Virus record (IMG/VR): IMGVR_UViG_3300046460_000403
Span: 1 to 38,104 of that record
Reading direction: 5' to 3' (one strand)
Origin: a virus
Length of the DNA stretch: 38,104 bases
The translations under genes and the position numbers were made by a program. The notes beneath the pieces were generated by a model, which ran no database searches, had not been told where the DNA came from, and worked only from the letters and a program-made list of their open reading frames with translations. Shown piece after piece: positions 1 to 38,104 of this stretch; within the stretch, counting starts at the first letter, position 1; each line of letters starts with the position of its first letter.

Positions 1-1155
1 TCATGGCTTCGCTGGCTTTATAGCCATTCGGATTGCAGCGTCAACCTGTTCTGCAGCGTTCGCCTGCATGCCCGGCATTACATGTGAATATAAGTCCAGC
101 GTGATGCCAATAGTGGAATGGCCGAGCCGCTCGCTGGCAATCTTTGGGTGAACGCCCGCAGACAGAAGCTGTGAAGCATGAGTATGGCGAAGATCGTGAA
201 ACCGGATGCGGGGAAGAGATGTCTTCGCGACTATTCGAACCCATTCGTGCGTCAGCGATCGAGGTTGTAGCGGGCTCCCGTCTGCTTGTGCAATTACGAA
301 GGAATCGGGTTCCGGTTTCTTGCCGAGCTTCAGTAACTCTTCGGCTTGCTTGGCGCGGTGGCGGCGCAACTCAACAAGAACGGTTGAGGAGAGTGCTACG
401 GTGCGCGCTTTGCCTGATTTTGGCTCCTTGTAGCGAACGCCGTCAGCCGTTTGTTCTGCGCTCTCCCTCACAGAGACAACACCATTCTGCAGGTCGATGT
501 GCCTCCAACGCAACGCGATGATCTCACCGCGGCGCAGGCCGCACATCACCGCCATGACAACAGATATGAATAGCCGGGTAGAGCGAAGTGCCTCCAGTAG
601 CTCGGCGGTCTGCTTGACATCATAGGCAAGCATTGCGGTGCGCTCGATCTTCGGCGGCCTAGTCGCCATGGCTGGGTTCTTCTTGATCAAATCCCATGCA
701 AGGGCTTGATTGAGAGCCTTCACGAGCACGCGGCGCATGTGGTGGACCGTTCGGGGGGCGAGCCCGCCCTTACCGTCCCTACGCCCACTCTCGAGGGCTT
801 GGGTGAGGGCGGCGTCAATTCTCTCCGTCTTCAACCGAGCGAGTGTCACAGAGCCAATTAAAGGCGAGAGGTTCTTCTTCGCCAGATCGGTATAGCGCTC
901 CAAGGTTTTTGGAGAAACATTCTGCTTTTCATGTTCAAGCCAACGATCGAAGAAAGCCGACATGGTCGTTTTGTCAGGCTCAAGATAAACACCACCCTTC
1001 ACCTCTGAAATTAGTCGCGCGCTTTCAACTTGGGCTTCTCTTTTCGTGCCTTGGAAACTATGCCACTTTCGGCGCCGCTTTCCTGTGATGGGATCGGGCA
1101 CGTCTATGACGATAGCCCAGCGGCCTGGGGAGCGTTCGCGAATATGGCCCTTCAC
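1..1155 (-). CDS. int: Phage integrase, tyrosine recombinase
   Basis: This 384-aa protein is a complete tyrosine recombinase that would integrate and excise the prophage DNA. An Arm-type N-terminal domain (about residues 1-60, with the GKRRRKW stretch) is followed by a core-binding SAM-like domain (about 62-165) and a catalytic domain. The catalytic set is visible: Arg in CGLRRGE (R208), Lys in PKSGKAR (about K246), HDLRH (H320 and R323), the GHS histidine (H346) and the LYSHV tyrosine (Y356). The start is GTG, chosen because AGGA lies about 7 bases upstream. It is 18 bases downstream of the RHH gene on the same strand, so the two are probably cotranscribed. The stop codon is at window base 1, so the attachment site lies outside the window. 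The assignment is very secure. Confidence 0.97.
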   Translation of the reverse strand: MKGHIRERSPGRWAIVIDVPDPITGKRRRKWHSFQGTKREAQVESARLISEVKGGVYLEPDKTTMSAFFDRWLEHEKQNVSPKTLERYTDLAKKNLSPLIGSVTLARLKTERIDAALTQALESGRRDGKGGLAPRTVHHMRRVLVKALNQALAWDLIKKNPAMATRPPKIERTAMLAYDVKQTAELLEALRSTRLFISVVMAVMCGLRRGEIIALRWRHIDLQNGVVSVRESAEQTADGVRYKEPKSGKARTVALSSTVLVELRRHRAKQAEELLKLGKKPEPDSFVIAQADGSPLQPRSLTHEWVRIVAKTSLPRIRFHDLRHTHASQLLSAGVHPKIASERLGHSTIGITLDLYSHVMPGMQANAAEQVDAAIRMAIKPAKP

Positions 1156-1173
1156 AGCAATTCCTATTCTCTT

Positions 1174-1767
1174 CTAAAACGGAATATCGTCGTCTTGTTC
1201 CCGACTAAAGTTGCCGGTTTGTTTGCTTTCAGGCTTTATTGGTTCGGGTTTTATTTCCCGCTTTGGCGGCCAATCCGGCGGAGCAAAATTCGCTTTTCGC
1301 AATACCTCCTGGATCGTTTTGCCAGTGGCAAACCAATCAGATCCGGCAGCCTTACTATCATCATGCATTTGAACAAACTCATCGATCCTCGGCCACAATA
1401 TATCGATGAAGTGGTTTAGGGGCACTCGTTGGTTTTCACGCGTGTAGAAGAAAGGCCAGTGGTCCTTCACGAAAGCGAGCCGGCGTTCTTCTTCATAGGT
1501 CGGGAAGAAGGCTGCTATTCTCGATACTGCAAGGGCGCGGACTCCCTCACTCACATCCCAGAGATCCTGCCAGCCGGTATCCCGACTGTACTCGTCACCG
1601 GCCTGTATTTTTTCATCCGTAGCAGCCGACACTATCGCCCGCTCAACTACTGTCGTGATGTTTTGCCCTTTGAGACGCGACATGTACTCCAGAATGAATC
1701 GGGTCTTCGGATCCAGCCGAATTGTCAGGCTTTCCGTCTTGCCCCCGCGGGTCGGTTCTTTTGCCAT
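1174..1767 (-). CDS. Ribbon-helix-helix protein with SSB-like C-terminal tip
   Basis: I do not recognise the whole protein. With the start chosen here it has 197 aa. Near the N-terminus, ESLTIRLDPKTRF followed by two helices (about residues 10-48) looks like a ribbon-helix-helix DNA-binding fold. The middle (about 60-150) is aromatic-rich and unassigned, and a proline/lysine-rich linker leads to the last residues EQDDDIPF. DDDIPF matches the conserved tip of bacterial single-stranded-DNA-binding protein, which recruits repair and replication enzymes. The ATG at 1767 has AGGAAA about 5-10 bases upstream. An in-frame ATG at 1872 would add 35 residues but has no clear ribosome site. It lies 18 bases before the integrase and diverges from the HTH gene at 1931. 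A role in integration control or recruitment of host SSB partners is inference. Confidence 0.75.
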   Translation of the reverse strand: MAKEPTRGGKTESLTIRLDPKTRFILEYMSRLKGQNITTVVERAIVSAATDEKIQAGDEYSRDTGWQDLWDVSEGVRALAVSRIAAFFPTYEEERRLAFVKDHWPFFYTRENQRVPLNHFIDILWPRIDEFVQMHDDSKAAGSDWFATGKTIQEVLRKANFAPPDWPPKREIKPEPIKPESKQTGNFSREQDDDIPF

Positions 1768-1930
1768 GCCATTTCCTGCAACGTATTGCCAAAACCCGTA
1801 TAATACTTGTGGGAGACTTTCAATATCTTCTATCCCCACTCCGTCCCGTCTTGTGGTTTTCCCCCGATTCATTCATATTAGCGCAAGATATGGCTGTGCA
1901 TTTCTGATCCGATAAATTACGAAGGATGAT

Positions 1931-2158
1931 ATGGTGGCGCAAACAGAGGCGGAACAAATTCTCACGCTGGAAGAGGTGTTAAAGCGCTCGACGATCTCGG
2001 TACCCCAAGCCGGCTTGGTCTTCTATGACCTCTCCCGCAACGGCAGTTACGAGGCCGCCAAGCGAGGTGAAATTCCCACTATCAAGATAGGTCGGAAGCT
2101 GAGGGTTCCAGTTGCTCCTATGGCAGAACAGCTAGGTCTGCGAGCAAGGGGGATATGA
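1931..2158 (+). CDS. Excisionase-like helix-turn-helix protein
   Basis: This 75-aa protein looks like the small winged-helix/MerR-type DNA-binding proteins used as excisionases or AlpA-type regulators. The segment LSRNGSYEAAKRGEIPTIKI followed by GRKLRVPV (about residues 34-62) has the usual pattern: recognition helix, then a short beta wing that ends in an Arg-Val-Pro motif. AAGGA lies about 5 bases before the ATG. It is the first gene of the plus-strand early operon, divergent from the integrase unit, which is a common position for a directionality factor. The stop overlaps the next ATG by four bases (ATGA). It could equally be an early-gene activator; the DNA-binding fold is more certain than the exact role. 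Confidence 0.8.
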   Translation: MVAQTEAEQILTLEEVLKRSTISVPQAGLVFYDLSRNGSYEAAKRGEIPTIKIGRKLRVPVAPMAEQLGLRARGI

Positions 2159-2271
2159 ATATCGTCAACGCAAAAGAGCAGCATGAGTCACAGTTTGGCG
2201 ACCAGTCTCATGCTGCTCAATACGATTTCGCTTTCGCGAACTCCCCCATCAACGAAAAGGACCGTCAATGA
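2155..2271 (+). CDS. Small 38-aa early protein
   Basis: This short reading frame encodes 38 residues, starting MNIVNAKEQHESQF and ending NEKDRQ. It is hydrophilic, with no membrane segment or recognised motif. I call it a gene because its ATG overlaps the stop of the HTH gene as ATGA, its stop overlaps the ATG of the next gene the same way, and a strong AGGGGG ribosome site lies just upstream. It therefore fits the translational-coupling chain of the whole early operon. The function is unknown. Confidence 0.6.
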   Translation: MNIVNAKEQHESQFGDQSHAAQYDFAFANSPINEKDRQ

Positions 2272-2495
2272 CGAAAGCCGGTAGACCACAATACGGAATT
2301 GGTGTCCAGATTTCCAATGGCGGAATGCTGCGCGACAATGTCAGCGCCGCTGCACAATGGCTAGCAGATCAGCAGGAGCAACCCATTCTGGTGCTTCAAA
2401 CTCTCCGCAGGGAATACTCTCTCACCGCAAAGGAAACCTGCGAGGCATGCGCTCTTGCTCAGCAATTCCGTTCCTCGCGGAGGGTCGGTGTATGA
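2268..2495 (+). CDS. Hypothetical early protein, 75 aa
   Basis: This 75-aa soluble protein has no recognised family. The C-terminal half (LRREYSLTAKETCEACALAQQFR) reads like two helices and contains two cysteines spaced CEAC, without a second metal-binding pair. AAGGA lies about 8 bases before the ATG. Both ends overlap neighbouring genes by four bases (ATGA), so it is translationally coupled in the early operon, directly before the initiator-like gene. Such proteins often modulate replication or excision, but nothing in the sequence proves this. Confidence 0.65.
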   Translation: MTKAGRPQYGIGVQISNGGMLRDNVSAAAQWLADQQEQPILVLQTLRREYSLTAKETCEACALAQQFRSSRRVGV

Positions 2496-3295
2496 ACGAC
2501 CGCGAGCAATCACCAATAGCTGACGATGCCGCAGCGATGACGGCTAGCGCCACCTGGAAATTCGATTTTCTGGACACCGTGAACGCAGACCCCAAAGCGA
2601 ACGGCGCATGCCTTGGGGTAATAAAGGCCTATCTGAACTTCGCCAGCAAGAACGTTCCAAAGGCTTTCTGCCCGATTCCTGACTTGATGCTCCGCACCGG
2701 ATGCACAAGACCGACCGTTATCAAAGCAAGAAACCTGTTGGTGACGCTCGGTTATCTCATTCCTGAATATGACACAGACGAAGGCGCAACCATGTATCGG
2801 CTGTGTAACGCCCGCCAGATGCTCATAGCGGAACATCTGGAGATCGCCCGCGAGGCTACTGCGGCGGAAAGGCGTGATCGAAAAAAACGTCAGCGGGGTC
2901 TCGCCAAAGTGGACAGGCGTAAAGAAACTTTACCCCCTTATTCCGACGGAAATGAAAGAAACTTTACCCCCGATTTGAAAGAAACTTTACCCAATACCCT
3001 AGACGAATACCCTAGAGATTATCTCTCTGAATACAGAGGTGAATCTATATATGGGGTCGAAGGTCATTCTGCAGGTCACTTTGACTACGGACAGACTAGC
3101 GGTGATGATCCAAATAGGCCGTTCCCGGTTCCAGTAGACGAAAATGAAGCTGAGCGGATGCTCGATGACATCTGCGACGGTGTAATTCCTGCCGTTCGCC
3201 GTCACTGGAAAAGCCTCCTGATGCATGGAGCGCTAACGCCGAATCTCGTCTTTCGGGCAAGAGCGCGTGACCCAGAGCGGCGGTCGGCAGCATGA
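2492..3295 (+). CDS. Replication initiator-like winged-helix protein
   Basis: This 267-aa protein resembles phage and plasmid initiators with an N-terminal HTH_36-type winged helix. Residues about 20-110 include CPIPDLMLRTGCTRPTVIKA, a typical helix-turn-helix, and then a wing. A basic linker (AAERRDRKKRQRG) leads to a repeated segment in which KETLP, RNFTP and KETLP recur; the DNA there forms iteron-like direct repeats. The acidic C-terminus ends in a helical region (MLDDICDGVIPAVRRHWKSLL). This layout, with origin repeats inside the initiator gene, is the lambda O arrangement. The start at 2492 is chosen over an upstream in-frame ATG at 2357 because GGAGG lies about 8 bases before it and it forms an ATGA overlap with the previous gene. 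A transcription-factor role is the main alternative. Confidence 0.72.
   Translation: MNDREQSPIADDAAAMTASATWKFDFLDTVNADPKANGACLGVIKAYLNFASKNVPKAFCPIPDLMLRTGCTRPTVIKARNLLVTLGYLIPEYDTDEGATMYRLCNARQMLIAEHLEIAREATAAERRDRKKRQRGLAKVDRRKETLPPYSDGNERNFTPDLKETLPNTLDEYPRDYLSEYRGESIYGVEGHSAGHFDYGQTSGDDPNRPFPVPVDENEAERMLDDICDGVIPAVRRHWKSLLMHGALTPNLVFRARARDPERRSAA
2921..3016 (+). repeat. Iteron-like direct repeats, candidate phage origin
   Basis: Three copies of AAAGAAACTTTACCC start at 2921, 2955 and 2978; the first two extend to 17 matching bases. They are followed directly by two copies of AATACCCTAGA (2993-3003 and 3006-3016, 13-base period) and then an AT-richer stretch to about 3052 containing TATATATGG. 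All lie inside the coding sequence of the initiator-like gene. Repeats for initiator binding beside an easily melted region are the standard form of an iteron origin, as in lambda O. The repeats are seen directly; the origin role is inferred. Confidence 0.65.
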
Positions 3296-3555
3296 GCGAG
3301 AAAACTTTCGATGTCATCGTGTTCCCGCTGGCTTGGCGCGTCGGAAAAATTCGGGCCGCGGCCTCCAAGATGATGGAAAGAGGAATTTCCGCGCGGCCGG
3401 CACAGAATTACGAGAACCAGATCACAACCAGCCTGCTCTCAAATCTCAAGAAGCTTGGCGTTCCCGCCACCGCTCGCGAGAAACAGATCGTTGAGTTTTG
3501 GAGCGCAGTTCAGGAGGAAATATCAAACCGGATGAGAGAGGCGGGCGCGGCATGA
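3292..3555 (+). CDS. DUF6074-like small protein
   Basis: This 87-aa protein has the signature of DUF6074, a family of small proteins from rhizobial phages and genomes: a short beta start with VIVFPLAWRVGKIR, then helices. The FPLA-R-GKIR motif is at about residues 10-20. The family function is unknown. The ATG overlaps the initiator stop by four bases and the stop overlaps the next ATG the same way, so it belongs to the coupled early operon. The assignment is by recalled motif only. Confidence 0.75.
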   Translation: MSEKTFDVIVFPLAWRVGKIRAAASKMMERGISARPAQNYENQITTSLLSNLKKLGVPATAREKQIVEFWSAVQEEISNRMREAGAA

Positions 3556-3860
3556 CGATCAAGGAAAGACAGGAGCGCGAAGCTCATGACCGCGAAAATC
3601 CCTGGCGGGCGATGGCAGAAGCCAAGGTTGGCCTGATCTGCGATCTGCTGTTCGACGACATGGTGGGCCATTACTCCACAGAGCGGGTTCACTACGTCCT
3701 CGACAGTGACGGGATTTGGTATCGGATCGACCGAGAAGAGCGGGTTTGGGTGGCCCCGATTAACTGGCGCCCTGCCCATGTTTTCATGACGCCGGAACGT
3801 CGGGCGCTGATGAAGCGCCGTGCCAATGATCGTTCAAACCAAGGGATACGAATTCGATGA
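3552..3860 (+). CDS. Hypothetical early protein, 102 aa
   Basis: This 102-aa protein is charged and soluble, starting MTIKERQEREAHDRENPWR. A central segment (VHYVLDSDGIWYRIDREERVWV, about residues 50-72) reads as beta hairpins, and the C-terminus is very basic (RRALMKRRANDRSNQGIRIR), which suggests nucleic-acid contact. I do not recognise a family. The ATG at 3552 is preferred over an in-frame ATG at 3498 because it creates the ATGA overlap seen throughout this operon. Its stop overlaps the following ATG. Confidence 0.7.
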   Translation: MTIKERQEREAHDRENPWRAMAEAKVGLICDLLFDDMVGHYSTERVHYVLDSDGIWYRIDREERVWVAPINWRPAHVFMTPERRALMKRRANDRSNQGIRIR

Positions 3861-4159
3861 TGAGGGCTGTTGAGATCCGAAATAAAGTTGATGAGCTTTT
3901 CGATTGCCGCGTTCTCGATCGGAAAGGCCAGCAGGTCCGCAGTGGCTTCGCTATCGTGGTGCCGAACGGCGCGGGAGGCTGGAAGGTCTGGGGCAATACC
4001 ATCTTTCCTACGGTGGATGGCGCCAACACCACGGCTGCTCGCTGCGTTGGCGGTGTCTGCGATATCGTCGCGGCCCGCGAGGTCTCTTATCTGCGTGAGC
4101 GGGCGTGGAAGGGCTGGGATCGGCAAATTCTGCTGGACGAGGAGGTGCGCGCGCAATGA
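3857..4159 (+). CDS. Hypothetical early protein, 100 aa
   Basis: This 100-aa soluble protein is of unknown function. It begins MMRAVEIRNKVDELFDCRV and contains glycine-rich beta segments (GAGGWKVWGNTIFPT, about residues 38-52) followed by a cysteine-containing helix region. AAGGGA lies about 10 bases upstream of the ATG, and the ATG overlaps the preceding stop. Its stop overlaps the ATG of the truncated RNase H gene by four bases. Its place just before the RNase H genes suggests a nucleic-acid-linked job, but the sequence itself does not show one. Confidence 0.65.
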   Translation: MMRAVEIRNKVDELFDCRVLDRKGQQVRSGFAIVVPNGAGGWKVWGNTIFPTVDGANTTAARCVGGVCDIVAAREVSYLRERAWKGWDRQILLDEEVRAQ

Positions 4160-4389
4160 TCGAAGTCTACTCGGACGGTGCTTGCGAACCGAACTCCGGC
4201 CCGCGCGGCTGGGCGTTCGTCGGGAGCGCGGGAAACATTACAGTAACGCGTGGTAACGTTACGTCACGTGATGTCACGCCTTGTCCCGTTACGCACCCGG
4301 GCCGGAAAATCCGCGATGCGCAGAATTGGGGGAGTTCGATGTTCTCCGCCCGCCGTCAATCTTCAATTGTGGAAGGCAGCATCCAATGA
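4156..4389 (+). pseudogene. Truncated RNase HI N-terminus with repeat-encoded tail
   Basis: The first 22 residues (MIEVYSDGACEPNSGPRGWA...) match the start of RNase HI, including the first catalytic aspartate (D7) in the SDGACEPN motif. They parallel HIFCDGACEPNPGAGGWGY in the intact gene just downstream. After residue 29 the similarity stops. The protein continues as VT-rich sequence (VTRGNVTSRDVTPCPVT) encoded by a GTNAC pentamer array, then about 30 unrelated residues. The other catalytic residues are absent, so it cannot be an active RNase H alone. The frame is open for 77 aa and keeps ATGA overlaps at both ends, so it is probably still translated. It may be a decayed duplicate or the acceptor of a repeat insertion. 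Confidence 0.7.
4243..4297 (+). repeat. GTNAC pentamer array in phase
   Basis: Read in steps of five from 4243 the units are GTAAC, GCGTG, GTAAC, GTTAC, GTCAC, GTGAT, GTCAC, GCCTT, GTCCC, GTTAC, GCACC. Six of the eleven fit GTNAC exactly, and several others differ by one base. The array includes a perfect 10-bp palindrome (4253-4262) and an 8-bp palindrome (4264-4271). The period of 5 is half a helical turn, so alternate units face the same side of the DNA. It lies inside the truncated RNase H frame. The function is unknown; clustered protein binding or an origin element is possible. Confidence 0.7.
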
Positions 4390-5003
4390 GCAACAGTTAC
4401 AAGCAGGCTAGCTTCTTCCGAAAGCCAGTCAAGCAGCACCTGCCTTTCGACATGTCTTTGGTGGCATCAGGCATTCACATTTTCTGCGACGGTGCCTGCG
4501 AACCTAATCCTGGTGCCGGTGGTTGGGGATATGTCGTCTACAAGGACGGTCGGGAAATTGCAGATGGTTCCGATGGGCTAACCGAGACGACCAACAACGT
4601 CATGGAATTGAGCGGCATGCTCAAGGCAATCGAGTGGGTGAAGCACTCGTTCATGAAGGACGATGCCGTGACCATCTGGTGCGATAGCAAGTACGTCGTC
4701 GATGGCTGCAACGACTGGCGTCACAAGTGGAAATCCCGAGGCTGGCGCCGCGGCGGACCAAACGGAAAGCCTGAGAGCAACGTCATCATGAACCTCGATC
4801 TCTGGAAGGCGATCGATGAGCAGTTGATCAAGTGTCCCGGTATCATCATCTCGTGGGTGAAAGGACACAATGCCACGCTCGGCAATGACAGAGCTGATGA
4901 ACTCTCCTTGCTCGGCCGAAAGCAGGCCATGGAGGCAGAAGGACTTGCTGATCCTTCCGTCGACACGCTTGACGCCGAATATCGCAACATCATGGCAGAG
5001 TGA
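4386..5003 (+). CDS. rnhA: Ribonuclease HI
   Basis: This 205-aa protein is an RNase HI, an enzyme that cuts the RNA strand of RNA-DNA hybrids and could remove primers or R-loops during phage replication. The catalytic set is complete: FCDGACEPN (D35), NNVMEL (E74), IWCDSKYV (D100), KGH (H161) and RADEL (D171). Mid-protein basic residues (WRHKWKSRGWRRGG, about 111-124) match the substrate-binding handle of the family. An extra N-terminal stretch of about 28 residues precedes the first strand, making it longer than the usual 155 aa. The start at 4386 is chosen because it overlaps the preceding stop as ATGA; a longer in-frame ATG exists at 4281. The next gene starts 3 bases after its stop. Confidence 0.95.
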   Translation: MSNSYKQASFFRKPVKQHLPFDMSLVASGIHIFCDGACEPNPGAGGWGYVVYKDGREIADGSDGLTETTNNVMELSGMLKAIEWVKHSFMKDDAVTIWCDSKYVVDGCNDWRHKWKSRGWRRGGPNGKPESNVIMNLDLWKAIDEQLIKCPGIIISWVKGHNATLGNDRADELSLLGRKQAMEAEGLADPSVDTLDAEYRNIMAE

Positions 5004-5006
5004 CGA

Positions 5007-5546
5007 ATGGTGAAAATTCGCAAGCGGCGTGAGACGACTAAAAAAGCGGACGTTCTTGGTGAGCCGGGTAGGGCGATCCTTCCAGAAGACCTCAGATGGA
5101 TAAACGGTCATAGCCGACTGCAGCGTCAGCCGGCGCGCCGGCCAGCGCCAAAGATTGTCGGAGTGGGCAGCGTGCCGCGGAGTGACGTGGAAAGCCGCCT
5201 CCTGACAGCCATGAAGACGTTGCGCGCACTTCCCGATCGGGAGCGACGGTTCTTCGTCGCCAAGTCCTCTTCGCCCGACTATGTGCGCGATTACATCGAT
5301 GCGTATGATCCCGACGTCGAAATCATGCCGCGCTTCCAACCCACGCCAAAAGATGTTTCGGATTGCCTTACGGCGCTGTCATGGGTCCGCCACCTCGACA
5401 AGCCGGTATGGCAGATCCTGTGGTGGAGATCGTTCGATATATCATTCGGTCTGATAGCGAAATACATTGGCCGGAGCGATGAAGCAGCGCGCAAACGCTA
5501 TGAAAACGCGGTCATGGATGCCTGGATAGCGGCGAATACACCATAA
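5007..5546 (+). CDS. DUF6362-like HTH protein, possible late regulator
   Basis: This 179-aa protein has a basic, disordered N-terminus (residues 1-55, rich in Arg, Lys and Pro) and a C-terminal helical region. In that region, CLTALSWVRHLDKPVWQILWWR followed by FGLIAKYIGRSDEAARKRYENAVMDAW (about 128-175) looks like a sigma-type helix-turn-helix. This pattern recalls DUF6362 proteins found at the end of early operons in alphaproteobacterial phages. By position it is a candidate late-gene or antitermination regulator, acting before the terminator at 5627. The ATG follows the RNase HI stop by three bases. Both the family and the role come from recall and position, not from a search. Confidence 0.6.
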   Translation: MVKIRKRRETTKKADVLGEPGRAILPEDLRWINGHSRLQRQPARRPAPKIVGVGSVPRSDVESRLLTAMKTLRALPDRERRFFVAKSSSPDYVRDYIDAYDPDVEIMPRFQPTPKDVSDCLTALSWVRHLDKPVWQILWWRSFDISFGLIAKYIGRSDEAARKRYENAVMDAWIAANTP

Positions 5547-5626
5547 ATTGGTGAAAACTTAGATTTTTCGGTTGGCAAACTTGGCAATATCTGGCATTTG
5601 TAGCTATAGATTAGGTGATTTGCGCA

Positions 5627-5648
5627 GGGCTGCTTCGGCGGCCCTTTT
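5627..5648 (+). terminator. Rho-independent terminator of the early operon
   Basis: GGGCTGC and GCGGCCC form a 7-bp stem, including one G-T pair, around a TTCG tetraloop, followed by TTTT. It lies 80 bases after the stop of the DUF6362-like gene and would end the early transcript. Confidence 0.8.
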
Positions 5649-5751
5649 GCATGCGTGGATGCCCCCCGAAGAAGAGCTCGCTTTAGAGCGGATGTGATGC
5701 CGGCGTCCATGCTAATGGGAGAAGATCTTTCGACCTTCTCCTTAGCTTTGG

Positions 5752-5967
5752 TTATGCTGAATAATATTTGATGATTAGCGACGCCACTGCGCTCACGAAC
5801 GCAAGACAGAAAAGCGTCCACCATACTTGGTTGCCTTCCTTGATATGAACATTCTGCTTGAGTTCGTAGTTGTTTAGTCCCTTGCGAAGCTGTCGGGTGC
5901 CGTAAATTGCAGTACCCAGCGCGAACATGACGCTGCAAAAATCTAGCCAAGCCGTAACTTTTTCCAT
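5752..5967 (-). CDS. Small two-TM membrane protein
   Basis: This 71-aa protein starts MEKVTAWLDFCSVMFALGTAIYG, giving a first membrane segment at about residues 5-23. A short basic loop (RQLRKGLNNYELKQNVHIKEG) follows, then a second segment, WWTLFCLAFVSAVASLIIKYY (about 50-70). The start at 5967 is preferred over an in-frame ATG at 6003 because GGAG lies about 10 bases upstream and the extra residues are not hydrophobic. I do not recognise a family. It is on the opposite strand to the early operon, a common location for lysogenic membrane proteins such as superinfection excluders. That function is a guess from context. Confidence 0.5.
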   Translation of the reverse strand: MEKVTAWLDFCSVMFALGTAIYGTRQLRKGLNNYELKQNVHIKEGNQVWWTLFCLAFVSAVASLIIKYYSA

Positions 5968-6283
5968 TGCTTTCAAACTCCATACACTCGCAATGGCGCA
6001 CAAGTATCAGTGCTCCGTTGAAGATTGTCTTCATATTCAGGCACAATTTTTATGTATCGCGCTTTTTCGATTGCTGATTTGAAGCACGATCAACCATCTA
6101 GAGCCGATGAGGGTGACATCTATCCCGCCCCGTTCACTCGGAGGCGGGTTTTTCTTTGATCTCAAAGTCCACCGCTAACGTAAGGCCAAGCGGCGGGAAG
6201 TAGAGCCGGCTTGAATATTCCACGCAAGAGTGAGCGATATAATATAGACTACTACCTCTAGGTACAAAAAATGGAGAGGGAAA
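5968..6283. other. Intergenic region with terminator and weak promoter
   Basis: No convincing gene is seen in these 316 bases. They hold the terminator at 6124 and, just before it, the 11-mer GGTGACATCTA (6112-6122), which recurs before the terminator at 28169. A TATAAT box at 6238-6243 could serve the SLATT gene, but no good -35 box sits 16-18 bases upstream of it. The terminator does not follow a plus-strand gene, so a short untranslated transcript ending there is possible; its promoter is not clear. Confidence 0.4.
6124..6155 (+). terminator. Rho-independent terminator
   Basis: CCCGCC (6124-6129) pairs with GGCGGG (6143-6148) and is followed by TTTTTCTTT. The inner bases CCG and CGG can extend the stem. 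It lies in a gap with no plus-strand gene directly upstream and may insulate the SLATT gene from leftward read-through or end a small RNA. Confidence 0.75.
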
Positions 6284-6853
6284 ATGTCTTTGGATACGAA
6301 CCCACTCGCCCAGATACAGCCAATCGTTTCTGATCCTGCGGAAGAGCTATCCAATAAAAAATGGGCGAAAGAAGAGGCGGTTCTAGTTGGATGGGTCACT
6401 GGCACGATCGAATATTACAAGAGGGTACACAAAAAAACTATAAAAGTGCAACGTGTGCTCGCTGTGACAACAGTGGTGATTGGGGCTGTCACACCAGTCA
6501 TTGTTGCTGGAGCCGGAACGACGGGCGGACTTTTTCATCTGGATCCGGGGACACTGAACTCATTCGCGGTGGTTTTGACCGTTGCGCTTGCCATTCTGGA
6601 GGGCATTCGAAGGATATTTAGGTTCGAACAGCGCTGGATTAGCTGCCACATTGCCAAAGTTGCTTTACAGAAATCGCTTGGAAGATTTCGTTTCGCTACC
6701 GTCGGACTGAACCCCGGAAGCGACGAGTGGAAATCGGCAATGTTGGAGCTTCGCACCTCGTTTGAATCTACAACCGAAAGAGAGAGTGAAGTCTTTTATC
6801 AGAACCTTAAGGCCTTCGAGCCGGAAGATGAAAAGGCAAATAAAGCAAAGTAA
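6284..6853 (+). CDS. SLATT/DUF4231 family two-TM protein
   Basis: This 189-aa protein matches the layout of DUF4231, part of the SLATT group of two-TM proteins associated with SMODS/SLOG nucleotide-signalling and predicted defence loci. An amphipathic region containing EYYKRVHKKTIKVQR precedes TM1 (about residues 57-77). TM2 (about 92-108) then leads into AILEGIRRIFRFEQRWIS, the hallmark of the family, and a helical C-terminus with ESTTERESEVFYQNLK. A good ribosome site (GGAGAGGG) precedes the ATG. It stands alone: no nucleotidyltransferase or SLOG gene is adjacent. SLATT proteins are predicted membrane-damaging effectors. Here a role in excluding other phages is inference. Confidence 0.8.
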   Translation: MSLDTNPLAQIQPIVSDPAEELSNKKWAKEEAVLVGWVTGTIEYYKRVHKKTIKVQRVLAVTTVVIGAVTPVIVAGAGTTGGLFHLDPGTLNSFAVVLTVALAILEGIRRIFRFEQRWISCHIAKVALQKSLGRFRFATVGLNPGSDEWKSAMLELRTSFESTTERESEVFYQNLKAFEPEDEKANKAK

Positions 6854-6883
6854 GCACGAAGATCGGAATCGGGACCAAGGGCG

Positions 6884-7138
6884 TCAAACCACGTCTGCCG
6901 CGTACAGCAGCTTCCTTTGAGCCGACGGTGCCGGTAACATTCTGTGGGTGTCGAACCCGCCGTCTACGGTTACTCGGCCGTGCTCAAAAAGCTCAAGGAG
7001 AATCTCGATCTCAAGCCGATCGAACGTTGGTGCAGGAGCGGGTGTTAAACACGTGATTTTGGTGACAACTGGCGAGACCGCTGTGAGCAGTTCGTTCTCA
7101 AAGAGGAAATCCTTGTCGCTCATGGCTGTCATGGCCAT
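6884..7138 (-). CDS. Hypothetical protein, 84 aa, doubtful
   Basis: This 84-aa open frame encodes a soluble protein with a helical centre (FDRLEIEILLELFEHGRVTVDGG). No family is recognised. There are three possible start codons within the first six residues, and none has a clear ribosome site; AGGA lies about 18 bases before the first. The composition is protein-like and no better frame covers this interval, so I keep it at low confidence. It is the last of three minus-strand frames in this accessory block. Confidence 0.35.
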   Translation of the reverse strand: MAMTAMSDKDFLFENELLTAVSPVVTKITCLTPAPAPTFDRLEIEILLELFEHGRVTVDGGFDTHRMLPAPSAQRKLLYAADVV

Positions 7139-7229
7139 AATATTTACAACATCGGCTTCCTGAACCCTGAAGGTCGATTTCGTCGGTCACTGTGTCCTCC
7201 CAGGGTGAAGGCCGTGAGGTGGTGAACAA

Positions 7230-7469
7230 TTAGTCTCGTTTTACGGCGCTGATGAAGTTCGGAGAGGTGACGTTCATTATTTTGCCAGGAACAATCGTCG
7301 GACCTACGGAAATACTCCCTGGTCCCGATTGTTGAGCGTAAACAACAGATATCTCTTCGTCCCGCAGTTTTATCATGGGGTGTTCGTAGGTCTCGATCGT
7401 TCCCCAGAACATCGTCTCATCCCCGCCCTCGATGATGCGGAACTCGTATTTGCTGCCAACTTCAAACAT
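7230..7469 (-). CDS. Hypothetical protein, 79 aa, beta-rich
   Basis: This 79-aa protein starts MFEVGSKYEFRIIEGGDETMFWG and reads as alternating beta strands, like a small SH3-type or OB-type barrel. No family is recognised with certainty. GAGGGC sits about 5 bases before the ATG on the minus strand, which supports the start. It lies 103 bases downstream of the membrane protein gene at 7573-8142 on the same strand and may share its transcript. The function is unknown. Confidence 0.65.
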   Translation of the reverse strand: MFEVGSKYEFRIIEGGDETMFWGTIETYEHPMIKLRDEEISVVYAQQSGPGSISVGPTIVPGKIMNVTSPNFISAVKRD

Positions 7470-7572
7470 TCTGCCCTCGCAAGGTTAATTCACTGAAAAA
7501 TGCAGAGCATGAGACGATAAGCATGCTTTAGCTCGCCGCATTCGTGATCGAGTTCAGCTACTCAATGCGCAC

Positions 7573-8142
7573 TTATGCAACGGGTGGCAAGCGACCGGAG
7601 CCAATGCTGGCCGCCTGCTGCGACGTCGCGACCCGCTGGACAAATGAACCGATGAACGCGCCGAGTGTCAGCTTTGTAAGATCCATAAAGCCTGCGCCTG
7701 GCTTGTACAGTTCTAGCCCGGCGAAAATCAGAGTTAGCGCGACAGTCAATAGAGGCAGCCCGGTTAGGCCAAGTTTCGTTGCAAGCCCAGTAGCTCCGGT
7801 AAGGCTGCTCAGTCGCACGTATTGATCGATCGCCTTCTCGTCTCCCGCGATGATGAGGGGTTCAAGGAGAGCGCGATCTCGGCTGGGGATGACTTCTTTC
7901 TGGATGGATATTACCGACACAATCATCCGTGATCCCATAAAGACAAGAACAGCGATGAAGCCAGCGGCGCCGATATATATCGCAATCGCTCCATCCGCAG
8001 ATGGGTTGGGTCCCGAGCCAATAAGTAACCAAGCGGCGTAAAGGGCGGCGGCGATCATCACGCCGCCCGCGAAAAACCCGATAATTCCGCGGATCTGTCT
8101 GGTTATCGGGTGGTTAGAGTTTCGATCTTCATCGAGCGCCAT
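7573..8142 (-). CDS. Multi-pass membrane protein of unknown function
   Basis: This 189-aa protein has hydrophobic segments at about residues 20-42, 52-80 and 128-148, and a weaker one near 155-172. A cytosol-like loop between the second and third contains an acidic helix (RDRALLEPLIIAGDEKAIDQYVRL). No enzyme motif is seen. GAGGGA lies about 6 bases before the ATG. It faces away from the packaging genes that start at 8392, so it is an accessory gene and could be expressed in the lysogen. I cannot name a family. Confidence 0.7.
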   Translation of the reverse strand: MALDEDRNSNHPITRQIRGIIGFFAGGVMIAAALYAAWLLIGSGPNPSADGAIAIYIGAAGFIAVLVFMGSRMIVSVISIQKEVIPSRDRALLEPLIIAGDEKAIDQYVRLSSLTGATGLATKLGLTGLPLLTVALTLIFAGLELYKPGAGFMDLTKLTLGAFIGSFVQRVATSQQAASIGSGRLPPVA

Positions 8143-8263
8143 GTCTTCCCTCTTGGGCTAGCAAGTTAGTCCGGTAATTTGTTCGCTTACACAGATCTTG
8201 AAATGTTCAGTAAAGGATCGTGGTTCGCCTGAAATACCAACCGACGTCGACTTGCCGGTTCAA

Positions 8264-8342
8264 TTCCTGTCCTTCGTGCTCGCAATTATTCTCACGATCC
8301 ACTGAAGCTTTGTCTAACGCTCGCCGGCGAGCAGGACAGGAA
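8264..8342. other. Nested inverted repeats before terminase, possible packaging site
   Basis: TTCCTGTCCT at 8264-8273 is exactly inverted as AGGACAGGAA at 8333-8342, about 60 bases away. Just inside the right arm is a perfect 14-bp palindrome, GCTCGCCGGCGAGC (8319-8332). The block ends 50 bases before the terminase small subunit gene, where phages of this kind often carry their cos or pac recognition sequence. The repeats are seen directly; the packaging role is inferred. Confidence 0.4.
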
Positions 8343-8391
8343 CCGATGACTATTTTCAAAAACAATTAAAGCTTAGATCAGGTAATCAAGC

Positions 8392-8895
8392 ATGACGCGA
8401 GGTAATAAGCAAGGTACGCGCTTAGGTCGACCGACCGATTATGGCAAAGATATCGCCGACCTCATTTGCGATCAAATCGCCGATGGGAACAGCCTCAAGT
8501 CAATCTGCCTCGCAGATGATATGCCGCATCGGTCGACGGTGTTCAGATGGTTGTCGGCACACGATGACTTCCGCGACCAATACGCCCGCGCTCGCGAGGC
8601 CCAAGCCGACGCTCTCTTTGATGAAATCATCGACATTGCGAACACGCCGGTGATCGGTGCCAAGGAGAAGCTCGATAAGGACGGTAACGTCGTCGAGAAA
8701 TCGACCGGCGACATGATCGAGCACCGGCGCTTGCAGATCGACGCTCGCAAGTGGGTTGCCGCGAAACTCCGGCCCAAGGTCTACGGCGACAAGCTCGATG
8801 TCGATCTCACCGGCGGGATCAATTTCGTGGTGAGTGCAAAGCCTGTCTCGGAAGAGCAGTGGCTGAAAGAACATGGATCAGATCCAGCTTCGTAG
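8392..8895 (+). CDS. Terminase small subunit
   Basis: This 167-aa protein resembles Sf6-gp1-type terminase small subunits, which recognise the packaging site and hand DNA to the large subunit. The N-terminal part contains a helix-turn-helix (LKSICLADDMPHRSTVFRWLSAHDDF, about residues 36-62) followed by YARAREAQADALFDEIIDIA, a family hallmark, and EHRRLQIDARKWVAAKLRPKVYG in the oligomerisation region. AGG precedes the ATG. Its last 23 bases overlap the start of the large subunit gene. Confidence 0.92.
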   Translation: MTRGNKQGTRLGRPTDYGKDIADLICDQIADGNSLKSICLADDMPHRSTVFRWLSAHDDFRDQYARAREAQADALFDEIIDIANTPVIGAKEKLDKDGNVVEKSTGDMIEHRRLQIDARKWVAAKLRPKVYGDKLDVDLTGGINFVVSAKPVSEEQWLKEHGSDPAS

Positions 8896-10360
8896 GGTCG
8901 CATGGTCACCGCAAGAGGGTCCGCAGAAGGCGCTCGTTGATTGCCCGTACCGCGAAATCTTCTTCGGTGGAGCGCGCGGCGGCGGCAAGACCGACGGCGT
9001 TCTTGGCAAGTATGCGATCAAGGCCAGCCTCTACGGCTCAGCGTTCAATGCGTTGTTCTGCCGGCGTGAGCTGCCGATGCTCGATGATGCGATCGAGCGG
9101 AGCAAGGAAATCTACGGCAAGATCGGCGCCGGCTGGAACGACCAGAAAAAAACATGGGTGTTTCCGGGTGGTGGCCGCCTTCGCTTCCGTCCGCTCGAGC
9201 GCGTTCAGGATGCCGACAAGTATCAGGGTCAGAACGTCTCTGACGCATGCATCGAGGAGGCGGGGCTTTATCCCGACAGTAAGCCGATAGATCGCTTGTT
9301 CGGTGTGCTGCGCTCCGCACGTGGCGTGCCGACGCAACTCTTGCTGACGGGCAATCCTGGCGGTGCTGGGCAGCATTGGATCAAGCAGAGGTATATCGAC
9401 CCGGCGCCGACTGGAATGAGGCCGTTGTCACGTCTGCTTCCGAACGGCAGGACGCACCGTTTCGTGTTCATCCCGAGCCGTATTCAGGACAACAAGCTCC
9501 TGATGCAGAACGACCCGGAATACATCAACAACCTGTATCTGGTCGGTTCCGAGCAACTGGTAAAAGCCTGGCTCGATGGCGATTGGAATGCGGTCGAGGG
9601 CGCGTTCTTCGACTGCTGGAACAGTTCGAAGCACATCGTCCGGCCGTTCACGATACCGGATCATTGGACGCGGTTCCGGTCGATGGACTGGGGCTCTGCT
9701 CATCCATTCTCGGTTGGATGGTGGGCGATCGCCTCGGATGACTTCAGAACGGAGACTGGTGTCATTCCCCGCGGCGCAATGGTTCGATATCGCGAATGGT
9801 ACGGATGCAAGGAAGGCGAGGCGAACGTCGGTCTGAAACTGACGGCCGAAGAGGTCGGACGCGGGATCGCCACGCGTGAGGGTGCGGAGTTCTCGGAATC
9901 GCATCAGATGACCAAGGCACCTACCGAGGGCGTCACATACGGCGTGCTTGATCCGGCTGCATTCTCGGAAGACGGCGGTCCATCGATCCATGAGCGTCTG
10001 TCGCGGGCAACCGATTTCAAGGTGTTCTTCAGGGCGGCCGATAACAAGCGCGTATCGTTGAAGGGTGCTTTGGGTGGCTGGGATCAGATGCGAGCACGGT
10101 TGAAAGGCGATGGCGAGCGGCCGGCGTTATACGTGTTCAGCACTTGCAAGGATTTCATTCGGACCGTGCCGCTGCTTCAGCACGACCCTGACAGGCCGGA
10201 AGACCTCGATACCAAGTCTGAAGATCATGTCGCCGACGAAGTGCGCTACGGCTGCATGTCGCGTCCGTATGTGCCGGTCATTGAAGTGAAGAAGCCCAAC
10301 AAGATGAACGACTACAAGAGCCGCACTGAAGAGTCGGCCGGCGATTGGATGAGCTACTGA
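8873..10360 (+). CDS. Terminase large subunit
   Basis: This 495-aa protein is the packaging ATPase and nuclease. The Walker A motif is FGGARGGGKT (residues 31-40) and the Walker B motif with catalytic glutamate is ACIEEA (125-130). LTGNPGG (158-164) fits the coupling motif. The C-terminal RNase H-like nuclease shows acidic positions in MDWGSAHP (D272), VLDPA (D360) and DHVADEVRYG (D451, D455). The length is normal and no interruption is seen. It overlaps the small subunit gene by 23 bases, and its stop overlaps the portal ATG (TGATG). Confidence 0.95.
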   Translation: MDQIQLRRVAWSPQEGPQKALVDCPYREIFFGGARGGGKTDGVLGKYAIKASLYGSAFNALFCRRELPMLDDAIERSKEIYGKIGAGWNDQKKTWVFPGGGRLRFRPLERVQDADKYQGQNVSDACIEEAGLYPDSKPIDRLFGVLRSARGVPTQLLLTGNPGGAGQHWIKQRYIDPAPTGMRPLSRLLPNGRTHRFVFIPSRIQDNKLLMQNDPEYINNLYLVGSEQLVKAWLDGDWNAVEGAFFDCWNSSKHIVRPFTIPDHWTRFRSMDWGSAHPFSVGWWAIASDDFRTETGVIPRGAMVRYREWYGCKEGEANVGLKLTAEEVGRGIATREGAEFSESHQMTKAPTEGVTYGVLDPAAFSEDGGPSIHERLSRATDFKVFFRAADNKRVSLKGALGGWDQMRARLKGDGERPALYVFSTCKDFIRTVPLLQHDPDRPEDLDTKSEDHVADEVRYGCMSRPYVPVIEVKKPNKMNDYKSRTEESAGDWMSY

Positions 10361-12334
10361 TGGCAAATCAAGCAAGCTACGCGCCCGCCGCACCGCAGGA
10401 TAGCGCATCGGCGCAGAACGTCGACCACAGCAAGCTCAAGCGCGAATACCTCGCCTATCTCGGCAACAAGAGCGAGGAAATCCGCGAACAGCAGAACTCA
10501 CGCCGCTATTATCATGGTGTCCAGTACACTGCAGAGCAGATCAAGGTTCTGAACAAGCGCAAGCAGCCTGTCGTCACCTACAATCGCATTGGCCGCAAGA
10601 TCAACGCTGTTGTCGGCCTGCTTGAGCGTCAAAGGCAAGACCCGCGCGGCTTCCCACGCACGCCGAAGCATGAGGAAGGAGCAGAGATCGCGACTGCCGT
10701 GCTTCGCTACGTCTGCGATGAGCAGGATTGGCCGGCAAAGTCTCTGTTCTCAGGCATCAGCGGTTCGGTTGATGGTCTGGGCGGCGTGGAAATCATGCTC
10801 GAACAGGGCGACAGAGGGGATGTTGAGGTCGGGCTTGAGGACGTTGACCCGTCGTCGTTCTTCTATGACCCTCGCTCGCTCAAGGCTGATTTCTCTGATG
10901 CTCGTTACATGGGCGTTGGTAAATGGGCAGATGTCGATGCGACCGTTGCTCTCTTCCCGGATAAAGAGGCGGAAATCAGGGCTTCGGTCGATAGCGGCTC
11001 CGAACTGACCAGCAATCCGGACAGCGACAACAAGCAGTGGTTCAGCTCGACAGAGACCACAGGCAACCGCATTCGCCTCATCGATCATTGGTATATGGTC
11101 GGGAAAGACTGGTTTTGGTGCATCTATACCGGCGCCACGATCCTTGCATCGGGTCCGTCCTACCTCAAGGATGAGAAGGGCCGATCGATCTGCGTACATC
11201 ATGTACTCGGCCAACATCGACCAGGACGGCGATCGTTACGGCTTCGTGCGCAATATGCGTTCCAGCCAGGACGAGATCAATCAGCGCCGCTCCAAGGGGC
11301 TGCATATCCTCAACAACCGCCGCATCTTCATCAAGAAGGGTTCGGGCGACAATATCGAGAACATCCGCAAGGAGATGGCAAGGCCTGATGGCGTCATCGA
11401 GTACATCGAAGAGGCCCCGACACCAGACGATGGCGCCAAGGGCGCAGAGCTTCAGGGTCAGCTTGCATTCCTCGAAGACGCCAAGAACGAGATCGAGAAC
11501 TACGGTTTCAACCCGGCCTTGATGGGCCAAGGCGTCGATCAGCTTTCCGGCCGCGCGATGCAGATCCAGCAGCAGGCGGGCATCGCCGAGCTCGGCCCGT
11601 ATCTCGTTGCCTTCAAGAACTGGAAGCTTCGTGTCTATCGCGCCATCTGGTGCGCCGTGCAACAGCATTGGACCGGCGAGCGTTGGATCCGCGTGACGGA
11701 CGACGACAACGTCGACTGGCTCGGAATCAACCAAATGGGGGTCGACCCTCAGACCGGGCAGCCGGCGATTGTCAACGCTCTCGGTTCCTTGGATGTGGAC
11801 ATCATCATTGATGAAGGTCCGGACACGATCAACATGCAACAGGACGCATACGACACGTTGTCGATCATGGCGCAGAAGGGCCAGGAAGTCCCGCCGCAGC
11901 TTCTCATTGAGCTTTCTCCGCTCACCGGCAGCGTTAAGAAAAAGGCGCTGGATATTCTCGACAAGGCCCAAAACCAGCCACCCAACCCGCTGGCACAGGC
12001 CGGCGCACAAGCCGAGATAGCCGACAAGCAGGCATCAGTAGTGCTGAAGCAGGCGCAGGCGCGCAAGGCCATGGCAGACGCGGCAACGGCCGGCGCTCCG
12101 AACGGCGAAGGCCCGACGGAGTTGGATCTCGCCAAGGCGCTCGCGGACATCCGCAATGTCCAGGCAACCACTCAGAAGACGGACGCTGAGACCGACAAAA
12201 TCAGGATGGAAACCAACCTGAAGCCGGTCGAGGTCGTTCATCAGCAGATTGAGAATCACCAGGCACGGCAGGAGCGTTTTGCGGTTCATCAAGACCAGAT
12301 GGACCAGCAGAAGCGACAGGTCAGCCAGGTATAG
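10360..12334 (+). pseudogene. Portal protein, interrupted by a frameshift
   Basis: Two frames together give one P22-type portal protein of about 657 aa, the dodecameric ring through which DNA is packaged and ejected. The first frame starts at 10360 (MANQASYAPAAP), with the previous stop overlapping as TGATG, and reads correctly to SYLKDEKGRSIC, ending at 11193. The natural continuation, YIMYSANIDQDGDRYGFVRN, is in the next frame from 11195. Exactly one base (or minus two) separates them, at TGC-G-TAC around 11194. If the first frame is followed it runs off into unrelated sequence and stops at 11388. The C-terminal region after about residue 500 is helical and Gln/Ala-rich. It is either a real inactivating mutation or a sequencing error. 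Confidence 0.88.
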
Positions 12335-12467
12335 GAGCCGCCATCCTCAAAGGGCGATCTCGGCCGCTTGTCCGCATCAAGCAGAGTGCCGCCGACTTCA
12401 AGGGCGAAAGCCGCCGCCAGGCATAAGGGCGATCCGTGAAACCTCCCACGATCAGGAGACTACCGAA

Positions 12468-13355
12468 ATGGCCGATCAATCGGACATGGACATTTTCGAT
12501 TCCACAATTTCCGGAGAAGGAAGCGCGCAAGCCAATCCTGATCCGGTTCATCAGGAGCAACACCAGCAGCCAGCACGGCCGCGTGATGAAGGCGGGAAGT
12601 TTGCGCCGAAGCCGCAGGAAATACAGCCTGTAGCCAACGCACCCGTCATCGAAACTCCCGCACCAGGTAATGAACCCGCGCCAAACGGCAACGGCACAGT
12701 CCCGGTCAGCGCAGTGCAGGCAGAACGCGAGAAGCGGCAGACGGCACAGCACGAAGCTGAAGCCCTACGCCGTGAAATCGCGGAGCTCCGCGGCATGGTT
12801 CAGGCAAACCGCCAGCCAGCGCCGATGCCACAGCAGGAAACCACTCCTGTCACCATCTGGGATGATCCCGATGGATTCCTCAAGGGTCAGATTGCGCCGC
12901 TCCAGAACCAGTTCGAGGAGATGCGTGAAATGCTTTGGGAATCCCAAGCAACGCAGCGTCACACGGCGGAAGCCGTTCAAGCTGCGAAGGATGCCGCAAC
13001 TGCCGTGTTCGGGACGCCGCAAGGCGCTGCCCTGCATCAGCAGATCACGGCATCGGGCAACCCGTTCGACAATCTGGTGAAGTGGCACAAACAGCAGCAG
13101 GCATTCGCCCGCGTTGGTGATGACCCTGATGCTTTCATCGCTGCTGAAATCGAAAAGCGCATGAGCGATCCCGCATTCCTGGCCTCGGCCGTGGAGCGAG
13201 CTCGCGCAGGTGCAACGTCCAATGCCAATCGGTCACAGCCCTTAACGAACTTGCCGCCCTCTCTCAGTCGCCTGCCAGCCGGGGGTAATGCCCCGATCGA
13301 AGGTGACGTGGGTGATGGAGCTCTGTTCACGTCCTTAACGTCAGGCCGTCGCTAG
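12468..13355 (+). CDS. Head scaffolding protein
   Basis: This 295-aa protein has the features of a phage scaffolding protein: an acidic, Pro/Gln-rich disordered N-terminus (residues 1-85), a long charged coiled coil (VQAEREKRQTAQHEAEALRR, about 85-115), more helices, and a basic end (LTSGRR) that could contact the coat. It lies between portal and coat genes, the usual scaffold position. The ATG at 12468 follows AGGAGAC and is preferred over an in-frame ATG at 12249 that would overlap the portal. The 133 bases between the portal stop and this start hold no supported gene. Confidence 0.85.
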   Translation: MADQSDMDIFDSTISGEGSAQANPDPVHQEQHQQPARPRDEGGKFAPKPQEIQPVANAPVIETPAPGNEPAPNGNGTVPVSAVQAEREKRQTAQHEAEALRREIAELRGMVQANRQPAPMPQQETTPVTIWDDPDGFLKGQIAPLQNQFEEMREMLWESQATQRHTAEAVQAAKDAATAVFGTPQGAALHQQITASGNPFDNLVKWHKQQQAFARVGDDPDAFIAAEIEKRMSDPAFLASAVERARAGATSNANRSQPLTNLPPSLSRLPAGGNAPIEGDVGDGALFTSLTSGRR

Positions 13356-13385
13356 CCGCGCGGCTGACAACCTGGAGCGAGCCAC

Positions 13386-14585
13386 ATGGCACTCACCGCA
13401 AACCACCCGAATAACGAACTCATCAAGTTCCGCACCGATGTCGCCTATGACTTCCTGCGGTCCTCGCGTTTCGACAAGTTCATGGGCAGCGATTCCACAT
13501 CGGTAATCGTGCGCATGGCAGACCTCGAAGCAGACGGCAAGGAAATCCGCGTTCCGCTGGTAACCCAGTTGGTCGGGGATGGCGTCGGCGCCGGCACTCT
13601 GCGCGGCAATGAAGAGCAGATCGACAGCTACGGGATGCCGCTCTGGGCAGACTGGGCACGTAACGCCGTTGCCAACAACCGTGCCGTCAACAAGGAATCG
13701 TCCTTCAGCATGCGTTCGACAGCCCGCAGCCTTCTCCGCGGCTGGTCGAAGCGTATCGTTCGAGACGACATTGTCGATGCTCTGCTGTCCATCCCGACTT
13801 CCAGCATTCAGCCGGGCCGGTTTGGCACCCCTGGCAACCGCGTCAACGGCCTGAAATGGTCGGCTGCCACGGCTGCCAATAAGAACTCCTGGGTTAGCGC
13901 CAACTATGACCGCGTTGTCTTCGGCTCCGCGATCAGCAACTACTCCACGACCTTTGCGACGGCCGTTGCAAATGTGGACTCGGCTTCCGATAAGATGACT
14001 GCCGCTGTTGGCAGCCTCGCGAAGGATCAAGCCAAGGCAACCGGCGTCGATCCGAACAATCCCGGCGTCTACAATGGCCGTCCCAAGATCACCCCTTGGA
14101 TGGTCGAGAACCTGGACGAGGAATGGTACTTGTGCTTCCTCGGTTCGCGTGGCTTCCGCGATCTCAAGGCTGACCCGGTCATGTACCAGGCCAACCGCGA
14201 TGCTCGCGAACGCGAAGCCAACCCGACGAAGAACAACCCGATTTTCACGGGCGGCGAACTGGTGTTCGACGGCATCATCTACAAGGAAATCCCCGAGATC
14301 ACTCAGCGGCTTCTCCTAAAGGGTGTCGGCGCTTCCTCGATCGACGTCGAACCGTTCTTCCTCTGCGGCCAAGGCGCTCTTGCCTATGCCATGGGTCAGA
14401 TGCCTCGCCCGACCACGCTTGAAGACGGCGATTACGACTTCATCACCGGCCTGGGTATCGAAGCCCAGTACGGTACGGCGAAGATCGCAAAGGCTCCGCT
14501 CTCTGCAGGCGCTTCGGCAACGGCCGGCCAGTTGGTCGACTGGGGCATGGTGACGGGCTTCGTCTCCGGCGTTGCCAACGCCTAA
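13386..14585 (+). CDS. Major capsid protein
   Basis: This 399-aa protein is the likely coat protein, of the N4-gp56/DUF4043 type used by several podoviruses. Supporting points are its place directly after the scaffold, its length, and typical coat segments near the start (FDKFMGSDSTSVIVRMADLE) and in the centre (WYLCFLGSRGFRDLKADPVM), followed by GGELVFDGIIYKEIPEI. A ribosome site (GGAG) precedes the ATG after a 30-base gap. No interruption is seen. A P22-coat-family label is the alternative. Confidence 0.9.
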   Translation: MALTANHPNNELIKFRTDVAYDFLRSSRFDKFMGSDSTSVIVRMADLEADGKEIRVPLVTQLVGDGVGAGTLRGNEEQIDSYGMPLWADWARNAVANNRAVNKESSFSMRSTARSLLRGWSKRIVRDDIVDALLSIPTSSIQPGRFGTPGNRVNGLKWSAATAANKNSWVSANYDRVVFGSAISNYSTTFATAVANVDSASDKMTAAVGSLAKDQAKATGVDPNNPGVYNGRPKITPWMVENLDEEWYLCFLGSRGFRDLKADPVMYQANRDAREREANPTKNNPIFTGGELVFDGIIYKEIPEITQRLLLKGVGASSIDVEPFFLCGQGALAYAMGQMPRPTTLEDGDYDFITGLGIEAQYGTAKIAKAPLSAGASATAGQLVDWGMVTGFVSGVANA

Positions 14586-14649
14586 CAGCCGGGAGCCGGG
14601 ATACTCCGGCTCTCCTCTCCCTTCCATCGAAACGTAAAGGAGATCGGCA

Positions 14650-15069
14650 GTGGCTGATCGCGTTGCATATGGCCAGCCTCAGGTTGGCAACCAGGGCTTT
14701 GCCCGCACCATGAAAACGCTGGGGGGCGCCGTTGCCCTCCTGGCGGCAGATCCTGTCGCCGCGAATACCGTTCAGGTAATGGTCGTGCCGAAAGGCTTTG
14801 TCTGCACAGGCGTTTATCTCGCGCTGACGGACATCGATACCAACGGCTCGCCTACGGTAACCGCGACCCTCGGTGACGCTGCTTCGTCTGCTCGTCTCGT
14901 TGCTTCGTCCACCATCGGGCAGGCGGGCGGCTCGACCACCACGCTTGCTGCAACCGGCCTCTATTACGAGTACACGGCCGATACTCCGATCGTGCTGACA
15001 TTCCCGGTCGGCTCTGCGACCGCAGCGGCCGGCACGGCAACGACGTACCTCACCGGCTTTATGAAGTGA
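14650..15069 (+). CDS. Small virion protein after coat, possible decoration protein
   Basis: This 139-aa protein is beta-rich and of low charge, with many Thr, Ala and Gly residues (VMVVPKGFVCTGVYLALTD, about residues 40-58). Similar proteins follow the coat gene in other podoviruses and are often structural or head-decorating. The start is GTG at 14650, preceded by a strong AAAGGAG site 8 bases upstream. The next gene begins 10 bases after its stop. The role as decoration is inferred from position and composition. Confidence 0.7.
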   Translation: MADRVAYGQPQVGNQGFARTMKTLGGAVALLAADPVAANTVQVMVVPKGFVCTGVYLALTDIDTNGSPTVTATLGDAASSARLVASSTIGQAGGSTTTLAATGLYYEYTADTPIVLTFPVGSATAAAGTATTYLTGFMK

Positions 15070-15079
15070 GGAGGCTGAC

Positions 15080-15436
15080 ATGACCTCAGTATCAGTCACA
15101 TACAAGATGCCCAGCGAGGACGATAATGCAGTCGTCACCATGGGCGGCGTCCGCTTCTTCGACGGCCAGGCTGCGAAGCTTGATGCGGTCGAACATGCGG
15201 GCTTGCTGGCGAAGCTTCGAACCAATCAACATTTCGAAGTCAGCGGCGGCGAAAAGAAGGCTGAAAAGCCAAAGGTTTCGGCTGATGCCGATACCCTGAA
15301 GGCCGTTCACAACGGCGGCGGTCGTTTCATCATCAAGAAGGGCGACGAGACGATCAAGGAAGGCCTGACGAAGTCCGACGCGGACGCATTCAATGCGCTC
15401 TCCGCTGAAGACAAGGCCGAATACGTCAAAGACTGA
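15080..15436 (+). CDS. Hypothetical head-region protein, 118 aa
   Basis: This 118-aa soluble protein begins with beta strands (VSVTYKMPSEDDNAVVTMGGVRF), followed by a linker rich in Lys and Glu (GGEKKAEKPKVSA) and a C-terminal part, FIIKKGDETIKEGLTKSDADAF, resembling a small helical adaptor. No family is recognised. GAGGAGG precedes the ATG. Its location between coat and connector genes suggests a structural or assembly protein. Confidence 0.7.
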   Translation: MTSVSVTYKMPSEDDNAVVTMGGVRFFDGQAAKLDAVEHAGLLAKLRTNQHFEVSGGEKKAEKPKVSADADTLKAVHNGGGRFIIKKGDETIKEGLTKSDADAFNALSAEDKAEYVKD

Positions 15437-15450
15437 AACCGGAGGCGGCA

Positions 15451-15705
15451 ATGACAGAATCACAACCCATTGCCGCCCTGGAACTTGGCGACACGATTTC
15501 CGCAAGCATCACCGTCAGAGGGCAGAGAGTTACGGAGAGCAGCGGCCTCGCGCTCGCATCGGCTCCCCTTGATGACTGGCAGCGCAGCCAAGATTACCGG
15601 CTGCAAGAGGGATGGGCTTTCGAGCCGTCCACCACATTCGCAGACAAGCCGCAAGGCGAATACAGCGTGACCAGAACGCTCAAGGTCATTGAGGCAGCCC
15701 AATGA
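15451..15705 (+). CDS. Hypothetical head-region protein, 84 aa
   Basis: This 84-aa protein is of unknown family. It has two beta-rich parts around a tryptophan-containing centre (LDDWQRSQDYRLQEGWAF, about residues 40-57). GGAGG lies about 8 bases upstream of the ATG. Its stop overlaps the following ATG by four bases, which couples it to the connector-like gene. It is probably a minor virion or assembly protein. Confidence 0.65.
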   Translation: MTESQPIAALELGDTISASITVRGQRVTESSGLALASAPLDDWQRSQDYRLQEGWAFEPSTTFADKPQGEYSVTRTLKVIEAAQ

Positions 15706-16040
15706 AAACGCGAACCGATCTGATTACCGCCACGATCCTTTTGCTCAACACCTATGGTGCTGGGCAGACACCGGAGCCGGAAGACATTGACACCATCGAT
15801 GGCATGATGGACGGCAAGCTGGCCGAACTGAACCGGCGTGATGTCTATTGGTCGGCTGATGTGGATGAGTTTGACGACGAGTTCATTGACCCGCTGTCGA
15901 TCATTCTCGCCAACCAGGCGGCGCCGACGTTTGGGCAGCCGCGTAGTCCTGATTCTGCAGCCATGGCAGAACGCACGCTGCAGGCCTTGAAGCCCAGCAC
16001 ATACGTTCCCGGTTCCGTCCTCGCGGTCGATTATTTCTGA
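15702..16040 (+). CDS. Head-tail connector, gp4-like
   Basis: This 112-aa protein is mainly helical. Its features are RTDLITATILLLNTYGAGQ at the start, an acidic centre (DVYWSADVDEFDDEFIDPL), and AAMAERTLQAL near the end. Its place between head genes and the gp10-like gene matches the P22 gp4 tail accessory factor, the first ring below the portal. No catalytic residues are expected. The ATG overlaps the previous stop (ATGA), and its own stop overlaps the gp10-like ATG (TGATG). The gp4 equivalence is by position and size, not by clear sequence motif. Confidence 0.65.
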   Translation: MKTRTDLITATILLLNTYGAGQTPEPEDIDTIDGMMDGKLAELNRRDVYWSADVDEFDDEFIDPLSIILANQAAPTFGQPRSPDSAAMAERTLQALKPSTYVPGSVLAVDYF

Positions 16041-17464
16041 TGGCCAACATCCTTTTTCCGACCAGCACAGCGCCAGGCCAACGCCCGGGCGAAGGCTCCG
16101 GCCGGCTGATCAATTGCTACGCTGAAGCGCTCGACGCTGGCGCAAGGGCTCAATATGCCCGCCGGCGCGCTCCGGGCCTTCTGCATATCGCCACGCCAGC
16201 GCATATTGGCTGCCGTGGCCTTCATTACTTCAATGGCGATCTCTATGTCGCGCAGGCTGAACGGCTCTCACGTGTCAATCTCGTCGGCGGTTTCTTCATC
16301 GTCACCGATCTCGGAGAGCTGCCGGGAGAGGGCCGCGTTACCTTCGCCCGCAACAACAAGGCGCCTGTTCCGGACATCCTTTGCGTCACGGAAGATGACG
16401 TGTTCGTTGTCCATCAGGCGGCACCTCCGGCAAGCCTTGGCGCTGGCGATCTGCCACAACCTTTGACGGTCGCCTTCCTCGACGGCTATTTCATCTTTGC
16501 GATCCGCGACGGCCGCTTCTTCTTCTCAGCCCTCAATGACACGACGGTCAACGCGCTCGACTTCGCCACGGCTCAATCACGGCCGGGTGGAATCTACAAT
16601 GCTGTTCCGTTCGGGCAGCAGCTTTTCGTCATGGGGCCGTCCTCGATCGAGGTCTGGCAGAACGCAGGTAATGCGACCGGTTCTCCGTTCTCGCGCGCCG
16701 CGGTCATTCCGAAGGGCCTTGCATCGACATTCGCAGTTGCCGGCTTTGAAGAGGGTTTTTCCACACTGGTGTTCGTCGGTGATGACAACGGCGTTTATCG
16801 GCTTGATGGCGGGTATGCGCCGGCCAAGATTTCAACCCCGGATCTCGACAGGTTGATCGAAAAGACGGCCGACAAGACGCTGATTGATGTCACGGTCTCG
16901 GTCACATCGGGCCATAATTGGGCAACGGTCACCGGGCCGGATTTCTCTTGGACCTATGAACTCGGTACCGGCTTCTGGCATGAACGGGCAAGCTACCTGC
17001 AAGACTATTGGCGGGCCGTCTGCTCGGTTAAGGCTTTTGACGGCTGGGTCATGGGTGACCGAGAAACCGGCGATGTCTGGCAGCTCGATCCGGACGAAAT
17101 GACCGAAGGAGGTCACCCGCTGGTGATGAGCGTCATATCTCTGCCGCTGACAGGGTTCCCGAACCGCATGGTCGTTCCGCGTGCCGACTTCGATATCATC
17201 ATCGGGCAGGGCAAGGTGACGGGGCAGGAGCCTATCGAAACCGATCCCGTCGTTCTGATTTCGTGGTCGGATGACGGCGGCGCCACGTTCGGCAATCCGC
17301 TGAAACGCTCTCTTGGCCGGCTGGCGAAACACACGACGCCGGTTTCGGTCAATCGAACCGGCATGGCAAGCCGCTATGGCCGGGTGTGGCGTCTCGATAT
17401 CTCCGATCCCGTCTTTGCCTCCATCCTGTCCGGAACCATGGACACTGACCCGAGGTCACGCTGA
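16040..17464 (+). CDS. P22 gp10-like tail hub / DNA stabilisation protein
   Basis: This 474-aa protein looks like the P22 gp10 family, which plugs the portal channel and stabilises packaged DNA. The N-terminal signature (GEGSGRLINCYAEALDAGAR followed by RRAPGL) is typical. It continues with repeated beta-propeller-like strands, for example FVMGPSSIEVWQNAG, LVFVGDDNGVYRLDGGY and SYLQDYWRAV. The C-terminus carries SWSDDGGATFGNP and GRVWRLDISDP, found in many relatives. The length fits the family. It is directly coupled to genes on both sides by one-base overlaps. Confidence 0.9.
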   Translation: MANILFPTSTAPGQRPGEGSGRLINCYAEALDAGARAQYARRRAPGLLHIATPAHIGCRGLHYFNGDLYVAQAERLSRVNLVGGFFIVTDLGELPGEGRVTFARNNKAPVPDILCVTEDDVFVVHQAAPPASLGAGDLPQPLTVAFLDGYFIFAIRDGRFFFSALNDTTVNALDFATAQSRPGGIYNAVPFGQQLFVMGPSSIEVWQNAGNATGSPFSRAAVIPKGLASTFAVAGFEEGFSTLVFVGDDNGVYRLDGGYAPAKISTPDLDRLIEKTADKTLIDVTVSVTSGHNWATVTGPDFSWTYELGTGFWHERASYLQDYWRAVCSVKAFDGWVMGDRETGDVWQLDPDEMTEGGHPLVMSVISLPLTGFPNRMVVPRADFDIIIGQGKVTGQEPIETDPVVLISWSDDGGATFGNPLKRSLGRLAKHTTPVSVNRTGMASRYGRVWRLDISDPVFASILSGTMDTDPRSR

Positions 17465-17628
17465 TGGCAACGAACCTACAGCAACTTCCGCCGCTTCCGG
17501 CTCCGGCCGAACCGCTTGTCGAGCCTAAGACCGGTCTGATCAACACGACTTGGTATCTCTGGTTCAAGCGCCTTGACGATCATGTTCGTGAGATCGAGCA
17601 GAGAATTTACGATCTGGAGAATCCATAA
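17464..17628 (+). CDS. Small virion-module protein, 54 aa
   Basis: This 54-aa frame encodes a proline-rich start (LQQLPPLPAPAEPLVEP), then TWYLWFKRLDDHV and a short amphipathic helix, EIEQRIYDLENP. Similar short pieces with a W-Y-x-W-F motif occur in many phage tail-related proteins. The ATG overlaps the gp10-like stop (TGATG) and the TAA overlaps the next ATG (TAATG), which makes it almost certain to be a gene despite its size. The function is unknown. Confidence 0.7.
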   Translation: MATNLQQLPPLPAPAEPLVEPKTGLINTTWYLWFKRLDDHVREIEQRIYDLENP

Positions 17629-18317
17629 TGGGCTTTTTGTCTAGTCTCACCGGCAGCAAAATCGGCAATGCGACAAAGACCGCAGTTGGGCAGAACGAGT
17701 CCATCCTGACGAACCTGCAGAACGCCGGCAACCAGATCATCAATACCGGTGAGGACAAGTCGTCAGGCGCTCTCAATCAGGCGGTTGACAACTACAATCC
17801 GTATCTTGCCACCGGCTCAGCGGCGACGACGATGTCGGGCAATGCGCTTGGCTTGAATGGCGAAGCTGGCAACGCAGCGGCAACCGATGCCTTCCATGCA
17901 GGTCCAGGCTATCAGTTCAGCATGGATCAGGGCACACAGGCGGCGTTGCGCGGCGCATCGGCTTCAGGCAGCCTTGCGAGCGGCAACACGCTCACGGCCC
18001 TTCAGAAGTTCGGCACAGGTCTTGCTGATCAGGAATACGGTTCATGGCTTGATCGTCTCTCCGGCGCATCTGGTCAGGGCCTACAGGCGGCAAGCGGTCA
18101 GGGCGCGGCTCTTGGCGGCTTGGCCGATCTCTATCAGGGAACGGCAGACGATCGCCTCGGGCTTGAAAGTAGCGTGGCGCAAGGGCGTCAGGGTCTCAAC
18201 AACGATCTGGCATCCGTCAAGGAACAGCAGGAGGCGCAAAAAGGCAACTTCCTCAAGAGCCTTATCGGTGGCGTAACCAGCATCGGCACGAAACTGGCAA
18301 CGGGAGGGCTGTTCTAA
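17628..18317 (+). CDS. Ejection protein, P22 gp7-like
   Basis: This 229-aa protein is rich in Gly, Ala, Ser and Gln and begins MGFLSSLTGSKIG. The central part, with PGYQFSMDQG and LRGASASGSLASGNTLTAL (about residues 90-125), is the hallmark of internal virion proteins that are injected with the DNA (P22 gp7 family). A short C-terminal stretch (FLKSLIGGVTSIGTKLATG) could insert in membrane. It is the first of three consecutive ejection-protein genes, joined by one- to four-base overlaps. Confidence 0.85.
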   Translation: MGFLSSLTGSKIGNATKTAVGQNESILTNLQNAGNQIINTGEDKSSGALNQAVDNYNPYLATGSAATTMSGNALGLNGEAGNAAATDAFHAGPGYQFSMDQGTQAALRGASASGSLASGNTLTALQKFGTGLADQEYGSWLDRLSGASGQGLQAASGQGAALGGLADLYQGTADDRLGLESSVAQGRQGLNNDLASVKEQQEAQKGNFLKSLIGGVTSIGTKLATGGLF

Positions 18318-20224
18318 TGCCGATCGTCAATCAGCGTGTCCCGACTACTGGTCTGCCGACCATCGACAACACTTGGCTTGGCAAACTTGGCGAGACCATC
18401 AACGGCGGGCTGGACAAGCTTTCCGAGAAAAAGTCGTTCAACAAGCTGGCCGATCTCATCGGTGAGCAGGGGAAACCGGCAGCCAGCTCCATGCAGCAGC
18501 AAGGCGCGGCACCTGTCGCGAGCGGATCCGGCATCAATGCGATCCCGGCAGCAATCCCGGTCGACCGTGGCATGGCACAGGGCAGCACTTATCAGCCGTT
18601 CATCGAGACGGTGAAAAATGGCGGGATCACCAACCCTTACGCCCTCTCGGCTATCGCAGCGACGGGACGCGCGGAAAGCGGATATTCGCCGGAGAACGCC
18701 AACCGCTCATGGAGCGATCCGAGCCAGAGCGGCCACGCTGGTATGGCAGGCGGCATCATGTCGTGGCGCGGTCCTCGTCTTGCATCGTTGCAGTCCTATG
18801 CGCAGAGCAAGGGCGAGCAGGGCAATGGATCTCCGCAGACGCAGGGCGAATTCCTGCTTCAGGAAAACCCGCAGCTCGTTGCCCAGCTCAATCAGGCAAA
18901 ATCCCCGCAGGAAGCCGCAAGCATGATGGCAAACGCGTGGAAATTCGCGGGCTATGACCAGCAGGGCGGCGAGGCAGCGCGCCGGCAGGCATTGACACAG
19001 AATTACTATGCCCAGCAGTTCGGCAAGGATCAGACGCCAGCAGAACAGGCGATCAATGCGCAGGCTCCGCAGCAGCCGGCAGGATTCGACAGCGGACGGT
19101 TCGGCGGCGCAACTCCGGTTGCCGCTGGCATAGCTGATCTCGGTTCGGCTCTTGCTGCATCCAATGCCCAGCCGCAAGCCGCACAGACCGGCTACGTTGA
19201 CCCGCAGGTGACTGCAGCTACCCAGCAACAGCCAGCTGCAGCCGCGCAACAGCAGCCTATGAGGGCTCCTGCCGCTCCCTCGGCCCAGCAGAATGGCATC
19301 ATTGCCGCGGGCATCACGCCCATCCCGAAGGGTGCCGTTCCGATCGATCTCATACAGACCATGCTGCGCGATCCGAACCTTCGCCAGGCAGGGCTCCAGC
19401 TGTGGCAGCAGAACGTCACCGGCAAGACATCGGAGCCGTGGCAGTTCGTCAATCTGCAGGATGGCACTCTTGCCCGAGCCAATCAGCAGACCGGCGAAAT
19501 CCAGACTGTCGGCAGGTTCGGTAAGGGCGTGAATGGCCTTGGCGCCGATGAGGCTGGTCTCAATCTCGTCTACGGGCAAGACGCCGACGGCAACACCATA
19601 GCGTTCCAACCATTGAAGGGTGGTGGACTGAAACAGGTCGAAGTTCCAACCGGTGTCAAACTCATGCCAGGCGTTTCGAACATCGATCTCGGAACATCGA
19701 TCCAGACCCGAAACAACAAGACAGGCGCGGTTATCGCCGACACGCCGAAGGATGTTCAGGGCACTGAATTCAACAAGACGACAGGCAAGTCGCAGGCGGA
19801 TGCACGCGCGGCGCTGCCTCAGGTGGAATCCTCAGCCGAGCAGATGATCGCGACGATCGACAGTCTGAACAGCGATCCATATCTGCCTTCGATGCTGGGG
19901 CCGGTGAATAGTCGCCTTCCGAATGCAACCGGCGACTCTGCACGCGTTCAGTCGAAGCTCGACCAGATCACCGGACAGGCGTTCCTTCAGGCCTACAACA
20001 CCCTTCGTGGTGGCGGCCAGATCACGGAAGTCGAAGGCCAGAAGGCAACCGCGGCGATGGGGCGGCTCAACACTGCGCAGAACGAACAGGATTTCCGTGA
20101 TGCCCTGCAGGAGCTTCGTGGCATCATTTCGGCCGGCGTCGAGCGTGCACGCAAGAATGCCGGGCAGGCAGCCCCGGCAGCCAACCAGACCAAATCAGGT
20201 GTCACATGGAGCATTGAGGAATGA
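18317..20224 (+). CDS. Ejection protein with tail-lysozyme domain
   Basis: This 635-aa protein combines a lysozyme-like domain with long Gln/Ala-rich regions. Residues about 88-215 contain NPYALSAIAATGRAESGYSP followed by GHAGMAGGIMSWRGPRLASL, the pattern of phage tail lysozymes. The Glu in the GRAESGY motif is the likely catalytic residue. A low-complexity stretch rich in Q, A and P (about 250-330) follows, then a less repetitive part and a helical C-terminus (TEVEGQKATAAMGRLNTAQN). It is probably injected and opens the peptidoglycan during entry, in the role of the T7 gp16 and P22 ejection proteins. Confidence 0.85.
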   Translation: MPIVNQRVPTTGLPTIDNTWLGKLGETINGGLDKLSEKKSFNKLADLIGEQGKPAASSMQQQGAAPVASGSGINAIPAAIPVDRGMAQGSTYQPFIETVKNGGITNPYALSAIAATGRAESGYSPENANRSWSDPSQSGHAGMAGGIMSWRGPRLASLQSYAQSKGEQGNGSPQTQGEFLLQENPQLVAQLNQAKSPQEAASMMANAWKFAGYDQQGGEAARRQALTQNYYAQQFGKDQTPAEQAINAQAPQQPAGFDSGRFGGATPVAAGIADLGSALAASNAQPQAAQTGYVDPQVTAATQQQPAAAAQQQPMRAPAAPSAQQNGIIAAGITPIPKGAVPIDLIQTMLRDPNLRQAGLQLWQQNVTGKTSEPWQFVNLQDGTLARANQQTGEIQTVGRFGKGVNGLGADEAGLNLVYGQDADGNTIAFQPLKGGGLKQVEVPTGVKLMPGVSNIDLGTSIQTRNNKTGAVIADTPKDVQGTEFNKTTGKSQADARAALPQVESSAEQMIATIDSLNSDPYLPSMLGPVNSRLPNATGDSARVQSKLDQITGQAFLQAYNTLRGGGQITEVEGQKATAAMGRLNTAQNEQDFRDALQELRGIISAGVERARKNAGQAAPAANQTKSGVTWSIEE

Positions 20225-22314
20225 CAGTTCTCAACATTGCCGGCCGGCGCGTAACCGTCGATGACAGCTTCAAGAGCCTGACGCCGGAACAGCAGAGCGC
20301 CACGGTCGAGGAAATCACCAAGCAGATCGGCGCGGCGTCGGCCAAGACCGATACTCCGACGGTGACGGCCAAGATCGATCAACCCGAAGACCCGCGCAAC
20401 AGCTTCCTTGGCAAAGTCGATACGGCCATGCGTGGCGCGGCCGACGTCATGTCCTTCGGTCTGGCTGATGAAGCGGCGGCTGCCAGTGATGCTCTTTTTA
20501 ATCCCGTGTTTGGAACGGGCAAGGAGGGCGGCAGCTTTTCGGATCGATACGACGCCAATCTCGAAGCGCAGCGTGCCACGGATGCGGCCGACAGCAAGGA
20601 TCGGTTCGGCTATCGCCTTGCCGGGCAGATTGGTGGCGGTGTCACGGGCGGCCTTGGGATGGCAAGGGGCGGTCTGTCGGCGACTGCGAATGCAGTTGAG
20701 CGCGGAGCATCCCTTGCAAATGTCGCGAAGGCATCCGCGGTTGAAGGCGCTGCTATGGGTGCCGGGCAGGGCTTTGGCAGCGGTGAGGGTGGTTTTCTCA
20801 ATCGGCTCGGGTCGTCAGGCGTTGGAGCTCTCACCGGCGCCGGTGTAGGGGTGGTTTCCCCCTATGCAGTTGCAGGCGGCGGGGCGTTCCTCCGTTCGCT
20901 CGCAGCTCCCCTGATGGCTCGTGTTCGTCCCGAGCAGGCAGCCAACCGAGCGCTTGGAGCCGTGTTGCAGCGATCGGGTCGGACGCCTGATCAAATCGCC
21001 GGTATCCTCCGGTCGGCCGCTGCCGACGGGCAGAACGAATATGCCGTCGTCGATGCTCTTGGGCATGCCGGCCAGCGCATGCTGTCATCGGTCGCCCGCA
21101 CTCCGAACGATGCGCGTCAGGAAGTGGTCAATGGACTCTTGACCCGTCAGGCTGGGCAAGGCGATCGATTGGCAAACGCCGTTGCGGAAGGCTTCGACGC
21201 ACCGGATACCGCTTTGCAACGCTCGACAGCACTGACGACTGCGCGCGATACGGAGGCGAACGGGCTTTACGACGCTGCCCGCGAACAGGCGGGTGCGGTC
21301 AACGTTACGCCGATCCTCGAAACGATCGACAGGACGTCGCGACCGGGCGTCAACCAGATCGTCAACCCGCGTGACAACATCGGCAACGACACGATCGAGG
21401 CCGCGCTCGCCCGAGTTCGCGGCATGATTTCCGACGGAAACTCTCAGATCACCGATTTCAATGCGCTATTCCGGGTGAAGTTGGACCTCGATGACATGAT
21501 CCAGAAAGCGACCAATCAAGGAGCCGGAAACCGCGCTAACGCTTTGACCGAAGTCAAGCGTCGGGTGGATGCAGCACTTACTGCCGGTTCTCCTGCATTC
21601 CGTCTGGCAAATGACACCTTTGCCGAGCGCAGCGGCGTCATTGACGCTGTTGACGCCGGACGAGCTGCCACAAGCGGTCGCCAGCGTTCGGCTAATACCA
21701 TCGACGAGTTCAGCAGCATGACATCGGATCAGCAGGCTGCGTTCAGGGCGGGATATGCCGATCCATTGATTGCGAAGGTCGAAAGCTCTGCCGCCAATGG
21801 GACGACGAATAAAGCTCGAGCATTGAACACGCCGAAGTATCGGGAAGAGTTTCAGGCGTTCGCACCTCCGGAACAAGCACCGCAACTCGGTCGGCGTGTC
21901 GGTCGTGAGCAGCGAATGTTTGAAACGCTTAACCAGGCTGTGGGCGGATCTCGCACCGCAGACAATGTCGCTGATTTCGATGACATCGCCAACTTCGATC
22001 CGGCGGTTCTGACTAACCTCTTTCAGGGCAAATGGAAGACTGCCGCCCTGACGGCGGTTGCGAAGGTACTGAACGAGGGGAAGGGAACGCCGCCACGTGT
22101 CATAGAACGCGTTGGGCGTGCTTTGATGGCCACGGATCCGGTTCAGGCGGAACGTTTGCTGACCGTCGCTCAGAGTCGAAAGATGGACGATACGGCGAAG
22201 AGAGGAATGGCAACTGTCATTTTGAACACGTTGACGACATCGGCCGAAGGTCGGCTATCCGGCAGAGGGACAAAGCCACCTTTAGAAATCACGGTTCCCG
22301 TTCCGGTTCGCTGA
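20221..22314 (+). CDS. Large ejection protein, P22 gp16-like
   Basis: This 697-aa protein is the third of the ejection set. The N-terminus (VDDSFKSLTPEQQSATVEEI) is a short helical motif seen at the start of several injected phage proteins. A long Gly/Ala-rich region (about residues 135-240, for example LAGQIGGGVTGGLGMARGG) could form membrane-active segments. The rest is helical (VRPEQAANRALGAVLQRSGR and later). There is no recognisable enzyme motif. The ATG overlaps the previous stop (ATGA). Its last 33 bases overlap the 3' end of a minus-strand gene. The gp16 equivalence rests on order, size and composition. Confidence 0.8.
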   Translation: MTVLNIAGRRVTVDDSFKSLTPEQQSATVEEITKQIGAASAKTDTPTVTAKIDQPEDPRNSFLGKVDTAMRGAADVMSFGLADEAAAASDALFNPVFGTGKEGGSFSDRYDANLEAQRATDAADSKDRFGYRLAGQIGGGVTGGLGMARGGLSATANAVERGASLANVAKASAVEGAAMGAGQGFGSGEGGFLNRLGSSGVGALTGAGVGVVSPYAVAGGGAFLRSLAAPLMARVRPEQAANRALGAVLQRSGRTPDQIAGILRSAAADGQNEYAVVDALGHAGQRMLSSVARTPNDARQEVVNGLLTRQAGQGDRLANAVAEGFDAPDTALQRSTALTTARDTEANGLYDAAREQAGAVNVTPILETIDRTSRPGVNQIVNPRDNIGNDTIEAALARVRGMISDGNSQITDFNALFRVKLDLDDMIQKATNQGAGNRANALTEVKRRVDAALTAGSPAFRLANDTFAERSGVIDAVDAGRAATSGRQRSANTIDEFSSMTSDQQAAFRAGYADPLIAKVESSAANGTTNKARALNTPKYREEFQAFAPPEQAPQLGRRVGREQRMFETLNQAVGGSRTADNVADFDDIANFDPAVLTNLFQGKWKTAALTAVAKVLNEGKGTPPRVIERVGRALMATDPVQAERLLTVAQSRKMDDTAKRGMATVILNTLTTSAEGRLSGRGTKPPLEITVPVPVR

Positions 22315-22587
22315 TTTGGAGCGCCAGGAATCCGGAACTTTGTTGCCGGTAATCTCGATCGCCCAAGTGGCGAGCAGAGCACCGGTGCCCATCGCTCCGA
22401 TGACAGTTATTAAATCCACCGACCGGGTTGACAGCAGTCCCCACCAACCGAAGGCAACCAGAGGCCATATCAAAAGCCAGGAGACCGGCCGGTAAGGCTT
22501 CTTCGGTTCGTTCGGGTCGTGTTCGATTACGGGCGGTGTGTTCATCCCGGGAAAATAGGAGAAAATCAACTCCAGCACAATCCGCAT
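22282..22587 (-). CDS. Two-TM small membrane protein
   Basis: This 101-aa protein begins with a hydrophobic start (MRIVLELIFSYFPG), then a proline-rich acidic segment and two membrane spans, SWLLIWPLVAFGWWGLLS (about residues 36-53) and VDLITVIGAMGTGALLATWA (about 57-76). It has a basic tail. GAGG lies about 8 bases before the ATG at 22587. An internal ATG at 22545 lacks a ribosome site. It is on the opposite strand to the virion genes, overlaps the end of the ejection gene by 33 bases and follows the lipoprotein gene by 14 bases, so the two probably form one unit. The function is unknown; phage exclusion is possible. Confidence 0.65.
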   Translation of the reverse strand: MRIVLELIFSYFPGMNTPPVIEHDPNEPKKPYRPVSWLLIWPLVAFGWWGLLSTRSVDLITVIGAMGTGALLATWAIEITGNKVPDSWRSKSANRNGNRDF

Positions 22588-22601
22588 GAAAGCGGCCTCA
22601 T

Positions 22602-23030
22602 TCAGTACCTTCCGCCAGGTCGCGCGAATGCGCTTCTATTACCACAACGGTTGCCAGCAGCGTCGTATTGCCAATTGTATTGGCAGTTGCCACGGTATGG
22701 GGATTGATAAGCGCTACCCCCGCAGTTGTTGTTTGCGCAAACCGCGACGGCGGTGCCGATGAGCGCGACAGCTACAATCGCGGCGGCAGCGTCATTCTGT
22801 TGCTTGACCATCGCCGGGCAGTCGTAAGCCATTATTCCGCGCCGACCGAGTTCCACCACGATATCCTGTTGAAAAACGGGATCCTGGCTTTGGAGATACG
22901 TCCTGCAAAGGGCCGTCTTGTCGACTGCCTTTGGATTTTTCTGGAGTTCAGCCTGCGTTGTGGTGCAGCTCGACAAGGCAATAGAAAGCACTGCGGCTAC
23001 GGCGAGCCGCGCAATATCAATGATTTTCAA
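22602..23030 (-). CDS. Lipoprotein, TTG start
   Basis: This protein of about 142 aa starts LKIIDIARLAVAAVLSIALSSC, a signal peptide with the lipobox LSSC, so the mature protein would be anchored by a lipid-modified cysteine. The mature part includes KTALCRTYLQSQDPVFQQDI and ELGRRGIMAYDCPAM, then a hydrophobic stretch (AAAAIVAVALIGTAVAVC) and a Gly/Asn/Tyr-rich end with several cysteines. No Met lies just before the signal peptide. TTG is chosen because GGGGAAC precedes it by about 5 bases. A longer in-frame start exists at 23231, but it would bury the signal. Lipoproteins in this prophage position often block superinfection; here that is inference. Confidence 0.7.
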   Translation of the reverse strand: MKIIDIARLAVAAVLSIALSSCTTTQAELQKNPKAVDKTALCRTYLQSQDPVFQQDIVVELGRRGIMAYDCPAMVKQQNDAAAAIVAVALIGTAVAVCANNNCGGSAYQSPYRGNCQYNWQYDAAGNRCGNRSAFARPGGRY

Positions 23031-23133
23031 TTTAAGTTCCCCAATTTCCCATTGGGAACATGCCGCAACCCTGCAAAGAGTCCAGCTGCAACTTCTGATA
23101 TGGATAATTGACAAGGTTAAAAACAGCACGTGA

Positions 23134-23160
23134 GGCGGTTCGTTGGAGCCGCCTTTTTTT
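23134..23160 (+). terminator. Rho-independent terminator before tail fibre
   Basis: GGCGGTTC and GAGCCGCC form an 8-bp stem around GTTG, followed by seven T. It lies 25 bases before the tail fibre ATG. It would stop plus-strand read-through from the ejection genes unless antitermination acts. Confidence 0.8.
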
Positions 23161-23184
23161 ATTTCCCACACTGCGAGGCTACAC

Positions 23185-24120
23185 ATGGCAGGTTTTTGGC
23201 CGCAATCACTGACACAGCCGCATGACAGCAACGGGCGGCCTTATCCTGGCGCTCGAGTGTTTTTTTATCTGGGGGGCACCACAACTCCGATCGTCGTCTA
23301 TCGCGATTATGGGCTTGGTGTCCCGTTGCCAAACCCGGTTGTTGCCGACGGCATCGGTTCCTTCCCCGCCGTGTTCCTCGATGATGCGGACGGCTTCTAT
23401 CGCCAGCGCATCACAACTGCTCAAGGCGTTCTCTTGTCTGATGTTGATGGCATCCCGATTATCAGTCCGACTGCATCGGGCGGCGGCGATCCAGTCGCCC
23501 CGGTTGATCCTGATGCGCTGATGAAGACCGGCGATATGATGATCCGCTACGGAGCGGAATTCCGCTCCGGCTTTGTGCGTCACAACGGGCGGTCGATCGG
23601 TTCGGCTATCTCCGGCGCTTCCGAGCGGGCGAATGCCGATTGCCAGGGGCTTTACGAATACCTGTGGAACATCAACACGGCCATCGTCATCGAAGGCGGG
23701 CGAGGCGGCAGTGCAGCGGCAGACTGGGCAGCAAACAAGCCTCTTGTCCTGCCAGATGCTCGCGGGCGTGCTTTGATCGCACTCGACACAATGGGCAACA
23801 CAGCGGCCGGCGTCATGCCGGATGCCGATGAGCTTGGCTGGACCGGTGGCGAGCGGCTTCACACCATCACCATCGATGAAATGCCGAACCATGACCACAC
23901 GCTTACCGATCCCGGCCATCGCCACAACATGGGCAACAATATGCAGGCGTTCGGCGTCACACCGGGCAACTTCGGAGCGTTCACACAGGGCGGCACCGAT
24001 CCGAGTGCAATCAACACGGCAACGGCAACCACCGGCATCACCATGGCGACGAAGGGCGGCGGTCAATCTCACAACAACGTGCAGCCGTCGATTGCCTACA
24101 GCATCTATCAGAGGCTTTAA
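23185..24120 (+). CDS. Tail fibre/collar domain protein
   Basis: This 311-aa protein has an N-terminal phage-particle region (MAGFWPQSLTQPHDSNGRPY followed by FFYLGGTTTP), then a collar-type domain. The later part (HNGRSIGSAISG, ANADCQGLYEYLW, LVLPDARGRALIALD, ITIDEMPNHDHTL) is the standard short-tail-collar or microcystin-dependent pattern found at the ends of tail fibres. The final GGGQSHNNVQPSIAYSIYQR closes the domain. GAGG precedes the ATG at 23185; an upstream in-frame ATG at 23143 lies inside the terminator hairpin and is unlikely. It probably contacts the host surface together with the tailspike. Confidence 0.88.
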   Translation: MAGFWPQSLTQPHDSNGRPYPGARVFFYLGGTTTPIVVYRDYGLGVPLPNPVVADGIGSFPAVFLDDADGFYRQRITTAQGVLLSDVDGIPIISPTASGGGDPVAPVDPDALMKTGDMMIRYGAEFRSGFVRHNGRSIGSAISGASERANADCQGLYEYLWNINTAIVIEGGRGGSAAADWAANKPLVLPDARGRALIALDTMGNTAAGVMPDADELGWTGGERLHTITIDEMPNHDHTLTDPGHRHNMGNNMQAFGVTPGNFGAFTQGGTDPSAINTATATTGITMATKGGGQSHNNVQPSIAYSIYQRL

Positions 24121-24123
24121 TCC

Positions 24124-24471
24124 ATGTACCAAGGCGTCCTTGAGACGATTTCAAACCGCGCTGACTGGTTCGGGACCATCGAACTGATCAATGACGATAC
24201 CGGGGAAGTGGTGACCGATCTGACCGGGGTCACGGTCAATCTTGTCATTCGCGAGCCTTCTTGCCGGCCTCCGATCCTTTCGGCCACAACGGAAGACGAT
24301 CGCATAACCTTCATCGGTGATGGCGTCATTCAATGGCATTTCACCGCCGAAGACCTTTGCCGGATGTGCGCCGGCACTTATGAAATTGGCATCACCGTGT
24401 CGCGTGACGATATCACCGATCAGGAGCTTGTTGCCGTCCTTCCAATCATTGATGGGGTAGTTGGCCGATGA
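24124..24471 (+). CDS. Tail-associated hypothetical protein
   Basis: This 115-aa protein is beta-rich (WFGTIELINDDTGEVVTDLT and VTVNLVIREPS near the start, then ILSATTEDDRITFIGDGVI) with an end reading ELVAVLPIIDGVVGR. Proteins of this build commonly lie between fibre genes in alphaproteobacterial phages. Its stop overlaps the tailspike ATG by four bases. It could be an Ig-like baseplate or fibre-assembly part; the exact role is unknown. Confidence 0.75.
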   Translation: MYQGVLETISNRADWFGTIELINDDTGEVVTDLTGVTVNLVIREPSCRPPILSATTEDDRITFIGDGVIQWHFTAEDLCRMCAGTYEIGITVSRDDITDQELVAVLPIIDGVVGR

Positions 24472-27002
24472 GCAACCGTACTTCACTGCGCATGCGCGTT
24501 CTGCCCCGCTTCCCGGCTCGCATCGTCGGCACCAACGGACTGACCGTCGTGCAGGATAATCTTGATCTGGTCGTGAAGCCTGATCTCGGGTCCCTGGTTC
24601 AGGTGCCTTCCGTCTCCAACCCGACAAAGACGCTCTTTCTGGCGTGGGATCGCGATATCGACTCCTATCAGTCGATTTCGTTTCAGGATCTGGTCGACAA
24701 CGTCGGTGATATCATCATTGGCGAAAATCTTGTTAGCCTGGCGGCTCTCAGTACTGACGCCGACAAGGTTCCTTATTTCATCGATACCGATGGGAACGCG
24801 GCGACCTACACCGTCTCGTCATACGTGCGCGGCATTTCCGATGCGGCAGACGGCCCAGCGTTCCTGACTGAAATTGGCGCTGCGGCGGAAGCCGATCTTG
24901 GCACGGCAGCCGCTGAAGACGTCGGCTTCTTCGCGGACGCGGCACAAGGCGCAAAGGCTGATACAGCGCTGCAGCCGACGACGACCATGCAAGTGCCGGC
25001 TCATTTGGCTTCGGCTATCGAAGCTCCGGCGATCATCAACCCGCTTGGATATCCATGGCCCATTTTTGCCTTCAATGGCGGCGCAGCGGAATATGCGAAA
25101 GCGACGGCTATCGCCGACTATCAGCCTGTCATGGGGACCGCCCTGGCAACGGGCGAGAAAGTCCGCTTTCCGAAATGGGAATATCCAGTCCGCTCGCTTG
25201 GATTGTCGGGCACCATCAATGCCGGCGTCAACCTGCAAGCCGACACTCCGGTAGATGTTGAGTGCGCTTCAGGCGCCAAGTTCATCGCTGGCGAATGCTT
25301 TGTAGGCATCGTCTCGGCAATGATTCGGCTCCTCGGCAACACGACGCCGACAACCAGCACAGCTAGCATATTGACACCATTCAGTTGGCGGGGCGGCATC
25401 ATGTCTGGCGAAGCGCTGACAGCCGCACATGGGGCGGGCTCCGGCTTTGGTGCTGGCTTGTTGGATGTCAGCCAGTATTTCAATCCCCTCATCGAAGGCA
25501 TTCTATTTGATACCGGCGTGACAACCCCCGCACTGAATGTGATCGGCTGCGGTTATATCGATACTGGCCTTGGCCTTCATGGAAATATCGGATCGCAGGT
25601 AATCGGAAACGGCTTTCGCGGGTTCTTCGATGTTGGTGTCTACGACAACGGCATTCGGATCATCGTCACCCTTGGCACGAATCCGGTTTCAACCGCAAAC
25701 GGCTCGCCGACAGTCACGATCACCCATGCCGCGCATGGTCTTGTCAGCAATGAGAGGATTGGCCTTGCTGGCCCGTCAACACCCCCGATTTCGGTCGGCG
25801 GCCTGTCGCTGTTCGGTGAATACGCAATCACTGTCGTCAATGCCAACAGCTACACGATCACAGCTTCAGCAAACGCGACATCCGGCGCGACCGGCGGAAC
25901 GGGCGCACGCATCACCATGCCGATCAGTCAGACCGACTACATGTCGATCGGGGGGGAACAATCCGTCTATCATCGAAACTACTTCCTCCGCTGCGGCAAC
26001 GGATCCATCGCGGTGAAGCGTAACCTTCGGCATGTCGACATCAGCCATAACAGGTTCCGCGAAACGTCCTGCGCGGTCGCCCTTGCTCCGATCGACGTTG
26101 CGACGGCGGAAGGGCATAAAGCCCTTATCACGCACAACGCGCTGTTTCGTGTCACCGGGCATGGCATCCGCGTCATTGGCGGCGGCATGTTCGTCACCGT
26201 CGCGGACAATCACATCGAGAACTTCGGCAAGCAGCTCTACGACGAGACGGTCTATACCAACTTCTCAAGCGATTTCCCGCCATCGGCGATCTGGCTTCAA
26301 AGCGTGGTAGGCGCGAATGTGCACAACAACACAATCGCTCAAACGGGCACCTACAAGGATCTGACGGGCATCATCACCGGCGAAGAGCCTTGTTCCATCC
26401 GGCTTTCGAAAAACGCCAACATGATTGACGGGTCCAGCAATTGTTCGGTGCACGACAACATCATCATCGATGTTCCACGTCCATTCCTCGATCAGACTGG
26501 AAACAGCGGCAATCGCTGGAAAGACAATGTCTACAGCGGGAATTCTGTGCCGGTCATCATCACGCCGACCAACAGCATCGTGATCAATCCGGATGCCAAG
26601 GGCACGTTCACGCCCGTACTTGCCGGATCCGTTGCAAACTTCACGTCTTACGACCTTCAGTCCGGTTCTTATTACAAGCACGGCGATGTTTGCACCTTCG
26701 CGGTCTATATCGACCTGGCGGCCGTCACCGGCGGTAGTGGCAACATCACGATCACCGGTTTGCCGATCGCAGCCAAAACGTCAGTGCCGGCCGCTCAAGC
26801 GCTCAATCTTGCTGTCCTGGCATCGGCACAAATGACGCACTCGTCGGCGTCCTATACCGAGTTTCAGGCTAGCATCTCGGCAGGCTCTTCGGTGATCAAC
26901 CTGTTTGAAGTCGGCAGCAACGTCATTCTAGCGCTAACGGAAGCCCGCTTCGGGGCGAACAGTCGTATTGCCGTGACTGGCAGCTTCATCGTGGATAGCT
27001 GA
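24468..27002 (+). CDS. Tailspike with right-handed beta-helix
   Basis: This 844-aa protein is the likely host-surface-binding tailspike. The N-terminus (about residues 1-110) looks like a particle-binding segment, followed by an Ala/Asp-rich linker (EIGAAAEADLGTAAAEDVGF). From about 400 the sequence has repeated beta-helix rungs such as GSIAVKRNLRHVDISHNRF, VTVADNHIENF, ANVHNNTIAQ and NCSVHDNIIIDV. The C-terminal part (about 710-844) is a separate beta domain. Glycan-cleaving tailspikes share this layout, but I cannot pick catalytic residues by eye. It is coupled to the previous gene by ATGA. Confidence 0.85.
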   Translation: MSNRTSLRMRVLPRFPARIVGTNGLTVVQDNLDLVVKPDLGSLVQVPSVSNPTKTLFLAWDRDIDSYQSISFQDLVDNVGDIIIGENLVSLAALSTDADKVPYFIDTDGNAATYTVSSYVRGISDAADGPAFLTEIGAAAEADLGTAAAEDVGFFADAAQGAKADTALQPTTTMQVPAHLASAIEAPAIINPLGYPWPIFAFNGGAAEYAKATAIADYQPVMGTALATGEKVRFPKWEYPVRSLGLSGTINAGVNLQADTPVDVECASGAKFIAGECFVGIVSAMIRLLGNTTPTTSTASILTPFSWRGGIMSGEALTAAHGAGSGFGAGLLDVSQYFNPLIEGILFDTGVTTPALNVIGCGYIDTGLGLHGNIGSQVIGNGFRGFFDVGVYDNGIRIIVTLGTNPVSTANGSPTVTITHAAHGLVSNERIGLAGPSTPPISVGGLSLFGEYAITVVNANSYTITASANATSGATGGTGARITMPISQTDYMSIGGEQSVYHRNYFLRCGNGSIAVKRNLRHVDISHNRFRETSCAVALAPIDVATAEGHKALITHNALFRVTGHGIRVIGGGMFVTVADNHIENFGKQLYDETVYTNFSSDFPPSAIWLQSVVGANVHNNTIAQTGTYKDLTGIITGEEPCSIRLSKNANMIDGSSNCSVHDNIIIDVPRPFLDQTGNSGNRWKDNVYSGNSVPVIITPTNSIVINPDAKGTFTPVLAGSVANFTSYDLQSGSYYKHGDVCTFAVYIDLAAVTGGSGNITITGLPIAAKTSVPAAQALNLAVLASAQMTHSSASYTEFQASISAGSSVINLFEVGSNVILALTEARFGANSRIAVTGSFIVDS

Positions 27003-27275
27003 TCAGGACCGACCGCTGCTTCTATTTGCGGCTGCTTGAGATTGTTTGGTCGATAAAACGTGCTGCTTGAGGATCGATATTATTTCCTCCCTTTCAGGAG
27101 GATCAAACCCGATTTCGACCGAGGTTCCTTCGGAAAAAAGCAGGGAGTAATCGACGTTTCTCTCAAGCCCAGCAGCTTTGAAAAGTCGATCAACAGATCC
27201 GGCATCCGGCAATGATTTGGAAAACGCAACTGTTATCGTAAGACCCGAGTTTTCGCTTTCCGCCGAACTCGTCAT
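27003..27275 (-). CDS. Hypothetical protein, 90 aa, coupled to small TM gene
   Basis: This 90-aa soluble protein begins MTSSAESENSGLTITVAFSK and has an alternating alpha/beta pattern (SVDRLFKAAGLERNVDYSLLF, then EREEIISILKQHVL). No family is recognised. The ATG at 27275 overlaps the stop of the preceding 42-aa TM gene as ATGA, so I prefer it to the ATG at 27290, which also lacks a ribosome site. It ends directly after the tailspike gene on the other strand, with no gap. The function is unknown. Confidence 0.6.
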   Translation of the reverse strand: MTSSAESENSGLTITVAFSKSLPDAGSVDRLFKAAGLERNVDYSLLFSEGTSVEIGFDPPEREEIISILKQHVLSTKQSQAAANRSSGRS

Positions 27276-27400
27276 ACGGTGTCTAGCCATATTATCGCGC
27301 CGATCGGTAAGAGCAGGATAACGACACTCATAAGGAAAGCCGCTCCAAGTTTTATCGTTTGCGCTCGTCTTGTCCGCCGTCCAGTCCAGTCGTACGCCAT
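27272..27400 (-). CDS. Small single-TM protein, 42 aa
   Basis: This short frame encodes MAYDWTGRRTRRAQTIKLG followed by a membrane span (AAFLMSVVILLLPIGAIIWL). The N-terminus carries several Arg and would stay in the cytoplasm. GGAG lies about 6 bases before the ATG, and the stop overlaps the next ATG by four bases (ATGA), which supports a real gene. An in-frame ATG two codons earlier is possible. The function is unknown; antisense-strand mini-membrane proteins of this kind may be lysogenic or lysis regulators. Confidence 0.55.
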   Translation of the reverse strand: MAYDWTGRRTRRAQTIKLGAAFLMSVVILLLPIGAIIWLDTV

Positions 27401-27662
27401 ATCCATCTCCGCGCGTACCAACACCACATCAGTGAATGCTCATGAAAACATGCGAAATTGCCAGAGTCGAGTTCATTTTCGCGCCGATCATCGATAAACC
27501 GCCGACATAATCTTCGGCCACCTGTGCCGTTCTCTGTCGACATCTGGGCATGAAGGATCGGGAGCCCTCAAGACAGGCTATTGCACCCTCAGTGGGGCGA
27601 CAGGGGATGAGCGATTTTGATGGGATCCCAGATAGACGGCGGATGCAGCACGAAGCCTTGCA

Positions 27663-27776
27663 TCACACGCCGGAGCCCAAGACCAAGGCTGCCAGACCTA
27701 TGAAGGCCGATAGAGCCATTAGACCTGAGAGTACGGCAAGCATAAGCTTCGTTGAGTATTGCTGCCAATCTTCCAT
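27663..27776 (-). CDS. Small single-TM protein, 37 aa
   Basis: This mini-protein begins MEDWQQYSTKLM and continues as a membrane span (LAVLSGLMALSAFIGLAALVL). AGGA lies about 8 bases before the ATG at 27776, and the longer upstream in-frame start at 27863 adds a non-hydrophobic part without a ribosome site. It is the same type of mini-membrane protein as that at 27272 and may belong to the same minus-strand unit. Nothing convincing is seen in the 262 bases between them. The function is unknown. Confidence 0.45.
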   Translation of the reverse strand: MEDWQQYSTKLMLAVLSGLMALSAFIGLAALVLGSGV

Positions 27777-27877
27777 AAGGCAAAATCCTGTTCCGGCCAG
27801 ATATTTTTTGCATGTCATGGTTAAGGAGTTGTTAATCCAAATTGGACCAACTTGTTTGACCAACGCGGGAGATGACT

Positions 27878-28087
27878 ATGTGGCTTCGGTTAACCGGCAC
27901 AAGTGGGAACGAGTTTATTGTTGACATGTCGAAGGTTGCATATTTTGCAGGCCTGGAGACTGGAACGCGGCTTTACTTCCAGGAACTGATCAAGGATGTC
28001 AAAGGCGGCGATGCTTTCAAGCACATCAACGTGTTGGAGCGGGTTTCCGAGATTTCGAAAGCGGTCAAGGCTAAAGGAGCGCGTTGA
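27878..28087 (+). CDS. Hypothetical protein, 69 aa
   Basis: This 69-aa protein starts MWLRLTGTSGNEFIVDMSKV and ends with an amphipathic helix (NVLERVSEISKAVKAKG). The first half is beta-rich, like small phage regulatory or inhibitor proteins; no family is recognised. GGGAG lies about 7 bases before the ATG at 27878. An ATG six bases earlier is closer to the same site than usual. A terminator follows 81 bases after the stop. It stands alone between minus-strand genes. Confidence 0.65.
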   Translation: MWLRLTGTSGNEFIVDMSKVAYFAGLETGTRLYFQELIKDVKGGDAFKHINVLERVSEISKAVKAKGAR

Positions 28088-28168
28088 TCCTGCTCAGGGA
28101 GATTTCTCCCAGCGCACGCGCTCGATAGAGCAATGCTCACAAGTCACCAGATCGGTGACATCTACAGA

Positions 28169-28198
28169 GGCGGTTCTTCGGAGCCGCCTTTTCTTTTT
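28169..28198 (+). terminator. Rho-independent terminator
   Basis: GGCGGTTC and GAGCCGCC pair around TTCG, followed by TTTTCTTTTT. The stem arms are identical to those of the terminator at 23134. A separate 6-bp hairpin (GTCACC-AGATC-GGTGAC, 28143-28159) lies just upstream. Confidence 0.85.
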
Positions 28199-28249
28199 AA
28201 ACATTGGCATCCCATGAACAGCTCGGCATTCTTCATGTAGGAGCTCTCA

Positions 28250-28510
28250 TCATTGAATCCGGGCTTTTGGGGCGGCAGCAGACGCTTGTGATTGTTGTTC
28301 AGCGACCGCGATGGCAGCTTTGTAACCCGCCTCGAAGACATCACGCATGCCGGTGTCGCCGGAATGCATTTCGGAAAATTCCCGCCACGCTTCGTCCATT
28401 TTTGGATCTCGACGCCAGCGAGGCGTGAAGCCGTTCAGAAAATTTATCGTCACCGTTTGCTTCCGTTGCGGGAGGTGACGTAGCCCATTTTGAGCGATCG
28501 CGATGGCCAT
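28250..28510 (-). CDS. Hypothetical protein, about 86 aa, start uncertain
   Basis: This soluble protein contains TVTINFLNGFTPRWRR, then DEAWREFSEMHSGDTG and MRDVFEAGYKAAIAVAEQQ, a helical pattern seen in small phage proteins. No function is known. The frame is open upstream to 28573, with possible starts at 28567 and 28558, but these would overlap the ribosome site of the divergent candidate holin gene. The ATG at 28510 avoids this but has no clear ribosome site. The protein-like end makes a gene likely; the exact start is not settled. Confidence 0.45.
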   Translation of the reverse strand: MAIAIAQNGLRHLPQRKQTVTINFLNGFTPRWRRDPKMDEAWREFSEMHSGDTGMRDVFEAGYKAAIAVAEQQSQASAAAPKARIQ

Positions 28511-28556
28511 CTGGTCGCTGTCAACACTCACATTCCAAATCAATATCGGAGATAAC

Positions 28557-28751
28557 ATGTCAGTCATCCGCAACGCATGGACCTCGCTTTACAGCTTCGT
28601 TGTCAATGATTTCCTTCTTTTCATTGGCGGGACGCTGTTTCTTGAGGCCGTTTCGCTGTCAAGGCTGGATCGACTAATCGAGGCCGGAATGTACTACATC
28701 GCATCCGCAATCTTGCTGGTTGGCTGGAAAGCCACCTCTCGTAAAGACTGA
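28557..28751 (+). CDS. Candidate holin, two-TM protein
   Basis: This 64-aa protein begins MSVIRNAWTSLYSFVVNDFLL and has two hydrophobic segments, FVVNDFLLFIGGTLFLEAV (about residues 13-31) and AGMYYIASAILLVGW (about 43-57), around a charged loop (SLSRLDRLIE), with a basic end. GGAG lies 5 bases before the ATG. It is 24 bases before the endolysin gene on the same strand, the classic holin position. It would release the endolysin by permeabilising the inner membrane. The endolysin here has its own membrane segments, so a different lysis scheme is possible. Confidence 0.6.
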   Translation: MSVIRNAWTSLYSFVVNDFLLFIGGTLFLEAVSLSRLDRLIEAGMYYIASAILLVGWKATSRKD

Positions 28752-28775
28752 TCCATCCCAACACCGGAGAAACAC

Positions 28776-29741
28776 ATGAGCGCCGTCACTGCGCAACAAA
28801 TCCGCGCGGCCGCGAAAGGCCCCGTGAATGCTGGCAACCTGAATTCCGTCCTCGTCTCGCTCGATCGCTACGGCGATATGTTCGGCCTCGATCAGCTGCA
28901 CCGCCTGGTGCAGTATGTTGCGCAGCTGATGCACGAAAGCGGCGATTTTCGCTATGACCGCGAGATCTGGGGACCGACGCCGGCGCAGAAGAAATATGAT
29001 ACCCGCACCGATCTTGGCAACACGCCGGCAGTCGACGGCGACGGCAAGAAGAATGCCGGACGCGGGCCGATCCAGCTAACCGGCGGCGCCAACATCAAGG
29101 CCTTTTACGACTGGTGCGTTGACCGGGGGCTAAACCCGCCCGACTTCGTCGCCAATCCTGACCTGATCAACACCGATCCATGGGAAGGCCTGTCGGCGTT
29201 GTTCTATTGGGATACGCACAATCTCAATCGCCTCGCCGACCAGGGCGACATCGAGACGATCACCAAGAAGATCAACGGCGGCATGAACGGCTTTGCCGAT
29301 CGCGTCGAACATCTGGCGCGGCTGTCGCTGGTGGTGCTCGGCCATGCGCCGGATGCGCTCAAGAAGTTTCAGGCGAGCGTCGGACTTGATGTCGATGGAG
29401 ATCCGGGGCCGAAGACGCGCTCGGCGCTGCATAAGGCGCTGCTTGCGCTTGACGGTGTGTCGACGAAGGCCGCCGGCATCATGTCGGCGCCGGTCGTTGA
29501 TGAAAAGCAGGTCGTGCCGCACGCCGTCGAAACGCAGGTGAAGAAAAAGTTCAATGTCCTTGCTTGGGTGGGGAGCCTGTTTTCCGGCGGCGGCTTCGGT
29601 CTTGCGGCTCTTGCCGGCTTCGATTGGCGGGCGCTCGCTGTCCTCGTCATCGCTGTCCTCGTCGTCGGCGGTGGCGGCTTGCTGCTTCGCTTCTGGATCA
29701 TCGCGGCCATCAAGGACATTCGCGCGGCGGTGGAGAGCTGA
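28776..29741 (+). CDS. GH19-type endolysin with C-terminal membrane segments
   Basis: This 321-aa protein is a peptidoglycan-degrading endolysin. The N-terminal domain (about residues 1-180) has the GH19 chitinase/lysozyme pattern: AQLMHESGDF (catalytic candidate E54) and AGRGPIQLTGGANIKAF (about 94-111). A short peptidoglycan-binding repeat (FQASVGLDVDGDPGPKTRSA) follows. Two hydrophobic segments near the end (about 258-280 and 285-308) would anchor it in the membrane, which is unusual for a soluble endolysin but seen in some rhizobial phage lysins. It is followed after one base by the spanin gene. Confidence 0.92.
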   Translation: MSAVTAQQIRAAAKGPVNAGNLNSVLVSLDRYGDMFGLDQLHRLVQYVAQLMHESGDFRYDREIWGPTPAQKKYDTRTDLGNTPAVDGDGKKNAGRGPIQLTGGANIKAFYDWCVDRGLNPPDFVANPDLINTDPWEGLSALFYWDTHNLNRLADQGDIETITKKINGGMNGFADRVEHLARLSLVVLGHAPDALKKFQASVGLDVDGDPGPKTRSALHKALLALDGVSTKAAGIMSAPVVDEKQVVPHAVETQVKKKFNVLAWVGSLFSGGGFGLAALAGFDWRALAVLVIAVLVVGGGGLLLRFWIIAAIKDIRAAVES

Positions 29742-29742
29742 G

Positions 29743-30015
29743 ATGCTGAAGCTCATCCCCGACGCCATCAAACTGCCCGCCGCTGCGGTAGTGGGCGCGA
29801 TCCTGTGTTTCGCCGTCTTCACCCTCATCAACACCGTCTGGTGGCTTCCGATGGCTCGTGCCGAGGGCAGAGATGTCGAACGCATTGCGCAGCTCAAGCG
29901 CTCGATGGAACTCATTCAACAACGGAGCAAGACGAATGCTGAGATTGGCAAGCTTGATGCTGCTGGCTTGTGTGCTGCCCTTGACGGTCAGTGGGTGCAT
30001 GACCACTGCGAATGA
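29743..30015 (+). CDS. Inner-membrane spanin-like protein
   Basis: This 90-aa protein begins with a membrane segment (LPAAAVVGAILCFAVFTLIN, about residues 11-30), continues as a coiled coil (RDVERIAQLKRSMELIQQRS) and ends with two cysteine-containing turns. This matches an Rz-type inner-membrane spanin. Its gene starts two bases after the endolysin stop and overlaps the lipoprotein gene in another frame, the classic arrangement for Rz/Rz1. It would join the inner and outer membranes in the last step of lysis. Confidence 0.75.
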   Translation: MLKLIPDAIKLPAAAVVGAILCFAVFTLINTVWWLPMARAEGRDVERIAQLKRSMELIQQRSKTNAEIGKLDAAGLCAALDGQWVHDHCE

Positions 30016-30157
30016 CGGAGCGGGTTTCGAACGTTTGACGCCGTCGGCTGCTACCCGGCAATACATTATCTTCAATGACCGGACGTTCGCTGAGCAGGTT
30101 GCTGCTCACAATAAGACCTGCGATCAGCAGCCGTCGTGCCGCACGGGTACCAAATGA
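29936..30157 (+). CDS. Outer-membrane spanin-like lipoprotein (Rz1-like)
   Basis: This 73-aa lipoprotein starts MLRLASLMLLACVLPLTVSGC, a signal peptide with the lipobox VSGC, followed by a short mature part (MTTANDGAGFERLTPSAATR to the end). Its first 80 bases are nested in the spanin gene in a different frame, like Rz1 in Rz. GGAG lies about 8 bases before its ATG. The mature part is not proline-rich, unlike many Rz1 proteins, so the spanin label rests on position and lipobox. Confidence 0.7.
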   Translation: MLRLASLMLLACVLPLTVSGCMTTANDGAGFERLTPSAATRQYIIFNDRTFAEQVAAHNKTCDQQPSCRTGTK

Positions 30158-30179
30158 ACCTCGCGATGCAAATTTTGGA

Positions 30180-31415
30180 CTATTTAGTTCTATTGGAGAT
30201 ATGTTTGTAAAGCACCGCCATAACCGCCGACTGCGCCAACCACTCGTTTCCAGGAATGTGTGAAAGAGCAGTTATTCCATTCGTGGCCGCCACAAGAATC
30301 GCTACAACAACGATATCCTTCAACGCTCCTCGGAGGTCGATCGTGACTTCAGATGCGAATTTCAAAAACATTGGTTTCCGGCTAAATCGAAACGCCGCGA
30401 CCAAGAGATTCGCGAGTGTCCGACCAAGGGCGAGTATTTTCTGGCCAGGCACCTTTGCGTTAGCCGTCACCCAATTCACTGTTTGTCGCAATGCGTTCGG
30501 AACAGAGGAGTCTATTGATTCCGGGAGTTCATCAAGCGTTTCAGCCAGACCGAGCGCCGTTTCACAAAGGGTAGCAACGTCTTCCGCTGTTGCGCGGGTC
30601 TCTGAAGCGTTCTCGTTGTATTGGCGCCACTCTGGAAACTGAGAGACAAAATCCGCTACGCTTCGCCAATGCCTCACCAAGCCGGCATGAAGGGTATCGG
30701 TTATTTCACCGTCGGAACCTTGAAGCACTTCACCCAGACTAAGATTGAAAATGGCAAGTTGAATGACGTTATTGGGCGATACCAGGCGAGCGTGAACCTG
30801 TTGAAACGCTTCTTCAACATAGGGCCAGTTCGATAGCCTTCGATCTCGAAGAAGCATTTCACCTTGGGCTAAAAGGGCTTCCCGAGCGGCAGTGATGTTG
30901 TCGGCGTCAGCGTCAAGGAAGTTGGCAGGCTGGTCAGCTACAACCAATGTGGAGTTGCGCAATTCAAACTGGTACGGAGCGATGTTTTGAGGAGGAAGTT
31001 GCTGGATTGCCTGTTCGACCGCAATATTTGCAGCGGACTGCTCAGGAGTAATTTGCGCTCGGATCGCCACGAGATCACGCGCGAACTCGACGGCTCTTTG
31101 TAGGGCATCTTGAACTGTTCCCCCGTCTGGTAGGGACAGAGCTTCTTTTGCCATTGTGTCGAGGACAATCGGCTCGGCATACAGTTGACCGTTTCGGATC
31201 ATCATTTTCCCGAGTACGTTCTCCAGCGCCTCCGCTCGCAATTGGACAAAAGTTGGGTCTTTTATGTGGTTGTGAATGCGGTCGCCAATTGATTGAGCGG
31301 AGGTAGTGACTAAAAAGTTGTCCGGTATACGCCCGGTTCTCCTCAAGAAGGCGTCTACGACTGACAGAGTGCCTTGGATTTTTGTCAACAAAGCATGTTC
31401 TGTCACGTCATCCAT
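30180..31415 (-). CDS. 411-aa protein with C-terminal membrane anchor
   Basis: I do not recognise this protein. It begins MDDVTEHALLTKIQGTLSVV and is mostly helical and acidic, with a long central helical region (TVQDALQRAVEFARDLVAIR, then TPEQSAANIAVEQAIQQLP). The end carries membrane spans (LKDIVVVAILVAATNGITAL, about residues 363-382, and EWLAQSAVMAVLYKH, about 391-405), so it is C-terminally anchored. GGAG lies about 9 bases before the ATG at 31415. An in-frame TTG at 31502 adds a less plausible start. It lies on the strand opposite the lysis genes, separated by 22 bases, typical of a lysogenic cargo gene. A role in defence or exclusion is possible but not shown. Confidence 0.7.
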   Translation of the reverse strand: MDDVTEHALLTKIQGTLSVVDAFLRRTGRIPDNFLVTTSAQSIGDRIHNHIKDPTFVQLRAEALENVLGKMMIRNGQLYAEPIVLDTMAKEALSLPDGGTVQDALQRAVEFARDLVAIRAQITPEQSAANIAVEQAIQQLPPQNIAPYQFELRNSTLVVADQPANFLDADADNITAAREALLAQGEMLLRDRRLSNWPYVEEAFQQVHARLVSPNNVIQLAIFNLSLGEVLQGSDGEITDTLHAGLVRHWRSVADFVSQFPEWRQYNENASETRATAEDVATLCETALGLAETLDELPESIDSSVPNALRQTVNWVTANAKVPGQKILALGRTLANLLVAAFRFSRKPMFLKFASEVTIDLRGALKDIVVVAILVAATNGITALSHIPGNEWLAQSAVMAVLYKHISNRTK

Positions 31416-31733
31416 TTGAATTGCTCCGGAGGCGCCCCAAGGACTGGCCAACTCTGCTTTCGCAGAACACCTATTTTTGCTTGCGCAAGATTGTAAATGC
31501 AATTGCTATAGCGGCTTTTGATCTAGAAGCAAACGAGCGGACAAAACCCCTCCATCACAACCATGGCTCGCGATCTGTGGCCGCATCGCGGTCGGTCTAT
31601 GCCATGCACTTCGGCCTGAATGGGTTTGATCAGGCCTGGCGACAATTCGGACACGACACACCTCACTCGATATTGAACGGCGATTCAACTGCGGGCGAGG
31701 CAATTCGGTCCGAAGGCAGGCAGGGAATAGGGA
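31416..31733. other. Divergent intergenic region, no gene seen
   Basis: These 318 bases lie between two divergent cargo genes and hold no supported coding frame. They must contain promoters for both sides, but no clear pair of -35 and -10 boxes stands out. Ribosome sites for both genes lie at the edges. Confidence 0.4.
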
Positions 31734-32162
31734 ATGGCATCCAACGACGACATCATGCATGCCATCGGGAGGCTTGAAGCCCGAATGGACGCGGTTGGCG
31801 AAAGCCTGGGACATCTGCGGGCAGATTTCCAAGACGAAAAGCAGCACGCTCACGAAAGCCGGGCTGTGATCCATCATCGGCTTGATCAGCAGGCGGGGAA
31901 GATTGGGCACTTGGAAACGACAGTTGCCCTTAGCGGCCAGATTGACGCTCAACTACGTGATACCGTCACGACCCTGGATGATACCGTGAAGCGGAATTAC
32001 GCGGCTGTTGTCCCGGCTCTGGATGATTGGAAGCGCGTCAAATTCCTCGGATGGGGAATGGCGGGCATCTTTCTCGCCCTCGGCATATCGGCGGCGTCGG
32101 TCTATGCCTGGGCGTGGGAATGGGCGAAAACTGCCCTGAGGTATTTGCTTCGGATCAATTGA
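31734..32162 (+). CDS. DUF1515-like protein, coiled coil with C-terminal TM
   Basis: This 142-aa protein begins MASNDDIMHAIGRLEARMDA and continues as a long coiled coil that includes SRAVIHHRLDQQAGKIGHLE (about residues 43-62), then VALSGQIDAQLRDTVTTLDD. It ends in a single membrane span (KFLGWGMAGIFLALGISAAS, about 103-122) and a short tail. This is the layout of DUF1515, a family known mainly from Rhizobiaceae and often prophage-linked. The function is unknown. An AGGGAA-type site lies close to the ATG. The family match is from recall. Confidence 0.75.
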   Translation: MASNDDIMHAIGRLEARMDAVGESLGHLRADFQDEKQHAHESRAVIHHRLDQQAGKIGHLETTVALSGQIDAQLRDTVTTLDDTVKRNYAAVVPALDDWKRVKFLGWGMAGIFLALGISAASVYAWAWEWAKTALRYLLRIN

Positions 32163-32371
32163 AAAGAAGCTTCGCCTCTCATGCGATGATGAGGCCAGGC
32201 CGATTCTTTAGCGTCCCCAAAGAGTCTCGCCATTCGCTACTAACGTCAGCATATGATTATCGGCAACGTCGACAGGAGCGGCCACAAACAGGCGCGAGGC
32301 GAACACCAACCTGCGCCGTTTGCGCACTTGCGGTGGTCTAATACACGACCCCTCTTTGAAACAGTCGACGA

Positions 32372-32578
32372 CTAGAACCTGATTTCAGGGTCGACTAGCA
32401 GGCCGGGATGTAGAGGAATTTCCGGAATAATCGCTTTAGCAAAACATTCCTTATCAGCAAAAAAATTTTGCCGCTCGTCCTCCATCTCGGCGGTGTAGGC
32501 TGAAATATAAACGGCCTCATCAAAAAGAACCTGTGTTCCGCAAAAGCAGCATTTGACGTACTCAGGGTGTCCACCCAT
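32372..32578 (-). CDS. Zinc-ribbon-like candidate immunity protein
   Basis: This 68-aa acidic protein begins [19 protein letters not shown]. The C-x2-C pair in CCFC and the later ECF suggest a metal-binding ribbon. It begins inside the last 17 bases of the toxin-like gene on the same strand, so the two are coupled and must be cotranscribed. Small zinc-ribbon proteins of this build sit next to polymorphic toxins in many genomes and act as immunity proteins. Here that role is inferred from size, position and motif; the 209 bases downstream to 32163 hold no supported gene. Confidence 0.65.
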
Positions 32579-33362
32579 AGTTTTTTCCTAGTCTATCTAG
32601 CGATTTTTGTGAGAGATTGGAAAACGTTGTTATTATTCCACGATCTCCGGAAACTACAACATCGAATTTTCCAGCGGTATTCTGCATCACGTGTACTGAC
32701 GCGCCATCGGCCTGCTTCATCAGTTTTCCGCCTTGCTGTACTGTTCGTACAGCGTCTTGCGTCAGAACGCCCCCGCGTGTGGCACCGGCTCCAGCGATGC
32801 GTTCTGCCCCATGAACAGTTGTTTGTAAGGTTACACTACCTTGCTCTGACACGACCGCAGCGGCGGCACTATCTGTTACGGGGGCCGCCTTTCCAATTGC
32901 GCTGGCAACTGTCGCTCCTCTTAGGAGGCCTAAGGATGCAGATCCTAGAACCTCCCAACCATCCATGATCGCAAGCTGCAGGGTAGTTTTGCCAATCCGC
33001 TCGCGCTCGTCTCTAGCCATCCGTTCATATGTGCTAACTAGATTTTGAGGATCGCCAAGATCACGCTGTTCTTTTGCCATGCGGTCGAAATCGGAGGCAT
33101 TTCTGTCGTGAGTTTCGTCGCGGTCTTTCGGTGAGGAGAACAAATCTCCGAGAGTAAGATGCCCGTTTGGATCGCTTTTGTTGATCGGATCGTTGTCTGA
33201 GTAGGCATACCGGTTGGTTCCGACGCCGGGAATAATCGGATCCATGGTGTCCGGTGAAATGAATCTGGCATTAGCCACCGATCCGAACGAGACCGTGACG
33301 ATGCTGAAAACAAGCAGCAGACCAAGAACGCGGGCAGTGAACCCCTGCGACAGCGACTTCAT
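32562..33362 (-). CDS. Compact secreted RHS-derived toxin-like protein
   Basis: This 266-aa protein has a classic signal peptide (residues 1 to about 32: charged start, [15 protein letters not shown] core, ANA cleavage site), followed directly by one terminal RHS-core unit ([16 protein letters not shown], then [19 protein letters not shown], about 33-67). In full RHS proteins this piece marks the junction between the RHS shell and the variable toxin. The following 200 residues would be the toxin part. The final domain ([19 protein letters not shown]... [17 protein letters not shown]) has a pattern like DUF4258/BECR-fold RNase toxins. GGGGG lies about 10 bases before the ATG. The gene overlaps the candidate immunity gene. 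The RHS motif is strong; the toxin class is inference. Confidence 0.75.
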
Positions 33363-33771
33363 TTCGATTTAACCCCCATCGAATGTTACTACGTTTGCCG
33401 CCGCCACAGACATGCAAGTCCCAAAGACTGCAACGCAAAGGGGCTTTCATGATTCGCCCCTCGGAATTCAACCATGGGTATTTTTTTCGGTGAGACACAG
33501 TCAACGAGATTGAACCGTCATCCCATGCATTTTTTGCGGGGATTTTATGCGAGCCGAACAGTGGTCGCCTTTCGTTGCAGAAGGATCGTATGGCCTGCGC
33601 TTGCAAGAAGCCGCGGCGATCGATGAATCGCAGCGTTGCCGATGCCACACTTTTTATCCATTTCAAAAGGGAATGCATTGCGACGCGTTACGGAAGTGCC
33701 GTGCCATCCGGCTCTTGACTGTTCAGCAGGTCGAGGAGCGTTGTCGAGCCCAAAACGAGGCTGGCCCGGAT
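33363..33771. other. Intergenic region with no supported gene
   Basis: These 409 bases between two minus-strand cargo genes hold only short frames on both strands, without ribosome sites or protein-like composition. They probably contain the promoter of the RHS-derived gene. They may be debris from insertion of the cargo, but no repeat or mobile-element end is seen. Confidence 0.4.
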
Positions 33772-34551
33772 CTACCATTTGGGCAAGATGAGTTTGTTGA
33801 TTACCCCGCCGTATGAAGGGGTCGGATCATTGGCGTCGCCGTTCTGTATGGAGAGTTGGTCCGGCGCAATCTGGACAACGATAGGCGACATCATTTCACT
33901 ATAGGTTAGCTGCTGGGCCTCGGTCCGTAGTCCATTATATTCCACAGAGAAATAGAACAAGTCACCGTCATTCCCGCCTTCGAATTGAAACTGAATTGTT
34001 CCGAATGGCCGCACATTGTTTCTCTGCCGGAAATCTTGTCCCGTTCGCCTATTGGTCATTGCCACGGTGACAAGATTTTCGTCTGAGGTGGTATTAACGA
34101 CCCTTATGGCAATAACGCCAGCTTCAGCCAGCTGAATAGGCGCTCCACCCGCCTGCCATAACAACCCTCCGTGCGTATCCCACGCGATGTCGCTCTTCGC
34201 AGGTGCACCTGTTACCGGCTGTTTATATGGGGTGACGGTCATCACTGCAGCTATGATGCCGAGACCTACTACGAAAGATTGCTTTCGGTCTGTTGGCTGA
34301 AATACAAAACATAACGCTGCGGCCAAAAGCACTAAAAGACATAGAATCCACAACGGTGCGATCGGAACGCCTATTTGCCGAGCTGACAGCGATGTTAGTT
34401 TGGATACTGCAGACGCGTCTTCCTTCTGTACCACGTCCGCGACAGCCGCAATGAATCCACCTATTGCAGCACAAATGTATATTGTTGCCGTCCGTCCACT
34501 TTCTGATAGGTAATTTCCGCTTACGTTTGCTGGTGGAATAGCTCTCGGCAT
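33772..34551 (-). CDS. Membrane protein with beta-rich soluble domain
   Basis: This 259-aa protein has three hydrophobic segments near the N-terminus: ATIYICAAIGGFIAAVADVV, LWILCLLVLLAAALCFVF and SFVVGLGIIAAVMTV (about residues 22-105). A soluble, beta-rich C-terminal part of about 150 aa follows (VIAIRVVNTTSDENLVTVAM, then FGTIQFQFEGGNDGDLFYF). No enzyme motif is seen and no family is recognised. GGAGG lies about 7 bases before the ATG, and a good promoter is found at 34607-34635. It is cargo on the minus strand, likely expressed in the lysogen. Confidence 0.75.
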   Translation of the reverse strand: MPRAIPPANVSGNYLSESGRTATIYICAAIGGFIAAVADVVQKEDASAVSKLTSLSARQIGVPIAPLWILCLLVLLAAALCFVFQPTDRKQSFVVGLGIIAAVMTVTPYKQPVTGAPAKSDIAWDTHGGLLWQAGGAPIQLAEAGVIAIRVVNTTSDENLVTVAMTNRRTGQDFRQRNNVRPFGTIQFQFEGGNDGDLFYFSVEYNGLRTEAQQLTYSEMMSPIVVQIAPDQLSIQNGDANDPTPSYGGVINKLILPKW

Positions 34552-34606
34552 GATAAGTCCTCCTCAAACTCGTCAGCTCATGCTAGCGTAATTTTAGAAG
34601 TTTCGA

Positions 34607-34635
34607 TTTATAATACAATACATGATTGTTTTCAA
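34607..34635 (-). promoter_or_regulatory. Sigma-70-type promoter
   Basis: On the minus strand TTGAAA and TATAAA are separated by exactly 17 bases. The expected transcript start is about 50 bases before the ATG of the membrane protein at 34551. It is the cleanest promoter in the window and is unlike the more GC-rich surroundings. Confidence 0.7.
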
Positions 34636-35014
34636 AAATTATACTCTGATGTTTGGCAATGCTCCGTGCCGCCCTTTATGCTTGAGCGGCGCCAACTAGA
34701 CCCAAAACGGCTCAGCGAGCACAGATGTTAGATATCTGGAAAGACTAAGCCGTAGCCGACTGGCCATCTGTACCTACTGACCTCCTTCGATGTCGTATGG
34801 CCTGCGATTGACGATCTGTTTTTCGGCGCCGCCGCGATCGGATCGATCGTAGCGCGTATCCCAATGGGTGCAGCCATAAACCTTATCCACAGGCTTGCGT
34901 CAAAATGGGCCGCACGCCTGTGGAGCTTAACGATTGCGAGACGTTAACGGGCAAGAGTGATATCTTTCAAAAGCGCGGTCTTACAACCTCCCTCCGCAAC
35001 ACGAGGGACCAAAT
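34636..35014. other. Intergenic region, no gene seen
   Basis: No supported coding frame lies in these 379 bases. They should hold the plus-strand promoter of the ParB-fold gene, whose GGGA ribosome site is at its right edge, but no clear -35/-10 pair was found. Composition changes from AT-rich at the left to average at the right, which may mark the junction between the cargo block and the next module. Confidence 0.4.
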
Positions 35015-35869
35015 ATGCAAGACAATATCAGACCAATAGCCCCGGTGAGCCTCGCCGGCCTCACACCGCAAGCACCAGAGACTGGCATTCCGATCTGCGA
35101 GGTTGTCGATCCAACCTCCTTGTATGTTGATCCTGCGTATCAAAGGAACGTCAGCGAAAAAGGCATGCGTCAAATCCGACGCATCATTGAAGGCTTCGAC
35201 TGGGCAAAGTTCAAGCCACCGATTTGCGCTTATGCGGAATGCGAGGGTAGGACGATTTTGAAGGTGCTCGATGGGCAACACACTGCAATTGCCGCTGCTT
35301 CCAATCCGCACGTGCGTTCAATCCCCATCATGATCGTAGAAGCCGAGGATACGGTTGCCCAGGCAAAAGCATTCATAGGGCAGAATACCGATCGCCTTGG
35401 CGTCACTACCTTGCAGCTCCACCAGGCAGCACTCGCAGCCGCAGATGAAGATGCGCAGACGCTCGAATTGGTTTGCTCGCGGGCAAACATCAAGATTTTA
35501 AAGACGACGAATGCTTACACCGGCACCGGCTCCCGTCAAACGATAGCAATAAAGCAGATCGAAGCTTTGGTCGGCAGGCGAGGGCCCAAACTTGCTCGCG
35601 AAATACTTGACGTCTTGGCCAACGCCGAGAGAGGTCCGTTGACGGCTCCTCAGATCAAAGCCGTCGAACTGCTGATGACTGACCCGGAGTACGCGGATCT
35701 CATCACGCCGGAAGACCTAACCAACGCAATTGTCGATCTCCTGTTCACCGCGGAGGATGAGGCGAAGATATTTGCCGCTACTCACAAGGTCGCATTCTGG
35801 AAAGCGCTTGCGATTAGCTGGTTCAGGAAATGTAAGAAACGGAAACATCCGATCGCTAAGGCGGCGTGA
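35015..35869 (+). CDS. ParB/sulfiredoxin-fold protein, DUF6551-like
   Basis: This 284-aa protein has a ParB N-terminal-like domain (about residues 22-125). IPICEVVDPTSLYVDPAYQR corresponds to the opening strands. EKGMRQIRRIIEGFDWAKF and LKVLDGQHTAIAA then match the R-x-I and DGQHR-like motif of the fold, in which the usual final Arg is replaced by Thr (GQHT). The rest is helical (VTTLQLHQAALAAADEDAQT) with a basic end. DUF6551 proteins with this layout occur in many rhizobial phages and plasmids. The role could be DNA binding or nucleotide-dependent regulation. GGGA lies about 7 bases before the ATG. Confidence 0.75.
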   Translation: MQDNIRPIAPVSLAGLTPQAPETGIPICEVVDPTSLYVDPAYQRNVSEKGMRQIRRIIEGFDWAKFKPPICAYAECEGRTILKVLDGQHTAIAAASNPHVRSIPIMIVEAEDTVAQAKAFIGQNTDRLGVTTLQLHQAALAAADEDAQTLELVCSRANIKILKTTNAYTGTGSRQTIAIKQIEALVGRRGPKLAREILDVLANAERGPLTAPQIKAVELLMTDPEYADLITPEDLTNAIVDLLFTAEDEAKIFAATHKVAFWKALAISWFRKCKKRKHPIAKAA

Positions 35870-35878
35870 TCTTGCTGG

Positions 35879-36040
35879 CTACCGCTTTCGGGCCGTCGTT
35901 ATCCGCGGCCCGGGCATATCTCTCTCTTCCTCCTGGGATCCCCACAATCCTGCATCGATCCTCGCCCGCTGTCGAGCAAGGGCGCGGATAAATTCGATCA
36001 GCGGGTTCGGTTGATCTGCATTTCCCCCCCATAGCTTCAC
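35879..36040 (-). CDS. Small protein, 53 aa, GTG start
   Basis: This short frame reads MKLWGGNADQPNPLIEFIRA (GTG read as Met) and continues LARQRARIDAGLWGSQEEE. The NPLIEFIRALAR segment is typical of small proteins in rhizobial prophages near control genes, so I keep it as a gene. The frame is open further upstream to an ATG at 36163, but that would overlap the whole TM gene described next. The GTG lies 4 bases after that gene's stop, without a strong ribosome site. The function is unknown. Confidence 0.5.
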   Translation of the reverse strand: MKLWGGNADQPNPLIEFIRALARQRARIDAGLWGSQEEERDMPGPRITTARKR

Positions 36041-36044
36041 ACCA

Positions 36045-36167
36045 TCAGCGGCCGACACTGTCGGGCGAGTAATAAGTCCGTATCGTCTGCCGTCGTTCGC
36101 TGAGAAGATGGGCGCCAGCGGAGAGGATGAGCGCAGCCGCAATTGCTGTAGCGCCAATGTCATTCAT
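36045..36167 (-). CDS. Small single-TM protein, 40 aa
   Basis: This mini-protein begins MNDIGATAIAAALILSAGAH, a short membrane span, and ends with a basic tail (LLSERRQTIRTYYSPDSVGR). GGAGATC lies about 6 bases before the ATG, and the ATG overlaps the stop of the upstream gene (ATGA), so translational coupling supports it. It is the third gene of a repressor-led minus-strand operon. The function is unknown. Confidence 0.55.
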   Translation of the reverse strand: MNDIGATAIAAALILSAGAHLLSERRQTIRTYYSPDSVGR

Positions 36168-36670
36168 GGCTGATCTCCGTAGCTCTTGCGGAGCTCATTG
36201 CGGTCACGCAGCCATTCCATCGGTGTACGGATACGCTTTTGGTCCATGCGCATGTATGGGGCGAAGAGTTCAGGAAACTTCTCACGAAACGGGCGGGTGC
36301 GTTTCATCGCACGAATGATGATTGGTTGATGTTCTTCGCGGGAGCCCGCCTGCATTCTTAGAACATCGGCTGACACGGTTAATTCAATGAGCGACTCGTG
36401 CCAGTCCTTGAGAGCTTCGGTTATCTCATCGCCAAAGAGAAAACGGGCTTTCGTCCTGATCCCATGGATATGATCAATCTCATGGCCGGATAGAGTGTCT
36501 CCCTTCATCATAACCATTCGCTGCGCCGCCATGAGCTGGTCATAAACCGCGATCCTGCGATCAAACAGATCCAGCACGACCTTCTGGTGCGCTGTTCGCC
36601 ATTGCATGAAGGCGATCACGATGGCGATTCCTGCGATGGTCGGCGTTAAGAGTGCGGCGAGCGTCTGCAT
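36164..36670 (-). CDS. N-terminally membrane-anchored protein, 168 aa
   Basis: This protein begins MQTLAALLTPTIAGIAIVIAF, one membrane span (about residues 3-21), followed by a helical soluble part (QKVVLDLFDRRIAVYDQLMA and later) with a basic C-terminus (MRMDQKRIRTPMEWLRDRNE). The start at 36670 overlaps the stop of the repressor gene as TAATG and gives a clean membrane span; the open frame further upstream covers the repressor gene in another frame and is not used. Proteins of this kind in repressor operons may block incoming phages, but no direct evidence is seen. Confidence 0.7.
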   Translation of the reverse strand: MQTLAALLTPTIAGIAIVIAFMQWRTAHQKVVLDLFDRRIAVYDQLMAAQRMVMMKGDTLSGHEIDHIHGIRTKARFLFGDEITEALKDWHESLIELTVSADVLRMQAGSREEHQPIIIRAMKRTRPFREKFPELFAPYMRMDQKRIRTPMEWLRDRNELRKSYGDQP

Positions 36671-36903
36671 TATTTCACCAGCCGCACACCAGGCTGGCCA
36701 TGATTCAGGAATTCGATCCCGAAGTCCTCCATGACGCGCTGAACGAGCTGTACGTTCTGAGATCGACCGGCAATCGGGTTCGCACCAGCAGCTTCCATGT
36801 TTCGGATGGTATTCACATTGACGCCAGCCTTCTCCGCCACTTCCTTCTGCTCTAAGCCTGATAAGGCTCTCGCGGCTTTCAATTGATTTCCGGTTGTAAG
36901 CAT
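36670..36903 (-). CDS. XRE-family repressor-like HTH protein
   Basis: This 77-aa protein begins MLTTGNQLKAARALSGLEQK and has a complete XRE-type helix-turn-helix (about residues 5-60, with KEVAEKAGVNVNTIRNMEAA). Its C-terminal part (VQRVMEDFGIEFLNH) is a short extension seen in many small phage and plasmid regulators. AGAGGA lies about 8 bases before the ATG. It is divergent from the gene at 37029 across 125 bases that hold an operator-like palindrome. The most likely role is the lysogeny repressor or a Cro-like regulator. It has no cleavable C-terminal peptidase domain, so SOS self-cleavage is not expected. Confidence 0.85.
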   Translation of the reverse strand: MLTTGNQLKAARALSGLEQKEVAEKAGVNVNTIRNMEAAGANPIAGRSQNVQLVQRVMEDFGIEFLNHGQPGVRLVK

Positions 36904-36930
36904 TAAATATCCTCTTCAAAACGCAATAAA

Positions 36931-36960
36931 TAGGTATCAGAACTAGATATGTGTTGACAA
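36931..36960 (-). promoter_or_regulatory. Candidate repressor promoter
   Basis: On the minus strand TTGTCA (36960-36955) is followed after 17-18 bases by ATACCTA. TTGACA of a possible plus-strand promoter (36954-36959, with TAAGGT 16 bases downstream) overlaps it on the other strand, so the two -35 boxes share bases. The boxes are imperfect. Confidence 0.35.
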
Positions 36961-36977
36961 GACAATAATTGGCATTA

Positions 36978-36999
36978 AGGTTACTGCACATAGTTACCT
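36978..36999. promoter_or_regulatory. Operator-like palindrome
   Basis: AGGTTACT (36978-36985) and AGTTACCT (36992-36999) form an inverted repeat with one mismatch per arm around GCACAT. It overlaps the expected -10 region of the plus-strand promoter between the repressor gene and the divergent operon. Binding by the XRE protein is inferred. Confidence 0.55.
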
Positions 37000-37028
37000 A
37001 GTTTCTAAAACCAAGTGGAGAGAAATGC

Positions 37029-37856
37029 ATGCCGAATGTATCAGTTCAGGCCGCTGGCGAAGCTATGCCTACCCGTCGCCGCCTTCTTATGGGCCTTGCG
37101 TCCGCCTCTGCGGCGGCTGCAACGCTCGCCATTCCAGGCACTGCAAAATCAAATCAGGTTGAGACCGTTGCGACCGTTCCGGAAAACCCCGAGCTGCTGC
37201 GTTTGGCCGACGCGTTTCAGATCGCCTTGCAGAAATACAAGGATGCTCAGACGACAATCCGCGAAATCAGGGGAGCTTGGGAACATCGTTGGCCGCTCGC
37301 GCCTGACACAATCAGCACGATAGTAACCGACGCCAAAGCCCATCCTCGCTCTCGTGAGGTTGATCTGATGGGGAGCAACCTCGTTCGGCCGGGCGAAACA
37401 TATGCCCGCGAAATGGCAGATGATTGGTATGTCAATTATTCCCTCAAACAAGCGCGAAGGGCTTTGAATACCAAGAAAATGGCGACGGCTGGAAAGAGCG
37501 CGGGACGTACCAAGGAGCAATGGGAAGCTATCCTTGCCGAATTTGCACCATGCGCCCGCGATCTTGATGCCTATGAGGCAAAGTGTAAGCGGATCCACGC
37601 TTTATCCGGCATCAATGAGGCAAAGGCAGCGCGCGAAGTGGCCGGAGACCAGCTCGTTGCTATAGCGCAGGCGGTAATGCTCGAACCTGACCGAACGATG
37701 GCAGGCGTTCTTATCAAGGCTGATGTCGTGATGATGGTCCAGATCGACAACGCGCTGTTATACAAATCCATGTTCCCTAAAGAAGGCGTGCAGCTTTGGG
37801 GATTCAGTCTGGCAGCCTCGATCATTCGCCTTGCCGAAACCGGAGGTGCAGCATGA
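37029..37856 (+). CDS. Hypothetical exported-looking protein, Tat-type start
   Basis: This 275-aa protein has an N-terminal segment with a twin-arginine motif (PTRRRLLMG, about residues 14-22), a hydrophobic alanine-rich stretch and a possible cleavage site (LAIPGTAKS), so export is plausible. The rest is helical, with no recognised domain (ELLRLADAFQIALQKYKDAQ, then AREVAGDQLVAIAQAVML near the end). Rhizobial prophages often carry genes of this build. GGAGAG lies about 8 bases before the ATG. It is the first gene of a plus-strand operon divergent from the repressor and is coupled to the next gene by ATGA. The function is unknown. Confidence 0.7.
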   Translation: MPNVSVQAAGEAMPTRRRLLMGLASASAAAATLAIPGTAKSNQVETVATVPENPELLRLADAFQIALQKYKDAQTTIREIRGAWEHRWPLAPDTISTIVTDAKAHPRSREVDLMGSNLVRPGETYAREMADDWYVNYSLKQARRALNTKKMATAGKSAGRTKEQWEAILAEFAPCARDLDAYEAKCKRIHALSGINEAKAAREVAGDQLVAIAQAVMLEPDRTMAGVLIKADVVMMVQIDNALLYKSMFPKEGVQLWGFSLAASIIRLAETGGAA

Positions 37857-38104
37857 CCCGCGCACCAACAATGGTTGATGTCGAGCGGAGTTATACGGTT
37901 CTTGCCTTGCTGCGCGTATGCGAGGTAGCAGCGCGCTACATTGAGCAGGAAGGCGACAAAGCTCTTGCCGGCTGCCTAGCCAACGTCATCGAACACGCAA
38001 ACACATTAGTTGGCGAAACTCACGATGTGATCGAACGCAGTCATATCGCCTATGAATCGGCGTTCGCTCTCGTAGTTGGTGACAAAGTCGGAGGTGCATC
38101 ATGA
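37853..38104 (+). CDS. Hypothetical helical protein, 83 aa
   Basis: This 83-aa protein begins MTRAPTMVDVERSYTVLALL and is almost fully helical (RVCEVAARYIEQEGDKALAG, then NVIEHANTLVGETHDVIERS). No family is recognised. Its ATG overlaps the preceding stop (ATGA); an in-frame upstream ATG at 37796 is not needed. The final four bases of the window are ATGA, so another coupled gene probably begins at 38101 and continues outside the window. Confidence 0.65.
   Translation: MTRAPTMVDVERSYTVLALLRVCEVAARYIEQEGDKALAGCLANVIEHANTLVGETHDVIERSHIAYESAFALVVGDKVGGAS

What the first reader, a model, noticed from the sequence alone, without database searches (positions are those of the whole stretch)
32372..33362. 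Compact secreted RHS-tip toxin with an overlapping zinc-ribbon immunity candidate inside a prophage
Seen: a signal peptide is joined directly to one terminal RHS unit (RFISPD...[12 protein letters not shown]...DPNGH), then a C-terminal region of about 200 residues, and a 68-aa CxxC protein whose start lies inside the last 17 bases. Known: in large RHS proteins this unit precedes the toxin, and the next gene is usually immunity. Inferred: the prophage carries a minimal self-exported toxin without the RHS shell, which could benefit lysogens in competition. The last 90 residues look like a DUF4258/BECR-type RNase by eye.
Basis: partly seen in the sequence, partly recalled or inferred. Interest (0 to 1): 0.78.

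Follow-up and report, generated by a model that had tools for sequence, protein, structure and literature searches.

The report
Phage-carried, signal-peptide-bearing Rhs toxin tip
A temperate phage of a probable rhizobial host carries a small exported toxin, with its likely antidote gene, that is the detachable tip of a much larger bacterial toxin; the same tips recur on bacterial plasmids and chromosomes and on other phage contigs beside a helper enzyme gene, which suggests phages carry interchangeable warheads for a bacterial weapon.

Summary
The 266-aa ORF (32562-33362, -) is a signal peptide joined at ANA|RFISPD to the last 36 residues of an Rhs core, then a linker and a ~100-aa C-terminus. 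A 68-aa ORF overlaps its end by 17 bases. It lies inside the prophage, between endolysin/DUF1515 and a ParB-like gene seen in nine other viral contigs.

It is not a one-off minimal toxin. It belongs to a family, not found named in the open papers searched, of separately encoded, signal-peptide-bearing Rhs tips in Rhizobiales (about two dozen loci) with interchangeable toxins (AHH, HNH, TNT, hydrolase, GIY-YIG) and translationally coupled immunity candidates. Most follow a secreted transglutaminase-like gene. In nine loci with a readable shell end, the upstream TcdB/Rhs shell stops inside the terminal core with no toxin of its own; several loci adjoin a type II secretion cluster. Seven other viral contigs carry transglutaminase + tip + immunity candidate.

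Best reading: a toxin-immunity cassette carried by a phage. The tip is Sec-exported and probably used by a shell and helper supplied by the host. Trans-assembly is inferred. The DUF4258/RNase assignment is not supported; the CT fold is unresolved. New variant of a known kind.

The parts
33267..33362 (-). signal peptide (residues 1-32) ending AxA (V-A-N-A) directly before the Rhs core
   Evidence: sequence; conserved with ANA|RFISPD in relatives; no signal-peptide predictor was available
33159..33266 (-). terminal Rhs core / C-terminal plug piece (residues 33-68, [31 protein letters not shown]), with the invariant Asp38 and Asp64 of the two DP motifs
   Evidence: NCBIfam TIGR03696; 22 invariant columns in 13 tips
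32868..33158 (-). pre-toxin linker (residues 69-165)
   Evidence: 41% identical to the linker of a fused Rhs (L011, E=6e-14) and 44-49% to other signal-peptide tips
32565..32867 (-). C-terminal toxin candidate (residues 166-266); predicted helix - three strands - helix, low confidence
   Evidence: no Pfam, NCBIfam, PHROG or PDB match; weak match to another Rhs C-terminus (L135, 26%, E=7e-4); models
32372..32578 (-). 68-aa immunity candidate, one CxxC, no signal peptide seen; overlaps the toxin end by 17 bases
   Evidence: position rule of the family; no homologue found
32586..32589 (-). AGGA ribosome-binding-site-like sequence, 7 bases before the start of the 68-aa ORF
   Evidence: sequence
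28776..29741 (+). prophage endolysin/chitinase-like gene (context, left of the cassette)
   Evidence: PHROG 14712 E=5e-124
31734..32162 (+). DUF1515-like phage gene (context, immediate left neighbour)
   Evidence: Pfam PF07439, 22.4 bits against a cut-off of 22.2
35015..35869 (+). ParB-like gene near the right end of related prophages (context, right side)
   Evidence: 69-86% identical in nine viral contigs

Best explanation
A polymorphic toxin-immunity cassette carried as a moron by a temperate phage. SHOWN by sequence: the toxin gene codes for a signal peptide, the last piece of an Rhs C-terminal plug, a linker and a variable C-terminus, followed by a coupled small gene; the same layout, with different C-termini, recurs in Rhizobiales genomes and plasmids and, with the transglutaminase-like gene attached, in seven other viral contigs. 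INFERRED: (1) the tip is exported by Sec to the periplasm of the lysogen, leaving RFISPD at its new N-terminus; (2) there it completes the C-terminal plug of a TcdB-type Rhs shell that stops right after ...YYDPAFGRF and has no toxin of its own, supplied by the host cell, helped by the secreted transglutaminase-like protein (joining, anchoring or processing); (3) the loaded shell leaves by the linked type II system, or on lysis; (4) the plug aspartates release the toxin, which acts on related cells, while the small protein protects the lysogen. The phage thus supplies an exchangeable warhead and its antidote, not the whole weapon.
For: Family and conservation. Bona fide toxin domains in sister tips over Pfam cut-offs: AHH (L007), HNH (L112), TNT (L132), alpha/beta hydrolase (L133), NlpC/P60 (viral L168); GIY-YIG just below (L108). 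C-termini or linkers shared between signal-peptide tips and fused full-length Rhs proteins (L108/L013, L130/L113, window/L011). Co-inherited toxin/downstream-gene pairs. Nine of nine readable shells upstream stop in the terminal core without a toxin; seven end at GR[FY][VIL]P plus a short tail, while fused relatives read straight through GRFISPDDWDPT. Transglutaminase gene and signal-peptide tip co-occur: 7 of 8 tip genomes against 2 of 290 others (nominal p=7e-12). Six of seven genomes with a solitary tip also hold a transglutaminase + tip unit elsewhere. Catalytic-type Cys and His and a Glu invariant in 15 transglutaminase-like proteins, with secretion-type N-termini. Type II secretion genes adjacent in L140/L010, L004, L145, L151/L153, L155; that GspD lineage in 13 of 25 Rhs-core genomes against 0 of 30 others. 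Seven of seven viral transglutaminase loci carry a signal-peptide tip directly downstream and a further ORF after it, six with recognisable phage genes beside them.
Against: The window itself has no transglutaminase-like gene and no shell; whether its host supplies them is unknown. No shell lies in the fetched flanks (5-10 kb) of the viral transglutaminase + tip loci, and several rhizobial units (L141, L143, L146) lack shell and type II genes nearby, so a shell may not be needed. One genome (G053) has a tip but no transglutaminase match. No homologue of the 68-aa protein was found. The toxin activity of this C-terminus is not shown, and no experiment tests trans-assembly.
Confidence: 0.6

Rival explanations
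1. Stand-alone Sec-exported toxin: the tip (with a transglutaminase-like partner where present) acts without any Rhs shell, is stored in or leaves the periplasm, and is released by phage lysis, in the manner of a colicin. The Rhs piece is only a recognition or self-cleavage tag.
For: Viral transglutaminase + tip modules and several rhizobial units have no shell in the fetched flanks; several viral tips look periplasm-active (NlpC/P60 L168) and several of their putative immunity proteins have secretion- or membrane-type N-termini.
Against: Nine of nine shells upstream of tips lack their own toxin and stop where the tip starts; the plug piece is more conserved than anything else in the protein, which a mere export tag would not need.
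Confidence: 0.25
2. Silent recombination reservoir: an orphan Rhs cassette that is not used as such but recombines into a full-length rhs gene, as described for enterobacterial orphan rhs.
For: Orphan cassettes and module exchange with fused Rhs proteins exist in the same bacterial family.
Against: Classical orphans in these genomes keep upstream Rhs-repeat homology and have no signal peptide (L116, L119), whereas these tips have a conserved signal peptide in place of that homology and strong purifying selection.
Confidence: 0.08
3. Host gene next to the prophage, or a broken or misassembled full-length rhs gene.
For: No other viral contig has this tip subtype, and the record is a linear fragment.
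Against: It lies between endolysin/DUF1515 and a ParB-like gene found in the same order in related prophages, and that gene is sporadic in genomes. The intact signal-peptide + tip layout is a conserved family.
Confidence: 0.07

Closest known systems
Rhs polymorphic toxins (T6SS-linked and TcdB/TcaC-type; PMC3482391, PMC8636562)
   Same: Terminal Rhs core with two DP motifs, hypervariable C-terminus, adjacent immunity-type gene; shares linker and toxin modules with fused Rhs proteins.
   Different: The tip is a separate exported protein with its own signal peptide; the shell is a separate, toxin-less protein, or is absent nearby.
Tc toxins (TcB-TcC cage)
   Same: The neighbouring shells carry TcdB-mid, FG-GAP and RHS repeats; toxin split over more than one polypeptide.
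   Different: In Tc toxins the C component carries many Rhs repeats plus the toxin (own knowledge); here only the last ~36 core residues are on the toxin protein, and the complete loci also hold a transglutaminase-like gene and immunity candidates.
Orphan rhs-CT/immunity cassettes of enterobacteria (PMC3967940, PMC7043789)
   Same: Short toxin-immunity cassette without the delivery part, found apart from or next to full-length rhs genes.
   Different: Orphan rhs lacks the delivery part; these tips carry a conserved signal peptide and travel with a transglutaminase-like gene and on phages.
Rhs toxins with an inactive N-terminal transglutaminase domain (PMC3482391, section 19)
   Same: Transglutaminase fold linked to a signal peptide and Rhs.
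   Different: There it is fused to the toxin and has lost catalytic residues; here it is a separate gene with Cys, His and Glu invariant.
APSE phage YD-repeat toxins
   Same: Phage-borne Rhs toxin gene; the only relatives in the phage collection (48-53% over the core).
   Different: Annotated as YD-repeat/RHS-repeat toxin genes, not a minimal signal-peptide tip.

Membership tests
Rhs polymorphic toxin | Rhs-associated core before a variable C-terminus | tested here: met
   TIGR03696 half-model match 31.6 bits, 0.9 below cut-off, several sisters above cut-off; variable C-termini
Rhs polymorphic toxin | long array of Rhs repeats forming a shell in the same protein | tested here: not met
   266 aa in all; only the last ~36 core residues are present
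Rhs polymorphic toxin | immunity gene directly downstream | tested here: inconclusive
   coupled 68-aa ORF and family rule, but it has no homologue and no activity test
Split tip + transglutaminase-like + immunity module (family described here) | signal peptide fused to the RFISPD...DPNGH plug piece | tested here: met
Split tip + transglutaminase-like + immunity module (family described here) | transglutaminase-like gene directly upstream | tested here: not met
   PF13369 finds nothing in the window; solitary tips are a recurrent sub-type
DUF4258 / BECR RNase | profile match to PF14076 | tested here: not met
   no match at E<=10
DUF4258 / BECR RNase | BECR fold: helix then four-stranded meander | tested here: inconclusive
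   helix + three strands + helix predicted at pLDDT about 52, no significant fold match
Zinc-ribbon immunity protein | two pairs of Cys/His ligands | tested here: not met
   one CxxC (Cys10, Cys13), Cys11 and a single later Cys45; no family match
Tc toxin C component | separate C protein with Rhs repeats that closes a B-C cage | tested here: not met
   no Rhs repeats in the tip

The most novel reading that the evidence does not exclude
A split, trans-loaded Rhs weapon in which separately exported toxin tips are attached in the periplasm, by or with a dedicated transglutaminase-like enzyme, to a toxin-less TcdB/Rhs shell and sent out by a dedicated type II secretion system, with phages, plasmids and solitary chromosomal cassettes supplying competing warhead-antidote pairs to one shared delivery machine.
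Probability: 0.35. Interest if true: 0.85.

Novelty: new variant of a known kind. Interest (0 to 1): 0.66.

Why it matters
Polymorphic toxins are thought to change warheads by recombination at the 3' end of one large gene. Here the warhead is a separate, exported, exchangeable protein, and phages carry it with its antidote. That would let a prophage re-arm its host without recombination, and would tie lysogeny directly to competition between bacteria. It also proposes testable roles for the transglutaminase-like gene and the type II cluster that accompany Rhs genes in Rhizobiaceae.

Tried and rejected
Close relatives of the whole protein or of the 68-aa protein in viral contigs: none. DNA relatives of the right-hand 24 kb in the phage collection: none. 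Homologues of the 100-aa C-terminus: none in plasmids; five weak hits in 397 genomes of the order, of which only L135, an Rhs C-terminus, is a plausible relative; none in 388 genomes across the phylum; none in PDB sequences; a degenerate DNA pattern for its C-terminal end found nothing in viral contigs. AlphaFold models of the C-terminus alone (pLDDT 52.5) and of the full protein with nine sequences (51.9) are too poor to assign a fold; the Foldseek matches are not significant. The Pfam MelC1 hit (E=0.0016, below cut-off) was rejected as low-complexity. Tested and rejected: host gene beside the prophage; broken full-length rhs. Literature searches for a split, type II-linked or transglutaminase-linked Rhs system returned nothing that describes it, but only openly licensed papers were searchable.

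Full report
OBSERVATION. The two ORFs are real and placed as stated. P0001 (266 aa) reads MKSLSQGF...[14 protein letters not shown]...[23 protein letters not shown], then about 200 variable residues. The core matches the C-terminal half of Rhs_assc_core. The 68-aa ORF starts inside the toxin gene behind AGGA. No Pfam, NCBIfam or PHROG family covers the C-terminus or the 68-aa protein.

CONTEXT. The window is a linear virus record with integrase, RNase H, terminase, major head protein and endolysin. The cassette lies between a DUF1515-like gene and a ParB-like gene. That ParB-like gene occurs at 69-86% identity near one end of nine other viral contigs, with an endolysin 6-9 kb to its left in three of them and other genes of this phage to its left in two more. 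It is found in only 6 of 151 genomes of the family. The cassette is therefore a moron inside the prophage.

THE FAMILY. A protein search of plasmids found rhizobial relatives that match residues 1-73, signal peptide included, with other C-termini; a genome scan gave eight more loci. An alignment of 13 shows 22 invariant columns, nearly all in RFISPD...SDxNGH. A profile of this stretch separates signal-peptide tips (match from positions 1-16, small ORFs) from full-length fused Rhs proteins (match 30-69, often ORFs over 2000 aa). In 298 genomes of one family, 8 hold signal-peptide tips. Sister tips carry recognised toxin domains: AHH, HNH, TNT, alpha/beta hydrolase, and GIY-YIG just below cut-off. 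The same GIY-YIG C-terminus occurs on a fused Rhs (L013) and on a signal-peptide tip (L108), and the window's linker occurs on a fused Rhs in Sinorhizobium (L011).

TOXIN-IMMUNITY ORDER. Leaving out two contig-edge fragments of fused proteins, 20 of 24 tips have a same-strand ORF starting -17 to +20 bases from the stop, ten with the ATGA overlap. Where two loci share a C-terminus they share the downstream gene too (L003/L106, L010/L107); no other downstream genes are alike.

THE COMPLETE LOCUS. In Neorhizobium, R. lentis, R. leguminosarum and others the order is: TcdB/FG-GAP/RHS shell, secreted transglutaminase-like protein (Transglut_core2, E=2e-12), signal-peptide tip, immunity candidate. 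All nine readable shells upstream of such tips stop inside the terminal core: seven read ...YLNARY[YM][DN]P..GR[FY][VIL]P plus a short tail and the other two stop slightly later; none has a toxin. Fused relatives read ...GRFISPDDWDPT..GVGTNRY...DPNGH-toxin. The mature tip therefore begins where the shell stops. In Photorhabdus Rhs1 this end of the core forms a C-terminal plug that sits in the barrel and carries the aspartate that cuts off the toxin (PMC8636562). Both DP motifs are kept in the window's tip (Asp38, Asp64; invariant in the 13 aligned tips).

HELPER GENES. The transglutaminase-like gene and signal-peptide tips co-occur (7 of 8 against 2 of 290 genomes; the genomes are related, so the p-value is nominal). 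Cys, His and Glu of the active-site type are invariant in 15 sequences, all with secretion-type N-termini. Solitary tips occur in seven genomes, and six of these also hold a transglutaminase + tip unit elsewhere. Type II secretion genes adjoin several loci, and that GspD lineage is confined to Rhs-core genomes in the sample (13 of 25 against 0 of 30).

OTHER PHAGES. Searching viral contigs with the transglutaminase profile gave seven contigs. In all seven a short signal-peptide tip with the canonical DPIG...DPLGL plug follows directly, usually by ATGA, with different C-termini (NlpC/P60; a HExxHxxGxxH metalloprotease-like one; hydrolase-like; glycine-zipper-like) and a further small ORF after it. 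Terminase, virion, primase or integrase genes lie beside six of them. The window is thus one of at least eight viral records with such tips, and the only one found with this rhizobial subtype. It lacks the transglutaminase-like gene.

MECHANISM. Shown: architecture, conservation, toxin domains in sisters, co-inheritance. Inferred: Sec export, completion of a shell plug in trans, help from the transglutaminase-like protein, exit by type II secretion or lysis, aspartate self-cleavage, killing of kin, protection by the small protein. The main doubt is whether a shell is needed at all, since viral modules and some rhizobial units have none in the flanks read.

THE C-TERMINUS. PF14076 does not match. 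The best sequence relative is another Rhs C-terminus (L135, 26%), sharing HGxxR..G.GAxRxG. Prediction gives helix-strand-strand-strand-helix at low confidence. An RNase remains possible but unproven.

NOVELTY. Rhs toxins, orphan cassettes and Tc toxins are known. A recurrent signal-peptide Rhs tip encoded apart from a toxin-less shell, paired with a separate transglutaminase-like gene, linked to type II secretion and carried by phages, was not found in the openly licensed papers searched.

Noticed in passing
L164-L170 (seven IMG/VR contigs): Transglutaminase-like gene + signal-peptide Rhs tip + small ORF as a translationally coupled unit in phages unrelated to the window's phage, with likely periplasm-active toxins and secretion- or membrane-type immunity candidates.
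   Followed up: partly
L140, L145, L153, L155: A type II secretion gene cluster of one lineage adjoins Rhs/TcdB shells or transglutaminase-like genes in Rhizobiaceae, and was not seen in 30 genomes without Rhs cores.
   Followed up: partly
window 30180-31502 (-): 440-aa ORF with a hydrophobic C-terminal part, against the direction of its neighbours, between endolysin and DUF1515; no plasmid or related-prophage homologue. Possibly another moron.
   Followed up: partly
window 33772-34551 (-): 259-aa membrane-type protein immediately upstream of the cassette on the same strand; no family over cut-off and no relative in related prophages.
   Followed up: no
window 37029-37856 (+): 275-aa ORF with a Tat-like N-terminus (RRRLLMGLASASAAAATLAIPGTA) near the right end; no Pfam match.
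   Followed up: no
L116, L119 (genomes G074, G201): Classical orphan Rhs tips without a signal peptide; in these genomes several tips lie a few kb apart, so two kinds of orphan tip coexist in one bacterial family.
   Followed up: partly
L142 and L003: Solitary signal-peptide tip + immunity cassettes (78%/63% alike) inserted at different chromosomal places in two genomes, which shows the cassette itself moves.
   Followed up: partly
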